Shown here in pieces: positions 1 through 41,938 of a stretch of DNA of 41,938 nucleotides. Origin of the DNA: Candidatus Gottesmanbacteria bacterium RIFCSPHIGHO2_02_FULL_39_14 (GTDB taxonomy: Bacteria > Patescibacteriota > Microgenomatia > 2-02-FULL-39-11); assembly GCA_001779205.1 (NCBI GenBank), contig MFJM01000006.1, forward strand, positions 10,327 through 52,264, read 5' to 3'. Position 1 is the stretch's first letter; every line of letters starts with the position of its first letter. The position numbers and the translations under genes were made by a program. Under the pieces are notes generated by a model. That model did no database searches, was not told the origin of the DNA, and saw only the letters and a program-made list of their open reading frames with translations.

Positions 1-2
1 GG

Positions 3-326
3 AAAAGAATGGGATCGGCAGCCCAACTGGATGTCTGGAAAACAAGAAGAAATGTGGCAGGGTGGCTGGCTAACGGCCGGAGGGAGTTCTGGGATGAATT
101 GGAACATCTGGATGTATTGCCTCCCCATGCGGAATTTTACCATTATGCTCCGGGTAATATTCCGGAAAAATGTGATATCCATACTTTACGGGAACTGGTC
201 CATGCGACCAATGCCGATGTCTGGAAGGAAATAATTCTTTTGGGTATGGCACTGGCGATGGGGATAACTATTTGGCGCGGGTTGACGGCCAAAAGCGAGG
301 AGGAAGAAGGCGGGGGAGGTCATTGA
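3..326 (+). CDS. 3' end of an unrecognised gene (partial)
   Basis: The frame is open from base 3, so the first ATG at 9 need not be the start and the gene probably begins outside the window. The visible 105 or so residues have a charged, aromatic-rich N-terminal part, one hydrophobic segment near residues 75-90 (ILLGMALAMGITIW) and a short acidic/glycine tail. I do not recognise the family. A single membrane anchor near the C-terminus is all that can be said. Its stop codon overlaps a TTG that probably starts the downstream glycosyltransferase, so the two are likely translationally coupled. Confidence 0.5.
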   Translation, partial: KRMGSAAQLDVWKTRRNVAGWLANGRREFWDELEHLDVLPPHAEFYHYAPGNIPEKCDIHTLRELVHATNADVWKEIILLGMALAMGITIWRGLTAKSEEEEGGGGH

Positions 327-1531
327 GGAGACTGGCCAGCTGGTTTTCCGTTTTGTTTCTTTCCGCAGTAATTTTAACCTACATATCTTTCATTTTAACG
401 GACAATTTTTTTTACTACGAATCTGATTTCCTGCCTTTTTACGTTTCGGCAAAAATCTTCCGGGAAGACTTCCGGAAAATATATGATTTTGAGACGATTC
501 TCTCGTATGAGAAAAAGTTATTTCCGGCACCTTATAAAACAGAAGAAAATTATGCGATTAATCCTTTTATAAATACTCCTTACCTGATTCTTCTCTATCT
601 TCCGTTAAGTTATCTGCCACCACGCTTTGCATTCTTCACCGCGGCGGGATTAATGGCAGTGATACTGGGAATTGACTTATATCTTCTACATCGCCTTTTT
701 GCACCGAAAGAGAAGGCTGTTCTTCCCATTTTGACTGCACTTTCCTTTGCCCCATCTTTTGTGACTATTTTTCAGACACAGAATTCTCTCGTGACATTAC
801 TGATTATTATTGGCTGTTACAGCTTAATAAAAAGGGAAAAGTATTTTCAAACCGGTTTGTTGGCCAGTTTATTACTCTACAAACTGCAAATTGCCGTTGT
901 GGTCTTGGCATTTCTTATGTTATTGAGAAAGGGGAAAATAATTGCCGGTTTTTTATGCGGAGGATTGTTGGTCTTTTTTATTTCGGCTTTAATGCTTGGC
1001 GGGGATATCAATATTTTTATTAAGGCTAATTTATGGTATGTATTGCAATATGAGCAGCAACCGGTTAACAACCTATATATGATTTCCTGGCAGGGATTTA
1101 TTACCCAACTGTATTACCTTTTCAACGGGTTAAAATACGCTACCCTGATGAGGATTTCAGCACTATTTTTAAGCATAATCACAGTGATTTCGGCAGGAAT
1201 AAAAATATTAAAGATCCCAAAAATTGAGAACTTTCTTCCGGAAATATTTTCCCTAATGTGTATAACTATTCTTTTATCCGCCATGCATGTCCAGTCGCAT
1301 GAGGCTGTTTTATTGCTATTCCCGTTTTTTGTTTTTATTTCTAAAGCTGCCAATAAAATGGCGATAATTGTATTCTTGGGCTGGTTAATTTTTTTACTTT
1401 CATTCTTTACACCATTTTATCCGCGGCCGTTATACTTGGCGCCCACGCTATATTTATTTTTAATTTTTAAACTGATATCCGGTTCATTCGGACGAAATCA
1501 GACAGCAAAAGTGAAGAGCGGCAGGCAGTAA
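323..1531 (+). CDS. GT87-like (DUF2029) polyprenol-phosphate mannosyltransferase
   Basis: This is a multispanning membrane protein of about 400 residues with roughly 10 hydrophobic segments. It has an early acidic luminal motif, ESDFLPFYVSAKI, which resembles the catalytic Asp region of GT87/DUF2029 GT-C enzymes. Such enzymes move a sugar from a lipid-phosphate donor on the outer face of the membrane, usually for glycolipids or surface glycans; the substrate is unknown here. The ORF track begins at a TTG at 272, but its first residues just shadow the upstream gene. I prefer the TTG at 323, which overlaps the upstream TGA as TTGA and leads straight into a basic residue plus membrane-segment start. 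It converges on the T4SS-like gene at 1560. Confidence 0.65.
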   Translation: MRRLASWFSVLFLSAVILTYISFILTDNFFYYESDFLPFYVSAKIFREDFRKIYDFETILSYEKKLFPAPYKTEENYAINPFINTPYLILLYLPLSYLPPRFAFFTAAGLMAVILGIDLYLLHRLFAPKEKAVLPILTALSFAPSFVTIFQTQNSLVTLLIIIGCYSLIKREKYFQTGLLASLLLYKLQIAVVVLAFLMLLRKGKIIAGFLCGGLLVFFISALMLGGDINIFIKANLWYVLQYEQQPVNNLYMISWQGFITQLYYLFNGLKYATLMRISALFLSIITVISAGIKILKIPKIENFLPEIFSLMCITILLSAMHVQSHEAVLLLFPFFVFISKAANKMAIIVFLGWLIFLLSFFTPFYPRPLYLAPTLYLFLIFKLISGSFGRNQTAKVKSGRQ

Positions 1532-1559
1532 TTGTCGGGGGCGTGAATTAATTTTTTTA

Positions 1560-2993
1560 TTACTTTTTCGCTTTAAACATTTCAAGGATTGGCTTCATAT
1601 AATAGAACTGGCTGGCAGCTCCCATGGCTGTCTGGGCACCGCCAGTTAAGGGAGCAAAGGCTGTACCGGCAGTCATAGGCAGAACAGGTTTGGGATGGAA
1701 CTGTTTTTTGACGGTAGCAATCAGAGTCGGAGCCAGGAAGAGAACTCCCAGACCAAGGAAAGCAGAAAAAGCTCCTTTTCCAGGCATCCAGGTTAAGGGA
1801 GGGGTTAAAAGCTGATCGGCATCCATATCCATCTGGGTAAGGAATTCGGCAAACATCAAAACAGCAACTGTTGTGGGATAGACAACCAGATTGGCTGCGA
1901 TATTTAAGAACCATTGGGAAAAGGCAGACCGACCCGGGATAGCTTCAAAAAGAAGATGAAGAGGTCCCAGGATTAAACCAATCAGAAGCTGGATATAAGA
2001 ATTGAGAAGAAGCAATAAGATTCTGATCATAGTGAAGAGGACTCCCAGGGTAATGATCAGTCCGAAAATCAAATCAGGTGAGAAAGGACCCAGTAAAGTT
2101 CCGATGCTTTTAAAGGCAAAAAATTTCAGCATACCACCGATTAACGTTCCAATTCCGGATATTCCGTGGACGGCCAGATTGGGAAACATGATATTATCCC
2201 AACTGCTGAAACCGGCGCTTACAACGGTCCGAACTAAATCCCAACCACTGGCATTCATATAATAGGTTTGGAATTCGGCAACCCGATCGCCCTGGCCGAT
2301 GCCTTGGGCAACCAGACCAATAATAACAGCCATTGCCAGGTACATCATGTCAACCATAAATCCAACTATGGGATAGGAAAGAGTGATCAGTAAAATGGTA
2401 ACAACGATTCTGGGGATAGCCGCCTGAACGGTAATAATAGTTTTAGGATCGATTTTCATGCGGAAAATGATCATGAAACCGATGACGATCATGACGATGA
2501 TTAAGGCAGAATAAGCGATATTTCTGGTAGCATTCCATAAAGGCAAAAGCGGTTTTAGTCCGGCAAAACCGATACCCTGGGCATAGGCAGGAGCGGCAAG
2601 ACCGGCATTGGCCAGGATATATTGGGTATATGCAAGACCTGAGGCCGGCGGATGCTCATAGATAGTAGCGATCAGATCAGTAACGGTTCCCATAGCTGTG
2701 GCCCGGCCTTTGTTAACGGCACCCATATCGGTGGTATAAGAGAGGATACCGCCTAAAATGGCCCCAACTCTGGTCCTTTCGGCCCGATCGCTAAAGACCG
2801 GAATTTCATCGGGATTATTTTTTTCAATTTCCTGGGCTTGTTCTTCATTTTCTATATAAGTTCCGACATCAAAGGGTTTAAAAAGATCACCTTCTTGTTG
2901 GGCGGAAATTTTATGAGGAGATAAGAGGAATGGGAAGATTAGTAAGGATAAAAAGAAAATTATAGAAATTATTTTTTTGGGCAGACGTGTCAT
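1560..2993 (-). CDS. TrbL/VirB6-like T4SS polytopic membrane protein
   Basis: This is the last gene of a minus-strand unit that starts with two T4SS pilins. I chose the ATG at 2993 because the residues before it in the ORF track overlap the upstream gene, and this start gives a good signal peptide (MTRLPKK, a hydrophobic stretch, then SAQQ). After an acidic soluble stretch of about 100 residues come at least seven membrane segments in the C-terminal two thirds. A conserved-looking cytoplasmic loop reads FRMKIDPKTIITVQAAIPR. By family knowledge TrbL/VirB6 proteins form the inner-membrane part of type IV secretion or conjugation channels. In Patescibacteria they occur with VirB2-like pilins as here, in DNA uptake or host attachment roles that remain to be settled. 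No ATPase (VirB4/TraC) lies inside the window. Confidence 0.7.
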   Translation of the reverse strand: MTRLPKKIISIIFFLSLLIFPFLLSPHKISAQQEGDLFKPFDVGTYIENEEQAQEIEKNNPDEIPVFSDRAERTRVGAILGGILSYTTDMGAVNKGRATAMGTVTDLIATIYEHPPASGLAYTQYILANAGLAAPAYAQGIGFAGLKPLLPLWNATRNIAYSALIIVMIVIGFMIIFRMKIDPKTIITVQAAIPRIVVTILLITLSYPIVGFMVDMMYLAMAVIIGLVAQGIGQGDRVAEFQTYYMNASGWDLVRTVVSAGFSSWDNIMFPNLAVHGISGIGTLIGGMLKFFAFKSIGTLLGPFSPDLIFGLIITLGVLFTMIRILLLLLNSYIQLLIGLILGPLHLLFEAIPGRSAFSQWFLNIAANLVVYPTTVAVLMFAEFLTQMDMDADQLLTPPLTWMPGKGAFSAFLGLGVLFLAPTLIATVKKQFHPKPVLPMTAGTAFAPLTGGAQTAMGAASQFYYMKPILEMFKAKK

Positions 2994-3012
2994 TACTTTA
3001 ATTACACTGCTT

Positions 3013-4512
3013 TTAAGGAAGGGTGTCAAGAATCGTAAAGACATGAGTTTGATAGTTCTGATCGATTTGTTCCAATAAGCCTTCATATTTTTTATCGGGA
3101 TTGGATGTTGTGTATTCTTCCAAACAGCGGACGGAAAAAGACGGACGGGACCTGAAATCACAGATTAAATAAATAACTTCTTTGCCTCCTAAAGGGATAA
3201 AGTCTCTATCTGTATTGGCAACTTTGGCATGTTTTTGGTGGTATTTTTTTTCCAGGAAATACCAGACGAGAAAGCTGTTTTTATAATTATCTTCCGGGGT
3301 GACAACGAACACCTGATAGAAATTATCTTTTTTCAATCCCATTTCTTTTTTTCTTTTACTCACGTCGGACATAATTAAATCGGTCAGTTTAGCGTAGGTA
3401 CGGTAGTCGCCGGATACCCAGGGAACTGATTCCCATAAGCCTTTAATAAATAAAAATAACGTTACTACTGCCACCGATACTGTTACCACTTTGAGAAGCA
3501 GAGTTTTGGATTTTAAATTTTCGATTAAAAGGTAGGATACTCCAAGAAAAACAAAGGGAGTAATAATTATAAGATAGTGCAAGTATATATCTTTCTGGGC
3601 AACGGCTGCCAATAAGAGAAAGTAGCCGATACAGCCAATAGGAATAAATAAGCCTTTTATTTTTTTTAAATCGGCCCGTAAAAGCAGTGAAAGCAAAAGC
3701 AGCACGTAAGAGATAAAAAAAATAACAGAATTTAAACGAGAAAAGAACAAAAGCAGGAGAAGTTTTCCCCAATTTAATAAAAAAACTAAAAATACATTAT
3801 TGGAAGAAGTTTCCCGAAGCTTATAAAACAACAGTCTTAAAAACTCGGAAAGCCCATAGAAACGAACCACAGGAAGATAAAAAATTACAGCCAGACAGAA
3901 GGTAAAAATGATGAGGAGAAAAATCTTGCCGATATTTTCTTTACCGAGTCTATAGACGGCTACTACGGTGTATAAAAACAGAAAGGGGATAGATGAGGCA
4001 TGAATGCTAGCGGACACGAGAATGATGAGTATGGTAAGAAAGGCGTAACTGGTGCGTTGGGATTTGTAAAATACAACGAAACTCCAAAAAGAGAACAGAA
4101 AAATCGGAATATTGAGAAATACTGTTTCAATCATACTCCCGGAGATAACCATAATTGCCGATACTGCATAAAATAGCCCGGCCAGAAGTCCTGCTTTGCG
4201 GTTATATAAGAGAGCGCCTATTTGGTAAAGGGCAATAATCCCGAGAAGCTGGATAAAGACGAAGACAGAAAAGATAAAGAATAAATCAGTAGAAATGGAA
4301 GACAAAATTCCGAGAAAATAATAGTAATAGGGCGGATAGGGAAAGCTTACTCCCAGAGCCCAATGTCCAACTAGCGGCAATTCAAGATCGCGGGCAATGT
4401 GTAAACCCATGAGAAGATCCCGGGCACTATCGACAACAAAGACGGGAGGATAGCGGGTTAAACGCAAAACAGCTCCAAGAAGGAGGATGAAGAAAAGTAA
4501 GATATTAGTCAA
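3013..4512 (-). CDS. GT39/ArnT-like membrane glycosyltransferase
   Basis: This is a GT-C type protein of about 499 residues. A short N-terminal membrane helix is followed by the motif VDSARDLLMGLHIARD, which matches the luminal Asp-bearing loop of PMT/ArnT enzymes, then a Tyr/Pro-rich loop (FPYPPYYYYFLGI), about ten more membrane segments and a soluble C-terminal domain of about 120 residues. The reaction is expected to be sugar transfer from a polyprenyl-phosphate donor to protein or lipid. The ORF track start at 4566 is a TTG lying inside the pilin gene. I prefer the TTG at 4512, just after the pilin stop. It sits between pilin and TrbL genes, so glycosylation of the surface pilus is a reasonable inference but not shown. 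Confidence 0.65.
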   Translation of the reverse strand: MTNILLFFILLLGAVLRLTRYPPVFVVDSARDLLMGLHIARDLELPLVGHWALGVSFPYPPYYYYFLGILSSISTDLFFIFSVFVFIQLLGIIALYQIGALLYNRKAGLLAGLFYAVSAIMVISGSMIETVFLNIPIFLFSFWSFVVFYKSQRTSYAFLTILIILVSASIHASSIPFLFLYTVVAVYRLGKENIGKIFLLIIFTFCLAVIFYLPVVRFYGLSEFLRLLFYKLRETSSNNVFLVFLLNWGKLLLLLFFSRLNSVIFFISYVLLLLSLLLRADLKKIKGLFIPIGCIGYFLLLAAVAQKDIYLHYLIIITPFVFLGVSYLLIENLKSKTLLLKVVTVSVAVVTLFLFIKGLWESVPWVSGDYRTYAKLTDLIMSDVSKRKKEMGLKKDNFYQVFVVTPEDNYKNSFLVWYFLEKKYHQKHAKVANTDRDFIPLGGKEVIYLICDFRSRPSFSVRCLEEYTTSNPDKKYEGLLEQIDQNYQTHVFTILDTLP

Positions 4513-4513
4513 T

Positions 4514-4840
4514 TTAGGGTCCCGGGATGGTGAAGATGGTAAGGGGCACACCAGTATAGAATTCAATTAACCTAAAAATGAGTACGGCCACAGCCATGAG
4601 AGCAATACCCATAACAGCATAGGTCATGGTTTGTTTGGCACTGGTTGCCGCCTTGGGATCACCTCCGGCTGTCAGGTAACGAAAACCGCCAACAACAAGC
4701 ATGACAAAAAGAGCAAGGAGACCGAGACTGATGATAACTGTCAAAATTTGTCTATAAATTCCTTCCAGACATTTGAAGGTAGGAACATCTACATCGCCGA
4801 TGGTTCTGATGCATTCAACTCCAGCCCATTCTTTATACAT
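4514..4840 (-). CDS. T4SS pilin-like protein (VirB2/TrbC type), second copy
   Basis: This 108-residue protein has two membrane helices. The first is followed by the typical pilin loop GGFRYLTAGGDPKAATSAK and the second is TYAVMGIALMAVAVLIFRLI. The pattern of helix, GGxxYxTxGGDxxA...A, helix is that of the T4SS_pilin/VirB2 family common in Patescibacteria. It lacks an obvious cleavable signal peptide; the short N-terminus has two cysteines (residues 10 and 24) that may form a disulfide outside the cell. It lies 16 bp after the first pilin and 1 bp before the likely start of the glycosyltransferase, so all are probably co-transcribed. Its exact role (pilus subunit or channel component) is inferred from the family. 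Confidence 0.75.
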   Translation of the reverse strand: MYKEWAGVECIRTIGDVDVPTFKCLEGIYRQILTVIISLGLLALFVMLVVGGFRYLTAGGDPKAATSAKQTMTYAVMGIALMAVAVLIFRLIEFYTGVPLTIFTIPGP

Positions 4841-4856
4841 GAGGGATACAGGCGCT

Positions 4857-5243
4857 TTATACTCCTGACGGGATTACTAAGTCAAAGATATTGTCGATAC
4901 CGAAGAATTTACCGACGATGATCATTAAAGCCCAGGCAGCAAAAACAATAATCAGACCGATGATAGCAGCCTGAATTCTTTTTTGGGCCGACTCAACAGC
5001 ACTTTTGTCACCACCTGAAGTTATCCATTGAAAACCACCGATAAGGAGATAAATAAAGGCGGCTAAAGTAGCTATGACTAAGATGGCACCGATAAGACCG
5101 CTAATTAACTTTCCAAGATTGGTTACTCTAAGATTGGGTGGGGTAGGGATGGTAAAAGTAATGCCGTTGGCAAGGACCGGTGAGTTAAAACTTAAAAATA
5201 CAAAGGGAGTAAATAAAGCAGTTAATTTTTTAAATATAGCCAT
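4857..5243 (-). CDS. T4SS pilin-like protein (VirB2/TrbC type), first copy with signal peptide
   Basis: This 128-residue protein begins with a signal peptide (MAIFKKLTALF..., likely cut after SPVLA). It continues with two membrane helices around the loop GGFQWITSGGDKSAVESAQK, the same arrangement as its downstream neighbour. It is the first gene of the minus-strand unit pilin-pilin-GT39-TrbL. The product should be a small secreted or inner-membrane pilin of a type IV secretion-like machine. A strong promoter lies immediately upstream, with the -10 box only 8 nt from the ATG and no Shine-Dalgarno sequence. Confidence 0.8.
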   Translation of the reverse strand: MAIFKKLTALFTPFVFLSFNSPVLANGITFTIPTPPNLRVTNLGKLISGLIGAILVIATLAAFIYLLIGGFQWITSGGDKSAVESAQKRIQAAIIGLIIVFAAWALMIIVGKFFGIDNIFDLVIPSGV

Positions 5244-5251
5244 TTTATAGT

Positions 5252-5281
5252 ATTATGGACATAGTTTAGAATGGTTGTCAA
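5252..5281 (-). promoter_or_regulatory. Promoter of the pilin/T4SS unit, probably leaderless
   Basis: Read on the minus strand, TTGACA (5281-5276) is followed by an 18-bp spacer, CATAAT (5257-5252), and then 8 nt to the ATG at 5243. Transcription would start at or next to the start codon. The ftsB-like gene begins divergently only about 40 bp away, so its promoter must overlap this one. Confidence 0.6.
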
Positions 5282-5283
5282 GT

Positions 5284-5631
5284 ATGGGAAATAAAGTAAT
5301 TAATGCGAGGAGAATAAATCTTAAAGAAATTTTACTAATAATTATAGTTTTGTCTTTATTTATAAACCTGATTAAGTCATGGATAAAATTGGGAGAGCGG
5401 TTAGAAATAATTAAAGAATCAAAAATAAAAGTAATTGAGGAACAAAAAAAACAGGAGGATTTAGAAAGGAAGCTGGCTCAAGCGGCGAGCCGCGAGTTTA
5501 TTGAGAAACAGGCCAGGGAAAAACTTAATATGGCTAAAGAGGGAGAGCTAATAATACTTTTACCATCGCCGGTTCTTTCTGCCAGTCCGACACCGGAACC
5601 CTCCGATACATCAGCCAATTGGCAAAAGTGA
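5284..5631 (+). CDS. FtsB/DivIC-like septum formation initiator
   Basis: The protein has about 115 residues: a short basic N-terminus, one membrane helix (EILLIIIVLSLFINLI), a predicted coiled coil of about 45 residues (EIIKESKIKVIEEQKKQEDLERKL) and the family's conserved-looking end REFIEKQAREKLNMAKEGE. A Ser/Pro/Thr-rich tail follows. This is the FtsB/DivIC layout; these proteins link FtsQ and FtsL in the cell-division complex on the outer side of the membrane. The ORF track begins at a TTG at 5275; the ATG at 5284 is more likely. It starts divergently from the pilin gene. Confidence 0.75.
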   Translation: MGNKVINARRINLKEILLIIIVLSLFINLIKSWIKLGERLEIIKESKIKVIEEQKKQEDLERKLAQAASREFIEKQAREKLNMAKEGELIILLPSPVLSASPTPEPSDTSANWQK

Positions 5632-5650
5632 ATGAGACTGTTTTGGTAAT

Positions 5651-5762
5651 TGTGCCAGGGGAGAGGATCCCGAAGATCACTTCCCGTTCGCGAGGTCTAC
5701 GTCCTCGCCTCACGGTGTCGTGTCTACGGGGCAGGTCGAACTCTGTGCCAGGGGAGAGGATC
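5651..5762. repeat. 19-bp direct repeat of the tRNA-Met 3' end flanking a GC-rich insert
   Basis: The string TGTGCCAGGGGAGAGGATC occurs at 5651-5669 and again at 5744-5762. The second copy is the complement of the tRNA-Met 3' end (acceptor and T-arm strand) plus two bases beyond it. The DNA between them is visibly GC-rich against an AT-rich background and holds small inverted repeats such as CGAGG...CCTCG. It also holds a further partial T-arm echo, TCGAACTCT. A duplicated tRNA 3' end is what integration or template switching at a tRNA leaves behind; here the insert is only about 75 bp. Confidence 0.6.
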
Positions 5763-5817
5763 GAACTCTCGGCCGCCACGTTATGAATGTGGTGCTCTAC
5801 CACTGAGCTACCCTGGC
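5746..5817 (-). tRNA. tRNA-Met (CAT), elongator-like
   Basis: Read on the minus strand this folds as a complete cloverleaf: acceptor GCCAGGG pairing with CCCTGGC and discriminator A, D-arm GCTC-AGTGGTA-GAGC, anticodon loop TTCATAA, and T-arm GAGAG-TTCGATC-CTCTC. CCA is not encoded. The G1-C72 pair and the lack of G-C triplets in the anticodon stem argue against an initiator. A tRNA-Ile2 whose C34 is modified by TilS has the same CAT anticodon and cannot be excluded. The base of the anticodon stem (A31-C39) is mismatched. Confidence 0.9.
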
Positions 5818-5872
5818 AAGCTTTTTGATTTTAACATAACTCAAGAACAGCCACAACGGAAGCTATATTTGA

Positions 5873-5878
5873 TATAAT
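5873..5878 (+). promoter_or_regulatory. -10 box of the PCD gene, leaderless spacing
   Basis: TATAAT ends 9 nt before the second of two adjacent ATG codons (5888). No Shine-Dalgarno sequence is present and no clear -35 box is seen. The spacing equals that of the three toxin-antitoxin promoters in this window, which favours 5888 over 5885 as the start. Confidence 0.45.
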
Positions 5879-5887
5879 TTATAGATG

Positions 5888-6217
5888 ATGATTGATCTAT
5901 TTAAAAAAAGATGCGTTCCCTGCGAAGGCGGAATGCCACCTGTAACTCCCGAGAAAGTTAAGGAATTACTTTCTCAAGTACCCCAGTGGAGAATGGAAGA
6001 GGGGAAAGTGGTAAGGCGGTTTAAATTCAAGAATTTCAAAGAAGCAATAAATTTTGTTAACAAGGTAGCTGATTTAGCTGAAGAGGAAGATCATCATCCC
6101 AATATTTCAATTTACGGCTGGAACAAGGTGAAATTGACTTTTTTCACTCATGCCATTAAAGGACTATCAGAAAACGACTTCATCATGGCCGCTAAGGTTA
6201 ATCAGATAACCTTGTAA
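5888..6217 (+). CDS. phhB: Pterin-4a-carbinolamine dehydratase
   Basis: This protein of about 109 residues has the PCD/DCoH signature EEDHHPNISIYGWNKVKLTFFTH, where two neighbouring histidines and the later TH are the expected active-site residues. The N-terminal half contains WRMEEGKVVRRFKFKNFKEAINFVN, typical for the family. The enzyme dehydrates 4a-hydroxytetrahydropterin. In bacteria without aromatic amino acid hydroxylases it is often kept for unclear folate or molybdopterin-linked reasons, and no hydroxylase is visible here. The first residues (MIDLFKKRCVPCEGG) carry a CxxC often seen in this family. Confidence 0.9.
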   Translation: MIDLFKKRCVPCEGGMPPVTPEKVKELLSQVPQWRMEEGKVVRRFKFKNFKEAINFVNKVADLAEEEDHHPNISIYGWNKVKLTFFTHAIKGLSENDFIMAAKVNQITL

Positions 6218-6240
6218 GCGAAGCTAATTTCAGTTATAAT
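6212..6240 (+). promoter_or_regulatory. Promoter of the initiator tRNA gene
   Basis: TTGTAA (6212-6217), a 17-bp spacer and a perfect TATAAT (6235-6240) stand 13 bp before the mature 5' end of the tRNA. The -35 box overlaps the last codons of the PCD gene. Confidence 0.7.
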
Positions 6241-6253
6241 TACTTCTTGTCAC

Positions 6254-6326
6254 CGCGGAGTAGTGTACAGTTGCACAGGAGGCTCATAATCTCCTAGGCT
6301 AGGTGCGACTCCTAGCTCCGCAACCA
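6254..6326 (+). tRNA. tRNA-Met (CAT), probable initiator tRNA-fMet, CCA encoded
   Basis: The sequence folds with acceptor CGCGGAG against CTCCGCA, leaving a C1xA72 mismatch, the hallmark that keeps bacterial initiator tRNA from EF-Tu. Position 73 is A and CCA is encoded. T8 A9 are in place, and the anticodon arm is GGAGG-CTCATAA-TCTCC. Oddities: the T-loop reads TGCGACT (G at the usual T55), the D-loop is very short (ACAGTT, without the G18-G19 pair), and the anticodon stem has only one of the three G-C pairs (30-40) normally seen in initiators. It has its own promoter and a strong terminator. Confidence 0.8.
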
Positions 6327-6339
6327 GGGTATTAAAGAA

Positions 6340-6370
6340 AAAAAGCTCCTCACTCGAGGAGCTTTTTTTC
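6340..6370 (+). terminator. Rho-independent terminator of the initiator tRNA
   Basis: A 10-bp stem AAAGCTCCTC / GAGGAGCTTT with a 4-nt loop is followed by a run of T. It lies 15 bp after the tRNA CCA end. Confidence 0.9.
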
Positions 6371-6380
6371 TTCCACCCTG

Positions 6381-6426
6381 GCCAGGCTGATATGAAGCAC
6401 GCAAGTGCTGAATATAATAGCCTGGC
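6381..6426. repeat. Nested inverted repeat before the GIY-YIG gene
   Basis: Outer arms GCCAGGCT (6381-6388) and AGCCTGGC (6419-6426) enclose a perfect inner hairpin AGCAC-GCAA-GTGCT. A TATAAT lies in the right-hand loop (6413-6418) and could be the -10 of the next gene. The structure could form a cruciform or an RNA hairpin; its function is unknown. Confidence 0.6.
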
Positions 6427-6452
6427 ATCACCTTTTGGGATATCATGGTAGT

Positions 6453-6728
6453 ATGTTCCACTATCTTTATATTCTCCAAAGTATTAAAGACAAGAAATTT
6501 TATACCGGAATTACCATTGATTTAAAACAAAGGTTAAAGGAGCATAATTCCGGTGAGAATACCTCGACATCTTATCGTCGACCATTCAAACTAATTTATT
6601 ATGAAGCCTATCTTCTCAAAAAAGACGCAGAAGCACGAGAATGGTATTTGAAGACGAGTATGGGAAAAAGAGTAATGAAGAAACAATTAAGGTATTACTT
6701 AGAATCAATTACGACAATTAAGATATGA
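6453..6728 (+). CDS. GIY-YIG domain protein (UPF0213-like)
   Basis: This 91-residue protein opens with YLYILQS and KKFYTGITIDLKQRLKEHNSG, the two strands and the Arg-bearing helix of the GIY-YIG nuclease fold, and ends with the basic helix common in the small UPF0213 subfamily. Small GIY-YIG proteins are presumed DNA repair or structure-selective nucleases, but most are uncharacterised. The ORF track start at 6405 is a GTG inside an inverted repeat; the ATG at 6453 begins the domain. The window has two more GIY-YIG genes (10127 and 41602), of clearly different sequence. Its last codons overlap the start of the GNAT pseudogene. Confidence 0.8.
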   Translation: MFHYLYILQSIKDKKFYTGITIDLKQRLKEHNSGENTSTSYRRPFKLIYYEAYLLKKDAEAREWYLKTSMGKRVMKKQLRYYLESITTIKI

Positions 6729-7228
6729 GAATTAGAAAAGGTTAACTAAATGATATACAAAAGCTTGTATTTTTAGACCGTGCTGCTTACGGTGAGTATG
6801 GTGCAAACGAAGAATACTTTAAACAAAAGTTAACGTCTCCCAATACTCACGTATTAATTATTGAAAAAAGGAGTAAAGTTTCCGGTTTTACTGTTTTTTA
6901 ATTTATGGAACCACATCAAACACCAGAAAATTTCTCTGATTTACAATTAATGAAACCGATGAAAGGAAAATGGATGCATATCATTGCTTTTACAACAGAG
7001 ACTAATTATAAAGACATCCACGCAGATACCCGGCTTCTAAAAGCTGCTGAGAATTTAGCAAGAGAATTGAGATCTACTGTTTTTTGTGTTCCCTTAAGTA
7101 AAAATCATCCATATCCGGCTGCTTTTAATTTTTTTGAAGGAAATGGATATCAAAAAGTAGGTACAATTCAATGGTTGGCAAACTCTAACGAAAAAATTGA
7201 TTGCTACTTTTATAGCAAATCAGTATAG
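6725..7228 (+). pseudogene. GNAT acetyltransferase with two in-frame stops
   Basis: One continuous reading frame starts at ATG 6725 (MRIRKG), meets TAA at 6743, runs on through LDRAAYGEYGANEEYFKQKL and VLIIEKRSKVSGFTVF, meets a second TAA at 6899, and continues to 7228. The ORF track shows only the last 107 residues. The late part has the GNAT acetyl-CoA fold end FFEGNGYQKVGTI. Because both sides of each stop read as one plausible acetyltransferase, these look like nonsense mutations in a decaying gene rather than separate genes. Sequencing error is possible but would have to have occurred twice. Substrate unknown. Confidence 0.75.
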
Positions 7229-7235
7229 AAAACAG

Positions 7236-7263
7236 GTTCTTATTTCTTCTAAGCCCCGCAACA
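7236..7263 (+). repeat. 28-bp direct repeat, left copy
   Basis: This copy differs from the one at 9962-9989 at one base (the sixth). The shared core includes TCTTCTAAGCCCCGCAACA. The end resembles the 3' end of a tRNA such as the initiator tRNA at 6326 (CTAGCTCCGCAACCA), so it could be an attachment-like site. The two copies bracket the segment with two unknown interrupted genes. Confidence 0.75.
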
Positions 7264-7269
7264 AAAATA

Positions 7270-7297
7270 AAAATAGCGTCTTACAAGGCGCTATTTT
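7270..7297 (+). terminator. Hairpin terminator, copy 1
   Basis: The stem AAATAGCGTCTT / AAGGCGCTATTT (two G-T wobbles) with a short loop is followed by TT. Nearly the same hairpin recurs at 9054-9080. It would end transcription from the GNAT pseudogene. Confidence 0.75.
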
Positions 7298-7325
7298 GGT
7301 AATTATAATCAAAAATTGATATACT
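7296..7325 (+). promoter_or_regulatory. Possible promoter of the interrupted gene at 7337
   Basis: TTGGTA, an 18-bp spacer and TATACT are followed by 11 nt to the ATG at 7337, with no Shine-Dalgarno sequence. Confidence 0.4.
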
Positions 7326-7336
7326 TATATCATTAA

Positions 7337-7558
7337 ATGGAAGAAGGTTTTAAGCCGAACGATCAGAGTTATTTACTTCTTCAGGTAAATGACCTCGTAC
7401 CACTTCTGTCCGGATATGAGCAAAATACGATAGAAGTATTGCTCCAAAAAGCCAATTCGTGGCTTGCTTTGGATTCGCATAACTGGCGTAGTCCTGGTGA
7501 AAGGCGTCTGACTTCCCAATTTATGACACAACATTTTGCACAACGTTACCCACCGTAG
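7337..7558 (+). CDS. N-terminal part of an interrupted gene of unknown family
   Basis: The 73-residue frame (MEEGFKPNDQSYLLLQ...) ends at TAG 7556-7558. The next ORF (7580) is in exactly the same frame with no other stop between them, so this is most simply the first 13 percent of a gene of about 550 residues split by an amber codon. It has no membrane segment and no motif I recognise. Alternatives are a truly separate small gene, stop-codon readthrough or a sequencing error. Confidence 0.5.
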   Translation: MEEGFKPNDQSYLLLQVNDLVPLLSGYEQNTIEVLLQKANSWLALDSHNWRSPGERRLTSQFMTQHFAQRYPP

Positions 7559-7579
7559 GATGGGGTAGCCAAACAGAAA

Positions 7580-8989
7580 TTGATAGATAAGTTATCATCG
7601 CCTTCGAGTCTGGATGAATTATTCTGGGAAGGGATTGACATTGATGCTGCGAATAATGCCGTTGATGAATTTAATGCACAGTTACCAAAAACCAAAAAGA
7701 AGTCAGGTCCGATAGAATTTGAGGAATTGGAAATACCTGCTTTTGTTCCAGAGAAAGCAGATACAGTAACATTTTATATCCATGCCTTACCCATTCACCC
7801 CGATCTGATTGAAGCTGAATATTATGCGCCTGAATTCCCCAAAAATCTAATTAACAAAAACGTCTTATTCTACTTACTGTTCCATTCAAAAGATATTTTG
7901 GATCAGCTACCCAATTTGAAGATGGTTACAGACTATTTTTGGTCTCGTTTTCCCGGATATATTGCTTATCAAGGCGAGATTGACAGAAATATTCCGGCAA
8001 GCATCAAGGGAGAGCAAATAAGATCAGAATACCGACGTATCCGCACCGATACATCTGAAATTTATAACCGTTTGGGCAAAATAGATGGCTTAATTTTGCA
8101 AGACAGAACTGATGATGGAGTTCGCGAGATGGTTATGCGTCTATCAGCTTCGGCAGAAGAAGGTGAAGAGTGGTTAAGGATTGCGGGAACCACTTTATTT
8201 AGTCTTGTGCTCAATTCTTCTGAAATCGATAGGTTTTTTAAAGATCCCGAAGTTAAGAATCGGGAATATCTAGCTTGGAAGAAGATTTCTTCCGATCAAC
8301 TGAAAGTGATCGTTGCAACCAATCGGTTATTGCGGACGATTGATGCTAAAAATCCTAGTGATATGCTCACACCGGAGGAATTGAAGTCTCTGACTGATTT
8401 CATCCCCTATATCGGCTATTTGTTCGATGAAAGTGATGAACGGGAAATAATGGAGGCAACGGGTTTGCTGACGAACCTTTTTACCGGCCAGAATATTGAC
8501 AAGCGGTCGGAAATTGCAGCAATACTCTTCCAAAAATTGACGGCAGCAAGAAATAAATACTGTCAACAAGGGAGGCTTCGCAGCCAAATTCCTGGTGCTG
8601 AAAACGAAGTTGTTCCCTTATCTCCCGAAGATGTTCTTTATCAGAAAATACTTAATTTGATAAAACAATATCCTCAGAAAATCGGCTTACTCAAAAGTGC
8701 TGATTATGACTTATGGAGAATTGGCAATACCGTTGAGTTTATAAATGAAATATTGGTAATCGAGCTGCCCGGATCCTCTCCAGGGCTAAAACCGGTCATT
8801 GATCGTATGGCAGCCTTATCTAAGGAAGAACTGTCGAAATTCAAGCCTAAGGAATATGTTGAAGACCCGGAGATCGTCCAATTGGAAATCGCCTTTTCAA
8901 ATCCTCCAGGTTCCATTTCGAATTTTATTGGATCAATCCCGACATCTCAAGCTTGGGCGGTTTTTGCCGAAGCAAATAAGGAAAAGTAA
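7580..8989 (+). CDS. Unknown soluble protein, in frame with the ORF at 7337 across a TAG
   Basis: This 469-residue product starts at a TTG only because of the upstream TAG; the frame is continuous with 7337 (RYPP, stop, DGVAKQKLIDKL). It is acidic, soluble and apparently helical (for example DELFWEGIDIDAANNAVDEFN and EEGEEWLRIAGTTLFSLVLN). It has no signal peptide and no catalytic motif I know. It is followed by a hairpin terminator and faces a second unknown gene that is also interrupted. Both lie between 28-bp direct repeats, so this is probably accessory DNA. I cannot assign a function. Confidence 0.55.
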   Translation: MIDKLSSPSSLDELFWEGIDIDAANNAVDEFNAQLPKTKKKSGPIEFEELEIPAFVPEKADTVTFYIHALPIHPDLIEAEYYAPEFPKNLINKNVLFYLLFHSKDILDQLPNLKMVTDYFWSRFPGYIAYQGEIDRNIPASIKGEQIRSEYRRIRTDTSEIYNRLGKIDGLILQDRTDDGVREMVMRLSASAEEGEEWLRIAGTTLFSLVLNSSEIDRFFKDPEVKNREYLAWKKISSDQLKVIVATNRLLRTIDAKNPSDMLTPEELKSLTDFIPYIGYLFDESDEREIMEATGLLTNLFTGQNIDKRSEIAAILFQKLTAARNKYCQQGRLRSQIPGAENEVVPLSPEDVLYQKILNLIKQYPQKIGLLKSADYDLWRIGNTVEFINEILVIELPGSSPGLKPVIDRMAALSKEELSKFKPKEYVEDPEIVQLEIAFSNPPGSISNFIGSIPTSQAWAVFAEANKEK

Positions 8990-9053
8990 TCCACAGATAA
9001 CGCCCATTCTGGATAAAATACGTTCTAATTTATTCCAATCCCCTGAACAAGAT

Positions 9054-9080
9054 AAATAGCGTCTTCCAAGGCGCTATTTT
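9054..9080 (+). terminator. Hairpin terminator, copy 2
   Basis: The stem AAATAGCGTCTT / AAGGCGCTATTT with loop CC is followed by a T run. It matches the hairpin at 7270 except in the loop and flanks. It lies between two convergent genes and could serve both strands. Confidence 0.8.
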
Positions 9081-9101
9081 TTATCATTTTGGGGGAGATA
9101 T

Positions 9102-9824
9102 TTATGGGGTGCCAGTTAAAGAACCTGGTGGTAACTCCATATTATTTCGTCTTTTAGTAATTACTGGAATTTCTAGAATACTTTTTACTACTTTTTCTGC
9201 AATTTCTCTTTGATTATTGAAAGAGGGAGTAAAAGCTATTTCCACCTTGTGGTCTGTACCATCTTCCATCACTATACCTTCGGGAAGTTGCCCTTCCTGT
9301 TGTGCAAAACCACCTTTAAGATTTATATGTTGCATATTGATTTGCATCATAACGCTTCCTGCTCTCTCGACATCTCGTTGTAGCCCAGCTAAATCATTTT
9401 TTTGTTTTTCCGACATTCCCTTTGGGTTAAATGATATGTGTGGGATTTCAACAATTGGACACATCAGAAGCGGACTTATTATTCTTAATTGCTCGAGCGG
9501 CAATCTTAAACCTGATGAGTCATCAAATGCTCCCAACCGAGATGTGAGAATATTAACAATATCTTGGTAAATAACTCCCGATTCCTCTCCGGTTAATTTT
9601 CCTCCGATTCGTAATCCTGCTATATAGTGAGGACCATCTATTTCTCTTCCAGCTTCATCACGCAATAATTGAGCTGAGAACTTTTATTGAGTTATGTCAA
9701 AAGCCTTTCGAAATTCAGATGAAACTCTTCTATATTCACGAAACGCTCGAATTCTATCCACAAACTTTATTTTTTCATTACCGAGTACGTGAGATTCATC
9801 TTCCTGTAAATCAGTATGAGCCAT
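9102..9824 (-). pseudogene. Unknown protein with an in-frame stop after codon 46
   Basis: On the minus strand an ATG at 9824 opens MAHTDLQEDESHVLGNEK... and runs 46 codons to TAA at 9686-9684. The same frame then continues through KFSAQLLRDEAGREIDGPHY to 9102. The ORF track lists only the part after the stop, from a TTG at 9665. The whole would be about 240 residues, soluble, with no recognised motif. A good promoter upstream of 9824 supports the long form as the ancestral gene. It converges on the other unknown interrupted gene. The family is not recognised. Confidence 0.6.
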
Positions 9825-9847
9825 TCTTTATTCATGTTAGATTAGAT

Positions 9848-9876
9848 AGATTAGAGTGTCAATTATAGTTTGTCAA
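9848..9876 (-). promoter_or_regulatory. Promoter upstream of the 9824 start
   Basis: On the minus strand TTGACA (9876-9871), a 17-bp spacer and TAATCT (9853-9848) lie 23 nt before the ATG at 9824. This supports the gene having started there before it was interrupted. Confidence 0.5.
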
Positions 9877-9961
9877 CAAAATTATATACAAAAATATTAT
9901 CTTGATTTCTCTGCAGGCACGGTAAATAAAAATTCAAGTATAAGTCAGATTTGTAAACCAC

Positions 9962-9989
9962 GTTCTGATTTCTTCTAAGCCCCGCAACA
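9962..9989 (+). repeat. 28-bp direct repeat, right copy
   Basis: Matches 7236-7263 with one mismatch in 28 bases. It lies immediately before an inverted repeat and marks the right end of the segment carrying the two interrupted unknown genes. Confidence 0.75.
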
Positions 9990-9997
9990 CTTCGACT

Positions 9998-10042
9998 CAC
10001 TCCGCTCGCTCAGTGCAAGCACATTAATTGAGAAGCGGAGTG
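9998..10042. repeat. Inverted repeat next to the right direct repeat
   Basis: Arms CACTCCGCT (9998-10006) and AGCGGAGTG (10034-10042) are separated by 27 bp. The location, 8 bp after the 28-bp repeat, suggests they belong to the same element boundary or to a dispersed palindrome family. Confidence 0.55.
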
Positions 10043-10126
10043 TGTTTGGTTTATAAGGATAAAAAAATAAGGGTCGAAGCGTACTGAACAAATGTAGCGG
10101 GTTGAAGCACTATATAATTAGAGATT

Positions 10127-10372
10127 ATGTGGTTTGTCTATATACTGCTGTGCAAGGATAGGAGCTTATATACGGGTGTTTCCAACAATCCACAAAAACG
10201 ATTTTCAGATCATCAAACCGGTAAAGGCAGTAAGTATACAAGATCATTTAAAGCAAAAAGTATTGTCCATCTTGAAAAGTACATGACCAAATCAGAAGCG
10301 CTAAAAAGAGAAAGACTGATAAAAAGTTGGAGCCGAGAAAAGAAAATCAGAATATTAAATCTAAAAATCTGA
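10127..10372 (+). CDS. GIY-YIG domain protein (UPF0213/YhbQ-like)
   Basis: This 81-residue protein has the motifs WFVYILLCKD and LYTGVSNNPQKRFSDHQTGKG (the GIY-YIG strands and the conserved Arg helix), a later Glu (KSEALKRERLIKSW), and the basic C-terminus typical of the YhbQ/UPF0213 family. It is a presumed single-domain DNA nuclease of uncertain role. A TATAAT ends 8 nt before the ATG with no Shine-Dalgarno sequence, as in other leaderless-looking genes here. Confidence 0.85.
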   Translation: MWFVYILLCKDRSLYTGVSNNPQKRFSDHQTGKGSKYTRSFKAKSIVHLEKYMTKSEALKRERLIKSWSREKKIRILNLKI

Positions 10373-10386
10373 TTATTTCCAAAATT

Positions 10387-11409
10387 ATGATTAAGGCAAA
10401 AAAACTGTATTTCTATTTATTGTTGACGATACTTCTTCATGGTTGTCTCTTTTTTTATAAATACTACCAGACTGCGAATATTCAGCAGGATAACTATGTC
10501 GGGTATGCGAAGGCATTTAAAACAGAATCATTTATAAGCAATATCTCTGAGGACGATAGCAGACTATTTCCCGGTTTACCGCTGTTAATCTATATATTTA
10601 ACTTCTTAACCGGAAGTGAAAATACAGCCGGCTTGTTTTTATCATTTCTAAGCCTGTTAACAATTTTTTTGTTTTCAGTACACTTTACAAAAAACACTTT
10701 TTATGCATTTTGGATTACTGTTTTCCCGCCCATCATATTTGAACAAACAAGTAAAATCAGTACCGAAGCAATAACAATTGCTCTTTTTATCATCAGTTAT
10801 TACCTCATTATAAATAAAAAATACCGATTCAGTGCGCTTCTGCTTGGATTTGCCTCAATTGTCCGATTGATCAGCATAAGTATGTTTATAGGGCTTTTAA
10901 TTTTATTATTCAGGCGGAAAAAATATATTTTATTGGTACAAAGCAGTGTATTTTATATGCTATTTCCTCTTTTCATGCTGGTATTTAATTTCTTTCACTG
11001 GGGATGGGGGGGCATTTTCAGACAAATAACGATGAATCAGATTGTCGGTAGGGGAACATTAACGCCGGTACAACTCATTAATGATATATTGCGGACAATT
11101 TCTTGGAAGCAACCTCAAATACTTATTTCCGGAATGGTTAACATTATTCTTTTTTTCTCGGTATTTTATAGTTGTATCAGATATAAAAATGATTTCTTAA
11201 ATTCAGGTGATCAATTATTGGTCAAGGTCTGGGCCATACTTTCTTTAATATTAGTTTTTTCTATCGGACCAACTCCTTTCTTGGAAGAAGCAAGCAGATA
11301 TCTGATAGTTATTACAACACCATTACTCCTTTTTATGTTTCAAAGACTGCTTAAGCATAAAAGGCTTCTTATTGGCTCTTTGATTCTAAGCATTTTTGCA
11401 TTTATCTAA
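10387..11409 (+). CDS. Multispanning membrane protein, GT-C glycosyltransferase-like
   Basis: This protein of about 340 residues has 8-10 hydrophobic segments. An early extracytoplasmic region contains DNYVGYAKAF and then RLFPGLPLLIYIFNFL, the kind of Asp loop plus Pro-rich membrane re-entry seen in GT-C mannosyltransferases of the GT39/GT87 type. The assignment is to a fold class only; the substrate is unknown. The ORF track begins at 10327, inside the preceding gene. The ATG at 10387 gives a basic N-terminus followed by a membrane helix and is more likely. Confidence 0.5.
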   Translation: MIKAKKLYFYLLLTILLHGCLFFYKYYQTANIQQDNYVGYAKAFKTESFISNISEDDSRLFPGLPLLIYIFNFLTGSENTAGLFLSFLSLLTIFLFSVHFTKNTFYAFWITVFPPIIFEQTSKISTEAITIALFIISYYLIINKKYRFSALLLGFASIVRLISISMFIGLLILLFRRKKYILLVQSSVFYMLFPLFMLVFNFFHWGWGGIFRQITMNQIVGRGTLTPVQLINDILRTISWKQPQILISGMVNIILFFSVFYSCIRYKNDFLNSGDQLLVKVWAILSLILVFSIGPTPFLEEASRYLIVITTPLLLFMFQRLLKHKRLLIGSLILSIFAFI

Positions 11410-11411
11410 GT

Positions 11412-11473
11412 AAGGGGGGAGCCGGAAGACCTTGGTACTGTCGGATATGAAATCACTACAGAAACCCCCTTTT
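11412..11473 (+). terminator. Possible terminator after the membrane protein
   Basis: AAGGGGG just after the stop codon can pair with CCCCCTT some 45 nt later, followed by TT. The loop is long, so this is only a candidate. Confidence 0.3.
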
Positions 11474-11539
11474 AGTCCATTTATTGAAAAATCCTTTTAA
11501 AGCTGGTAAGGTATTAGGTATAGATAGATATTTATTGAT

Positions 11540-12349
11540 ATGTTGCCGGCTTTTTTAATCACTTTCAGGGAAGTAATTGAGGCTTCGTTAATAGTGGCTA
11601 CAATTTTGGGTATTCTGGTGAAATTAAAGCAAAAGAAAGGGGTAAAATCAGTCTGGCTGGCAACGCTAGCGGGAGGGGGAGTGAGCATTATTCTTCTGGC
11701 GATTGGCAGTCTGGTAGGAGTTAAAGTCCAAGAGATTTACAGTGGGAAAACGGAGGAATTGATTGAGGGTATCATGATGGTGACGTCGGCCTTTTTTATT
11801 ACCTGGGCAGTATTTTTCCTTCATAATTACTTCTGCAGATATAAAACCAGATTGTTGCAGAAGATTAATTCTTCGGTTGAAAGTGAAGAGCAGAAGGGTT
11901 TGTTTTGGCTGACTTTTACAGCGGTTTTTCGGGAGGGGATTGAGGTTGTCCTATTCTTGTCGACAATTTATTTATCCTCCAATCCACAGCGTATTTTCAG
12001 CGGTTTTGTGTTAGGTGCAGCGGGTGCTTTGATGGTATCTTTTGGTCTATTTACGGCAACTTTGAGGTTGCCGATTTTTTATGCTTTTAGAATAACAAGC
12101 CTGCTTCTTATCCTTTTTGCCGCAGGATTATTAGCACGGGGTGTTGCCGAGTTTGCCGAGTTTGGATTATTACCGGTAATTGCTGAAACGACACTATCGT
12201 TTATACCGGCAAAAGCAACATTTTCCGGAGACATGATAAAGTCTGTATTCGGGTTAACACAGAAAATGGATACAATTCAATTGTCTATCTATGGGGTTTA
12301 TGTCACTTTAATGAGCTGGCGTGTTTTTGTGAGAAAGGCGGGGAGGTAG
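11540..12349 (+). CDS. FTR1/EfeU-family high-affinity iron permease
   Basis: This 269-residue protein has seven predicted membrane helices and the two REXXE iron-binding motifs of the FTR1 family: FREVIEASL near residue 10 and FREGIEVVLF near residue 130, each within a helix. In known systems the permease takes up ferric iron with a partner: a multicopper oxidase in yeast, EfeO/EfeB in bacteria. No partner gene is next to it here. A central loop (VESEEQKG) is acidic. The next gene follows after about 30 bp. Confidence 0.85.
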   Translation: MLPAFLITFREVIEASLIVATILGILVKLKQKKGVKSVWLATLAGGGVSIILLAIGSLVGVKVQEIYSGKTEELIEGIMMVTSAFFITWAVFFLHNYFCRYKTRLLQKINSSVESEEQKGLFWLTFTAVFREGIEVVLFLSTIYLSSNPQRIFSGFVLGAAGALMVSFGLFTATLRLPIFYAFRITSLLLILFAAGLLARGVAEFAEFGLLPVIAETTLSFIPAKATFSGDMIKSVFGLTQKMDTIQLSIYGVYVTLMSWRVFVRKAGR

Positions 12350-12378
12350 TGGTAAACTTCTTATAAAGGAGATAAAAA

Positions 12379-13164
12379 TTGAAAATAATTCCATTAGGCA
12401 GCAACGGCTTTTTTCCCAGTTATAACAGGCAGACAGCATGCTACGCAATTCATTACAAGAGTATTTTAATTGTTCTAGATGCAGGAAGCGGACTTTTCCG
12501 ATTTGCCGAAAAAGAAGGAAAAGTTTTGTTACGAGGAGTTGATGAAATTCATATTTTTTTATCGCATTATCATTTGGATCATACCTTCGGATTTTATGCA
12601 GCCTTTGAACTCTTTGAGAAAAAAAGGGTAACAGTATTTGCCAAAGCAGGCAGACAAGTTTTTTCGGAATTTGTCGCGATGGAACATTTTCCGATTGATT
12701 ATGAGAAGAAGCATAAAAATTTCAGTTGGAAAACTGTAACTGAAGAAACATACCGTTTAGAAGGTTATAAAGCAAAAGTCCGTAAGCAGAATCATCGGGG
12801 TGAAGTAAGCTTAGGATTCAGAATGGAATTCTCAAATGGTAAAAGTATGACTTATATTACAGACGGAGAACCGACTTGGGAGAGCGTAGAATTTGTCAGG
12901 GGAGTTGATTTATTACTGCATGAGCATGAACCATCTGATGAAAAGGAGGCAAAACATCTCAAATTGGAAGATCAGATTTCCGACGGACATGTGACGACCG
13001 AAGGGGCTGGTTTGATTGCCAGAGAAGCCGGAGTGAAGAAACTGGCGTTGGTTCATCACAATCCATTTCTTAATGAGGCGAGCTTAATAAAAGAATTAAA
13101 AAAAGCAAAAGCGATTTTTAAAGAAAGTTATTTAGCGATGGATATGGAAGAGGTTGAGTTTTAG
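12379..13164 (+). CDS. Metallo-beta-lactamase-fold hydrolase (RNase Z-like)
   Basis: This 261-residue protein has the zinc-binding signature SHYHLDH near residue 60, a following metal Asp in YITDGEP, and later histidines in LLHEHEP, DGHVTTEGAG and ALVHHNP. The order matches RNase Z/phosphodiesterase-like members of the MBL superfamily. The N-terminus has LGSNGFFPSYNRQTAC, like the LGT...P...R stretch of that group. The start is TTG at 12379, preceded by AAAGGAG at 6-nt spacing. The substrate (RNA, cyclic phosphodiester or other) cannot be told from sequence. Confidence 0.8.
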   Translation: MKIIPLGSNGFFPSYNRQTACYAIHYKSILIVLDAGSGLFRFAEKEGKVLLRGVDEIHIFLSHYHLDHTFGFYAAFELFEKKRVTVFAKAGRQVFSEFVAMEHFPIDYEKKHKNFSWKTVTEETYRLEGYKAKVRKQNHRGEVSLGFRMEFSNGKSMTYITDGEPTWESVEFVRGVDLLLHEHEPSDEKEAKHLKLEDQISDGHVTTEGAGLIAREAGVKKLALVHHNPFLNEASLIKELKKAKAIFKESYLAMDMEEVEF

Positions 13165-13174
13165 ATTTTAGAAT

Positions 13175-13203
13175 TTGACAATACAATTGTATTATTGTAT
13201 TAT
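13175..13203 (+). promoter_or_regulatory. vapBC promoter with palindromic operator, leaderless
   Basis: TTGACA (13175-13180), a 17-bp spacer and TATTAT (13198-13203) end 9 nt before the ATG at 13213. The 14-bp perfect palindrome AATACAATTGTATT (13180-13193) fills most of the spacer, a natural operator for autorepression by the ribbon-helix-helix antitoxin. Confidence 0.7.
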
Positions 13204-13212
13204 GATACTCAA

Positions 13213-13464
13213 ATGAATTGGATTACTACGAATATCAGATTTCCTGAAGATATTTATATGGAATTAAAGATGGAAGCCGCACGTAAGCGCCGAAGTATTG
13301 CTGATATTGTGAGAGAAAGCGTAGCTAAAAGAAAAAATATTATGGGAATAACTAATGTAGAAAAATTTTTAAAAAAAGCCGATAAAATAGCAAGAGAAAT
13401 CAGCAGACAAAATAAAGGTAAAAGCTTATCTAAGGCTCTAATTGAGATGAGATACGAACAATGA
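13213..13464 (+). CDS. vapB: Ribbon-helix-helix antitoxin (VapB-like)
   Basis: This 83-residue protein starts with a beta strand and two helices typical of the RHH/CopG fold (ITTNIRFPEDIYMELKMEAARKRRSIADIVRESVAKR). A basic C-terminal helix region presumably wraps the toxin. The ORF track start at 13195 lies inside the promoter; the ATG at 13213 is chosen because it is 9 nt after the -10 box. The stop overlaps the toxin start by 4 nt (ATGA). Expected role: dimeric repressor and neutraliser of the PIN toxin. Confidence 0.8.
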   Translation: MNWITTNIRFPEDIYMELKMEAARKRRSIADIVRESVAKRKNIMGITNVEKFLKKADKIAREISRQNKGKSLSKALIEMRYEQ

Positions 13465-13886
13465 TTGTTGTAGATGCTTCAGTAGCAATTAAGTGGATCG
13501 AGAAAGAAGAGGATAGTGAAAAAGCTGTTTTATTACAAAAATCTCATTTGTTAAAGCAAAACGAGATTATTGTTCCCCAGTTAATTTATTTTGAAATTGC
13601 GAATACATTATCCACGAAATCTAAAGTTGAAGAAAAGTATATAGAGTTGGGAATAAACATAGTTTATAACACTGATTTGAAAATTGAACAGTTAGAGAAA
13701 GTTGATCTTTTAAAAGCGTCAAATCTAGCAAAAAAGTATAAAACTTCAGTTTACGATATGATTTATGCTGTTGTGGCAAAAAAATACGATACTATACTTA
13801 TCACTACAGATGAGAAATTTATTCAGAAAACAAAATTTTCTTATGTTAAATTATTAAGTGAATATACTGCCGGCACAAAAACTTGA
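13461..13886 (+). CDS. vapC: PIN-domain ribonuclease toxin (VapC-like)
   Basis: This 141-residue PIN domain has MIVVDASVAIKWIEKEE at the start (first catalytic Asp), PQLIYFEIANTL (the Glu), YKTSVYDMIYAVVAKKY (third acidic residue) and LITTDEKF (fourth). These acidic residues bind Mg2+ for RNA cleavage, usually of tRNA or the ribosomal sarcin-ricin loop. Translation is coupled to the antitoxin by ATGA overlap. The trp T-box leader starts directly after its stop codon. Confidence 0.85.
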   Translation: MIVVDASVAIKWIEKEEDSEKAVLLQKSHLLKQNEIIVPQLIYFEIANTLSTKSKVEEKYIELGINIVYNTDLKIEQLEKVDLLKASNLAKKYKTSVYDMIYAVVAKKYDTILITTDEKFIQKTKFSYVKLLSEYTAGTKT

Positions 13887-13904
13887 CAGATATGGTAAGA
13901 TAAG

Positions 13905-14160
13905 AGGAAATTGATAAAGGCGATGATGGCGTAAGGATGGGACGCCGGAGCTGACCCTAATAAGGTACGGAGGCGAAACCGTAAAAGACAGTAACATGTG
14001 TCGCGAAAGCGGAGCATGTCATGAATGAGGTTAACTCATTTCGGATATGTGTCCCCGCGAGGGGACTTTTTAATGGGTTAACGAAATAAGGTGGCACAGC
14101 GAAAGTAATTTCGCCCTTGAATTCCCAGAATATTATTTTCGGGAAAAGGAGGGCGTTTTT
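13905..14160 (+). promoter_or_regulatory. T-box riboswitch of the trp operon
   Basis: The leader holds a near-canonical T-box, AAGGTGGCACAGCG (14088-14101), whose flanks pair as an antiterminator (CGAAA...TTTCG and AAGG...CCTT). It is preceded by a strong stem III GTCCCC-GCGA-GGGGAC (14051-14066). The bulge TGGC would pair with a tRNA ending GCCA, that is discriminator G73, as in bacterial tRNA-Trp. Together with the downstream trp genes and trpS this indicates a tRNA-Trp sensor. Several hairpins precede (GGCGT...ACGCC, ACATG...CATGT, AATGAG...CTCATT), but I could not assign Stem I or the specifier codon with certainty. The 5' end is approximate. Confidence 0.85.
14112..14160 (+). terminator. 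trpE: Regulated terminator of the trp T-box, overlapping the trpE ribosome site
   Basis: CGCCCT (14112-14117) pairs with AGGGCG (14149-14154), with an inner TTCCC/GGGAA stem, followed by seven T. The 5' arm is the same strand used by the antiterminator, so the two folds are exclusive. The 3' arm contains AGGAGGG, the only Shine-Dalgarno sequence for trpE (ATG 14163), so the terminator fold would also hide the ribosome site. Confidence 0.85.
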
Positions 14161-14162
14161 TT

Positions 14163-15533
14163 ATGGAAAATATTTTTCAAAATATAAAGCTAGGCTCCTA
14201 TCAAGAGAAGGAAGTGGATTTATCCATTTCCGCTTTCGAAGTATTTAAGCGGCTTTATCCTTATTCGAAAAATATATTTTTGTTGGAATCATTAGGAGAA
14301 GAGGGCAAATACAACCGCTTCTCTTATGTAGGTTATGAACCGGAATGCGTAATTTCAGGTTTAAATGGAGAACTGATTGTTAATAACAGACTATTTAAGA
14401 GCGCAAATCCTTTTGAAAATTTAAAGATTTTTTCCAGATTTAGTAGCGCAGGCCGCGATTTCTGTGGAGGCTTGGTCGGCTATTTTTCTTATGAAGCGGC
14501 TGCCTTTTTTGAGCCTGGTTTTCCGCCAGCTAACAGAGCGGAAAAGCATGAATTTCCGGATTTTCAGTTCGGATTATATTTTGATGGATTGAAGTTCGAT
14601 AAGAGGGGGAAGAGATGTACTTACTTTCATTACGGGAATTCCAGATTAGACCAAATAATGAAAATAATAAATAAAACAAACGGAAATTTGGGACGATTTT
14701 CATATAAAACGATAAAAAATCCGGATGAGAAGGAACACCGATTTAAAGTAGAACATGCCTTGGAAGAAATTAAGAAAGGGAATATTTTTCAAGTGGTTCT
14801 ATCAGAGAGAACTGATTATCAAATCGATGGTGATAACAGGAGAATTTATGCAGTATTACGGCAGGTGAACCCTTCGCCATATATGATCTATCAGAAATTT
14901 GATATGAGGGAGATTATTTCGGCAAGTCCGGAACTACTTATTAGAGTCAAAGGAAGAAAGATTGAACATTTCGGAACACTAGCCGGGACCATAAAAAGGG
15001 GGAAAGACCAGGAAGAAGATGAAAGGTTAAGAGAAAGACTCATTGGCGATGAAAAGGAATTGGCCGAACATTTCATGCTAGTTGATTTAGCCAGAAATGA
15101 TGTCGGTAAGGTGGCCCGCTTCGGGACAATCACGGTAGACAAACTTTCGACAGTCAAGAAATTTTCCAAGGTGCAACATTTATACAGCGAGATAAGAGGA
15201 GAGCTACAAGGGCGGCGGAATTGTTTTGATGCTATTGCTGCCTGTTTTCCGGCGGGGACTTTGACTGGAGCGCCAAAAGTTGAGGCAATGAAGATAATCA
15301 GCAAGCTTGAAGAGATGCGCCGCGGGCCTTACGGAGGAGTAGCTGGATATTTTTCTTTTAACGGAGAGGTGATGCTGGCAATAATTATAAGATCGCTGAT
15401 GATTTGCCGAAATTATGCCTATACGCAAACTGGTAGCGGAATTGTGGTTGATTCTGTTCCAGATCGCGAATTTCAGGAGATAGTCAATAAACAAAATGGA
15501 ATGGATGAGACATTAAGGAGGGCTTCCTTATGA
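14163..15533 (+). CDS. trpE: Anthranilate synthase component I
   Basis: This 456-residue chorismate-binding enzyme makes anthranilate from chorismate with ammonia delivered by TrpG. The N-terminal regulatory region has the LLES motif (residues 40-43), where tryptophan binds in feedback-sensitive enzymes. The catalytic part has GTLAGTIKRG, LVDLARNDVG, FPAGTLTGAPKVEAM (from about 361) and GPYGGVAGYFSFNG. It is slightly shorter than typical TrpE because of loop trimming. It is the first gene of trpEGDCFBAS; its stop overlaps the trpG start (ATGA). Expression is controlled by the T-box and allosterically by Trp. Confidence 0.95.
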   Translation: MENIFQNIKLGSYQEKEVDLSISAFEVFKRLYPYSKNIFLLESLGEEGKYNRFSYVGYEPECVISGLNGELIVNNRLFKSANPFENLKIFSRFSSAGRDFCGGLVGYFSYEAAAFFEPGFPPANRAEKHEFPDFQFGLYFDGLKFDKRGKRCTYFHYGNSRLDQIMKIINKTNGNLGRFSYKTIKNPDEKEHRFKVEHALEEIKKGNIFQVVLSERTDYQIDGDNRRIYAVLRQVNPSPYMIYQKFDMREIISASPELLIRVKGRKIEHFGTLAGTIKRGKDQEEDERLRERLIGDEKELAEHFMLVDLARNDVGKVARFGTITVDKLSTVKKFSKVQHLYSEIRGELQGRRNCFDAIAACFPAGTLTGAPKVEAMKIISKLEEMRRGPYGGVAGYFSFNGEVMLAIIIRSLMICRNYAYTQTGSGIVVDSVPDREFQEIVNKQNGMDETLRRASL

Positions 15534-16105
15534 AAACATTGATAATCAATAATTACGATTCTTTCACTTATAACCTCTATCAGTATTTAGGGGAACTCGG
15601 CGGCAATCCGCAAGTGTTCCGCAATGATGAGATAACTTACACAGAGATAGAAAAGAAAAAATACAGCCATATCGTAATTTCTCCGGGGCCGGGAGATCCA
15701 TCCGATAAGCATTATTTCGGCGTCTGCCGGGAAGTGATATTACGCCCTGATAAAAATATTCCAATATTGGGAGTGTGTCTGGGACATCAGGGAATTATCC
15801 ATTATTACGGGGGCAGGATTGTTAGGGCCGGAAAGATATTACACGGAAAGAAAAGCAAAATTACTCATAACGGGGACGGAATTTTTAAGGAAGTTAAAAG
15901 CCCCCTATTGGGCATGCGCTACCATTCGCTTGTTGGTGAGAAAGAAACGATACCTGATGTTTTGGAAATTACCGCAGAAACGGATGATGGTGTTGTGATG
16001 GGAGTGGCACATAAACAAATACCAATTTTTGGAATTCAGTTTCATCCGGAGTCGGTGGGGACGGAAGACGGGAAAAAAATATTAAAGAATTTTTTAGAGT
16101 TTTGA
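15530..16105 (+). CDS. trpG: Anthranilate synthase component II (glutamine amidotransferase)
   Basis: This 191-residue class I glutamine amidotransferase has the nucleophile Cys83 in GVCLGHQ, the oxyanion region SPGPGDP, and the His172/Glu174 dyad in FHPESVG, so the triad is complete. It releases ammonia from glutamine for TrpE. Because there is no pabA elsewhere in the window it might also serve aminodeoxychorismate synthase, but that is a guess. It overlaps trpE by 4 nt and is followed by a hairpin before trpD. Confidence 0.95.
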   Translation: MKTLIINNYDSFTYNLYQYLGELGGNPQVFRNDEITYTEIEKKKYSHIVISPGPGDPSDKHYFGVCREVILRPDKNIPILGVCLGHQGIIHYYGGRIVRAGKILHGKKSKITHNGDGIFKEVKSPLLGMRYHSLVGEKETIPDVLEITAETDDGVVMGVAHKQIPIFGIQFHPESVGTEDGKKILKNFLEF

Positions 16106-16138
16106 ACGTATAGTCCCGAATTAATCGGGATCACGTTC
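16104..16138. repeat. Two-tier hairpin between trpG and trpD
   Basis: GAACGT (16104-16109) pairs with ACGTTC (16133-16138), and inside it TCCCGA (16114-16119) pairs with TCGGGA (16125-16130). It is the only real intergenic gap inside trpEGDCFBA (the others overlap or touch). There is no T run after it, so it may be an RNA processing or stability element, or a dispersed palindrome, rather than a terminator. Confidence 0.65.
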
Positions 16139-16146
16139 TAAAAAAC

Positions 16147-17184
16147 ATGGAAGCACAAGAAATTTTAGAAAAATTAATAAACAGAACAGATTTAACAAAA
16201 CTTCAAAGCACGATACTTGCCGAAATAATTTTCTCCGAGGACGTACAGGCGAGTATAAAAGCGGCACTGTTGACTGCTTTAAGGATGAAAGGGGAGTCTG
16301 TGTCTGAAATTCTGGGATTTATTGAAATCATCAGAAAAGCAATGGTGAAAGTGAAGATAGATGATTTAGCGATTGATACCTGCGGCAACGGTGGAGATAA
16401 CCAGAATACTTTTAATATTTCAACGGCAGCGGCGATTGTGGCAGCAGCCTGCGGGGTGAAAGTGGCCAAACACGGCAACCGCAACATTTCGTCAAAAAGC
16501 GGAAGTGCTGATGTTTTGGAAGCAATGGGAGCAAGAGTTGATTTGACGGCAAAAGAGGTGGAAGACAGCCTTAATTTCTCCAATTTCACTTTTATGTTTG
16601 TGCCTAATTTCCATCCGATTTTCAAAAATATCGGACTTTTGAGGCGTGAGCTTAGAATAAAAACAATTTTCAATTTGCTCGGGCCGCTGGTTAATCCGGC
16701 AGGAGTGAAGCGGCAGATTATCGGCAGCGGAAGCAGGGAGGCGGCGGAAATATTAAGTAAGGTCGTGCAAAGACTTGATAATGAGCATATTCTAGTAGTT
16801 CATTCTTTTGAGGGAATGGATGAGATTAGCATATATGAGCCGACACAAGTATTTGAGATTAGAGGAAATAGAATTAAAAAATTTGTCATAAAACCAGAGG
16901 AATTCGGTTTGAGAGGAAAGGATGCAAACAATATAAGAGTCAATTCCATTGAGGAGAGTAAAGTTAAATTAACAGAGATACTTGAGGGGAGTTTTGGCGA
17001 TGCGAGAAAAATTGTTCTATTTAATTCCGCGGCTGCACTTTATGTTGGAGGACGATGTCGAAGTATTGCCGAAGGAATTAAATTTGCCGAGAAAGCAATA
17101 GACGAAGGACTAGCATATGCAGAACTTAATAAATTCATAGAGTTTAGTAAAAAAGTGAGGATGCAAAATGATCAACATATTTAA
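16147..17184 (+). CDS. trpD: Anthranilate phosphoribosyltransferase
   Basis: This 345-residue enzyme transfers phosphoribose from PRPP to anthranilate. Motifs: DTCGNGGDNQNTFNIST (residues ~77-93; the usual GTGGD PRPP loop is GNGGD here), KHGNRNISSKSGSADVLEAMG for anthranilate and phosphate binding, and LLGPLVNPAG. The length fits the family. It starts 41 bp after trpG, without a Shine-Dalgarno sequence, after a hairpin, and overlaps trpC by 17 nt. Confidence 0.95.
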   Translation: MEAQEILEKLINRTDLTKLQSTILAEIIFSEDVQASIKAALLTALRMKGESVSEILGFIEIIRKAMVKVKIDDLAIDTCGNGGDNQNTFNISTAAAIVAAACGVKVAKHGNRNISSKSGSADVLEAMGARVDLTAKEVEDSLNFSNFTFMFVPNFHPIFKNIGLLRRELRIKTIFNLLGPLVNPAGVKRQIIGSGSREAAEILSKVVQRLDNEHILVVHSFEGMDEISIYEPTQVFEIRGNRIKKFVIKPEEFGLRGKDANNIRVNSIEESKVKLTEILEGSFGDARKIVLFNSAAALYVGGRCRSIAEGIKFAEKAIDEGLAYAELNKFIEFSKKVRMQNDQHI

Positions 17185-17839
17185 AAAAATATTAGAGGTG
17201 AGGAAATTCATTCTTATGGCTGAGATAAAAATAAAATCACCATCGGAAGGAGCATTGGGCGGGATGGAAGAGATGGAGGAAATTGCTAAAGAATATACGG
17301 ATGGGGGAGCGGATATGATTTCGGCAGTGACAGAACAAACGCATTTCGGAGGAGATTTGGGGATGATAGATAGAATAAAAAGAGTGAGCAGTTTGCCGAT
17401 TCTTTGCAAAGATTTTATTTCGGATGAAAGAGAGCTAGTTGATGTTAAAGAGCATGGTGCTGATGCTGTTTTATTATTGGTAATGTATGTATCTAAGGAG
17501 AAGTTAGTAGTGCTTTTTGACAGTGCGTTGAAAATGGGACTTGTTCCAATAGTAGAAGTTGATAACGAAGTTGACCTTAACATGGCAGTAAGAGAAAAAT
17601 TTCCGGTGGTGGCGGTTAATGCCAGGAATTTAAGGGATTTGTCGGTTGACAGAAAAAAGGCAATTTCATTGATTAGAAAAATTCCTCAAAAAGTAATTGC
17701 CCTGGCGTTTTCCGGAGTAAGAGATAAGGAAGATGTGAAAAATTATTTAAAAGCCGGAGCAAAGGGAGTGCTTATCGGGACAGTGCTAATGCGGGCAAAG
17801 GATAAGGTTTCGATGTTAAAGGAGTTGAGGGGTGTATGA
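17168..17839 (+). CDS. trpC: Indole-3-glycerol phosphate synthase, short form with an altered active site
   Basis: This 223-residue protein is shorter than the usual 250-270 because the N-terminal helix extension is nearly absent. The (beta/alpha)8 motifs are present: AEIKIKSPSEG (Glu19, Lys21), SAVTEQTHFGG, LCKDFI (general acid Lys81), PIVEVDNE (Glu130) and VNARNL (Asn151). At the position where IGPS normally has the conserved Glu of ESGI, this protein reads ALAFSGVR, so the Glu is Phe181. That Glu contributes to catalysis in characterised enzymes, so activity may be reduced or the mechanism compensated. It overlaps trpD and trpF. Confidence 0.9.
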   Translation: MINIFKKILEVRKFILMAEIKIKSPSEGALGGMEEMEEIAKEYTDGGADMISAVTEQTHFGGDLGMIDRIKRVSSLPILCKDFISDERELVDVKEHGADAVLLLVMYVSKEKLVVLFDSALKMGLVPIVEVDNEVDLNMAVREKFPVVAVNARNLRDLSVDRKKAISLIRKIPQKVIALAFSGVRDKEDVKNYLKAGAKGVLIGTVLMRAKDKVSMLKELRGV

Positions 17840-18453
17840 AGACATTGATTAAGATTTGCGGAATAAAGGATTTGGCGGAGGCCGGAATGGCAATTAAGAA
17901 TGGGGCTGATATTCTGGGATTTAATCTTGTTAAGACTTCAAAGCGATACATTGAGCCAAAAGTGGCTAAAAATATAATCAAAAAAATAGACAGGAGGAAA
18001 GTAGAGATTGCGGGTGTGTTTCAGAATGAAGAGAAGGAGAAAGACATTGAAATAACTGATTTTTTAAAATTGGATTTAGTTCAGTTACATGGAGAAGAAG
18101 AGCCAGAAATATACAGGAGGTTAAAGACAAAAATAATTAAAGTTTTTCCGGTGGAAAGAGACTTTGATGTGGATAAACTTTTATTAGAAATGAAACAAAG
18201 TAAAGCAGATTTTTATCTTTTAGACAGGAGAAATCAGGGGAGCGGGGAAAGAATTGATGTGGAAAAGGCGAGAAGAGTTGCAGAGAAATTTTCATTATTT
18301 TTGGCCGGAGGATTAAATCCCGAAAATGTCAAAAAGGTTGTCGAGAAAGTTAAGCCGTATGCAGTTGATGTGGCTTCGGGGGTGGAAAGCGGCGGGCGAA
18401 AAGACATGCTAAAAATTCAAAAATTTATCAGAATGGTCAGATCAATATCATGA
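17836..18453 (+). CDS. trpF: Phosphoribosylanthranilate isomerase
   Basis: This 205-residue (beta/alpha)8 enzyme carries out the Amadori rearrangement before TrpC. The catalytic pair is visible: Cys8 in KICGI and Asp130 in YLLDRRNQGSGERID. The phosphate-binding end has LAGGLNPENV and DVASGVESGGRKD. The length is normal. It overlaps trpC and trpB by 4 nt each (ATGA), so translation is coupled. Confidence 0.95.
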   Translation: MKTLIKICGIKDLAEAGMAIKNGADILGFNLVKTSKRYIEPKVAKNIIKKIDRRKVEIAGVFQNEEKEKDIEITDFLKLDLVQLHGEEEPEIYRRLKTKIIKVFPVERDFDVDKLLLEMKQSKADFYLLDRRNQGSGERIDVEKARRVAEKFSLFLAGGLNPENVKKVVEKVKPYAVDVASGVESGGRKDMLKIQKFIRMVRSIS

Positions 18454-19631
18454 GAAAGATCGATACAAAAGTAAAAAACGGTTATTTCGGTAAATTCGGA
18501 GGGCAGTTTGTGACAGAATTGCTTTATTCGGCATTGGAAGAGCTGGGAGAAGTATTTACGAAAATTAAGGAAGACCGTGAATTTCTTAAAACTTATATAA
18601 GCTTAGTGGAGGATTACGCGGGCAGGCCGACGCCTTTGTATTCAGCGGAAAATATTTCCAGGATAGTCGGCTCGCGAGTTTATTTTAAACGGGAAGATTT
18701 GCTAAATGGAGGGTCCCACAAACTTAATAATTCATTAGGCCAGGCATTAATGGTGAAATTTTTAGGAAAGAAGGAAATTGTTACTGAAACGGCGGCAGGG
18801 ATGAACGGAGTGGCGACAGCAATGGCGGCAACTGTGGCGGGATTAAAATGTAAAGTTTTTATGGGAGTCAAGGATATTGAGAGACAGAGATTGAATGCTG
18901 ATAAAATAAAACTTTTAGGTGCGGAAGTAGTTCCGGTCGAAAGAGGTTTTGGAGTCTTGAAAGATGCTGTGTCGGAAGCGCTTGTTTATTGGATTAGGAA
19001 TCTGACAACATGCCATTACCTGATCGGATCGACGGTCGGTCCACATCCATTTCCTTCAATTGTTGCTTTTTTCCAAAAGATAATCGGTGATGAGGCAAGG
19101 CGGCAGATTTTTGAGAAAGAAGGAAAGTTGCCTAGCCATATTATAGCCTGCGGTTCAGGCGGGAGTAATGCTATGGGAATTTTTCAAGCATTTATCGATG
19201 ATCCGGTAGAATTGATTTTTGTTGAAGGGGCGGAGTCGGCGGCATTAACAAAGGGTACGGTCGGAATATTTCAGGGAACAAAAACTTATGTTTTACAGGA
19301 TGAGTTTGGGATGGACAGAAAGACGGAGAGCAGGGCAGCGGGACTTAATTATCCGGGAAGAAGTCCGCAGATTGCCTATCTTTATTCTATCAGAAGAATA
19401 AAAGCGGAAACTGCAACTGACCAGGAGGTAATTGAGGCATTTTATAAAACGACAAAACTAGAAGGACTAATGCCGGCTTTTGAAACCTGTCATGCAATGG
19501 CATATTTATTCAGAAGTAAGGGAAAATTCCGAAAAAAAGATATTGTGCTTTTGAATTTTTCAGGAAGAGGAGATAAGGATATGGCAGCTGCGCTGCAAGG
19601 CAGAAAGTTCATAAAGTTTATAAAGTTATGA
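18450..19631 (+). CDS. trpB: Tryptophan synthase beta chain
   Basis: This 393-residue PLP enzyme condenses indole and serine to tryptophan. Its PLP signature LLNGGSHKLNNSLGQ contains Lys91; Glu113 lies in ETAAGMNG, the phosphate site in GSGGSNAMG, and a late SGRGDKD is present. The substrate-carboxylate loop, GAGQH in well-known TrpB, reads AAGMN here, so the Gln and His are replaced. The rest is of normal TrpB1 type, and the TrpA partner is next to it. Confidence 0.93.
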   Translation: MRKIDTKVKNGYFGKFGGQFVTELLYSALEELGEVFTKIKEDREFLKTYISLVEDYAGRPTPLYSAENISRIVGSRVYFKREDLLNGGSHKLNNSLGQALMVKFLGKKEIVTETAAGMNGVATAMAATVAGLKCKVFMGVKDIERQRLNADKIKLLGAEVVPVERGFGVLKDAVSEALVYWIRNLTTCHYLIGSTVGPHPFPSIVAFFQKIIGDEARRQIFEKEGKLPSHIIACGSGGSNAMGIFQAFIDDPVELIFVEGAESAALTKGTVGIFQGTKTYVLQDEFGMDRKTESRAAGLNYPGRSPQIAYLYSIRRIKAETATDQEVIEAFYKTTKLEGLMPAFETCHAMAYLFRSKGKFRKKDIVLLNFSGRGDKDMAAALQGRKFIKFIKL

Positions 19632-20398
19632 ATATTAAGAAAATATTAATGACGCATTTTTATTACGGGGATGTAAGTCCGGAATTTTCGGAAGATTTGG
19701 CTATGAGACTTATTAGTTCCGGGTCGGATATTCTGGAAATAGGAATTCCATATAGCGACCCGGTTTGCGACGGACCTGTTTTTCAAAAGTCATGCAGGCA
19801 GGCACTTGAGAATGGTATTACTCCTATGACAGTTTTAGCAGGAATAAAAAAAATCAGAGAAAAAACAATTAAACCAATATACTTAACAAGCTACTTTGGT
19901 CCTGTTTTCAAGTTGGGGGTGGAGAGATTTTTGAAAATGGCAGATGATACGGGAGTAAATGGACTAATAATTCCTGATTTGCCATTGGAGGAGCAAGAGA
20001 ATTTTTCAGATATTTTTAACAAATACAATTTGTCTATAATCCAATTTGCAACTGTTTATTCAGACCAAGGGCGGCTGGAGAAAATAATTAATAAATCCAA
20101 TGATTTTATTTACGGCATTTCTCATTCAGGGGTAACAGGGGATAGAGGCAATGAAAGGGAGATTCAAGATTTGATAGTTAAAATTAAAAACTTAACCGAT
20201 AAAAAAATATATTGCGGATTCGGGATCAAAACGGCAATGGATGCTAAGAAGATTATTGATTTAGGCGCAGACGGAGTAATTGTAGGAAGTGCGATTGCCG
20301 AGATTTATCAAAATAGTAAAGACCCGCAGAAAAGTTTAGAAGAAATTGAAGATTTAGTTAGAAATATTCAAAAAAAAGTTAAACTGATTATAATGTAA
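19628..20398 (+). CDS. trpA: Tryptophan synthase alpha chain
   Basis: This 256-residue TIM-barrel protein cleaves indole-3-glycerol phosphate to indole for TrpB. The catalytic acids are present as Glu37 (LEIGIPYSDP) and Asp48 (VCDGP). GLIIPDLPLEE, ISHSGVTGDRG and GFGIKTAMDA are the usual loop and phosphate motifs. It overlaps trpB by ATGA and is followed after 14 bp, with an AAAGGA ribosome site, by trpS. Confidence 0.95.
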   Translation: MNIKKILMTHFYYGDVSPEFSEDLAMRLISSGSDILEIGIPYSDPVCDGPVFQKSCRQALENGITPMTVLAGIKKIREKTIKPIYLTSYFGPVFKLGVERFLKMADDTGVNGLIIPDLPLEEQENFSDIFNKYNLSIIQFATVYSDQGRLEKIINKSNDFIYGISHSGVTGDRGNEREIQDLIVKIKNLTDKKIYCGFGIKTAMDAKKIIDLGADGVIVGSAIAEIYQNSKDPQKSLEEIEDLVRNIQKKVKLIIM

Positions 20399-20412
20399 GA
20401 AAGGAATAAATT

Positions 20413-21927
20413 ATGGATGAAGCAGTTAAAAAATATCTTAATGAGTTAAAAGAGCTGGGGATAGAATACCAGATTTTGGAGCATCCCCAGCTTATTTCCG
20501 TGGAGAAAGTCCAGGAATATCTGGGGTACAGAATGGATGATGCCGGAGCGACACTACTGATGAAAACGGATGATAAGTTTGTAGCCATTATAAAGAGGGG
20601 CGATACTAAACTGGATAATGAAAAAATAAAGAAATATTTGGGAGTAAAAAACTTGAGGATGGCAACGGAGGAGGAATTCGAGAAGATTACACATGTACCG
20701 AGCGGAGCAGCAACGGTTTTTATTAAGGGAGTACCAATATATCTTGATAAAAAGATATTGGAGAAAGAGTATATCAATGCAGGAAGCGGGAGTTTACTGA
20801 TTACACTGCGGTATAAAACAGACGATTTTAAAAAAATCCCAGGGATTAAAATCGTTGATTTTACAAAAATTGAAACTGATAAAGAAGATTTAGGGAAAGT
20901 TATTAAAGGAGGAAAAAGAATTCTTTCCGGTATTACACCGTCGGGTGATGGAAGTCTTCACATAGGTAATTATTTGGGGGCGGTGAGGCAGTTTAAAGAA
21001 CTGGCGAAGAATAATGAGTGTTTCTTGTTTGTGGCTGATATTCATGCGTTAACGACAGTTCAGAGTAGAGAAGAATTACAGAAGAATATTGAGATTTTGA
21101 TTATAAATGAATTGGCTCTGTTGGGTGAATTGTCAAATATCACTTTTTTCAGACAATCGGATGTTCCTATGCATACGGAATTACAGTCAATACTCAATAA
21201 TGTGACACCATTGGGATTGATAAAAAGGGCTCATGCTTATAAGGATAAACTGCAGAAGGGGTTAACCGAGGAAGAGATGAACATGGGACTTTTTTGTTAT
21301 CCGATTCTGATGGCGGCGGATATATTAATTTATAAACCGGATATTGTTCCTGTGGGACAGGATCAGAAGCAGCATTTGGAGATAACCAGGGATATTGCCG
21401 AAAATTTTAATAAAACCTACAGAAAGAAAGTTTTTCCATTACCAGAATCACATATTCCCAAAGAAGTAGCAGTTATTATGGGAACAGATGGGAAGAGGAA
21501 GATGAGCAAATCGTTGGGGAATATTATCAGTATATTTGATGACGAAGCGATTATTAAAAAACAGGTAATGTCGACTTATACCGATCCGACCAGAAAACAC
21601 GCAATAGATCCTGGGCATATTGAGGGGAACATGGTATTTACATATTTGGACTTCTTCGGAAAAAAGAAAAGAGTTGAAGAGTTGAAAAGTTTATATCGAG
21701 TGGGGAAAGTGGGGGATGTAGAGGTAAAAAATTTTCTGTTAAAGACATTGATTAAATATTTTGCTCCGGCACGAGAGAGATACCAAGAGTTAAAATCCAA
21801 TCCGCAAAAGGTGAGAAAAATCCTCATGGAGGGGTCGGAGAGAGCCAGGGAAGTGGCAAGCACAACAATGGTGGAAGTCAGGGAAGCTGTGGGGTTGACT
21901 AATAAATACTCTTTCTTCGAATATTAA
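20413..21927 (+). CDS. trpS: Tryptophanyl-tRNA synthetase fused to an N-terminal YbaK/INS-like domain
   Basis: This 504-residue protein has two parts. Residues ~1-155 look like a YbaK/ProRS-INS editing domain: ATLLMKTDDKFVAIIKRGD, TKLDNEKIKKYLGVKNLRMA, HVPSGAATVFIKGVPIYLDK and AGSGSLLITL. Residues ~165-504 are a class I TrpRS with TPSGDGSLHIGNYLG (the HIGH region, from ~175) and KMSKS (~364). In YbaK the catalytic Lys sits in a KTL motif; the aligned site here reads ATL, so canonical deacylation may be lost and the domain could bind tRNA instead. It ends the T-box-controlled trp operon, so tRNA-Trp charging and Trp synthesis are controlled together. The usual bacterial TrpRS is about 330 residues without this domain. 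Confidence 0.9.
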   Translation: MDEAVKKYLNELKELGIEYQILEHPQLISVEKVQEYLGYRMDDAGATLLMKTDDKFVAIIKRGDTKLDNEKIKKYLGVKNLRMATEEEFEKITHVPSGAATVFIKGVPIYLDKKILEKEYINAGSGSLLITLRYKTDDFKKIPGIKIVDFTKIETDKEDLGKVIKGGKRILSGITPSGDGSLHIGNYLGAVRQFKELAKNNECFLFVADIHALTTVQSREELQKNIEILIINELALLGELSNITFFRQSDVPMHTELQSILNNVTPLGLIKRAHAYKDKLQKGLTEEEMNMGLFCYPILMAADILIYKPDIVPVGQDQKQHLEITRDIAENFNKTYRKKVFPLPESHIPKEVAVIMGTDGKRKMSKSLGNIISIFDDEAIIKKQVMSTYTDPTRKHAIDPGHIEGNMVFTYLDFFGKKKRVEELKSLYRVGKVGDVEVKNFLLKTLIKYFAPARERYQELKSNPQKVRKILMEGSERAREVASTTMVEVREAVGLTNKYSFFEY

Positions 21928-21972
21928 TTTAGCCAGTCGTCGTATTTGAGTTTTTACGATTGGAGGTAAATA

Positions 21973-22001
21973 TTGACAGATTACAGTATGTATGGTAGTA
22001 T
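21973..22001 (+). promoter_or_regulatory. Promoter of the Phd/PIN pair, leaderless
   Basis: TTGACA (21973-21978), a 17-bp spacer and TAGTAT (21996-22001) end 9 nt before the ATG at 22011. The stretch TATGGTAGTATG around the -10 is shared with the promoter at 34212. Confidence 0.7.
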
Positions 22002-22010
22002 GATTAGAGT

Positions 22011-22301
22011 ATGGATACAAATATTGTCAGTACAACTGAATTGCAGAGAAATATTAAATCTGTTTTGGACAAACTCAACGATAATAATGAACCTCTGATT
22101 GTAGTGCGGGATAGTAAACCTAAGGCTGTTATGATGCCATATAGTGAATATAAAAGGTTGTCTAGCTTGGAAAAAGAAGTAATTAGGCTGCAGATGGAAA
22201 AAGTATGGGAAAAAATGAGGATTATAAATAAAAATGTATCAGATAAAGAACTTAATAAAGATATTGAAGAAGCGATAAAGTATGCCAAGAATGGTCGTTG
22301 A
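22011..22301 (+). CDS. Phd/YefM-family antitoxin
   Basis: This 96-residue protein has the Phd/YefM DNA-binding N-terminal domain (VSTTELQRNIKSVLDKLN, then PLIVVRDSKPKAVMMPYSEYKRL) followed by a long charged helix that would bind the toxin. It pairs with a PIN-domain protein overlapping by 20 nt. Phd-type antitoxins usually go with Doc, RelE or PIN toxins and repress their own promoter. Confidence 0.85.
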   Translation: MDTNIVSTTELQRNIKSVLDKLNDNNEPLIVVRDSKPKAVMMPYSEYKRLSSLEKEVIRLQMEKVWEKMRIINKNVSDKELNKDIEEAIKYAKNGR

Positions 22302-22707
22302 CACGAATGTTTTGATACGAGCACTTCTTAAACCCGATAGCAGTGACGGATTAGTAATAAGGAGAGCAGTTGAGGGTAAACTAGATTTATTTTTCAGTCT
22401 AAAACTAATTACAGAATTAAAAAGGACGCTTACTTATAAAAGGATAAGAAAGCGGGCGGTTACTAATGATGATGTTAAGATATTTCTGAAAACTCTTCTA
22501 ACATTTGGTAATATTACTTCCATAACAGAAAAAATTAATTTATGCCGGGATCCTGATGATAACGAACTGTTATCAATCGCAGTTTCAATTTATAAAGATA
22601 GTCCTGTATATTTAGTTACTGCTGATAAAGATTTACTGGTATTAAAGGGGAAAATAGAAAAAGTAATGATTGTTACACCCCAGGAATTTTTGAGGCTGAG
22701 GAAGTAA
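22282..22707 (+). CDS. PIN-domain toxin (COG1569/TIGR00305-like)
   Basis: This 141-residue PIN protein has MVVDTNVLIRALLKP (first Asp), SLKLITELKRTL (Glu), CRDPDDNELLSIAV (the DPDDN motif of the COG1569-type PIN family) and LVTADKDLLVL. The DPDDN signature separates it from the other two PIN toxins in the window. The predicted function is a Mg2+-dependent ribonuclease held in check by the overlapping Phd-type antitoxin. Confidence 0.85.
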   Translation: MPRMVVDTNVLIRALLKPDSSDGLVIRRAVEGKLDLFFSLKLITELKRTLTYKRIRKRAVTNDDVKIFLKTLLTFGNITSITEKINLCRDPDDNELLSIAVSIYKDSPVYLVTADKDLLVLKGKIEKVMIVTPQEFLRLRK

Positions 22708-22717
22708 TAATGTTTGG

Positions 22718-22746
22718 TTGTTCGGGAGGTGTAGATGAAGTATAAT
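22718..22746 (+). promoter_or_regulatory. Promoter of the tRNA-binding protein, ftsH block
   Basis: TTGTTC, a 17-bp spacer and TATAAT (22741-22746) end 8 nt before the ATG at 22755, with no Shine-Dalgarno sequence in between. Confidence 0.6.
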
Positions 22747-22754
22747 TTAAGCTC

Positions 22755-23093
22755 ATGAAAAAGGATGAAATCAGTTTGTCTGACTTCCAGAAGATGGATT
22801 TAAGAGTAGGGAAAGTGATTAGTGCTTCCGCGATCGAAGGATCAATTAACCTTCTTCGACTTAAAGTGGACTTGGGCTACGATTACGGAGTTAGGCAAAT
22901 TATTTCGGGTATTGCCCGATGGTACAAACCTGAAAAATTACGGGGCAAAAAATTCATATTTTTGGCAAATTTGGAGGGGAAGAAACTGATGGGAAATAAG
23001 AGTGCGGGAATGATTTTATGCGCTGATGAGAACCACTCTGCATTTATAATTCCCGTTGATAATAAAATTCCCGAAGGAACGTTAATCAGGTAA
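22755..23093 (+). CDS. tRNA-binding OB-fold protein (Trbp111/CsaA/MetRS C-terminal type)
   Basis: This 112-residue protein has the EMAP-II-like OB fold: FQKMDLRVGKVISAS, RQIISGIARWYKPEKLRGKKFIFLANL, and the loop KKLMGNKSAGMILCA. This module occurs at the C-terminus of MetRS or alone as Trbp111 or CsaA, and binds the outside corner of tRNA. Whether a MetRS lacking this domain exists elsewhere in the genome cannot be seen. It lies 2 bp before ftsH and is probably co-transcribed. Confidence 0.85.
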   Translation: MKKDEISLSDFQKMDLRVGKVISASAIEGSINLLRLKVDLGYDYGVRQIISGIARWYKPEKLRGKKFIFLANLEGKKLMGNKSAGMILCADENHSAFIIPVDNKIPEGTLIR

Positions 23094-23095
23094 TT

Positions 23096-24988
23096 ATGAT
23101 AAATTCCAATAGCAGCAAAAATCATAAGAGCAAGAAAGCAAAGAAGATTTTTGAATTCCGGCTAAACCTGACTCCGAAAAATATTTTTCTGTGGTCAATA
23201 ATCTTTTTGATACTTCTTTTTATCATGATGTCGGCCAGAGATATTTCAAATCTGTTTCCCGAGAAACCTTTGTCCATTTTGATTAACGATGTTAAACAGG
23301 GGGAAGTAAAGAAAATTGAGGTAATTGAAGATAAACTTTTGGCAACATATAAAGACGATAAGGTTTATTCATCAATCAAAGAAAGCCAGGATTCCTTTTA
23401 TAAGATTCTAAGTGACGCGGGAATTGATCCTAAAAGCGTAGAAATTGATATTAAAGATACCACAGGAGGAGCAGTTTGGTTTAATATCTTGTCCAATGTC
23501 TTACCGCTCTTATTGATGGTCGGATTTTTCCTTTTTTTAATCAGACAAGCAAGGGGAGCGCAAGATTCGATATTTTCCTTCGGACAATCAAGGGCTAAAC
23601 TTTTTTCCAAAGATACTCCCAAGGTGACTTTTAAGGATGTGGCCGGAGTTGATGAGGCTAAACAGGAGTTAGAAGAAGTGGTTGATTTTTTGAAAAATCC
23701 GCAAAAATACAGAGCACTGGGGGCGAGAACTCCTAAAGGAGTGATTTTGGTCGGACCATCCGGAACGGGCAAAACTCTGTTAGCCCGGGCTTTGGCCGGG
23801 GAGGCGGGAGTACCGTTTTTTTCCATGGCAGGCAGCGAGTTTATGGAAATGCTGGTAGGAGTTGGTGCTAGCAGGGTTAGGGACTTATTTAATACTGCCA
23901 AGAAGAATTCACCATCGATTATTTTTATTGATGAGGTTGATGCCATCGGCCGCATGAGGTCAATTGGAGTGATGGGGGGACATGATGAAAGAGAACAAAC
24001 TCTCAATCAAATTTTGGTGGAAATGGATGGATTTACTCCTAATGAACATGTGGTGATAGTGGCGGCAACCAACCGCGGAGATTTACTTGACCCGGCACTT
24101 CTTAGACCGGGAAGGTTTGACCGGCGGGTTGTTCTTGATTTGCCTGATATGGAAGGAAGGAAGGCTATTTTGAAGATACATTCCCAAGGAAAACCGATGG
24201 TTAATGAGATAGATTGGGATAAGGTTTCCAAGCGGACGGTTGGTTTTTCCGGAGCAGATATCGAAAACATGCTTAATGAGGCGGCTATTCTGGCTGCCAG
24301 GAAAAACAAAACAATTATCGAATTTGAGGATATTGAAGAGTCAGCTACCAAAGTAAAGCTGGGGCCGGAGAAAAAGAGACTGCAGAGCGATTTGGATCGG
24401 AAGATGACAGCTTATCATGAGGCCGGGCATGCGGTTGTAACATTCGCTCTACCTAATATGGATCCGGTTCACCGCATTTCCATTGTATCCCGGGGTATGG
24501 CTTTAGGATTTACTATGATACCGCCACAGAGGGACAGAATTCACGAAACCAAGACTCATTTACTGGAGGAAATTGCTTCTATGATGGGAGGCAGAGCGGC
24601 TGAATCACTAATTTTTTCAGAGATGACGACGGGGGCGGCCAATGATATAGACAAGGCGACCATACTTGCCAGAGATATGGTTGTTGAATTCGGGATGAGC
24701 GATTTGGGACCGATAAGCTTTGGTCCTTCTATTGATGTAACGGAGTGGGGCGGAAGGTATATGACGGAAACCAAAGTGTCACCCGACATGCAGGGTAAAA
24801 TTGACTGTGAGGTTAAGAAAATTCTGGACAAAGGGTATAAACAAGCTTTAACTATATTGAAAAAAATGAGAGAGAAACTGGATTTAATTGCCAATGAACT
24901 CATTAAGAAAGAAACTTTGGAGGGTGAGGAATTTGAAAAACTGATGGGTTCGAAACCTGCTAAAGCTATAGTAACGTCAGCGTTTTAA
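23096..24988 (+). CDS. ftsH: ATP-dependent zinc metalloprotease FtsH
   Basis: This 630-residue membrane protease has two N-terminal helices (about residues 30-47 and 128-147) around a periplasmic domain, then an AAA+ module: Walker A GPSGTGKT (220-227, Ser in place of the usual Pro), pore loop region GSEFMEMLVGVGASRVRDLF, Walker B IIFIDEVDAIG, and LLDPALLRPGRFDRR. The protease domain has zinc site HEAGH (441-445) and a later Glu/Asp region (TTGAANDIDKATILARDMV). It degrades damaged and regulatory membrane proteins. The pore reads FME where FVG or FVE is common. Confidence 0.97.
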   Translation: MINSNSSKNHKSKKAKKIFEFRLNLTPKNIFLWSIIFLILLFIMMSARDISNLFPEKPLSILINDVKQGEVKKIEVIEDKLLATYKDDKVYSSIKESQDSFYKILSDAGIDPKSVEIDIKDTTGGAVWFNILSNVLPLLLMVGFFLFLIRQARGAQDSIFSFGQSRAKLFSKDTPKVTFKDVAGVDEAKQELEEVVDFLKNPQKYRALGARTPKGVILVGPSGTGKTLLARALAGEAGVPFFSMAGSEFMEMLVGVGASRVRDLFNTAKKNSPSIIFIDEVDAIGRMRSIGVMGGHDEREQTLNQILVEMDGFTPNEHVVIVAATNRGDLLDPALLRPGRFDRRVVLDLPDMEGRKAILKIHSQGKPMVNEIDWDKVSKRTVGFSGADIENMLNEAAILAARKNKTIIEFEDIEESATKVKLGPEKKRLQSDLDRKMTAYHEAGHAVVTFALPNMDPVHRISIVSRGMALGFTMIPPQRDRIHETKTHLLEEIASMMGGRAAESLIFSEMTTGAANDIDKATILARDMVVEFGMSDLGPISFGPSIDVTEWGGRYMTETKVSPDMQGKIDCEVKKILDKGYKQALTILKKMREKLDLIANELIKKETLEGEEFEKLMGSKPAKAIVTSAF

Positions 24989-24998
24989 AATTATCCCC

Positions 24999-25964
24999 AT
25001 GCTGAGATTGGTTTTGATCGACGGCCATGCAATTTTATACCGGGCATATCATGCTCTTCCTCCTTTAACAACCAGTAAAGGCGTACCAAGCGGAGCAGTC
25101 TATGGTTTTATTTCAATTTTGCTAAAAACAATTAATGATTTGAAACCGACGAATTTGGCGGTTGCTTTTGACAGAAGGGAACCGACTTTCAGAAAAAAAC
25201 TTTTTGCCGACTATCAGGTACAAAGACCGAAGATGGAAGAGAACTTAGTCAGCCAGGTAGATTTAATGCACAGTTTAATAAAAACAATGGGAATTGCGGT
25301 TTATGAATTGGCGGGATTTGAGGCAGATGATGTGATTGGAACACTAGCAGAACAGGTAGTCAAAGGAGAAAAAAGCGAAGTAATTGTGGTTACCGGAGAC
25401 CGGGATTTGCTGCAATTAGTTACTGAGAGGATAAGAATTTATATGCCGGTTAAAGGAATTAGTGAGGCAAAATTATTCGGTAAGAATGAAGTAGTTGAGA
25501 AGTACGGTGTTTTACCTTCACAGGTTGTTGATTATAAAGCTCTTATTGGAGACCAGTCAGATAATTATCCGGGTGTTGCCGGGATCGGACCAAAAACAGC
25601 CGAGAATTTAATAAAAAAATACGGATCTTTGGAGGGTATTTATAAAAATATTGATTTTATTGAGCCCAAACTAAAAGAAAAGCTTACCCGGGATAAAGAG
25701 AAAGCATACCTGTCTTATAAGTTAGCAGAAATTGTTAAAAATGCACCGGTTAATCTTGATTTAGCATCAACAAAACTTATTAGTCTTGACAGGCCGGATG
25801 TCAGAGCGGTTTTTGAAGAATTGGGATTTCGAAGTTTGATTACGCGATTAAGCGGAAAAAGCAATAAACCCGCCTCCGTCCAGAATAAATCGGGACTACG
25901 GCGAGGCGAGGAAAAAAAAGCAGCTGAAAAACAAAAGAAGGCAGAACAAACTTCTTTGTTTTAA
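24999..25964 (+). CDS. Stand-alone 5'-3' exonuclease (Pol I N-terminal type)
   Basis: This 321-residue FEN-like nuclease corresponds to the N-terminal domain of DNA polymerase I without the polymerase. Motifs: LVLIDGHAILYRAYHAL, AVAFDRREPTFRKKL, GFEADDVIGTLA, VVTGDRDLLQLV and ALIGDQSDNYPGVAGIGPKTA, giving the full set of metal-binding acids and the helix-hairpin-helix. The C-terminal tail after residue ~285 is lysine-rich and holds a palindromic repeat (25870-25912). The protein ends in QTSLF, which looks like a sliding-clamp binding motif. It removes RNA primers or flaps; its neighbours are ftsH and a glycosyltransferase. Confidence 0.9.
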   Translation: MLRLVLIDGHAILYRAYHALPPLTTSKGVPSGAVYGFISILLKTINDLKPTNLAVAFDRREPTFRKKLFADYQVQRPKMEENLVSQVDLMHSLIKTMGIAVYELAGFEADDVIGTLAEQVVKGEKSEVIVVTGDRDLLQLVTERIRIYMPVKGISEAKLFGKNEVVEKYGVLPSQVVDYKALIGDQSDNYPGVAGIGPKTAENLIKKYGSLEGIYKNIDFIEPKLKEKLTRDKEKAYLSYKLAEIVKNAPVNLDLASTKLISLDRPDVRAVFEELGFRSLITRLSGKSNKPASVQNKSGLRRGEEKKAAEKQKKAEQTSLF

Positions 25965-25966
25965 TT

Positions 25967-27082
25967 ATGAAAGTGGCTTTAGTACATGACTATATAAAGG
26001 AATACGGCGGCGCGGAGAGAGTATTGGAGGCTTTACATGAAATTTGGCCAACAACTCCTGTTTATACAAGTGTTTATTTACCGGAATTCCTCGGGCCTCA
26101 CCAACGGCGATTTAAGGATTGGAAAATAATTACCTCTATTTTCCAGAATTTGCCATTTAAGGAAAAAATGATAAGCCCGATGCGGATTTTCCCACTCATT
26201 TTTCAGAATTGGGACTTTTCAAAATATGAAGTAATAATCGTTTCGGCTACCGGAGCATACATTCCCAATTTAATTAACAAACAAAGAGCATTACACATCT
26301 GTTACTGTCATACTCCACCCAGATATTTATACGGATACCCGACAGCGCGAAATTGGAGGAAAACATTTTTTGGCAGAGTGGCAGGAGAGTTAATTAATCA
26401 TAAATTGAGACTAACTGATTTCGAGGGGGCGCAGAGGGTTGATTATTTTATTGCTAATTCTAATGAAATCAGAAAACGGATTAAAAAGTTTTACAGGCGG
26501 GAGGCAAGCGTTATTTATCCGCCGGTGGAGATGGTAGATAAAATCAAAAATAACAAAAAACAAATAACAAATAACAAAAATAAAAATTATTATTTGGCAG
26601 GGGGGAGGCTAGCGAGGGCGAAACATATTGATCTGGCGATTGCGGCAGCAAATGAAATGAAATTTAATTTAAAGATTTTCGGTAAGGGGTTTGCCGGATA
26701 TGACAGAGAGTTAAAGTCAATGGCTGGTCCGACAGTTCAGTTTGTTGGAGAAGTAGGTGATGACGAACTGAAAGATTTATATGAAAATTGCAGAGTACTA
26801 ATCTACCCATCAGAATTTGAAGATTTCGGGATTATGCCGATTGAAGCTCAAATATTTGGAAAGCCGGTTATTGCCTTCAGGCAAGGCGGAGTTTTGGAAA
26901 GTGTGATTGAAGGAAAGACAGGAATATTTTTTGATGAATTATCAGTTGATAGTTTAGTCACTGCGATAAAAAAGCTGGAGAAGACAAAAATTTTAGAGGA
27001 AGATTGCATTAAAAATGCCCAAAAATTTTCAAAAGAACGGTTTAAAAAAGAAATGCTTCAATTTGTAGAAAGACATGCCTGA
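25967..27082 (+). CDS. GT4 family glycosyltransferase
   Basis: This 371-residue GT-B fold enzyme has N-terminal VALVHDYIKEYGGAERVLEAL and CHTPPRYLYGYP, and C-terminal AGGRLARAKHIDLAI and the E-x7-E motif area PSEFEDFGIMPIEAQIFGKPVIAF. It resembles WbaZ/RfaB-like mannosyltransferases that build surface glycans. Between the two domains an Asn/Lys-rich tract (KIKNNKKQITNNKNK) is encoded by an A-rich simple repeat, probably a neutral linker insertion. It overlaps mutM by 8 nt. Confidence 0.85.
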   Translation: MKVALVHDYIKEYGGAERVLEALHEIWPTTPVYTSVYLPEFLGPHQRRFKDWKIITSIFQNLPFKEKMISPMRIFPLIFQNWDFSKYEVIIVSATGAYIPNLINKQRALHICYCHTPPRYLYGYPTARNWRKTFFGRVAGELINHKLRLTDFEGAQRVDYFIANSNEIRKRIKKFYRREASVIYPPVEMVDKIKNNKKQITNNKNKNYYLAGGRLARAKHIDLAIAAANEMKFNLKIFGKGFAGYDRELKSMAGPTVQFVGEVGDDELKDLYENCRVLIYPSEFEDFGIMPIEAQIFGKPVIAFRQGGVLESVIEGKTGIFFDELSVDSLVTAIKKLEKTKILEEDCIKNAQKFSKERFKKEMLQFVERHA

Positions 27083-27902
27083 ATTACCAGAAGTTGAAAC
27101 AATCCGCTTACAACTTTCTCAATTAATTTCCGGTTTAAAGATTAAGGATATACAAATTTTCCAAAGAAAATCTTTTACGGGAGACGAGAAATTATTGATT
27201 GGAGCGAATATTTCCGGTTTAAGAAGATTTGCGAAAATGCTGGTGATGGATACTGATAAAGGATTATTATTGGCTGTTCATTTGAAGATGACGGGGCAGC
27301 TTATTTACAAAAAATTCAAATTACAAAATTCAAATAACAAAAAAGAAAATTTACCTAATAAATATACAAGAGTTATCATTAATTTTACTGACGGGAGTGG
27401 ATTATTTTTTAATGATGTGAGAAGGTTTGGGTGGATGAGAGTAGTAAAAAAGAGAGATTTTGAGGAAATTATAAATAAGTTAGGTCCCGATCCGACGAGA
27501 ATTAATAGTGGTGATTTTTATAAAATTCTTAAGTTATCAAAAAAACCAATAAAATTATTATTAATGGATCAGGAGAAATTGGGAGGGGTAGGCAATATTT
27601 ATGTCTGTGAGGCTCTTTTTGAAGCAGGTCTAAATCCGAAAATCCCGGCTAATCAATTAACTGAGGAAGCTAGCGAACGGCTGTTGGTGCGTTTGAAAAA
27701 ATCATTAAGAAAGGGGATAAAGTGGGGAGGAGCTTCAGACAATAATTACCTTGATGCCTATGGAGAACAGGGAGAGATGCAGGAACATTTTCTGGTATAC
27801 GGAAGAGAAGGGGAGAAATGTTTAAATAACTGCGGAAGTATGGTTAAAAAGATCCGGATGGGCGGACGGGGAACCTATTTCTGTTCCAAATGCCAAAAGT
27901 GA
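27075..27902 (+). CDS. mutM: Formamidopyrimidine-DNA glycosylase
   Basis: This 275-residue enzyme begins PELPEVETIR, with Pro2 as nucleophile and Glu3 essential. It has the lysine-bearing HLKMTGQL loop, the H2TH region QEKLGGVGNIYVCEALF and a C-terminal zinc finger (CLNNCG ... FCSKCQK). The first Cys pair is spaced Cx3C instead of Cx2C. It excises 8-oxoguanine and nicks the strand. Residues 82-94 (KFKLQNSNNKKEN) come from an A-rich repeat inserted in frame. It overlaps the upstream GT4 gene. Confidence 0.93.
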   Translation: MPELPEVETIRLQLSQLISGLKIKDIQIFQRKSFTGDEKLLIGANISGLRRFAKMLVMDTDKGLLLAVHLKMTGQLIYKKFKLQNSNNKKENLPNKYTRVIINFTDGSGLFFNDVRRFGWMRVVKKRDFEEIINKLGPDPTRINSGDFYKILKLSKKPIKLLLMDQEKLGGVGNIYVCEALFEAGLNPKIPANQLTEEASERLLVRLKKSLRKGIKWGGASDNNYLDAYGEQGEMQEHFLVYGREGEKCLNNCGSMVKKIRMGGRGTYFCSKCQK

Positions 27903-28040
27903 CTCAGTTTGATATCTTGATTTTTATCCCCTATAACATTTATAAATAGGTTATCCTCCTCAAGACTTCACCTTTCACGCGAAAAATCTGAAAAACTGCC
28001 AAATTAAATTAATAAAAAATTATTTGAAAGGATCGTAATA

Positions 28041-29312
28041 ATGGCTGTTGTTACTATTGAAAGTAATCTTGGAAGGTTAGCTGTAAATTTCAGAACTTCA
28101 GAATTTGTTTCAAAAGCTCATCCTGACAAGATGGCGGATGGAATTAGCGCGTTAGTATTACAAGAGCATCTTATTAATGATCCTCTAGCTCATGTTGCAG
28201 CAGAAACAATATTGTCTTCATCCGGTGAAGTTTCATTATACGGTGAGATAACTTCCGGACATGATATGACTCAAGCTGATTATGAGAGATTGGTAAGAGG
28301 ATATGTTGGCGGTTTAGGTTGGACGAAAGCTCATGGTTACGATCCAGACGAATTGATTATTCGGAAACAATACGCTTTACAGTCACCAGATATAGCACAA
28401 GGAGTTGTTGAAAGCGATCCAAGCAGGCTAGGAGCAGGAGATCAGAGTGAAACAATAGGTTTTGCAATAAGAAATCCAAGATTTTCTGAAGAAGAGGATC
28501 AGAGGTTACCACTTCCACATGCTCTTTCAAGAGATTTATTACTTGCCATTAATGCTTTACGAGAAAGTAGTTTATCTGAGGTCATTAAACCGGATATGAA
28601 ATCATTGGTTGAGGTTTCGTATAAAGACGGTAAACCGGTGGCTTTAGAGAAACTTGTTTTGGCTGTGTCTCATAGCGATAGTATTGAAAATGGACAGTTG
28701 AGAGAACTAATAAGAGATACGGTAATGAGTGTTCTTCATAAGTATAAATTAAATTTTAATTTTGATGAGGCAATAGTCAATGGTACTGGAAAATTTGTAA
28801 TCGGAGGACCAAGAGGAGATACAGGATTAACCGGTCGTAAGATTGTAGTTGATGCATACGGACCGGAAATTCCGGTAGGTGGTGGAGCATTTCATGGTAA
28901 GGATCCTTCAAAAGTTGATGTTACAGGGGCATATCTGGCTAGATGGATAGCCAATCAGATAGTAGGAAACGGACTAGCAGATAAATGTTTAGTGAGACTT
29001 AGTTGGGCCATTGGTCAACCTATGCCTGTTGCCATGCATGTTGATTTGTGTGGGACTGAAAAGAATAGTATAAAAAATATCACTGAAATGCTAGCCCAGA
29101 TAGATACGTCTTTGGGTGTTGCTATTGCGCGTTTTGGCATGAGAGAGATAAAACCCGGAGATACTAAAGGAATTGTATATCCGGCAATAGCGGGTTGGGG
29201 TCCTTTTGGACTTGTTAAAGATGATTCTGAAAGACCTTGGGATCTTGTTGTTCCGCCTGATAAATGGAAAGAATGGACGGCTCCAAAAATTGAAGTTGCC
29301 GGTCAGAGTTAA
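28041..29312 (+). CDS. metK: S-adenosylmethionine synthetase, divergent
   Basis: This 423-residue MetK makes SAM from ATP and methionine. Recognisable motifs are SEFVSKAHPDKMADGIS near the N-terminus, GAGDQSETIGFA, GPRGDTGLTGRKIVVDAYG (the Arg-Lys pair) and GGGAFHGKDPSKVD. It differs from common MetK: after HPDK the usual ISDAxLD is ISALVLQ, and the end of the phosphate loop KVDRSAAY is KVDVTGAY. An AAAGGA ribosome site precedes the ATG. The 138 bp in front holds no promoter or SAM riboswitch that I can recognise. Confidence 0.92.
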   Translation: MAVVTIESNLGRLAVNFRTSEFVSKAHPDKMADGISALVLQEHLINDPLAHVAAETILSSSGEVSLYGEITSGHDMTQADYERLVRGYVGGLGWTKAHGYDPDELIIRKQYALQSPDIAQGVVESDPSRLGAGDQSETIGFAIRNPRFSEEEDQRLPLPHALSRDLLLAINALRESSLSEVIKPDMKSLVEVSYKDGKPVALEKLVLAVSHSDSIENGQLRELIRDTVMSVLHKYKLNFNFDEAIVNGTGKFVIGGPRGDTGLTGRKIVVDAYGPEIPVGGGAFHGKDPSKVDVTGAYLARWIANQIVGNGLADKCLVRLSWAIGQPMPVAMHVDLCGTEKNSIKNITEMLAQIDTSLGVAIARFGMREIKPGDTKGIVYPAIAGWGPFGLVKDDSERPWDLVVPPDKWKEWTAPKIEVAGQS

Positions 29313-29346
29313 TTTTGAACTGTAATCTGCTATAATGGGCTTCTGA

Positions 29347-30042
29347 ATGGATAAATCCAGACCGATTGTGATTTCGTTGGGTGGATCGTTGGTTGTGCCA
29401 AATGGAGGAATTGATACCGCATACATTTCCCAATTAAATAATTTTATCCGTAAAAAAATCGACGAAGGATGGCGATTTTTTGTTGTCGTCGGAGGAGGAG
29501 CAACGGCACGACATTATATTAAGGCAGCCAAGAAGATAACCGGAGAAATCAGTGATTGGGATTTAGACTTTTTGGGAATCCATGCAACACATTTAAACGC
29601 CCATTTCATCAGAACAATTTTTAAAGACATAGCCCATCCGCGAGTAATCCTTAACTACGAGAAGAAAATTGAAAGTTTAAAAGAACCGCTGGTTATTGCT
29701 GCCGGCTGGAAACCAGGGTGCTCGACTGATTATGATGCGATGTTACTGGTGCGGGATTACAAGGCTTCGGCTCTTATAAATATGTCAAATATAGAGTGGG
29801 TTTATAATAAAGATCCAAAAAAACATAATAATGCCATATTTATAAAAAAAATAAATTGGCAAGGCTACGAAAAACTGATTGATAAGAAATGGAGTCCGGG
29901 AGTAAACGTTCCTTTTGACCCAGTGGCGACTAAAATGGCGAAAAAACTTAATTGTACTGTTTATATAATCGGAAAAAATCTGGAAAATTTGAACTCGTTA
30001 TTGGAAGGGCGGGATTTTAAAGGAACAGTAATTTCTTCTTAA
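29347..30042 (+). CDS. pyrH: UMP kinase, archaeal-type amino acid kinase family
   Basis: This 231-residue protein has the amino acid kinase fold: VISLGGSLVVPNGG, VVVGGGATARHYI, VIAAGWKPGCSTDYDAMLLVRDY, NMSNIEWVYNKDPKKHNNA and PFDPVATKMAKKL. The arrangement is closer to archaeal UMP kinase than to the hexameric bacterial PyrH with its GTP-activation region. It makes UDP for RNA and sugar nucleotides. A TATAAT (29331-29336) ends 10 nt before the ATG. Its stop codon overlaps the recF start. Confidence 0.85.
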   Translation: MDKSRPIVISLGGSLVVPNGGIDTAYISQLNNFIRKKIDEGWRFFVVVGGGATARHYIKAAKKITGEISDWDLDFLGIHATHLNAHFIRTIFKDIAHPRVILNYEKKIESLKEPLVIAAGWKPGCSTDYDAMLLVRDYKASALINMSNIEWVYNKDPKKHNNAIFIKKINWQGYEKLIDKKWSPGVNVPFDPVATKMAKKLNCTVYIIGKNLENLNSLLEGRDFKGTVISS

Positions 30043-31115
30043 TGACAATATCAAGTCTAAGTCTTTCAAATTTCCGCAATCACTTAAAAAGGAAATTTAC
30101 CTTTTCCCTTAATACAACAATAATTATAGGTAAAAATACCTCCGGCAAGACTAACTTAATTGAAGCGATTTATTTTTTATCCATCGGAAAAAGTAACCGG
30201 GCCGGGCAGGATGTACAGGTTATAACTTTCGGAGAAGAGTTGGCCAGGATCAAAGGAGAACTGAAAGCGGAGGGAGAAAATATCGTTCTGGAAATGGTTT
30301 TAACTACAGGTGAGGTGATGGGAATTAAAACTCCTCTTAAAAAATTCACGGTTAATGATGTAAGCAGACGAAGCCTTGATTTTATAGGAACCCTAAAAAG
30401 TGTGCTGTTTTGGCCTGAGCATATGGAATTGGTGACAGATTCACCGTCTTTGAGACGACATTATCTGGACAGCGTTTTAGTACAGGTTGACCGGGAATAC
30501 AGGCGGACAATTTTATCTTATGAACGGGCTTTAAGACAGAGAAACAGACTACTTGAATATATCAAAGAAAATAAAGCCCACAGACATCAGTTGCTATTTT
30601 GGGATCAGTTATTAATAAGACAGGGCAATTATATAACTAAAATTAGGGAGGAATATATTAATTTTATAAATGATTTCAAATTACCGCAAATGGAGGATTT
30701 AGGGGTCAAATACCAGGTATTTTATGATAAAAGCATTATTTCCATAACGCGACTCGATCAATACAGGGAAGCAGAGATAGGAGCTTCAGTGACTTTGATT
30801 GGACCGCAGAGGGACGACATGATTTTCAGAATCAAGAAGAATGAAGAATATTTTGATCTTTCAAATTACGGGAGCAGGGGGGAGCAGCGATTGGCTGTTT
30901 TGTGGCTAAAACTAGCAGAACTGGCATTTATTGAAAGCAAAACCAGTGAAGAACCGGTACTGCTTCTTGATGACATTTTTTCCGAACTGGATCATGAACA
31001 CCGGGAGATAATTTTCGGGATGATCGGAAATCAGCAAAGTATTGTGACGGTAACAGACAGACATCTTATTCCTGAAAGATATTACAAAGAGGCGAAAGTG
31101 ATAGAATTGGATTGA
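30042..31115 (+). CDS. recF: DNA replication and repair protein RecF
   Basis: This 357-residue ABC-type ATPase has SLSLSNFRNH at the start, Walker A IIGKNTSGKTNLIEAI (about 28-43), the signature region NYGSRGEQRLAVLWLKLAELAF, Walker B VLLLDDIFSELD and a terminal VTVTDRH. It loads RecA on gapped DNA with RecO and RecR. It is unusual in standing next to pyrH rather than dnaA-dnaN-gyrB. It overlaps pyrH by one base (TAATG). Confidence 0.93.
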   Translation: MTISSLSLSNFRNHLKRKFTFSLNTTIIIGKNTSGKTNLIEAIYFLSIGKSNRAGQDVQVITFGEELARIKGELKAEGENIVLEMVLTTGEVMGIKTPLKKFTVNDVSRRSLDFIGTLKSVLFWPEHMELVTDSPSLRRHYLDSVLVQVDREYRRTILSYERALRQRNRLLEYIKENKAHRHQLLFWDQLLIRQGNYITKIREEYINFINDFKLPQMEDLGVKYQVFYDKSIISITRLDQYREAEIGASVTLIGPQRDDMIFRIKKNEEYFDLSNYGSRGEQRLAVLWLKLAELAFIESKTSEEPVLLLDDIFSELDHEHREIIFGMIGNQQSIVTVTDRHLIPERYYKEAKVIELD

Positions 31116-31151
31116 GAACAATTGACATTTAACGTTTGACAATTGACAAAA

Positions 31152-32105
31152 ATGAAAAATAAAAAAATAGAAGAAATTATTAAGAAATTATATATTCCTG
31201 CTAACGATTCGCATAAGGGAAAGAACGGGAGGTTACTGATTATCGGAGGATCGCATCTTTTTCATGCCGCCTCTTTATGGGCGTTGAAAGTGGCGAGCAG
31301 GATAGTTGATTTGGTGCATTATTCATCAATTGAAGAGAATAACAAAATTGTTCAAGGGTTAAAGGAGGAATTTAGGGATGGAATAGTGGTTTCGAGGTCA
31401 GAAATTGAAAGTTATATTGAGGAAGATGACTGTATATTAATCGGCCCTGGTATGTTAAGGGCCGAAAACTCAAAACTCAAAACTCCCGCCTCCGCCGAGG
31501 CTTCGGCGGGCAGGCAAAACTTAAAACTACAACTTAAAATTCAAAAATTAGAAGATATTTTAAAATTAAAAGATGAGGGGATGCAGACTTATTATTTAAC
31601 AAAATATCTGTTGCAAAAATATCCGAAGAAAAAGTGGACGATTGACGCGGGAGCATTGCAGATGATTGATCCGGAAGATATTCCTGAGAATTCAATTCTG
31701 ACGCCGCATAAGAAGGAGCTTGATTTATTAAAAGCCAAAATTCCCTCCTTCGCCAAGGCTTCGACGGGCAAGCAAAATTCAAAAGAAGATATTAAATATT
31801 TCGCTGATAAATATAATTGCATAATTTTATTGAAAGGGAAAGAGGATATTGTAGCATCAAAAGATAAGATAGAAGAAATTGCCGGAGGGAACGCGGGAAT
31901 GACGAAGGGAGGAACAGGAGATGTTTTGGCAGGGTTGGTCGCGGCATTATATTGCAAAAATGATGCTTTTGTATCGGCAATAACGGCATCATATATAAAT
32001 AAACAAGCAGGTGAGGAGTTATATAAAAAAATGGGTTTATGGTTTAATGCTTCGGACCTGGCTGACCAAATCCCTATGACGATGAAGAGATTACTTTTAG
32101 ACTAG
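31152..32105 (+). CDS. nnrD: ADP/ATP-dependent NAD(P)H-hydrate dehydratase
   Basis: This protein of about 317 residues has the YjeF C-terminal ribokinase-like fold: SHKGKNGRLLIIGGS at the start, CILIGPGML, LTPHKKELDLL and the signature GGNAGMTKGGTGDVLAGLVAAL. It repairs hydrated NAD(P)H. The epimerase half (NnrE) is not fused. Two palindromic repeats are inserted in frame and give the similar peptides PASAEASAGRQNLK (residues ~112-125) and PSFAKASTGKQNSK. The ATG at 31152 is preferred over the TTG at 31143. The gene's end overlaps the convergent STAS gene by about 30 bp. Confidence 0.88.
   Translation: MKNKKIEEIIKKLYIPANDSHKGKNGRLLIIGGSHLFHAASLWALKVASRIVDLVHYSSIEENNKIVQGLKEEFRDGIVVSRSEIESYIEEDDCILIGPGMLRAENSKLKTPASAEASAGRQNLKLQLKIQKLEDILKLKDEGMQTYYLTKYLLQKYPKKKWTIDAGALQMIDPEDIPENSILTPHKKELDLLKAKIPSFAKASTGKQNSKEDIKYFADKYNCIILLKGKEDIVASKDKIEEIAGGNAGMTKGGTGDVLAGLVAALYCKNDAFVSAITASYINKQAGEELYKKMGLWFNASDLADQIPMTMKRLLLD
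31482..31519. repeat. Palindromic repeat inserted in nnrD, copy 1
   Basis: CCGCCGA-GGCT-TCGGCGG forms a hairpin inside a roughly 38-bp element flanked by A-rich aaaactc-type repeats. It is read in frame as PASAEASAGRQ. GC content is far above that of the surrounding gene. Confidence 0.75.
31743..31780. repeat. Palindromic repeat inserted in nnrD, copy 2
   Basis: This element aligns with the one at 31482 over its whole length with scattered differences (both contain AAGGCTTCG or GAGGCTTCG, then CGGGCA and GCAAAA). It is read in the same frame phase, as PSFAKASTGKQ. Confidence 0.75.
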
Positions 32106-32343
32106 AAATGACAGTTGGATTATTTGACTTATGGAATTCAATTTTCACCTGCGGATATTCCTTTTTCAGAAGAGTAATAAATTCATCTATCCAAGAAGGA
32201 GTAAGAACTTTTACCTGTTCAAAATCAAATTCGATAATTTGAGGAGTTTTAGTAAATAAATAAGCTTTGGCCGAAAGATAGGCTTCACGGCCGGCCGGTC
32301 TGGAGATAAGCAAATCGCCAAATTTATACAGTTTGATAATCAT
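32074..32343 (-). CDS. STAS-like protein (DUF4325 type)
   Basis: This 89-residue protein resembles the DUF4325 STAS-like family: an N-terminal SRPAGREAYLSAKAYL helix, a strand IIEFDFEQVKVLTP, then SWIDEFITLLKKEYP. Ser50 in TPSWIDE sits where anti-sigma-factor antagonists carry their phosphorylated Ser. It is the second gene of a minus-strand pair, starting 1 bp after the stop of the GHKL-ATPase gene. The neighbouring kinase-like ATPase is its natural partner, as in SpoIIAA/SpoIIAB-type partner switching. The output target is unknown. Confidence 0.7.
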   Translation of the reverse strand: MIIKLYKFGDLLISRPAGREAYLSAKAYLFTKTPQIIEFDFEQVKVLTPSWIDEFITLLKKEYPQVKIEFHKSNNPTVISSLKVISSSS

Positions 32344-32344
32344 A

Positions 32345-33175
32345 TCAGTATTCTAGCACAGCAATACAGCCTTTAATTACACTTTTTTTCTCAATAATTT
32401 TCATCTTCTGGTTAGGAAAAATCTCTAAAGATGCTTTACCTGAATCAAAGCGCAGTCGCCATTTCTTATCTTTTAATACTTGAGTGACAAATTTCAGTCC
32501 GTTGCCTCTTTTTTCAGCAAATCTACCTGAAATAACCTGAGTAAAGGCGATTTTCAATGCATGACGATCAGCGGATACTTGAGGAATGACATTTCTGATA
32601 GTTTTTAATATTCCCTGTCCGCGATCAGCAAGAACAATAATTTTTTGATTATCATCATGAGCAAAAAATATTCCAGGAATATCCGGCCATTGACCCAAGT
32701 TATGATCGAAGGAATTATTACCGATTTCTCCGGCCAAAGCAGTTACCAGATATGCTACGATTCCCAACTTTTGTTCAAGATGTTGCGAAAAAGTCTGCAG
32801 ACGAACTTGAAAAACATCACGTGTTTGGCAATATAAATCAGGGGATGTTTGGAAAGGAGAGGATTTTGTTACCCATGAAAATCCTTTTTGGACAATGTTT
32901 TCAGACATATCAATAGTTGTTTTTTTCATAAAGGTTTTTAGCGTATTAAACAAAACTGATTGCTGATTTATTTTATAATAGACCAGTCTTCCTTTTCGAT
33001 AACTTTGGAATAAACCAATCTTTGTTAGAGCAATAAGCTCCCTTCTGATATTTCCAACGCTCACGGACAATTTTCTTTTTAACTGGTGCAAGTAATAATC
33101 TTGATCCGGACGGGAAAGAAACTGCTCAAGAATTTTGCGTCTGGTTTTTGATTTAGTGAGGCTAAATATATCCAT
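32345..33175 (-). CDS. Winged-helix regulator fused to a GHKL ATPase/anti-sigma-kinase-like domain
   Basis: The protein has 276 residues from the ATG at 33175. Residues ~1-75 form an ArsR-like winged helix (TRRKILEQFLSRPDQDYYLHQLKRKLSVSVGNIRRELIAL). Residues ~120-255 carry a histidine-kinase-like ATPase: N box GEIGNNSFDHN (Glu150, Asn154), G1 ADRGQG (184-189) and G2 KRGNGLKF. There is no histidine phosphotransfer domain, as in RsbW/SpoIIAB-type serine kinases. I chose this start because a good promoter and an inverted-repeat operator lie directly upstream; the 40 extra residues in the ORF track would cover them. Likely a one-piece DNA-binding switch working with the STAS protein. Confidence 0.75.
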   Translation of the reverse strand: MDIFSLTKSKTRRKILEQFLSRPDQDYYLHQLKRKLSVSVGNIRRELIALTKIGLFQSYRKGRLVYYKINQQSVLFNTLKTFMKKTTIDMSENIVQKGFSWVTKSSPFQTSPDLYCQTRDVFQVRLQTFSQHLEQKLGIVAYLVTALAGEIGNNSFDHNLGQWPDIPGIFFAHDDNQKIIVLADRGQGILKTIRNVIPQVSADRHALKIAFTQVISGRFAEKRGNGLKFVTQVLKDKKWRLRFDSGKASLEIFPNQKMKIIEKKSVIKGCIAVLEY

Positions 33176-33181
33176 GGTTAT

Positions 33182-33210
33182 ATTGTAGTCAATACTGACT
33201 ACAAAGTCAA
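33182..33210 (-). promoter_or_regulatory. Promoter with overlapping inverted-repeat operator
   Basis: On the minus strand TTGACT (33210-33205), a 17-bp spacer and TACAAT (33187-33182) end 6 nt before the ATG, so transcription should begin at the start codon. TAGTCA-N4-TGACTA (33186-33201) and the overlapping TGACT-N4-AGTCA (33196-33209) lie within the promoter. This is ideal for autorepression by the encoded winged helix. Confidence 0.7.
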
Positions 33211-33258
33211 ACGGCCGATCAGATCCCCCGGACAATGAAGAAGCTGATTCTGGGGTGA

Positions 33259-34104
33259 TTATAAGAAATTCAGAAGGATTATTCCAAATATACAAAGAAG
33301 TGAGCCGATGAGCTTCTTAGCGATATGTTTCCTTTCACCCATAAACGTAATTCCCATAAAAGATGTTGAAAGAAGAAATGCCGTTTCGTAATTGGTGTTG
33401 GCAATGGAGATATTTCCTTTCGCGAAAGCCCAATTAATAAGATAAAAACCCGTTACAGCAGTAAAGCGGGAAAGAATTATCTTCTTTTTATATTTGGTAA
33501 ATATTGGTTTTAGATCCTGGTAAGACTGAGGTATTAACAGGAGAATAATGACAAGAGATAGCTGGCTTAGAAAGACAACGGTTATCGGATTGAAGTAAAA
33601 AAGCGCAAGCTTTCGAAAATAAGCAAGAGCTCCCATGAGAATTCCACTTGCCAGAGCTAAGTAGAAACCTGTGGATGGATTAAGCTTTTTTCCTTCATAG
33701 AAAATAACTAAAATGCCTGAAATTATACTCAAAATGCCAATAGTATTTAAATAAGTTATTTTTTCATGAAGAAATAATATTCCACTTAGAAAAACAATTA
33801 TCAGACTAGACCGGGAAAGAATATTAATATTCGAGATATCTTCAGTTTTGTAAGCCTTTATGAGAAACAGATTTCCTAAAAATATAAAGAGAGTCGGGGT
33901 AAACAAATAAAAATAAGCAATTGGTTCTTTGACAAACGATCCGTATAATATAAAAGGACCAGTATAAAGGATTAAATTAAGACCAATTTGGAGCAAAAAA
34001 TAAGAAAAAGCAGAATACTTTTTCTCGGTGATGTTTTTATTAATTGACTCGGTGATGCCCCAAAGAGTGCCGGCGAGAAGTGCTACCAGATAAATAAAAA
34101 TCAT
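33259..34104 (-). CDS. EamA/DMT-family transporter, copy 1
   Basis: This 281-residue protein has ten hydrophobic helices in two five-helix halves, the EamA layout. LAGTLWGITESINKNITEKKYSAFSYFLL at the start and SLLCIFGIILLNFL at the end closely match copy 2 (34929), so the two are recent paralogs. The substrate of this drug/metabolite exporter superfamily cannot be told. A -10-like TATTAT ends 6 nt before the ATG; its weak -35 lies in the EamA remnant. Confidence 0.85.
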   Translation of the reverse strand: MIFIYLVALLAGTLWGITESINKNITEKKYSAFSYFLLQIGLNLILYTGPFILYGSFVKEPIAYFYLFTPTLFIFLGNLFLIKAYKTEDISNINILSRSSLIIVFLSGILFLHEKITYLNTIGILSIISGILVIFYEGKKLNPSTGFYLALASGILMGALAYFRKLALFYFNPITVVFLSQLSLVIILLLIPQSYQDLKPIFTKYKKKIILSRFTAVTGFYLINWAFAKGNISIANTNYETAFLLSTSFMGITFMGERKHIAKKLIGSLLCIFGIILLNFL

Positions 34105-34125
34105 AGGGAAATAATAGCATATCCG

Positions 34126-34176
34126 TTAAAAGCAGTTTAGAAGGATAAAGCCGAGGGTACAAAGAAGAGAATCGAT
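34126..34176 (-). pseudogene. 3' remnant of another EamA gene
   Basis: Read on the minus strand this short stretch encodes SLLCTLGFILLNC-F-stop, nearly the same as the C-termini SLFCTLGIILLNFF and SLLCIFGIILLNFL of the EamA genes on each side. At DNA level it aligns with the 3' end of copy 2, including the TTAAAAG at its end. Upstream of it the homology disappears towards the vapBC promoter. It is the tail of a deleted or displaced transporter copy. Confidence 0.7.
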
Positions 34177-34211
34177 CAAATTCCACAGATGATGAAAAAT
34201 TGATATTTTGA

Positions 34212-34240
34212 TTGACATATTTATGGTTTTATGGTAGTAT
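34212..34240 (+). promoter_or_regulatory. Promoter of the second vapBC pair, leaderless
   Basis: TTGACA (34212-34217), a 17-bp spacer and TAGTAT (34235-34240) end 9 nt before the ATG at 34250. The spacing is identical to the other two toxin-antitoxin promoters. Confidence 0.7.
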
Positions 34241-34249
34241 GGTTATATT

Positions 34250-34519
34250 ATGGCAGATATGGTGAAAACTACTATTATGCTTCCTGAAGATATTCTGCGT
34301 GAAGCAAAAATTACAGCGGTGAATGAAAAAACAACTTTAAGCAAGGTTATAAGAGAAAGTCTTGAGACTCGTCTTGGTAAAACTATAAGAACCAGAAATA
34401 TTAAACAAAATAAAGACCCATTAAGATTTTTGGGTGCATTTAGCATTGGTATAAAAGTACCTTATAAACATAGAGCAGATCTTTATGAAGAACACCTTAA
34501 ACGGAAAATGGGTTTTTGA
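34250..34519 (+). CDS. VapB-like antitoxin (ribbon-helix-helix)
   Basis: This 89-residue protein starts VKTTIMLPEDILREAKITAVNEKTTLSKVIRESLETRL, a clear ribbon-helix-helix domain, and has a C-terminal peptide (IKVPYKHRADLYEEHLKRKMGF) of the kind that threads into the PIN toxin active site. It overlaps the toxin gene by 35 nt. Its sequence differs from the VapB at 13213, so the two pairs are not recent copies. It lies on the opposite strand to the transporters around it. Confidence 0.82.
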   Translation: MADMVKTTIMLPEDILREAKITAVNEKTTLSKVIRESLETRLGKTIRTRNIKQNKDPLRFLGAFSIGIKVPYKHRADLYEEHLKRKMGF

Positions 34520-34925
34520 CAGTAATCTTCTGATTTATGGTTTGGATAAGTCTTCAAGCCGCTATCATGATGTTTATCATCTGTTTGAATTAGGAAAAGA
34601 AGGCAAAATTCAGATTATTGTGGCTCAACAGAATATTATAGAAACTGTGCATGCTTTTGTTAAAGGATATAAAAGTCCTATTGAAGAGGTGATATATAAC
34701 ATCAAAGGATTATTAGATGAATTAGATATCTATATTATTACTCCAATAAATAAAACACACTCAATATTTTTTGAAATACTTTCGAATTCCTCAGACCCTT
34801 CAGATATTTTTGATTATTATCTGGCGGCAACAATGCTTGATAACGGTATTAATCGAATATTGACTATAAATACCAAAGATTTCTCCAAAATCCCCGGAAT
34901 TGAGGCTGTGAATCCGTTCAAATAA
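34485..34925 (+). CDS. PIN-domain toxin (VapC-like)
   Basis: This 146-residue PIN protein has WVFDSNLLIYGLDKSS (first Asp), AQQNIIETVHAF (Glu), PSDIFDYYLAATMLDNG (third acidic) and ILTINTKDFSKIPGIEAVNP at the end, typical for VapC. A start at 34485 leaves it overlapping the antitoxin; an internal start is possible but less likely. Its stop is 3 bp from the convergent transporter's stop. Confidence 0.83.
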   Translation: MKNTLNGKWVFDSNLLIYGLDKSSSRYHDVYHLFELGKEGKIQIIVAQQNIIETVHAFVKGYKSPIEEVIYNIKGLLDELDIYIITPINKTHSIFFEILSNSSDPSDIFDYYLAATMLDNGINRILTINTKDFSKIPGIEAVNPFK

Positions 34926-34928
34926 ACC

Positions 34929-35792
34929 TTAAAAGAAATTCAGAAGAATAATGCCGAGCGTGCAGAACAGAGAGCCTGCTAATTTTTGCTGAAAATTACT
35001 TTTTTCCTTCAAAAAAAATATACCTAAAATAACAACAGAGAGCAGAGACAACGTTTCATAATTAGTATTAACTACCGATATTTTTTCTCTGGCAATGGCA
35101 TAGATAAAAAGAAGATAAGCAATAAAAGAAGTGAACCTGGATAATAATATTTTCCAGGAGTATTTCCGCAAAATCGGAAGCATATCAGGCAGCGCTTTGG
35201 GCATAAAAAGAGACAATGTTGTACCGGCAATATTGGCTGCAACTAGGAAGGCAACAGGAGAGAAATTAGAGAGAGTAATTTTATTTAAATAAGCTACCAT
35301 TCCAAAACATATTCCTCCTGATAAGGCAAAAATAAATCCCGATGACAGATGAAGGGATTTTCCATTATAAAAAATAACAATAATACCCAGGAGAATAAGG
35401 AAAATCCCCAATAAATTTAGATAGGAAATCCTTTCCGAAAGCAATAAATACCCATTCAGAAAGTTGACTACCAGGCTTATCCGCCAAATTATATTGATAT
35501 TTGAGACATCTTCGGTTTTATAAGCTTTAATAATGAAAATATTGCCAATAAAAGCAAATAATACCACTATCAATAAGGAAAAATAAGATGAGAGTGATGA
35601 TGGAAATACTTCTTTATTTATGAAAAACAAAAGCAAATAGAATAATAAATTACCTCCCCATTGGAGCAGGGAATAGGAAAAGACTGAATACTTTTTTTCG
35701 GTAATATTTTTGTTAATCGTTTCCGTTAGACCGCTTAAAACACCGCCCAAAAGAGCAAACAAGAGATATATGTTCATATTATTTATTTTCAT
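34929..35792 (-). CDS. EamA/DMT-family transporter, copy 2
   Basis: This 287-residue, ten-helix protein shares long stretches with copy 1 (GLTETINKNITEKKYSVFSYSLLQ, LIKAYKTED-SNIN-like segments, NTNYETLSLLS, CTLGIILLNFF). It overlaps the upstream SnoaL-like gene by 14 nt, so the two are probably co-transcribed. The tandem copies flanking a toxin-antitoxin pair suggest duplication followed by insertion or rearrangement. Confidence 0.85.
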   Translation of the reverse strand: MKINNMNIYLLFALLGGVLSGLTETINKNITEKKYSVFSYSLLQWGGNLLFYLLLFFINKEVFPSSLSSYFSLLIVVLFAFIGNIFIIKAYKTEDVSNINIIWRISLVVNFLNGYLLLSERISYLNLLGIFLILLGIIVIFYNGKSLHLSSGFIFALSGGICFGMVAYLNKITLSNFSPVAFLVAANIAGTTLSLFMPKALPDMLPILRKYSWKILLSRFTSFIAYLLFIYAIAREKISVVNTNYETLSLLSVVILGIFFLKEKSNFQQKLAGSLFCTLGIILLNFF

Positions 35793-36153
35793 TATTAACC
35801 CACCATTGCTTGAAGAGGGTGCATAATCCTTTTTGGTTTAAAGCGACTAGGAAAATTCCATCGAGATACGTTTTTTTCCCAGTAGATTTCCGAATAAATG
35901 ATGCATACCAGTGAGCAATATACTGATTATTTTTCTCTGAAATAATTTCAAAATCAAACAAGACATCCTTTTGGGATTCAGGCACATCCTGCCAAAGATT
36001 TATCAGTTCTTTTTTAGAAGTCAGAGGCTTTTCGAACGGAGTTTCGTAGTATTGGAATTTTTCGGCGAAAAGCGGAGGGATAGATTTTGGATTTTTATCA
36101 ATCCAAGCCTGACCCATTTTATTTATCCATAACCAGCCGGCATTTTTCTTCAT
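35779..36153 (-). CDS. SnoaL/NTF2-like domain protein
   Basis: This 124-residue protein has the NTF2-like cone fold pattern: an N-terminal helix AWIDKNPKSIPPLFAEKFQYYETPFEKPLTSKKELINLW, then strands FDFEIISEKNNQYIAHWYASFI and TYLDGIFLVALNQKGLCTLFKQWW. The family includes isomerases, hydrolases and binding proteins, so no reaction can be named. It sits between two EamA genes with 4 bp before and a short overlap after. Confidence 0.75.
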   Translation of the reverse strand: MKKNAGWLWINKMGQAWIDKNPKSIPPLFAEKFQYYETPFEKPLTSKKELINLWQDVPESQKDVLFDFEIISEKNNQYIAHWYASFIRKSTGKKTYLDGIFLVALNQKGLCTLFKQWWVNNENK

Positions 36154-36157
36154 GTTA

Positions 36158-37018
36158 TTAGGAGAGTTTTAGAGCGGAAATAATCATGACAGCGGCAGCA
36201 GTGAAGCGAATGGCGTAAACTTTAAGGGTATGTTTCTCAAGGAGTTGGGGAGCAAATATTGAGAAGAGAAAAGCCATAATCATTGATACGGGTAAAGCTG
36301 TAATTGTTGTAGAGATACTAACATTTTCCGCATAAGCTTTATTTGCAGCGATAGTCCCTAAAGCTAAAGCGAGAGACATAGCAAATGTTGAACTGACACT
36401 ATTAAAAGTCAACTTTTTTAGATCTTTGATGAACAGCGGTGCGGTTGTCAGAAGGAATAATTGGGTAAATAAAGCGACGAACAGATTTACTTCCCAATAG
36501 CCATTATTAATTAGTGATTTATTTATAAAAATATTACTTATTGAGTAGAAGAAAGTGGAGGCAATGGCGATTCCGATTCCAAATGTAAAAAAGGATTTTA
36601 GTGTAAATTTTTCTTCTATACTTACAAACATACCTGCGATGAGTATTATTCCTACTAATCCCAACTGAAAAAAACTAAGTTTTTCGCCAAGAATTGCAAT
36701 ACCAAGAATAACGCCGAATGCAGTACGGAAATTAAATAGAGGAGAAAATACAGATATATCAAGTTTTGATAGTCCGATTATATACAATAATCCAAATAAA
36801 CTATAAAAAAACGAGGCAAAAAGTATATTTTCCCAGGTATTGGGTAATCCTACATGGTTTAATAAGGCCAGAAGAGCAGTAATACACAGGGAAAATAAAT
36901 TCCAGAAGAAATTAAATAACCAGATATTTTGAATAGCGTATTTTGAAGTAAGTTTTCCGATGATAGCAACAAGACCGAATAATATCGAAGCGATCCAGGC
37001 AAATGCTACAAACGACAT
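36158..37018 (-). CDS. EamA/DMT-family transporter, copy 3 (distant)
   Basis: This 286-residue protein has ten helices and the EamA half-repeat pattern (FRTAFGVILGIAILGEKLSFFQ, then SISTTITALPVSMIMAFLFSIF in the second half). It is much less similar to copies 1 and 2 than they are to each other. It is the first gene of the minus-strand unit EamA-SnoaL-EamA. A GATAAT lies 11-12 nt before its ATG in the divergent region shared with the Fic gene. Confidence 0.85.
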   Translation of the reverse strand: MSFVAFAWIASILFGLVAIIGKLTSKYAIQNIWLFNFFWNLFSLCITALLALLNHVGLPNTWENILFASFFYSLFGLLYIIGLSKLDISVFSPLFNFRTAFGVILGIAILGEKLSFFQLGLVGIILIAGMFVSIEEKFTLKSFFTFGIGIAIASTFFYSISNIFINKSLINNGYWEVNLFVALFTQLFLLTTAPLFIKDLKKLTFNSVSSTFAMSLALALGTIAANKAYAENVSISTTITALPVSMIMAFLFSIFAPQLLEKHTLKVYAIRFTAAAVMIISALKLS

Positions 37019-37050
37019 AATATGCCAATATTATCACAGGGATTGTTGTA

Positions 37051-37078
37051 TTGAATAGCGCGGGAATTGTGCGATAAT
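37051..37078 (+). promoter_or_regulatory. Promoter of the fic gene, leaderless spacing
   Basis: TTGAAT (37051-37056), a 16-bp spacer and GATAAT (37073-37078) end 10 nt before the ATG at 37089. The divergent EamA gene starts 70 bp away. Confidence 0.5.
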
Positions 37079-37088
37079 TAAAACTGTT

Positions 37089-38135
37089 ATGTATACGCCG
37101 AAGTATTCGATAACCAATAAAATTTTGAAAAATATCGGGATTGTGGAGGCATGTCGGGAGGTAATTGATAATGCGCCGCTTGTGCCCGCCTATGAAAAGA
37201 AGTTCCGGGAAGAAGCGATTATCAGAACGGTTCATCACGGAACCCATATTGAAGGAAATGAGTTGAATCTGACAGAGGCGGAGCAGGTGATTAAAGGGAA
37301 TCCGGTAGTGGCCAAAGACCGGGATATACAGGAAGTAATCAATTACCGCAATGTATTAAATTATCTTGATTATGTGGGTAAAGATGAGGCGGGCGGAAAA
37401 ATAACCGAGGAGGTAATAAAGAAAATTCATGCTTTAACGGTGGAAAAGATAATTCCATCCGAACAATGCGGTGTTTACCGCAAAACCCAGGTGGTGGTTA
37501 AAAATACGGTAACAGGGGAGATTACCTTCCGGCCGCCACCGGCAATTGAGGTATTATACCTGATGGGTGATTTTGTTGAATGGTGTGATAAGACAGATAA
37601 AGAAGAATTACATCCGGTTATGAAAGCAGGTATTACCCACTATGAGCTGGTTAGAATTCATCCTTTTATTGACGGTAACGGCAGAATGGCCAGAGCGGTG
37701 GCGACCTTAGTTCTTTTTCTGGAAAATTATAATATCAAGAAGTTTTTCTCTCTGGAAGAATATTTTGATAAAGATGCGGCACACTATTATGAATCATTAA
37801 GAACAGCGTCTGAGGGAGAATTAACCAGGTGGCTGGAGTATTTTACCTTAGGATTATCAATAGAACTGACCCGGATTAAGGAAAAAGTGCAAAGACTTTC
37901 TACTGATCTTCACCTGAAAGAGAAACTGGGCGGACAGCAGGTGTTTTTATCAGAAAGACAGATTGCCATAATGGAATATATTCAAAGAGTAGGATATTTA
38001 AGTAATGCCGGATTTGCAGACTTATTTCCCAAAATTTCGGAAGATACAATACTGCGGGATCTTCATGATCTTATTAAGAAGGGAATTATTCATAAAGAAG
38101 GCAAGACGAAAGCGGCTAAATACCTTTTAAAATAA
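37089..38135 (+). CDS. Fic family protein with C-terminal winged helix
   Basis: This 348-residue protein has the complete Fic motif HPFIDGNGRMAR from about residue 191, whose His is catalytic, so AMPylation or a related nucleotidyl transfer is expected. An N-terminal GTHIEGNEL resembles the inhibitory helix (its Glu would block the gamma-phosphate), so it may be self-inhibited. The last 70 residues (LSERQIAIMEYIQRVGYLSNAGFADLF...DTILRDLHDLIKKGIIHKEG) form a winged helix, common in class II Fic regulators. It lies 9 bp before the ligase gene. The target is unknown. Confidence 0.88.
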   Translation: MYTPKYSITNKILKNIGIVEACREVIDNAPLVPAYEKKFREEAIIRTVHHGTHIEGNELNLTEAEQVIKGNPVVAKDRDIQEVINYRNVLNYLDYVGKDEAGGKITEEVIKKIHALTVEKIIPSEQCGVYRKTQVVVKNTVTGEITFRPPPAIEVLYLMGDFVEWCDKTDKEELHPVMKAGITHYELVRIHPFIDGNGRMARAVATLVLFLENYNIKKFFSLEEYFDKDAAHYYESLRTASEGELTRWLEYFTLGLSIELTRIKEKVQRLSTDLHLKEKLGGQQVFLSERQIAIMEYIQRVGYLSNAGFADLFPKISEDTILRDLHDLIKKGIIHKEGKTKAAKYLLK

Positions 38136-38144
38136 TAAGATAAT

Positions 38145-39920
38145 ATGACGTTCAGGAAATTTGCGGAATTTTTCCGGAAACTGGCGGAAACTACTTTAAG
38201 AAATAAGATAACAATTATTCTGGCAGATTTATTTAAAGAAGCAAAACTTACGGAAATAGGCAAAATCTGTTACCTTTTGCAGGGTAGAGTTGCGCCTCTT
38301 TATGAAGCAGTCGAATTCGGGTTAGCCGATAAAATGATAATTAGAGCTATTGCCGAAGGATTGAACGTCAAAAGAGAAGAAGTCACAACACATTTTAAGA
38401 AAACAGGCGACTTGGGAATCACTATTGAGAAGTTAAAAGAGATAATTAATAAGAGAAAAGTTAATAAAAAAAAATTGAGCGTAGTGGAAGTTTATGAGGT
38501 TTTACATAAGATAGCCACAGCATCAGGGTCCGGGTCACAGGAAGTTAAGATAAAACTTTTAAGTGATTTAATAAAGGATTTGGATTCTTTATCCTGCCGT
38601 TATGTGGTACGTATTCCGATAGGGAAATTGAGATTGGGTTTTTCGGATATGACAATGTTGGATGCTTTGTCATGGATGTTAGACGAATCCAAGCGATATA
38701 GACCTGAAATAGAAAAAGCTTATAACGTAAGGCCGGATTTGGGGTTTATTGCGGAAACGGTTAAAGTAAAAGGTATTGCAGGGTTGACAGATATAAAGCC
38801 GAAAGTGGGTTCACCAATTCTGATGGCGAGGGCGGAAAGAATGACTTCGGGGGAGGATATTATAGAGAAAATAGGAAAGTGTGCTGTAGAGCCCAAGTAC
38901 GATGGGCTGAGATTACAGGGGCATCTTCAAACAACAAAAATATCTTTGTTCTCAAGAAATCTGGAGAATGTGACGCAAATGTATCCGGATATTGTTGAAG
39001 GAATGAAACAACAGCTAAAAGCGAATGAAGCCATAATTGAGGGTGAGGCTGTTGCCTACAATCCAAATACGGGTGAATATCTTCCGTTTCAGGAGACTGT
39101 ACAGAGAAAAAGAAAGTATGATATTGAGGCTTACGCCCGCGAGATACCATTAAAACTTTTCGCCTTTGAACTTTTATACAAAGACGGAAAAAATTACATA
39201 GGCAAGCCTTATATTGAAAGAAGAAGGCAACTAGAGAAAACAGTTGAGCGTGGGGAGACAATATTAGTTTCCCAGGAAGAAGTGGTGGATGATGTACGGA
39301 GGCTTGAGGAGATTTTTCAAGATGCGATCAGCCGCGGTTTGGAAGGGGTGATGGCTAAAAAGTTAAACGGAATTTACCGGGCAGGGTCGCGGGACTTCAC
39401 TTGGATTAAATATAAGAGAAGCTATGCGGGATCACTTTCGGATACGATTGATGCTGTGGTGATGGGTTATGATTTTGGACAGGGGAAGAGGACAGGTTTC
39501 GGGATAGGAGATTTTTTAATAGGAATTTATGATGAAAAGGATGAAAGATTTCTGACTGTTGCTAAAATCGGCACCGGACTTACAGATAGTGAATGGAAAA
39601 CGATAAAAGTGAGAAGTGATGAGTTAAAAGTTAAAGTTAAACCAAAAAATTATGAAGTGGATAAGATTATGGATTGTGATATTTGGATTGAGCCAAGAAT
39701 CGTTACAGAGATCAGGGCTGATGAAATAACCAGATCTCCGGTTCATACAGCTGGGAGAATTATGGGGCCGTCTAAATCCGGCAAGGCATTTGAGGTGAAA
39801 GAAGCGGGACTGGCCTTGAGGTTTCCAAGGTTGGAGAGATTCCGGGATGATAAAAAACCTGCGGATGCGACGACGTTAACGGAATTAAGAAAGATGTATG
39901 GGCAGCAAGGGAAGAAATAA
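38145..39920 (+). CDS. lig: ATP-dependent DNA ligase, archaeal type
   Basis: This 591-residue ligase has an N-terminal DNA-binding domain (FRKFAEFFRKLAETTLRNKITIILADLFKE, then CYLLQGRVAPLYEAVEFGLADKM), nucleotidyl transfer motif I EPKYDGLRLQ with the adenylated Lys near residue 251, SRNLENVTQMYPDI (motif III), GVMAKKLNG (motif IV) and DFTWIKYKR (motif V), and an OB domain. It resembles archaeal/eukaryotic ligase I rather than NAD-dependent LigA. No LigA is in the window, so whether this is the replicative ligase cannot be told. Confidence 0.92.
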   Translation: MTFRKFAEFFRKLAETTLRNKITIILADLFKEAKLTEIGKICYLLQGRVAPLYEAVEFGLADKMIIRAIAEGLNVKREEVTTHFKKTGDLGITIEKLKEIINKRKVNKKKLSVVEVYEVLHKIATASGSGSQEVKIKLLSDLIKDLDSLSCRYVVRIPIGKLRLGFSDMTMLDALSWMLDESKRYRPEIEKAYNVRPDLGFIAETVKVKGIAGLTDIKPKVGSPILMARAERMTSGEDIIEKIGKCAVEPKYDGLRLQGHLQTTKISLFSRNLENVTQMYPDIVEGMKQQLKANEAIIEGEAVAYNPNTGEYLPFQETVQRKRKYDIEAYAREIPLKLFAFELLYKDGKNYIGKPYIERRRQLEKTVERGETILVSQEEVVDDVRRLEEIFQDAISRGLEGVMAKKLNGIYRAGSRDFTWIKYKRSYAGSLSDTIDAVVMGYDFGQGKRTGFGIGDFLIGIYDEKDERFLTVAKIGTGLTDSEWKTIKVRSDELKVKVKPKNYEVDKIMDCDIWIEPRIVTEIRADEITRSPVHTAGRIMGPSKSGKAFEVKEAGLALRFPRLERFRDDKKPADATTLTELRKMYGQQGKK

Positions 39921-39927
39921 TTAAAAA

Positions 39928-40629
39928 ATGAAGATAACTATCACAATACCGGCATATAATGAGGAAAAATACATAGGAAAGACGCTTGATTCGGTTAAAA
40001 AATTAAAGAAGGGTGATTGGACAGAGGAGGTATTAGTGATTGACGGGGGGTCGTCGGATAAAACAAGGGAAATAGCTAAACAAAACGGTGTCAGAGTTAT
40101 TCATGAACCTCATAAAAGTATAGGTTTTGCAAGACAGCACGGTTTAAAACATGCCAAGGGAGACATAATTGCCTTTACGGATGCAGATACGATTTTGCCT
40201 CCTGATTGGTTATTAAAACATGTGGCAATATTAGAAAAATCCGGAGTAGTACTGTCTTTAGGAACTTTTAAGGTTTTTGACGGAAATTTTCCCTATTTAC
40301 AATATATTAATTATTTACAGGCTCCTCTTCAGTGGATTTCATTTGAACTTTTGGGTATTCCTGTTGCATCAGGACAAAATATGGCTTTCTGGAGGGAAAA
40401 GGCAATGGAGATCGGCGGCTTTGATATTAATCTCCGTTTGATTGAAGATGTTGATTTTGCCATCAGAATGAAAAAAGTCGGCAAGGTTGTTTTTTCATAT
40501 AACATGCCTGTTTTTTCATCGGGCCGCAGATCAAATGAGGGGTGGAGATTCTTCGCAAGAGGGGGAGGAGCCTTTGTAAAATACTTCTTGGGTGAAAGGA
40601 CTTTACCTAAATTTCCCGATTACAGATAG
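39928..40629 (+). CDS. GT2 family glycosyltransferase
   Basis: This 233-residue GT-A enzyme has ITITIPAYNEEKYIGKTLDSV, VIDGGSSDKTREIA, the DxD-like FTDADTILPPDW and a late GGFDINLRLIEDVDFAIRM (the ED catalytic region). It is short, with no membrane anchor until a weakly hydrophobic C-terminus. It is likely to add sugars to lipid or polysaccharide; the substrate is unknown. It follows the ligase by 7 bp. Confidence 0.88.
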   Translation: MKITITIPAYNEEKYIGKTLDSVKKLKKGDWTEEVLVIDGGSSDKTREIAKQNGVRVIHEPHKSIGFARQHGLKHAKGDIIAFTDADTILPPDWLLKHVAILEKSGVVLSLGTFKVFDGNFPYLQYINYLQAPLQWISFELLGIPVASGQNMAFWREKAMEIGGFDINLRLIEDVDFAIRMKKVGKVVFSYNMPVFSSGRRSNEGWRFFARGGGAFVKYFLGERTLPKFPDYR

Positions 40630-40635
40630 ATCTTA

Positions 40636-41232
40636 ATGGAAATCCCTACAAATTATATTTTATCGATAAAACCAAAAGGATACCTTACTCAAGGATTAAG
40701 CCATTGTGGTGCCTTTTCGGTTAAGGCAATACTAAGTGCTTATGGACTGGATAATAAGACTCATCCAAAGAATTACCATCCCGTATGGATTGGTAAATTG
40801 ACAGGTTTAACTTTAGGAAAAAACTATTATGTAAATATTTTAAAATCCTATGGTGTTGATTCAGAAATAAAGACGGCAGAGAACTTGTCAAATAATGAGA
40901 GGTTAGACCTTCTTAAATCTCTGTTGGCTCAAGATACTCCTGTAATGGTCAGGATAGGAAACGGTTATATCCATAGCACTAAATATAACCCAATATTAGG
41001 CAGAATATTTATACATTGGATTACTTTATGGGGTTATGACGATAGGAAACAAATATTTTATGTATATGATTCTGCGATGTTAAAAAAACATTGGAGTAAG
41101 AATAATCCTATCGGGAATACGACGAGAACTTATAAGGAGATACTTAGAGATTGGAATTTCGGAAAGTGGCATCCTTTAAATTGGATAGTCATACCAAAAA
41201 ACTTTGTCTATATTAAAATCAAACAGAATTAG
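40636..41232 (+). CDS. C39-like papain-fold cysteine protease or peptidase-like protein
   Basis: This 198-residue protein has a peptidase C39-like order: QGLSHCGAFSVKAILSAYG (Cys24 with a preceding Gln/Ser/His), then HWITLWGYDDRKQIFYVYDSA, whose first His and later Asp could complete the triad. There is no signal peptide and no ABC transporter partner, so it is not an obvious bacteriocin exporter protease. It may be a cytosolic peptidase or an inactive relative. It lies 6 bp after the GT2 gene. Confidence 0.65.
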   Translation: MEIPTNYILSIKPKGYLTQGLSHCGAFSVKAILSAYGLDNKTHPKNYHPVWIGKLTGLTLGKNYYVNILKSYGVDSEIKTAENLSNNERLDLLKSLLAQDTPVMVRIGNGYIHSTKYNPILGRIFIHWITLWGYDDRKQIFYVYDSAMLKKHWSKNNPIGNTTRTYKEILRDWNFGKWHPLNWIVIPKNFVYIKIKQN

Positions 41233-41601
41233 AAAGTAAACTAATATTTGCTTATTACCGATTTCGTTTAAGTGGTGAATAGAATAATGAACTAACTAAT
41301 CCAGCTAGGCTAACTATAAACAGTAGGAAGCTAACACGTATTATTAATTGTAACAATTGAAATAATATCACTTTTTTTCATAATATCAGGAATGAGTTTT
41401 GTAAATTAATTGAAAAAGATATAATCATTGCGGATTTGTCTTAGCCTATGTCATCCTGAACGAAGTGAAGGATCTCTCAATTTATTTGAGAAATATACTG
41501 GCATACGCCAGAGATTCTTCGGCTTCGCCTCAGAATGACAAATTGTCATCCTGAACGAAGTCAAGCTTAGCTTGATGAAGTGAAGGATCTCTGAACTTGT
41601 T
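41233..41601. other. Intergenic stretch with dispersed repeats, no gene seen
   Basis: About 370 bp between the C39-like gene and the convergent GIY-YIG gene. The first 200 bp are AT-rich with nothing I can support. The rest is filled by the repeat family described at 41450. Confidence 0.75.
41450..41592. repeat. Cluster of dispersed palindromic repeats
   Basis: GTCATCCTGAACGAAG begins copies at 41450 and 41545, each ending GTGAAGGATCTCT. Between them (41512-41539) an inverted relative reads AGATTCTTCGG...CAGAATGAC. The second copy carries an extra palindrome, TCAAGCT-T-AGCTTGA. A small hairpin CTGGC-ATAC-GCCAG separates the first two. The arrangement looks like nested small palindromic elements (REP/MITE-like). 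Confidence 0.75.
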
Positions 41602-41880
41602 TCAGATTTCATTTGATAGATTATTAAAATCAGGATTAATGGTTTTAATTAAAGCTATCTTTTTCTTTCTGGTCCAACCTTTGATTTTCTTTTCAAAAAC
41701 TATCGCTTCTTCTATATTTCTAAATTCAGTTAAATAGATTAATTTATTAAGATTATATTTTGAAGTAAAACCGGGAATTGATTTTAAACTATGCTCATTT
41801 ATTCTTCTTACTATATTATTGGTTACTCCTATATAAAGTTTATTGGATTTATTAGTCAGAATATAAACATAATAAGTCAT
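41602..41880 (-). CDS. GIY-YIG domain protein (UPF0213-like)
   Basis: This 92-residue protein has YYVYILTNKSNKLYIGVTNNIVRRINEH at the start, the full GIY-YIG core with its conserved Arg, a later Glu in FRNIEEAIVFEKKIKGW and a basic end RKKKIALIKTINPDF. It is the third such protein in the window and closest in layout to the one at 10127. It lies between copies of the dispersed palindromic repeat, a common setting for these small genes. Single-domain nuclease of unknown role. Confidence 0.85.
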   Translation of the reverse strand: MTYYVYILTNKSNKLYIGVTNNIVRRINEHSLKSIPGFTSKYNLNKLIYLTEFRNIEEAIVFEKKIKGWTRKKKIALIKTINPDFNNLSNEI

Positions 41881-41906
41881 TAATTAAAGTATCTCACATT
41901 CGTGAG

Positions 41907-41938
41907 AGATTCTTCCCCCGCTAAGCGGGGTCAGAATG
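41907..41938. repeat. Further copy of the dispersed repeat, cut by the window end
   Basis: AGATTCTT, then a hairpin CCCCGCTAAGCGGGG, then TCAGAATG matches the arms of the inverted relative at 41512 with a different centre. The element continues beyond the window. Confidence 0.7.

Follow-up and report, generated by a model that had tools for sequence, protein, structure and literature searches.

Few tertiary contacts in biology are as conserved as the one between G18 and Ψ55. A tRNA gene at positions 6254–6326, on the + strand of a 41,938-nt stretch of Candidatus Gottesmanbacteria DNA (hereafter the window), has A at position 18 and G at position 55, and raises the question of whether its elbow is failing or is built in another way. 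The initial annotation took the gene to be a working initiator tRNA with a degenerate elbow, in which the contact between the D- and T-loops would be weakened. Comparison with relatives leads to a different answer: very probably, this tRNA is the cell's initiator, with an elbow that is not weakened but maintained through an exchanged A18-G55 contact.

The initiator gene and its surroundings

ARAGORN calls a tRNA-Met(cat) at exactly 6254–6326 on the + strand, 73 nt long with the encoded CCA (6324–6326), which follows A73 and is not encoded in many relatives. Read from the sequence, the acceptor stem CGCGGAG/CTCCGCA, with a C1·A72 mismatch, is followed by T8A9, a D-stem GTGT/GCAC enclosing the 6-nt D-loop ACAGTT (6267–6272), A26, an anticodon stem GGAGG/TCTCC, a 4-nt variable loop TAGG, a T-stem CTAGG/CCTAG and the T-loop TGCGACT (6304–6310). 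Sequence and covariation place A18 at 6269 and G19 at 6270; in the T-loop, T54, G55, C56, G57 and A58 occupy 6304 to 6308. The anticodon CAT (6285–6287) lies within the loop CTCATAA, as sequence, ARAGORN and class alignment agree. The canonical elbow, G18-U55 plus G19-C56, is only half present: G19-C56 is kept, and 18-55 is A-G. The earlier description of G55, the short D-loop, the single G-C pair among the usual three of the anticodon stem and the encoded CCA is borne out by this reading; its statement that the G18-G19 pair is missing holds for position 18, which is changed, and not for G19, which is present and can pair with C56.

The gene combines the CAU anticodon with the unpaired or weak 1-72 position (here C1·A72) that characterize bacterial initiators. 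The mismatch, previously cited as the mark of an initiator, is indeed there, but it is not the only initiator state: U1-A72, which is capable of Watson-Crick pairing, is commoner than C1·A72 and occurs in most Microgenomatia initiators (e.g., L037, L044 and L076). The three G-C pairs 29-41, 30-40 and 31-39 are absent and A29-U41, G30-C40 and G31·U39 stand in their place; this composition had been correctly noted, yet what was presented as an oddity is the rule of the class, found in 131 of 137 aligned rows. Since the A-U/G-C/G·U stem is class-wide, the three-G-C stem is treated here as a typical, not a defining, initiator trait. Three initiators from other Patescibacteria classes (L332, L341 and L342) have C33 in the loop CCCATAA instead of U33, and resemble eukaryotic initiators in this respect.

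Fast and default Rfam filters overlook this tRNA, which would fit a pseudogene or an assembly artefact. With permissive filters, RF00005 covers it from end to end and scores 41.5 bits (gathering score 29), which rules out the pseudogene reading drawn from the missed match, and an initiator covariance model built from 26 relatives scores it at 94.5 bits. With this model it is the one initiator in the genome, the runner-up being an Ile tRNA at 46.1 bits; the assembly comprises 72 contigs at 85.5% completeness, and uniqueness refers to that much of the genome. Near-identical copies lie in syntenic positions in relatives from separate assemblies, and the artefactual explanation deserves almost no credence. 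The 6254–6326 gene encodes the cell's initiator tRNA; the proposal of a working initiator gene survives scoring of the Infernal type and the search for a second, canonical initiator. Minimum-energy folding of the unmodified sequence gives no cloverleaf, and free-energy folding is uninformative here; the helix covariation count gives 97.3% of cells as paired and two-sided changes in 10 of the 21 pairs.

The other CAU tRNA found in the genome, encoded on the opposite strand at 5745–5817 (ARAGORN, Rfam), is a tRNA-Met of the elongator type; its elbow is canonical, with GG in the D-loop and a TTCGA T-loop. Since the genome has a tRNA-Ile(UAU), isoleucine does not depend on a CAU tRNA, and no third one is expected. 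The initiator and the neighboring opposite-strand tRNA-Met recur together in relatives from the family, which carry the same type of initiator gene at the same place, and the gene retains its neighbors within family f1. The promoter and terminator reported earlier were both recovered on the + strand: a sigma-70-like TTGTAA-17-TATAAT at 6212–6240 by motif scan and, at 6335–6372 by repeat search, an intrinsic terminator composed of a perfect 17-bp inverted repeat with a 4-nt loop and a T run. As about 1.5 chance matches to the promoter are expected in the region, its placement, and not its rarity, backs it. Eight family members inspected by eye have a -10-like element upstream in most cases and a T-run hairpin downstream in nearly all, in sequences that differ from one member to the next.

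A match to the formyltransferase family Fmt in the window's genome reaches 129.9 bits, under the curated cut-off of 201.5; counting this weak match, the family is found in 46 of 50 genomes. The four Patescibacteria genomes with no match to it (G280, G610, G594 and G320) all have A18-G55 initiators, and are too few to interpret.

In several relatives, the anticodon loop of the same initiator is split by group I introns of ~190–240 nt, recognized by RF00028 matches at L049, L050, L051 and L058 and by the same splitting of the tRNA at L052, L053, L055 and L056. The insertion site is apparently between U33 and C34, and the spliced product retains CUCAUAA. Group I introns in CPR tRNAs have been mentioned before (PMC8172020). 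Fast-filter tRNA finders can miss intron-split initiators, and likewise those with A18-G55.

Positions 18 and 55 change together

Among 137 parsed rows of the class, in which some genomes are counted twice, positions 18-55 are G-U in 77, A-G in 54, G-C in 6 and mixed in none. A scan of GTDB r220 contigs, overlapping this set, yielded 115 stretches (70 G-U, 8 G-C, 36 A-G and 1 A-U), with carriers in the Microgenomates group: Gottesmanbacteria, Levybacteria, Woesebacteria, Roizmanbacteria, Shapirobacteria and Amesbacteria. When initiators across Patescibacteria are compared, as had been advised, the 151 distinct sequences from Microgenomatia and other classes comprise 94 with G18-U55, 9 with G18-C55, 47 with A18-G55 and a single mixed one (Fisher p 1e-38 on the near-identical table 47/1/0/104, kinship ignored). 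The sole mixed initiator, L278 from Levyibacteriota, has A18 with U55; it is a candidate evolutionary intermediate. Intron-bearing initiators with a readable 3' exon obey the same rule.

The association also emerges when no target is preset. When every pair of columns in 95 equal-length sequences is ranked by corrected mutual information, 18-55 comes seventh, after five Watson-Crick pairs (27-43, 50-64, 51-63, 28-42 and 2-71) and 26-44, and the next pair below it scores less than half of its value. Other Patescibacteria classes make the same exchange with ordinary 7–8-nt D-loops, e.g., AGTAGTA with the T-loop TGCAAAT and AACAGTA with TGCGAAT. Among rows with A18, position 54 is looser (24 of 54 have C54), and C58 occurs in two. 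The Levitt pair 15-48, considered as a compensating change, follows no clean rule. Covariation establishes the coordinated 18/55 exchange, which is not what decay would leave.

The exchange is nearly confined to initiators

On the DNA examined, 215 other distinct tRNAs combine GG with U55 or C55. Leaving aside three further Met rows that are initiators, only three tRNA-His genes depart from this: one in the window's genome (C14:40682-40753; L028, L345) and two, L346 and L347, in two genomes of another family. The tRNA-His of the window's genome, with the D-loop AAAAGTA and T-loop AGCGTTA, has A18-G55 plus a reversed 54-58 pair (A54-U58). A same-genus relative has a canonical tRNA-His at the matching place beside hisG, which makes a local replacement possible. 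The swapped gene lies nearer to family f3 than to the genus it belongs to. Contamination was considered as its source and rejected, the neighboring HisG being 82% identical to that of the same-genus genome, where tRNA-His is adjacent as well. Within this set of genes the exchange is nearly confined to initiators.

Repeated switching on the tree

On an rpoB tree of 59 genomes, positions 18 and 55 match in every genome and 15 state changes are counted, of which well-supported branches force at least 12; the tree is a single-gene, quick-search one with taxa chosen to include both states, and the count is a minimum for this sample, not a rate. Three of the rpoB loci, L367 (G199), L394 (G232) and L397 (G206), are frames of 2344–2350 aa, about twice the usual length, which suggests an rpoB-rpoC fusion in one family. 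At least 12–15 joint changes with one exception among 151 sequences, together with the retained G19-C56, leave the view of a degenerate, weakened elbow unsupported and point to a maintained, swapped contact.

Decay could still be argued from the enzyme that acts on position 55. TruB is the Ψ55 synthase, and its loss might have relaxed the requirement for U55 and let the initiator drift. TruB was not found in the window's genome, in two other family members or in most sampled Microgenomatia; in the class it is present in 1 of 20 A18-G55 genomes as against 10 of 20 with G18-U55, and in family f17 in 0 of 3 as against 3 of 3. These raw counts are suggestive, but TruB loss as a driver is unsupported once phylogeny is considered: of 12 independent tree pairs, 2.8 show TruB going the same way and 1.5 the opposite way, with no difference in 7.7. 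The link does not extend to other classes, where A18-G55 genomes mostly retain TruB and many TruB-less genomes retain U55; the sampled non-initiator tRNAs remain G18/Y55 except for one tRNA-His variant; and a strict two-site rule is unlike drift. The covariation largely refutes this explanation, which we regard as quite improbable.

The switches could instead be gene replacements between two old whole-gene alleles spread horizontally, and not repeated double mutations. The group I introns mark the locus as open to mobile elements, and the affinity of the swapped tRNA-His to family f3 fits such traffic. Yet opposite-state near neighbors in families f17 and f82 share the D-arm type of their clade, so that 18 and 55 seem to have changed in place; more broadly, the 5-nt D-loop in f17/f9, the GAGG/CCTC D-stem in f82 and the acceptor types follow clade independently of the 18-55 state, and the conserved neighborhood within f1 also argues against replacement. 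Horizontal spread of alleles is unlikely and, being concerned with origin only, would leave the contact as A18-G55.

A model of the exchanged elbow

In known tRNAs, residue 18 is wedged between 57 and 58 and paired with 55, and G19-C56 provides the flat outer face used for stacking by the L1 stalk, RNase P and T-box RNAs (PMC4810234; PMC5309774; PMC7912444). A UGNRA triloop often takes up an A from outside, whose pairing with the G of the triloop makes a composite GNRA; in the TPP riboswitch, the ligand occupies the place of the outside A (PMC2258182). The T-loop of the window's tRNA has the UGNRA sequence (TGCGA at 6304–6308), and A18 covaries with its G55. In the exchanged elbow, A18 would replace G18 between residues 57 and 58 and pair with G55 instead of U55 or Ψ55, and G19-C56 would remain Watson-Crick. 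With A18 as the outside A, U54-G55-C56-G57-A58 would then be a closed UGNRA lone-pair triloop, in which G55, C56, G57 and A18 would form a composite GNRA-like fold, its G·A pair of the sheared type; the U-A pair that closes such a triloop is of the trans Watson-Crick/Hoogsteen kind. The covariation argues strongly for direct contact between A18 and G55; the sheared-type geometry, proposed because a U-G-C-R-A T-loop plus an outside A fits the UGNRA motif, is moderately well supported by analogy, and the motif is not copied perfectly in all relatives, some of which have C54. The outer elbow face, with G19-C56 as the stacking surface for other RNAs, would stay as it is, so that recognition of the tRNA by RNase P, the L1 stalk and the ribosome should persist; conservation likewise suggests that function is unaffected.

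Covariation could also arise if 18 and 55 never touched and an external partner, such as IF2, RNase P, rRNA or an enzyme that modifies or formylates the tRNA, read both residues; a swap almost limited to the tRNA that meets initiator-specific partners fits this. However, known tRNA structures have 18 and 55 in contact (PMC4810234; PMC7912444), single families contain both states, which would require external partners to switch repeatedly, and the same pair is found in a tRNA-His, which meets no initiator-specific partner. Readout by a partner has a very slim chance of being the explanation, and the direct A18-G55 contact is retained.

More generally, we lean toward the existence of two interchangeable elbow architectures, the classic G18-Ψ55 and a composite-GNRA A18-G55, between which the Patescibacteria initiator switches repeatedly by a coordinated double change and elongators almost never do. 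If this is true, the initiator, bypassing both EF-Tu delivery and the A site, is free of the constraint behind the near-universality of G18-Ψ55; release from the demands of EF-Tu delivery and A-site entry is the interpretation we prefer. No report of an 18-55 exchange was found in the open-access full text searched, and A18-G55 is most fittingly classed as a recurrent structural variant, and a new one, of the bacterial initiator tRNA. A natural, reversible and many-times-repeated replacement in an essential single-copy tRNA amounts to a ready-made set of compensatory mutants, with which one can probe the purpose of the 18-55 contact and why elongators keep G18-Ψ55.

Comparison with known systems

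The window's tRNA shares with the E. coli-type tRNA-fMet the CAU anticodon, C1·A72, G2-C71, C3-G70, A37 and a candidate formyltransferase gene in the genome. It differs in having A18-G55 in place of G18-Ψ55, a 6-nt D-loop and a 4-nt variable loop, A29-U41 and G31·U39 instead of G-C pairs, and U11-A24 instead of A11-U24 (PMC7949028). The three-G-C stem has been described as highly conserved in initiators (PMC7949028).

Mycoplasma initiator tRNAs have incomplete three-G-C stems and are like the window's tRNA in lacking three G-C pairs in the anticodon stem; we know of no 18-55 exchange in them.

Eukaryotic tRNA-iMet and some tRNA-Ala, with A54·A58 (PMC7566577; PMC9023262), offer another case of an isotype-specific change in a conserved tertiary pair of the T-loop. 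Those tRNAs alter 54-58 and keep G18/Ψ55, which is reported to be conserved in all tRNAs analyzed (PMC9023262), whereas here the 18-55 pair itself is exchanged. A structural parallel lies in UGNRA lone-pair triloops, T-loop motifs that an outside purine closes, e.g., UGAGA in the TPP riboswitch (PMC2258182). The points in common are U54-G55-C56-R57-A58 and the outside A that occupies the intercalation site; the difference is that the motif, whose geometry here is assigned by analogy, would sit in a tRNA elbow, where motif position 2 is normally U or Ψ and the outside residue is G.
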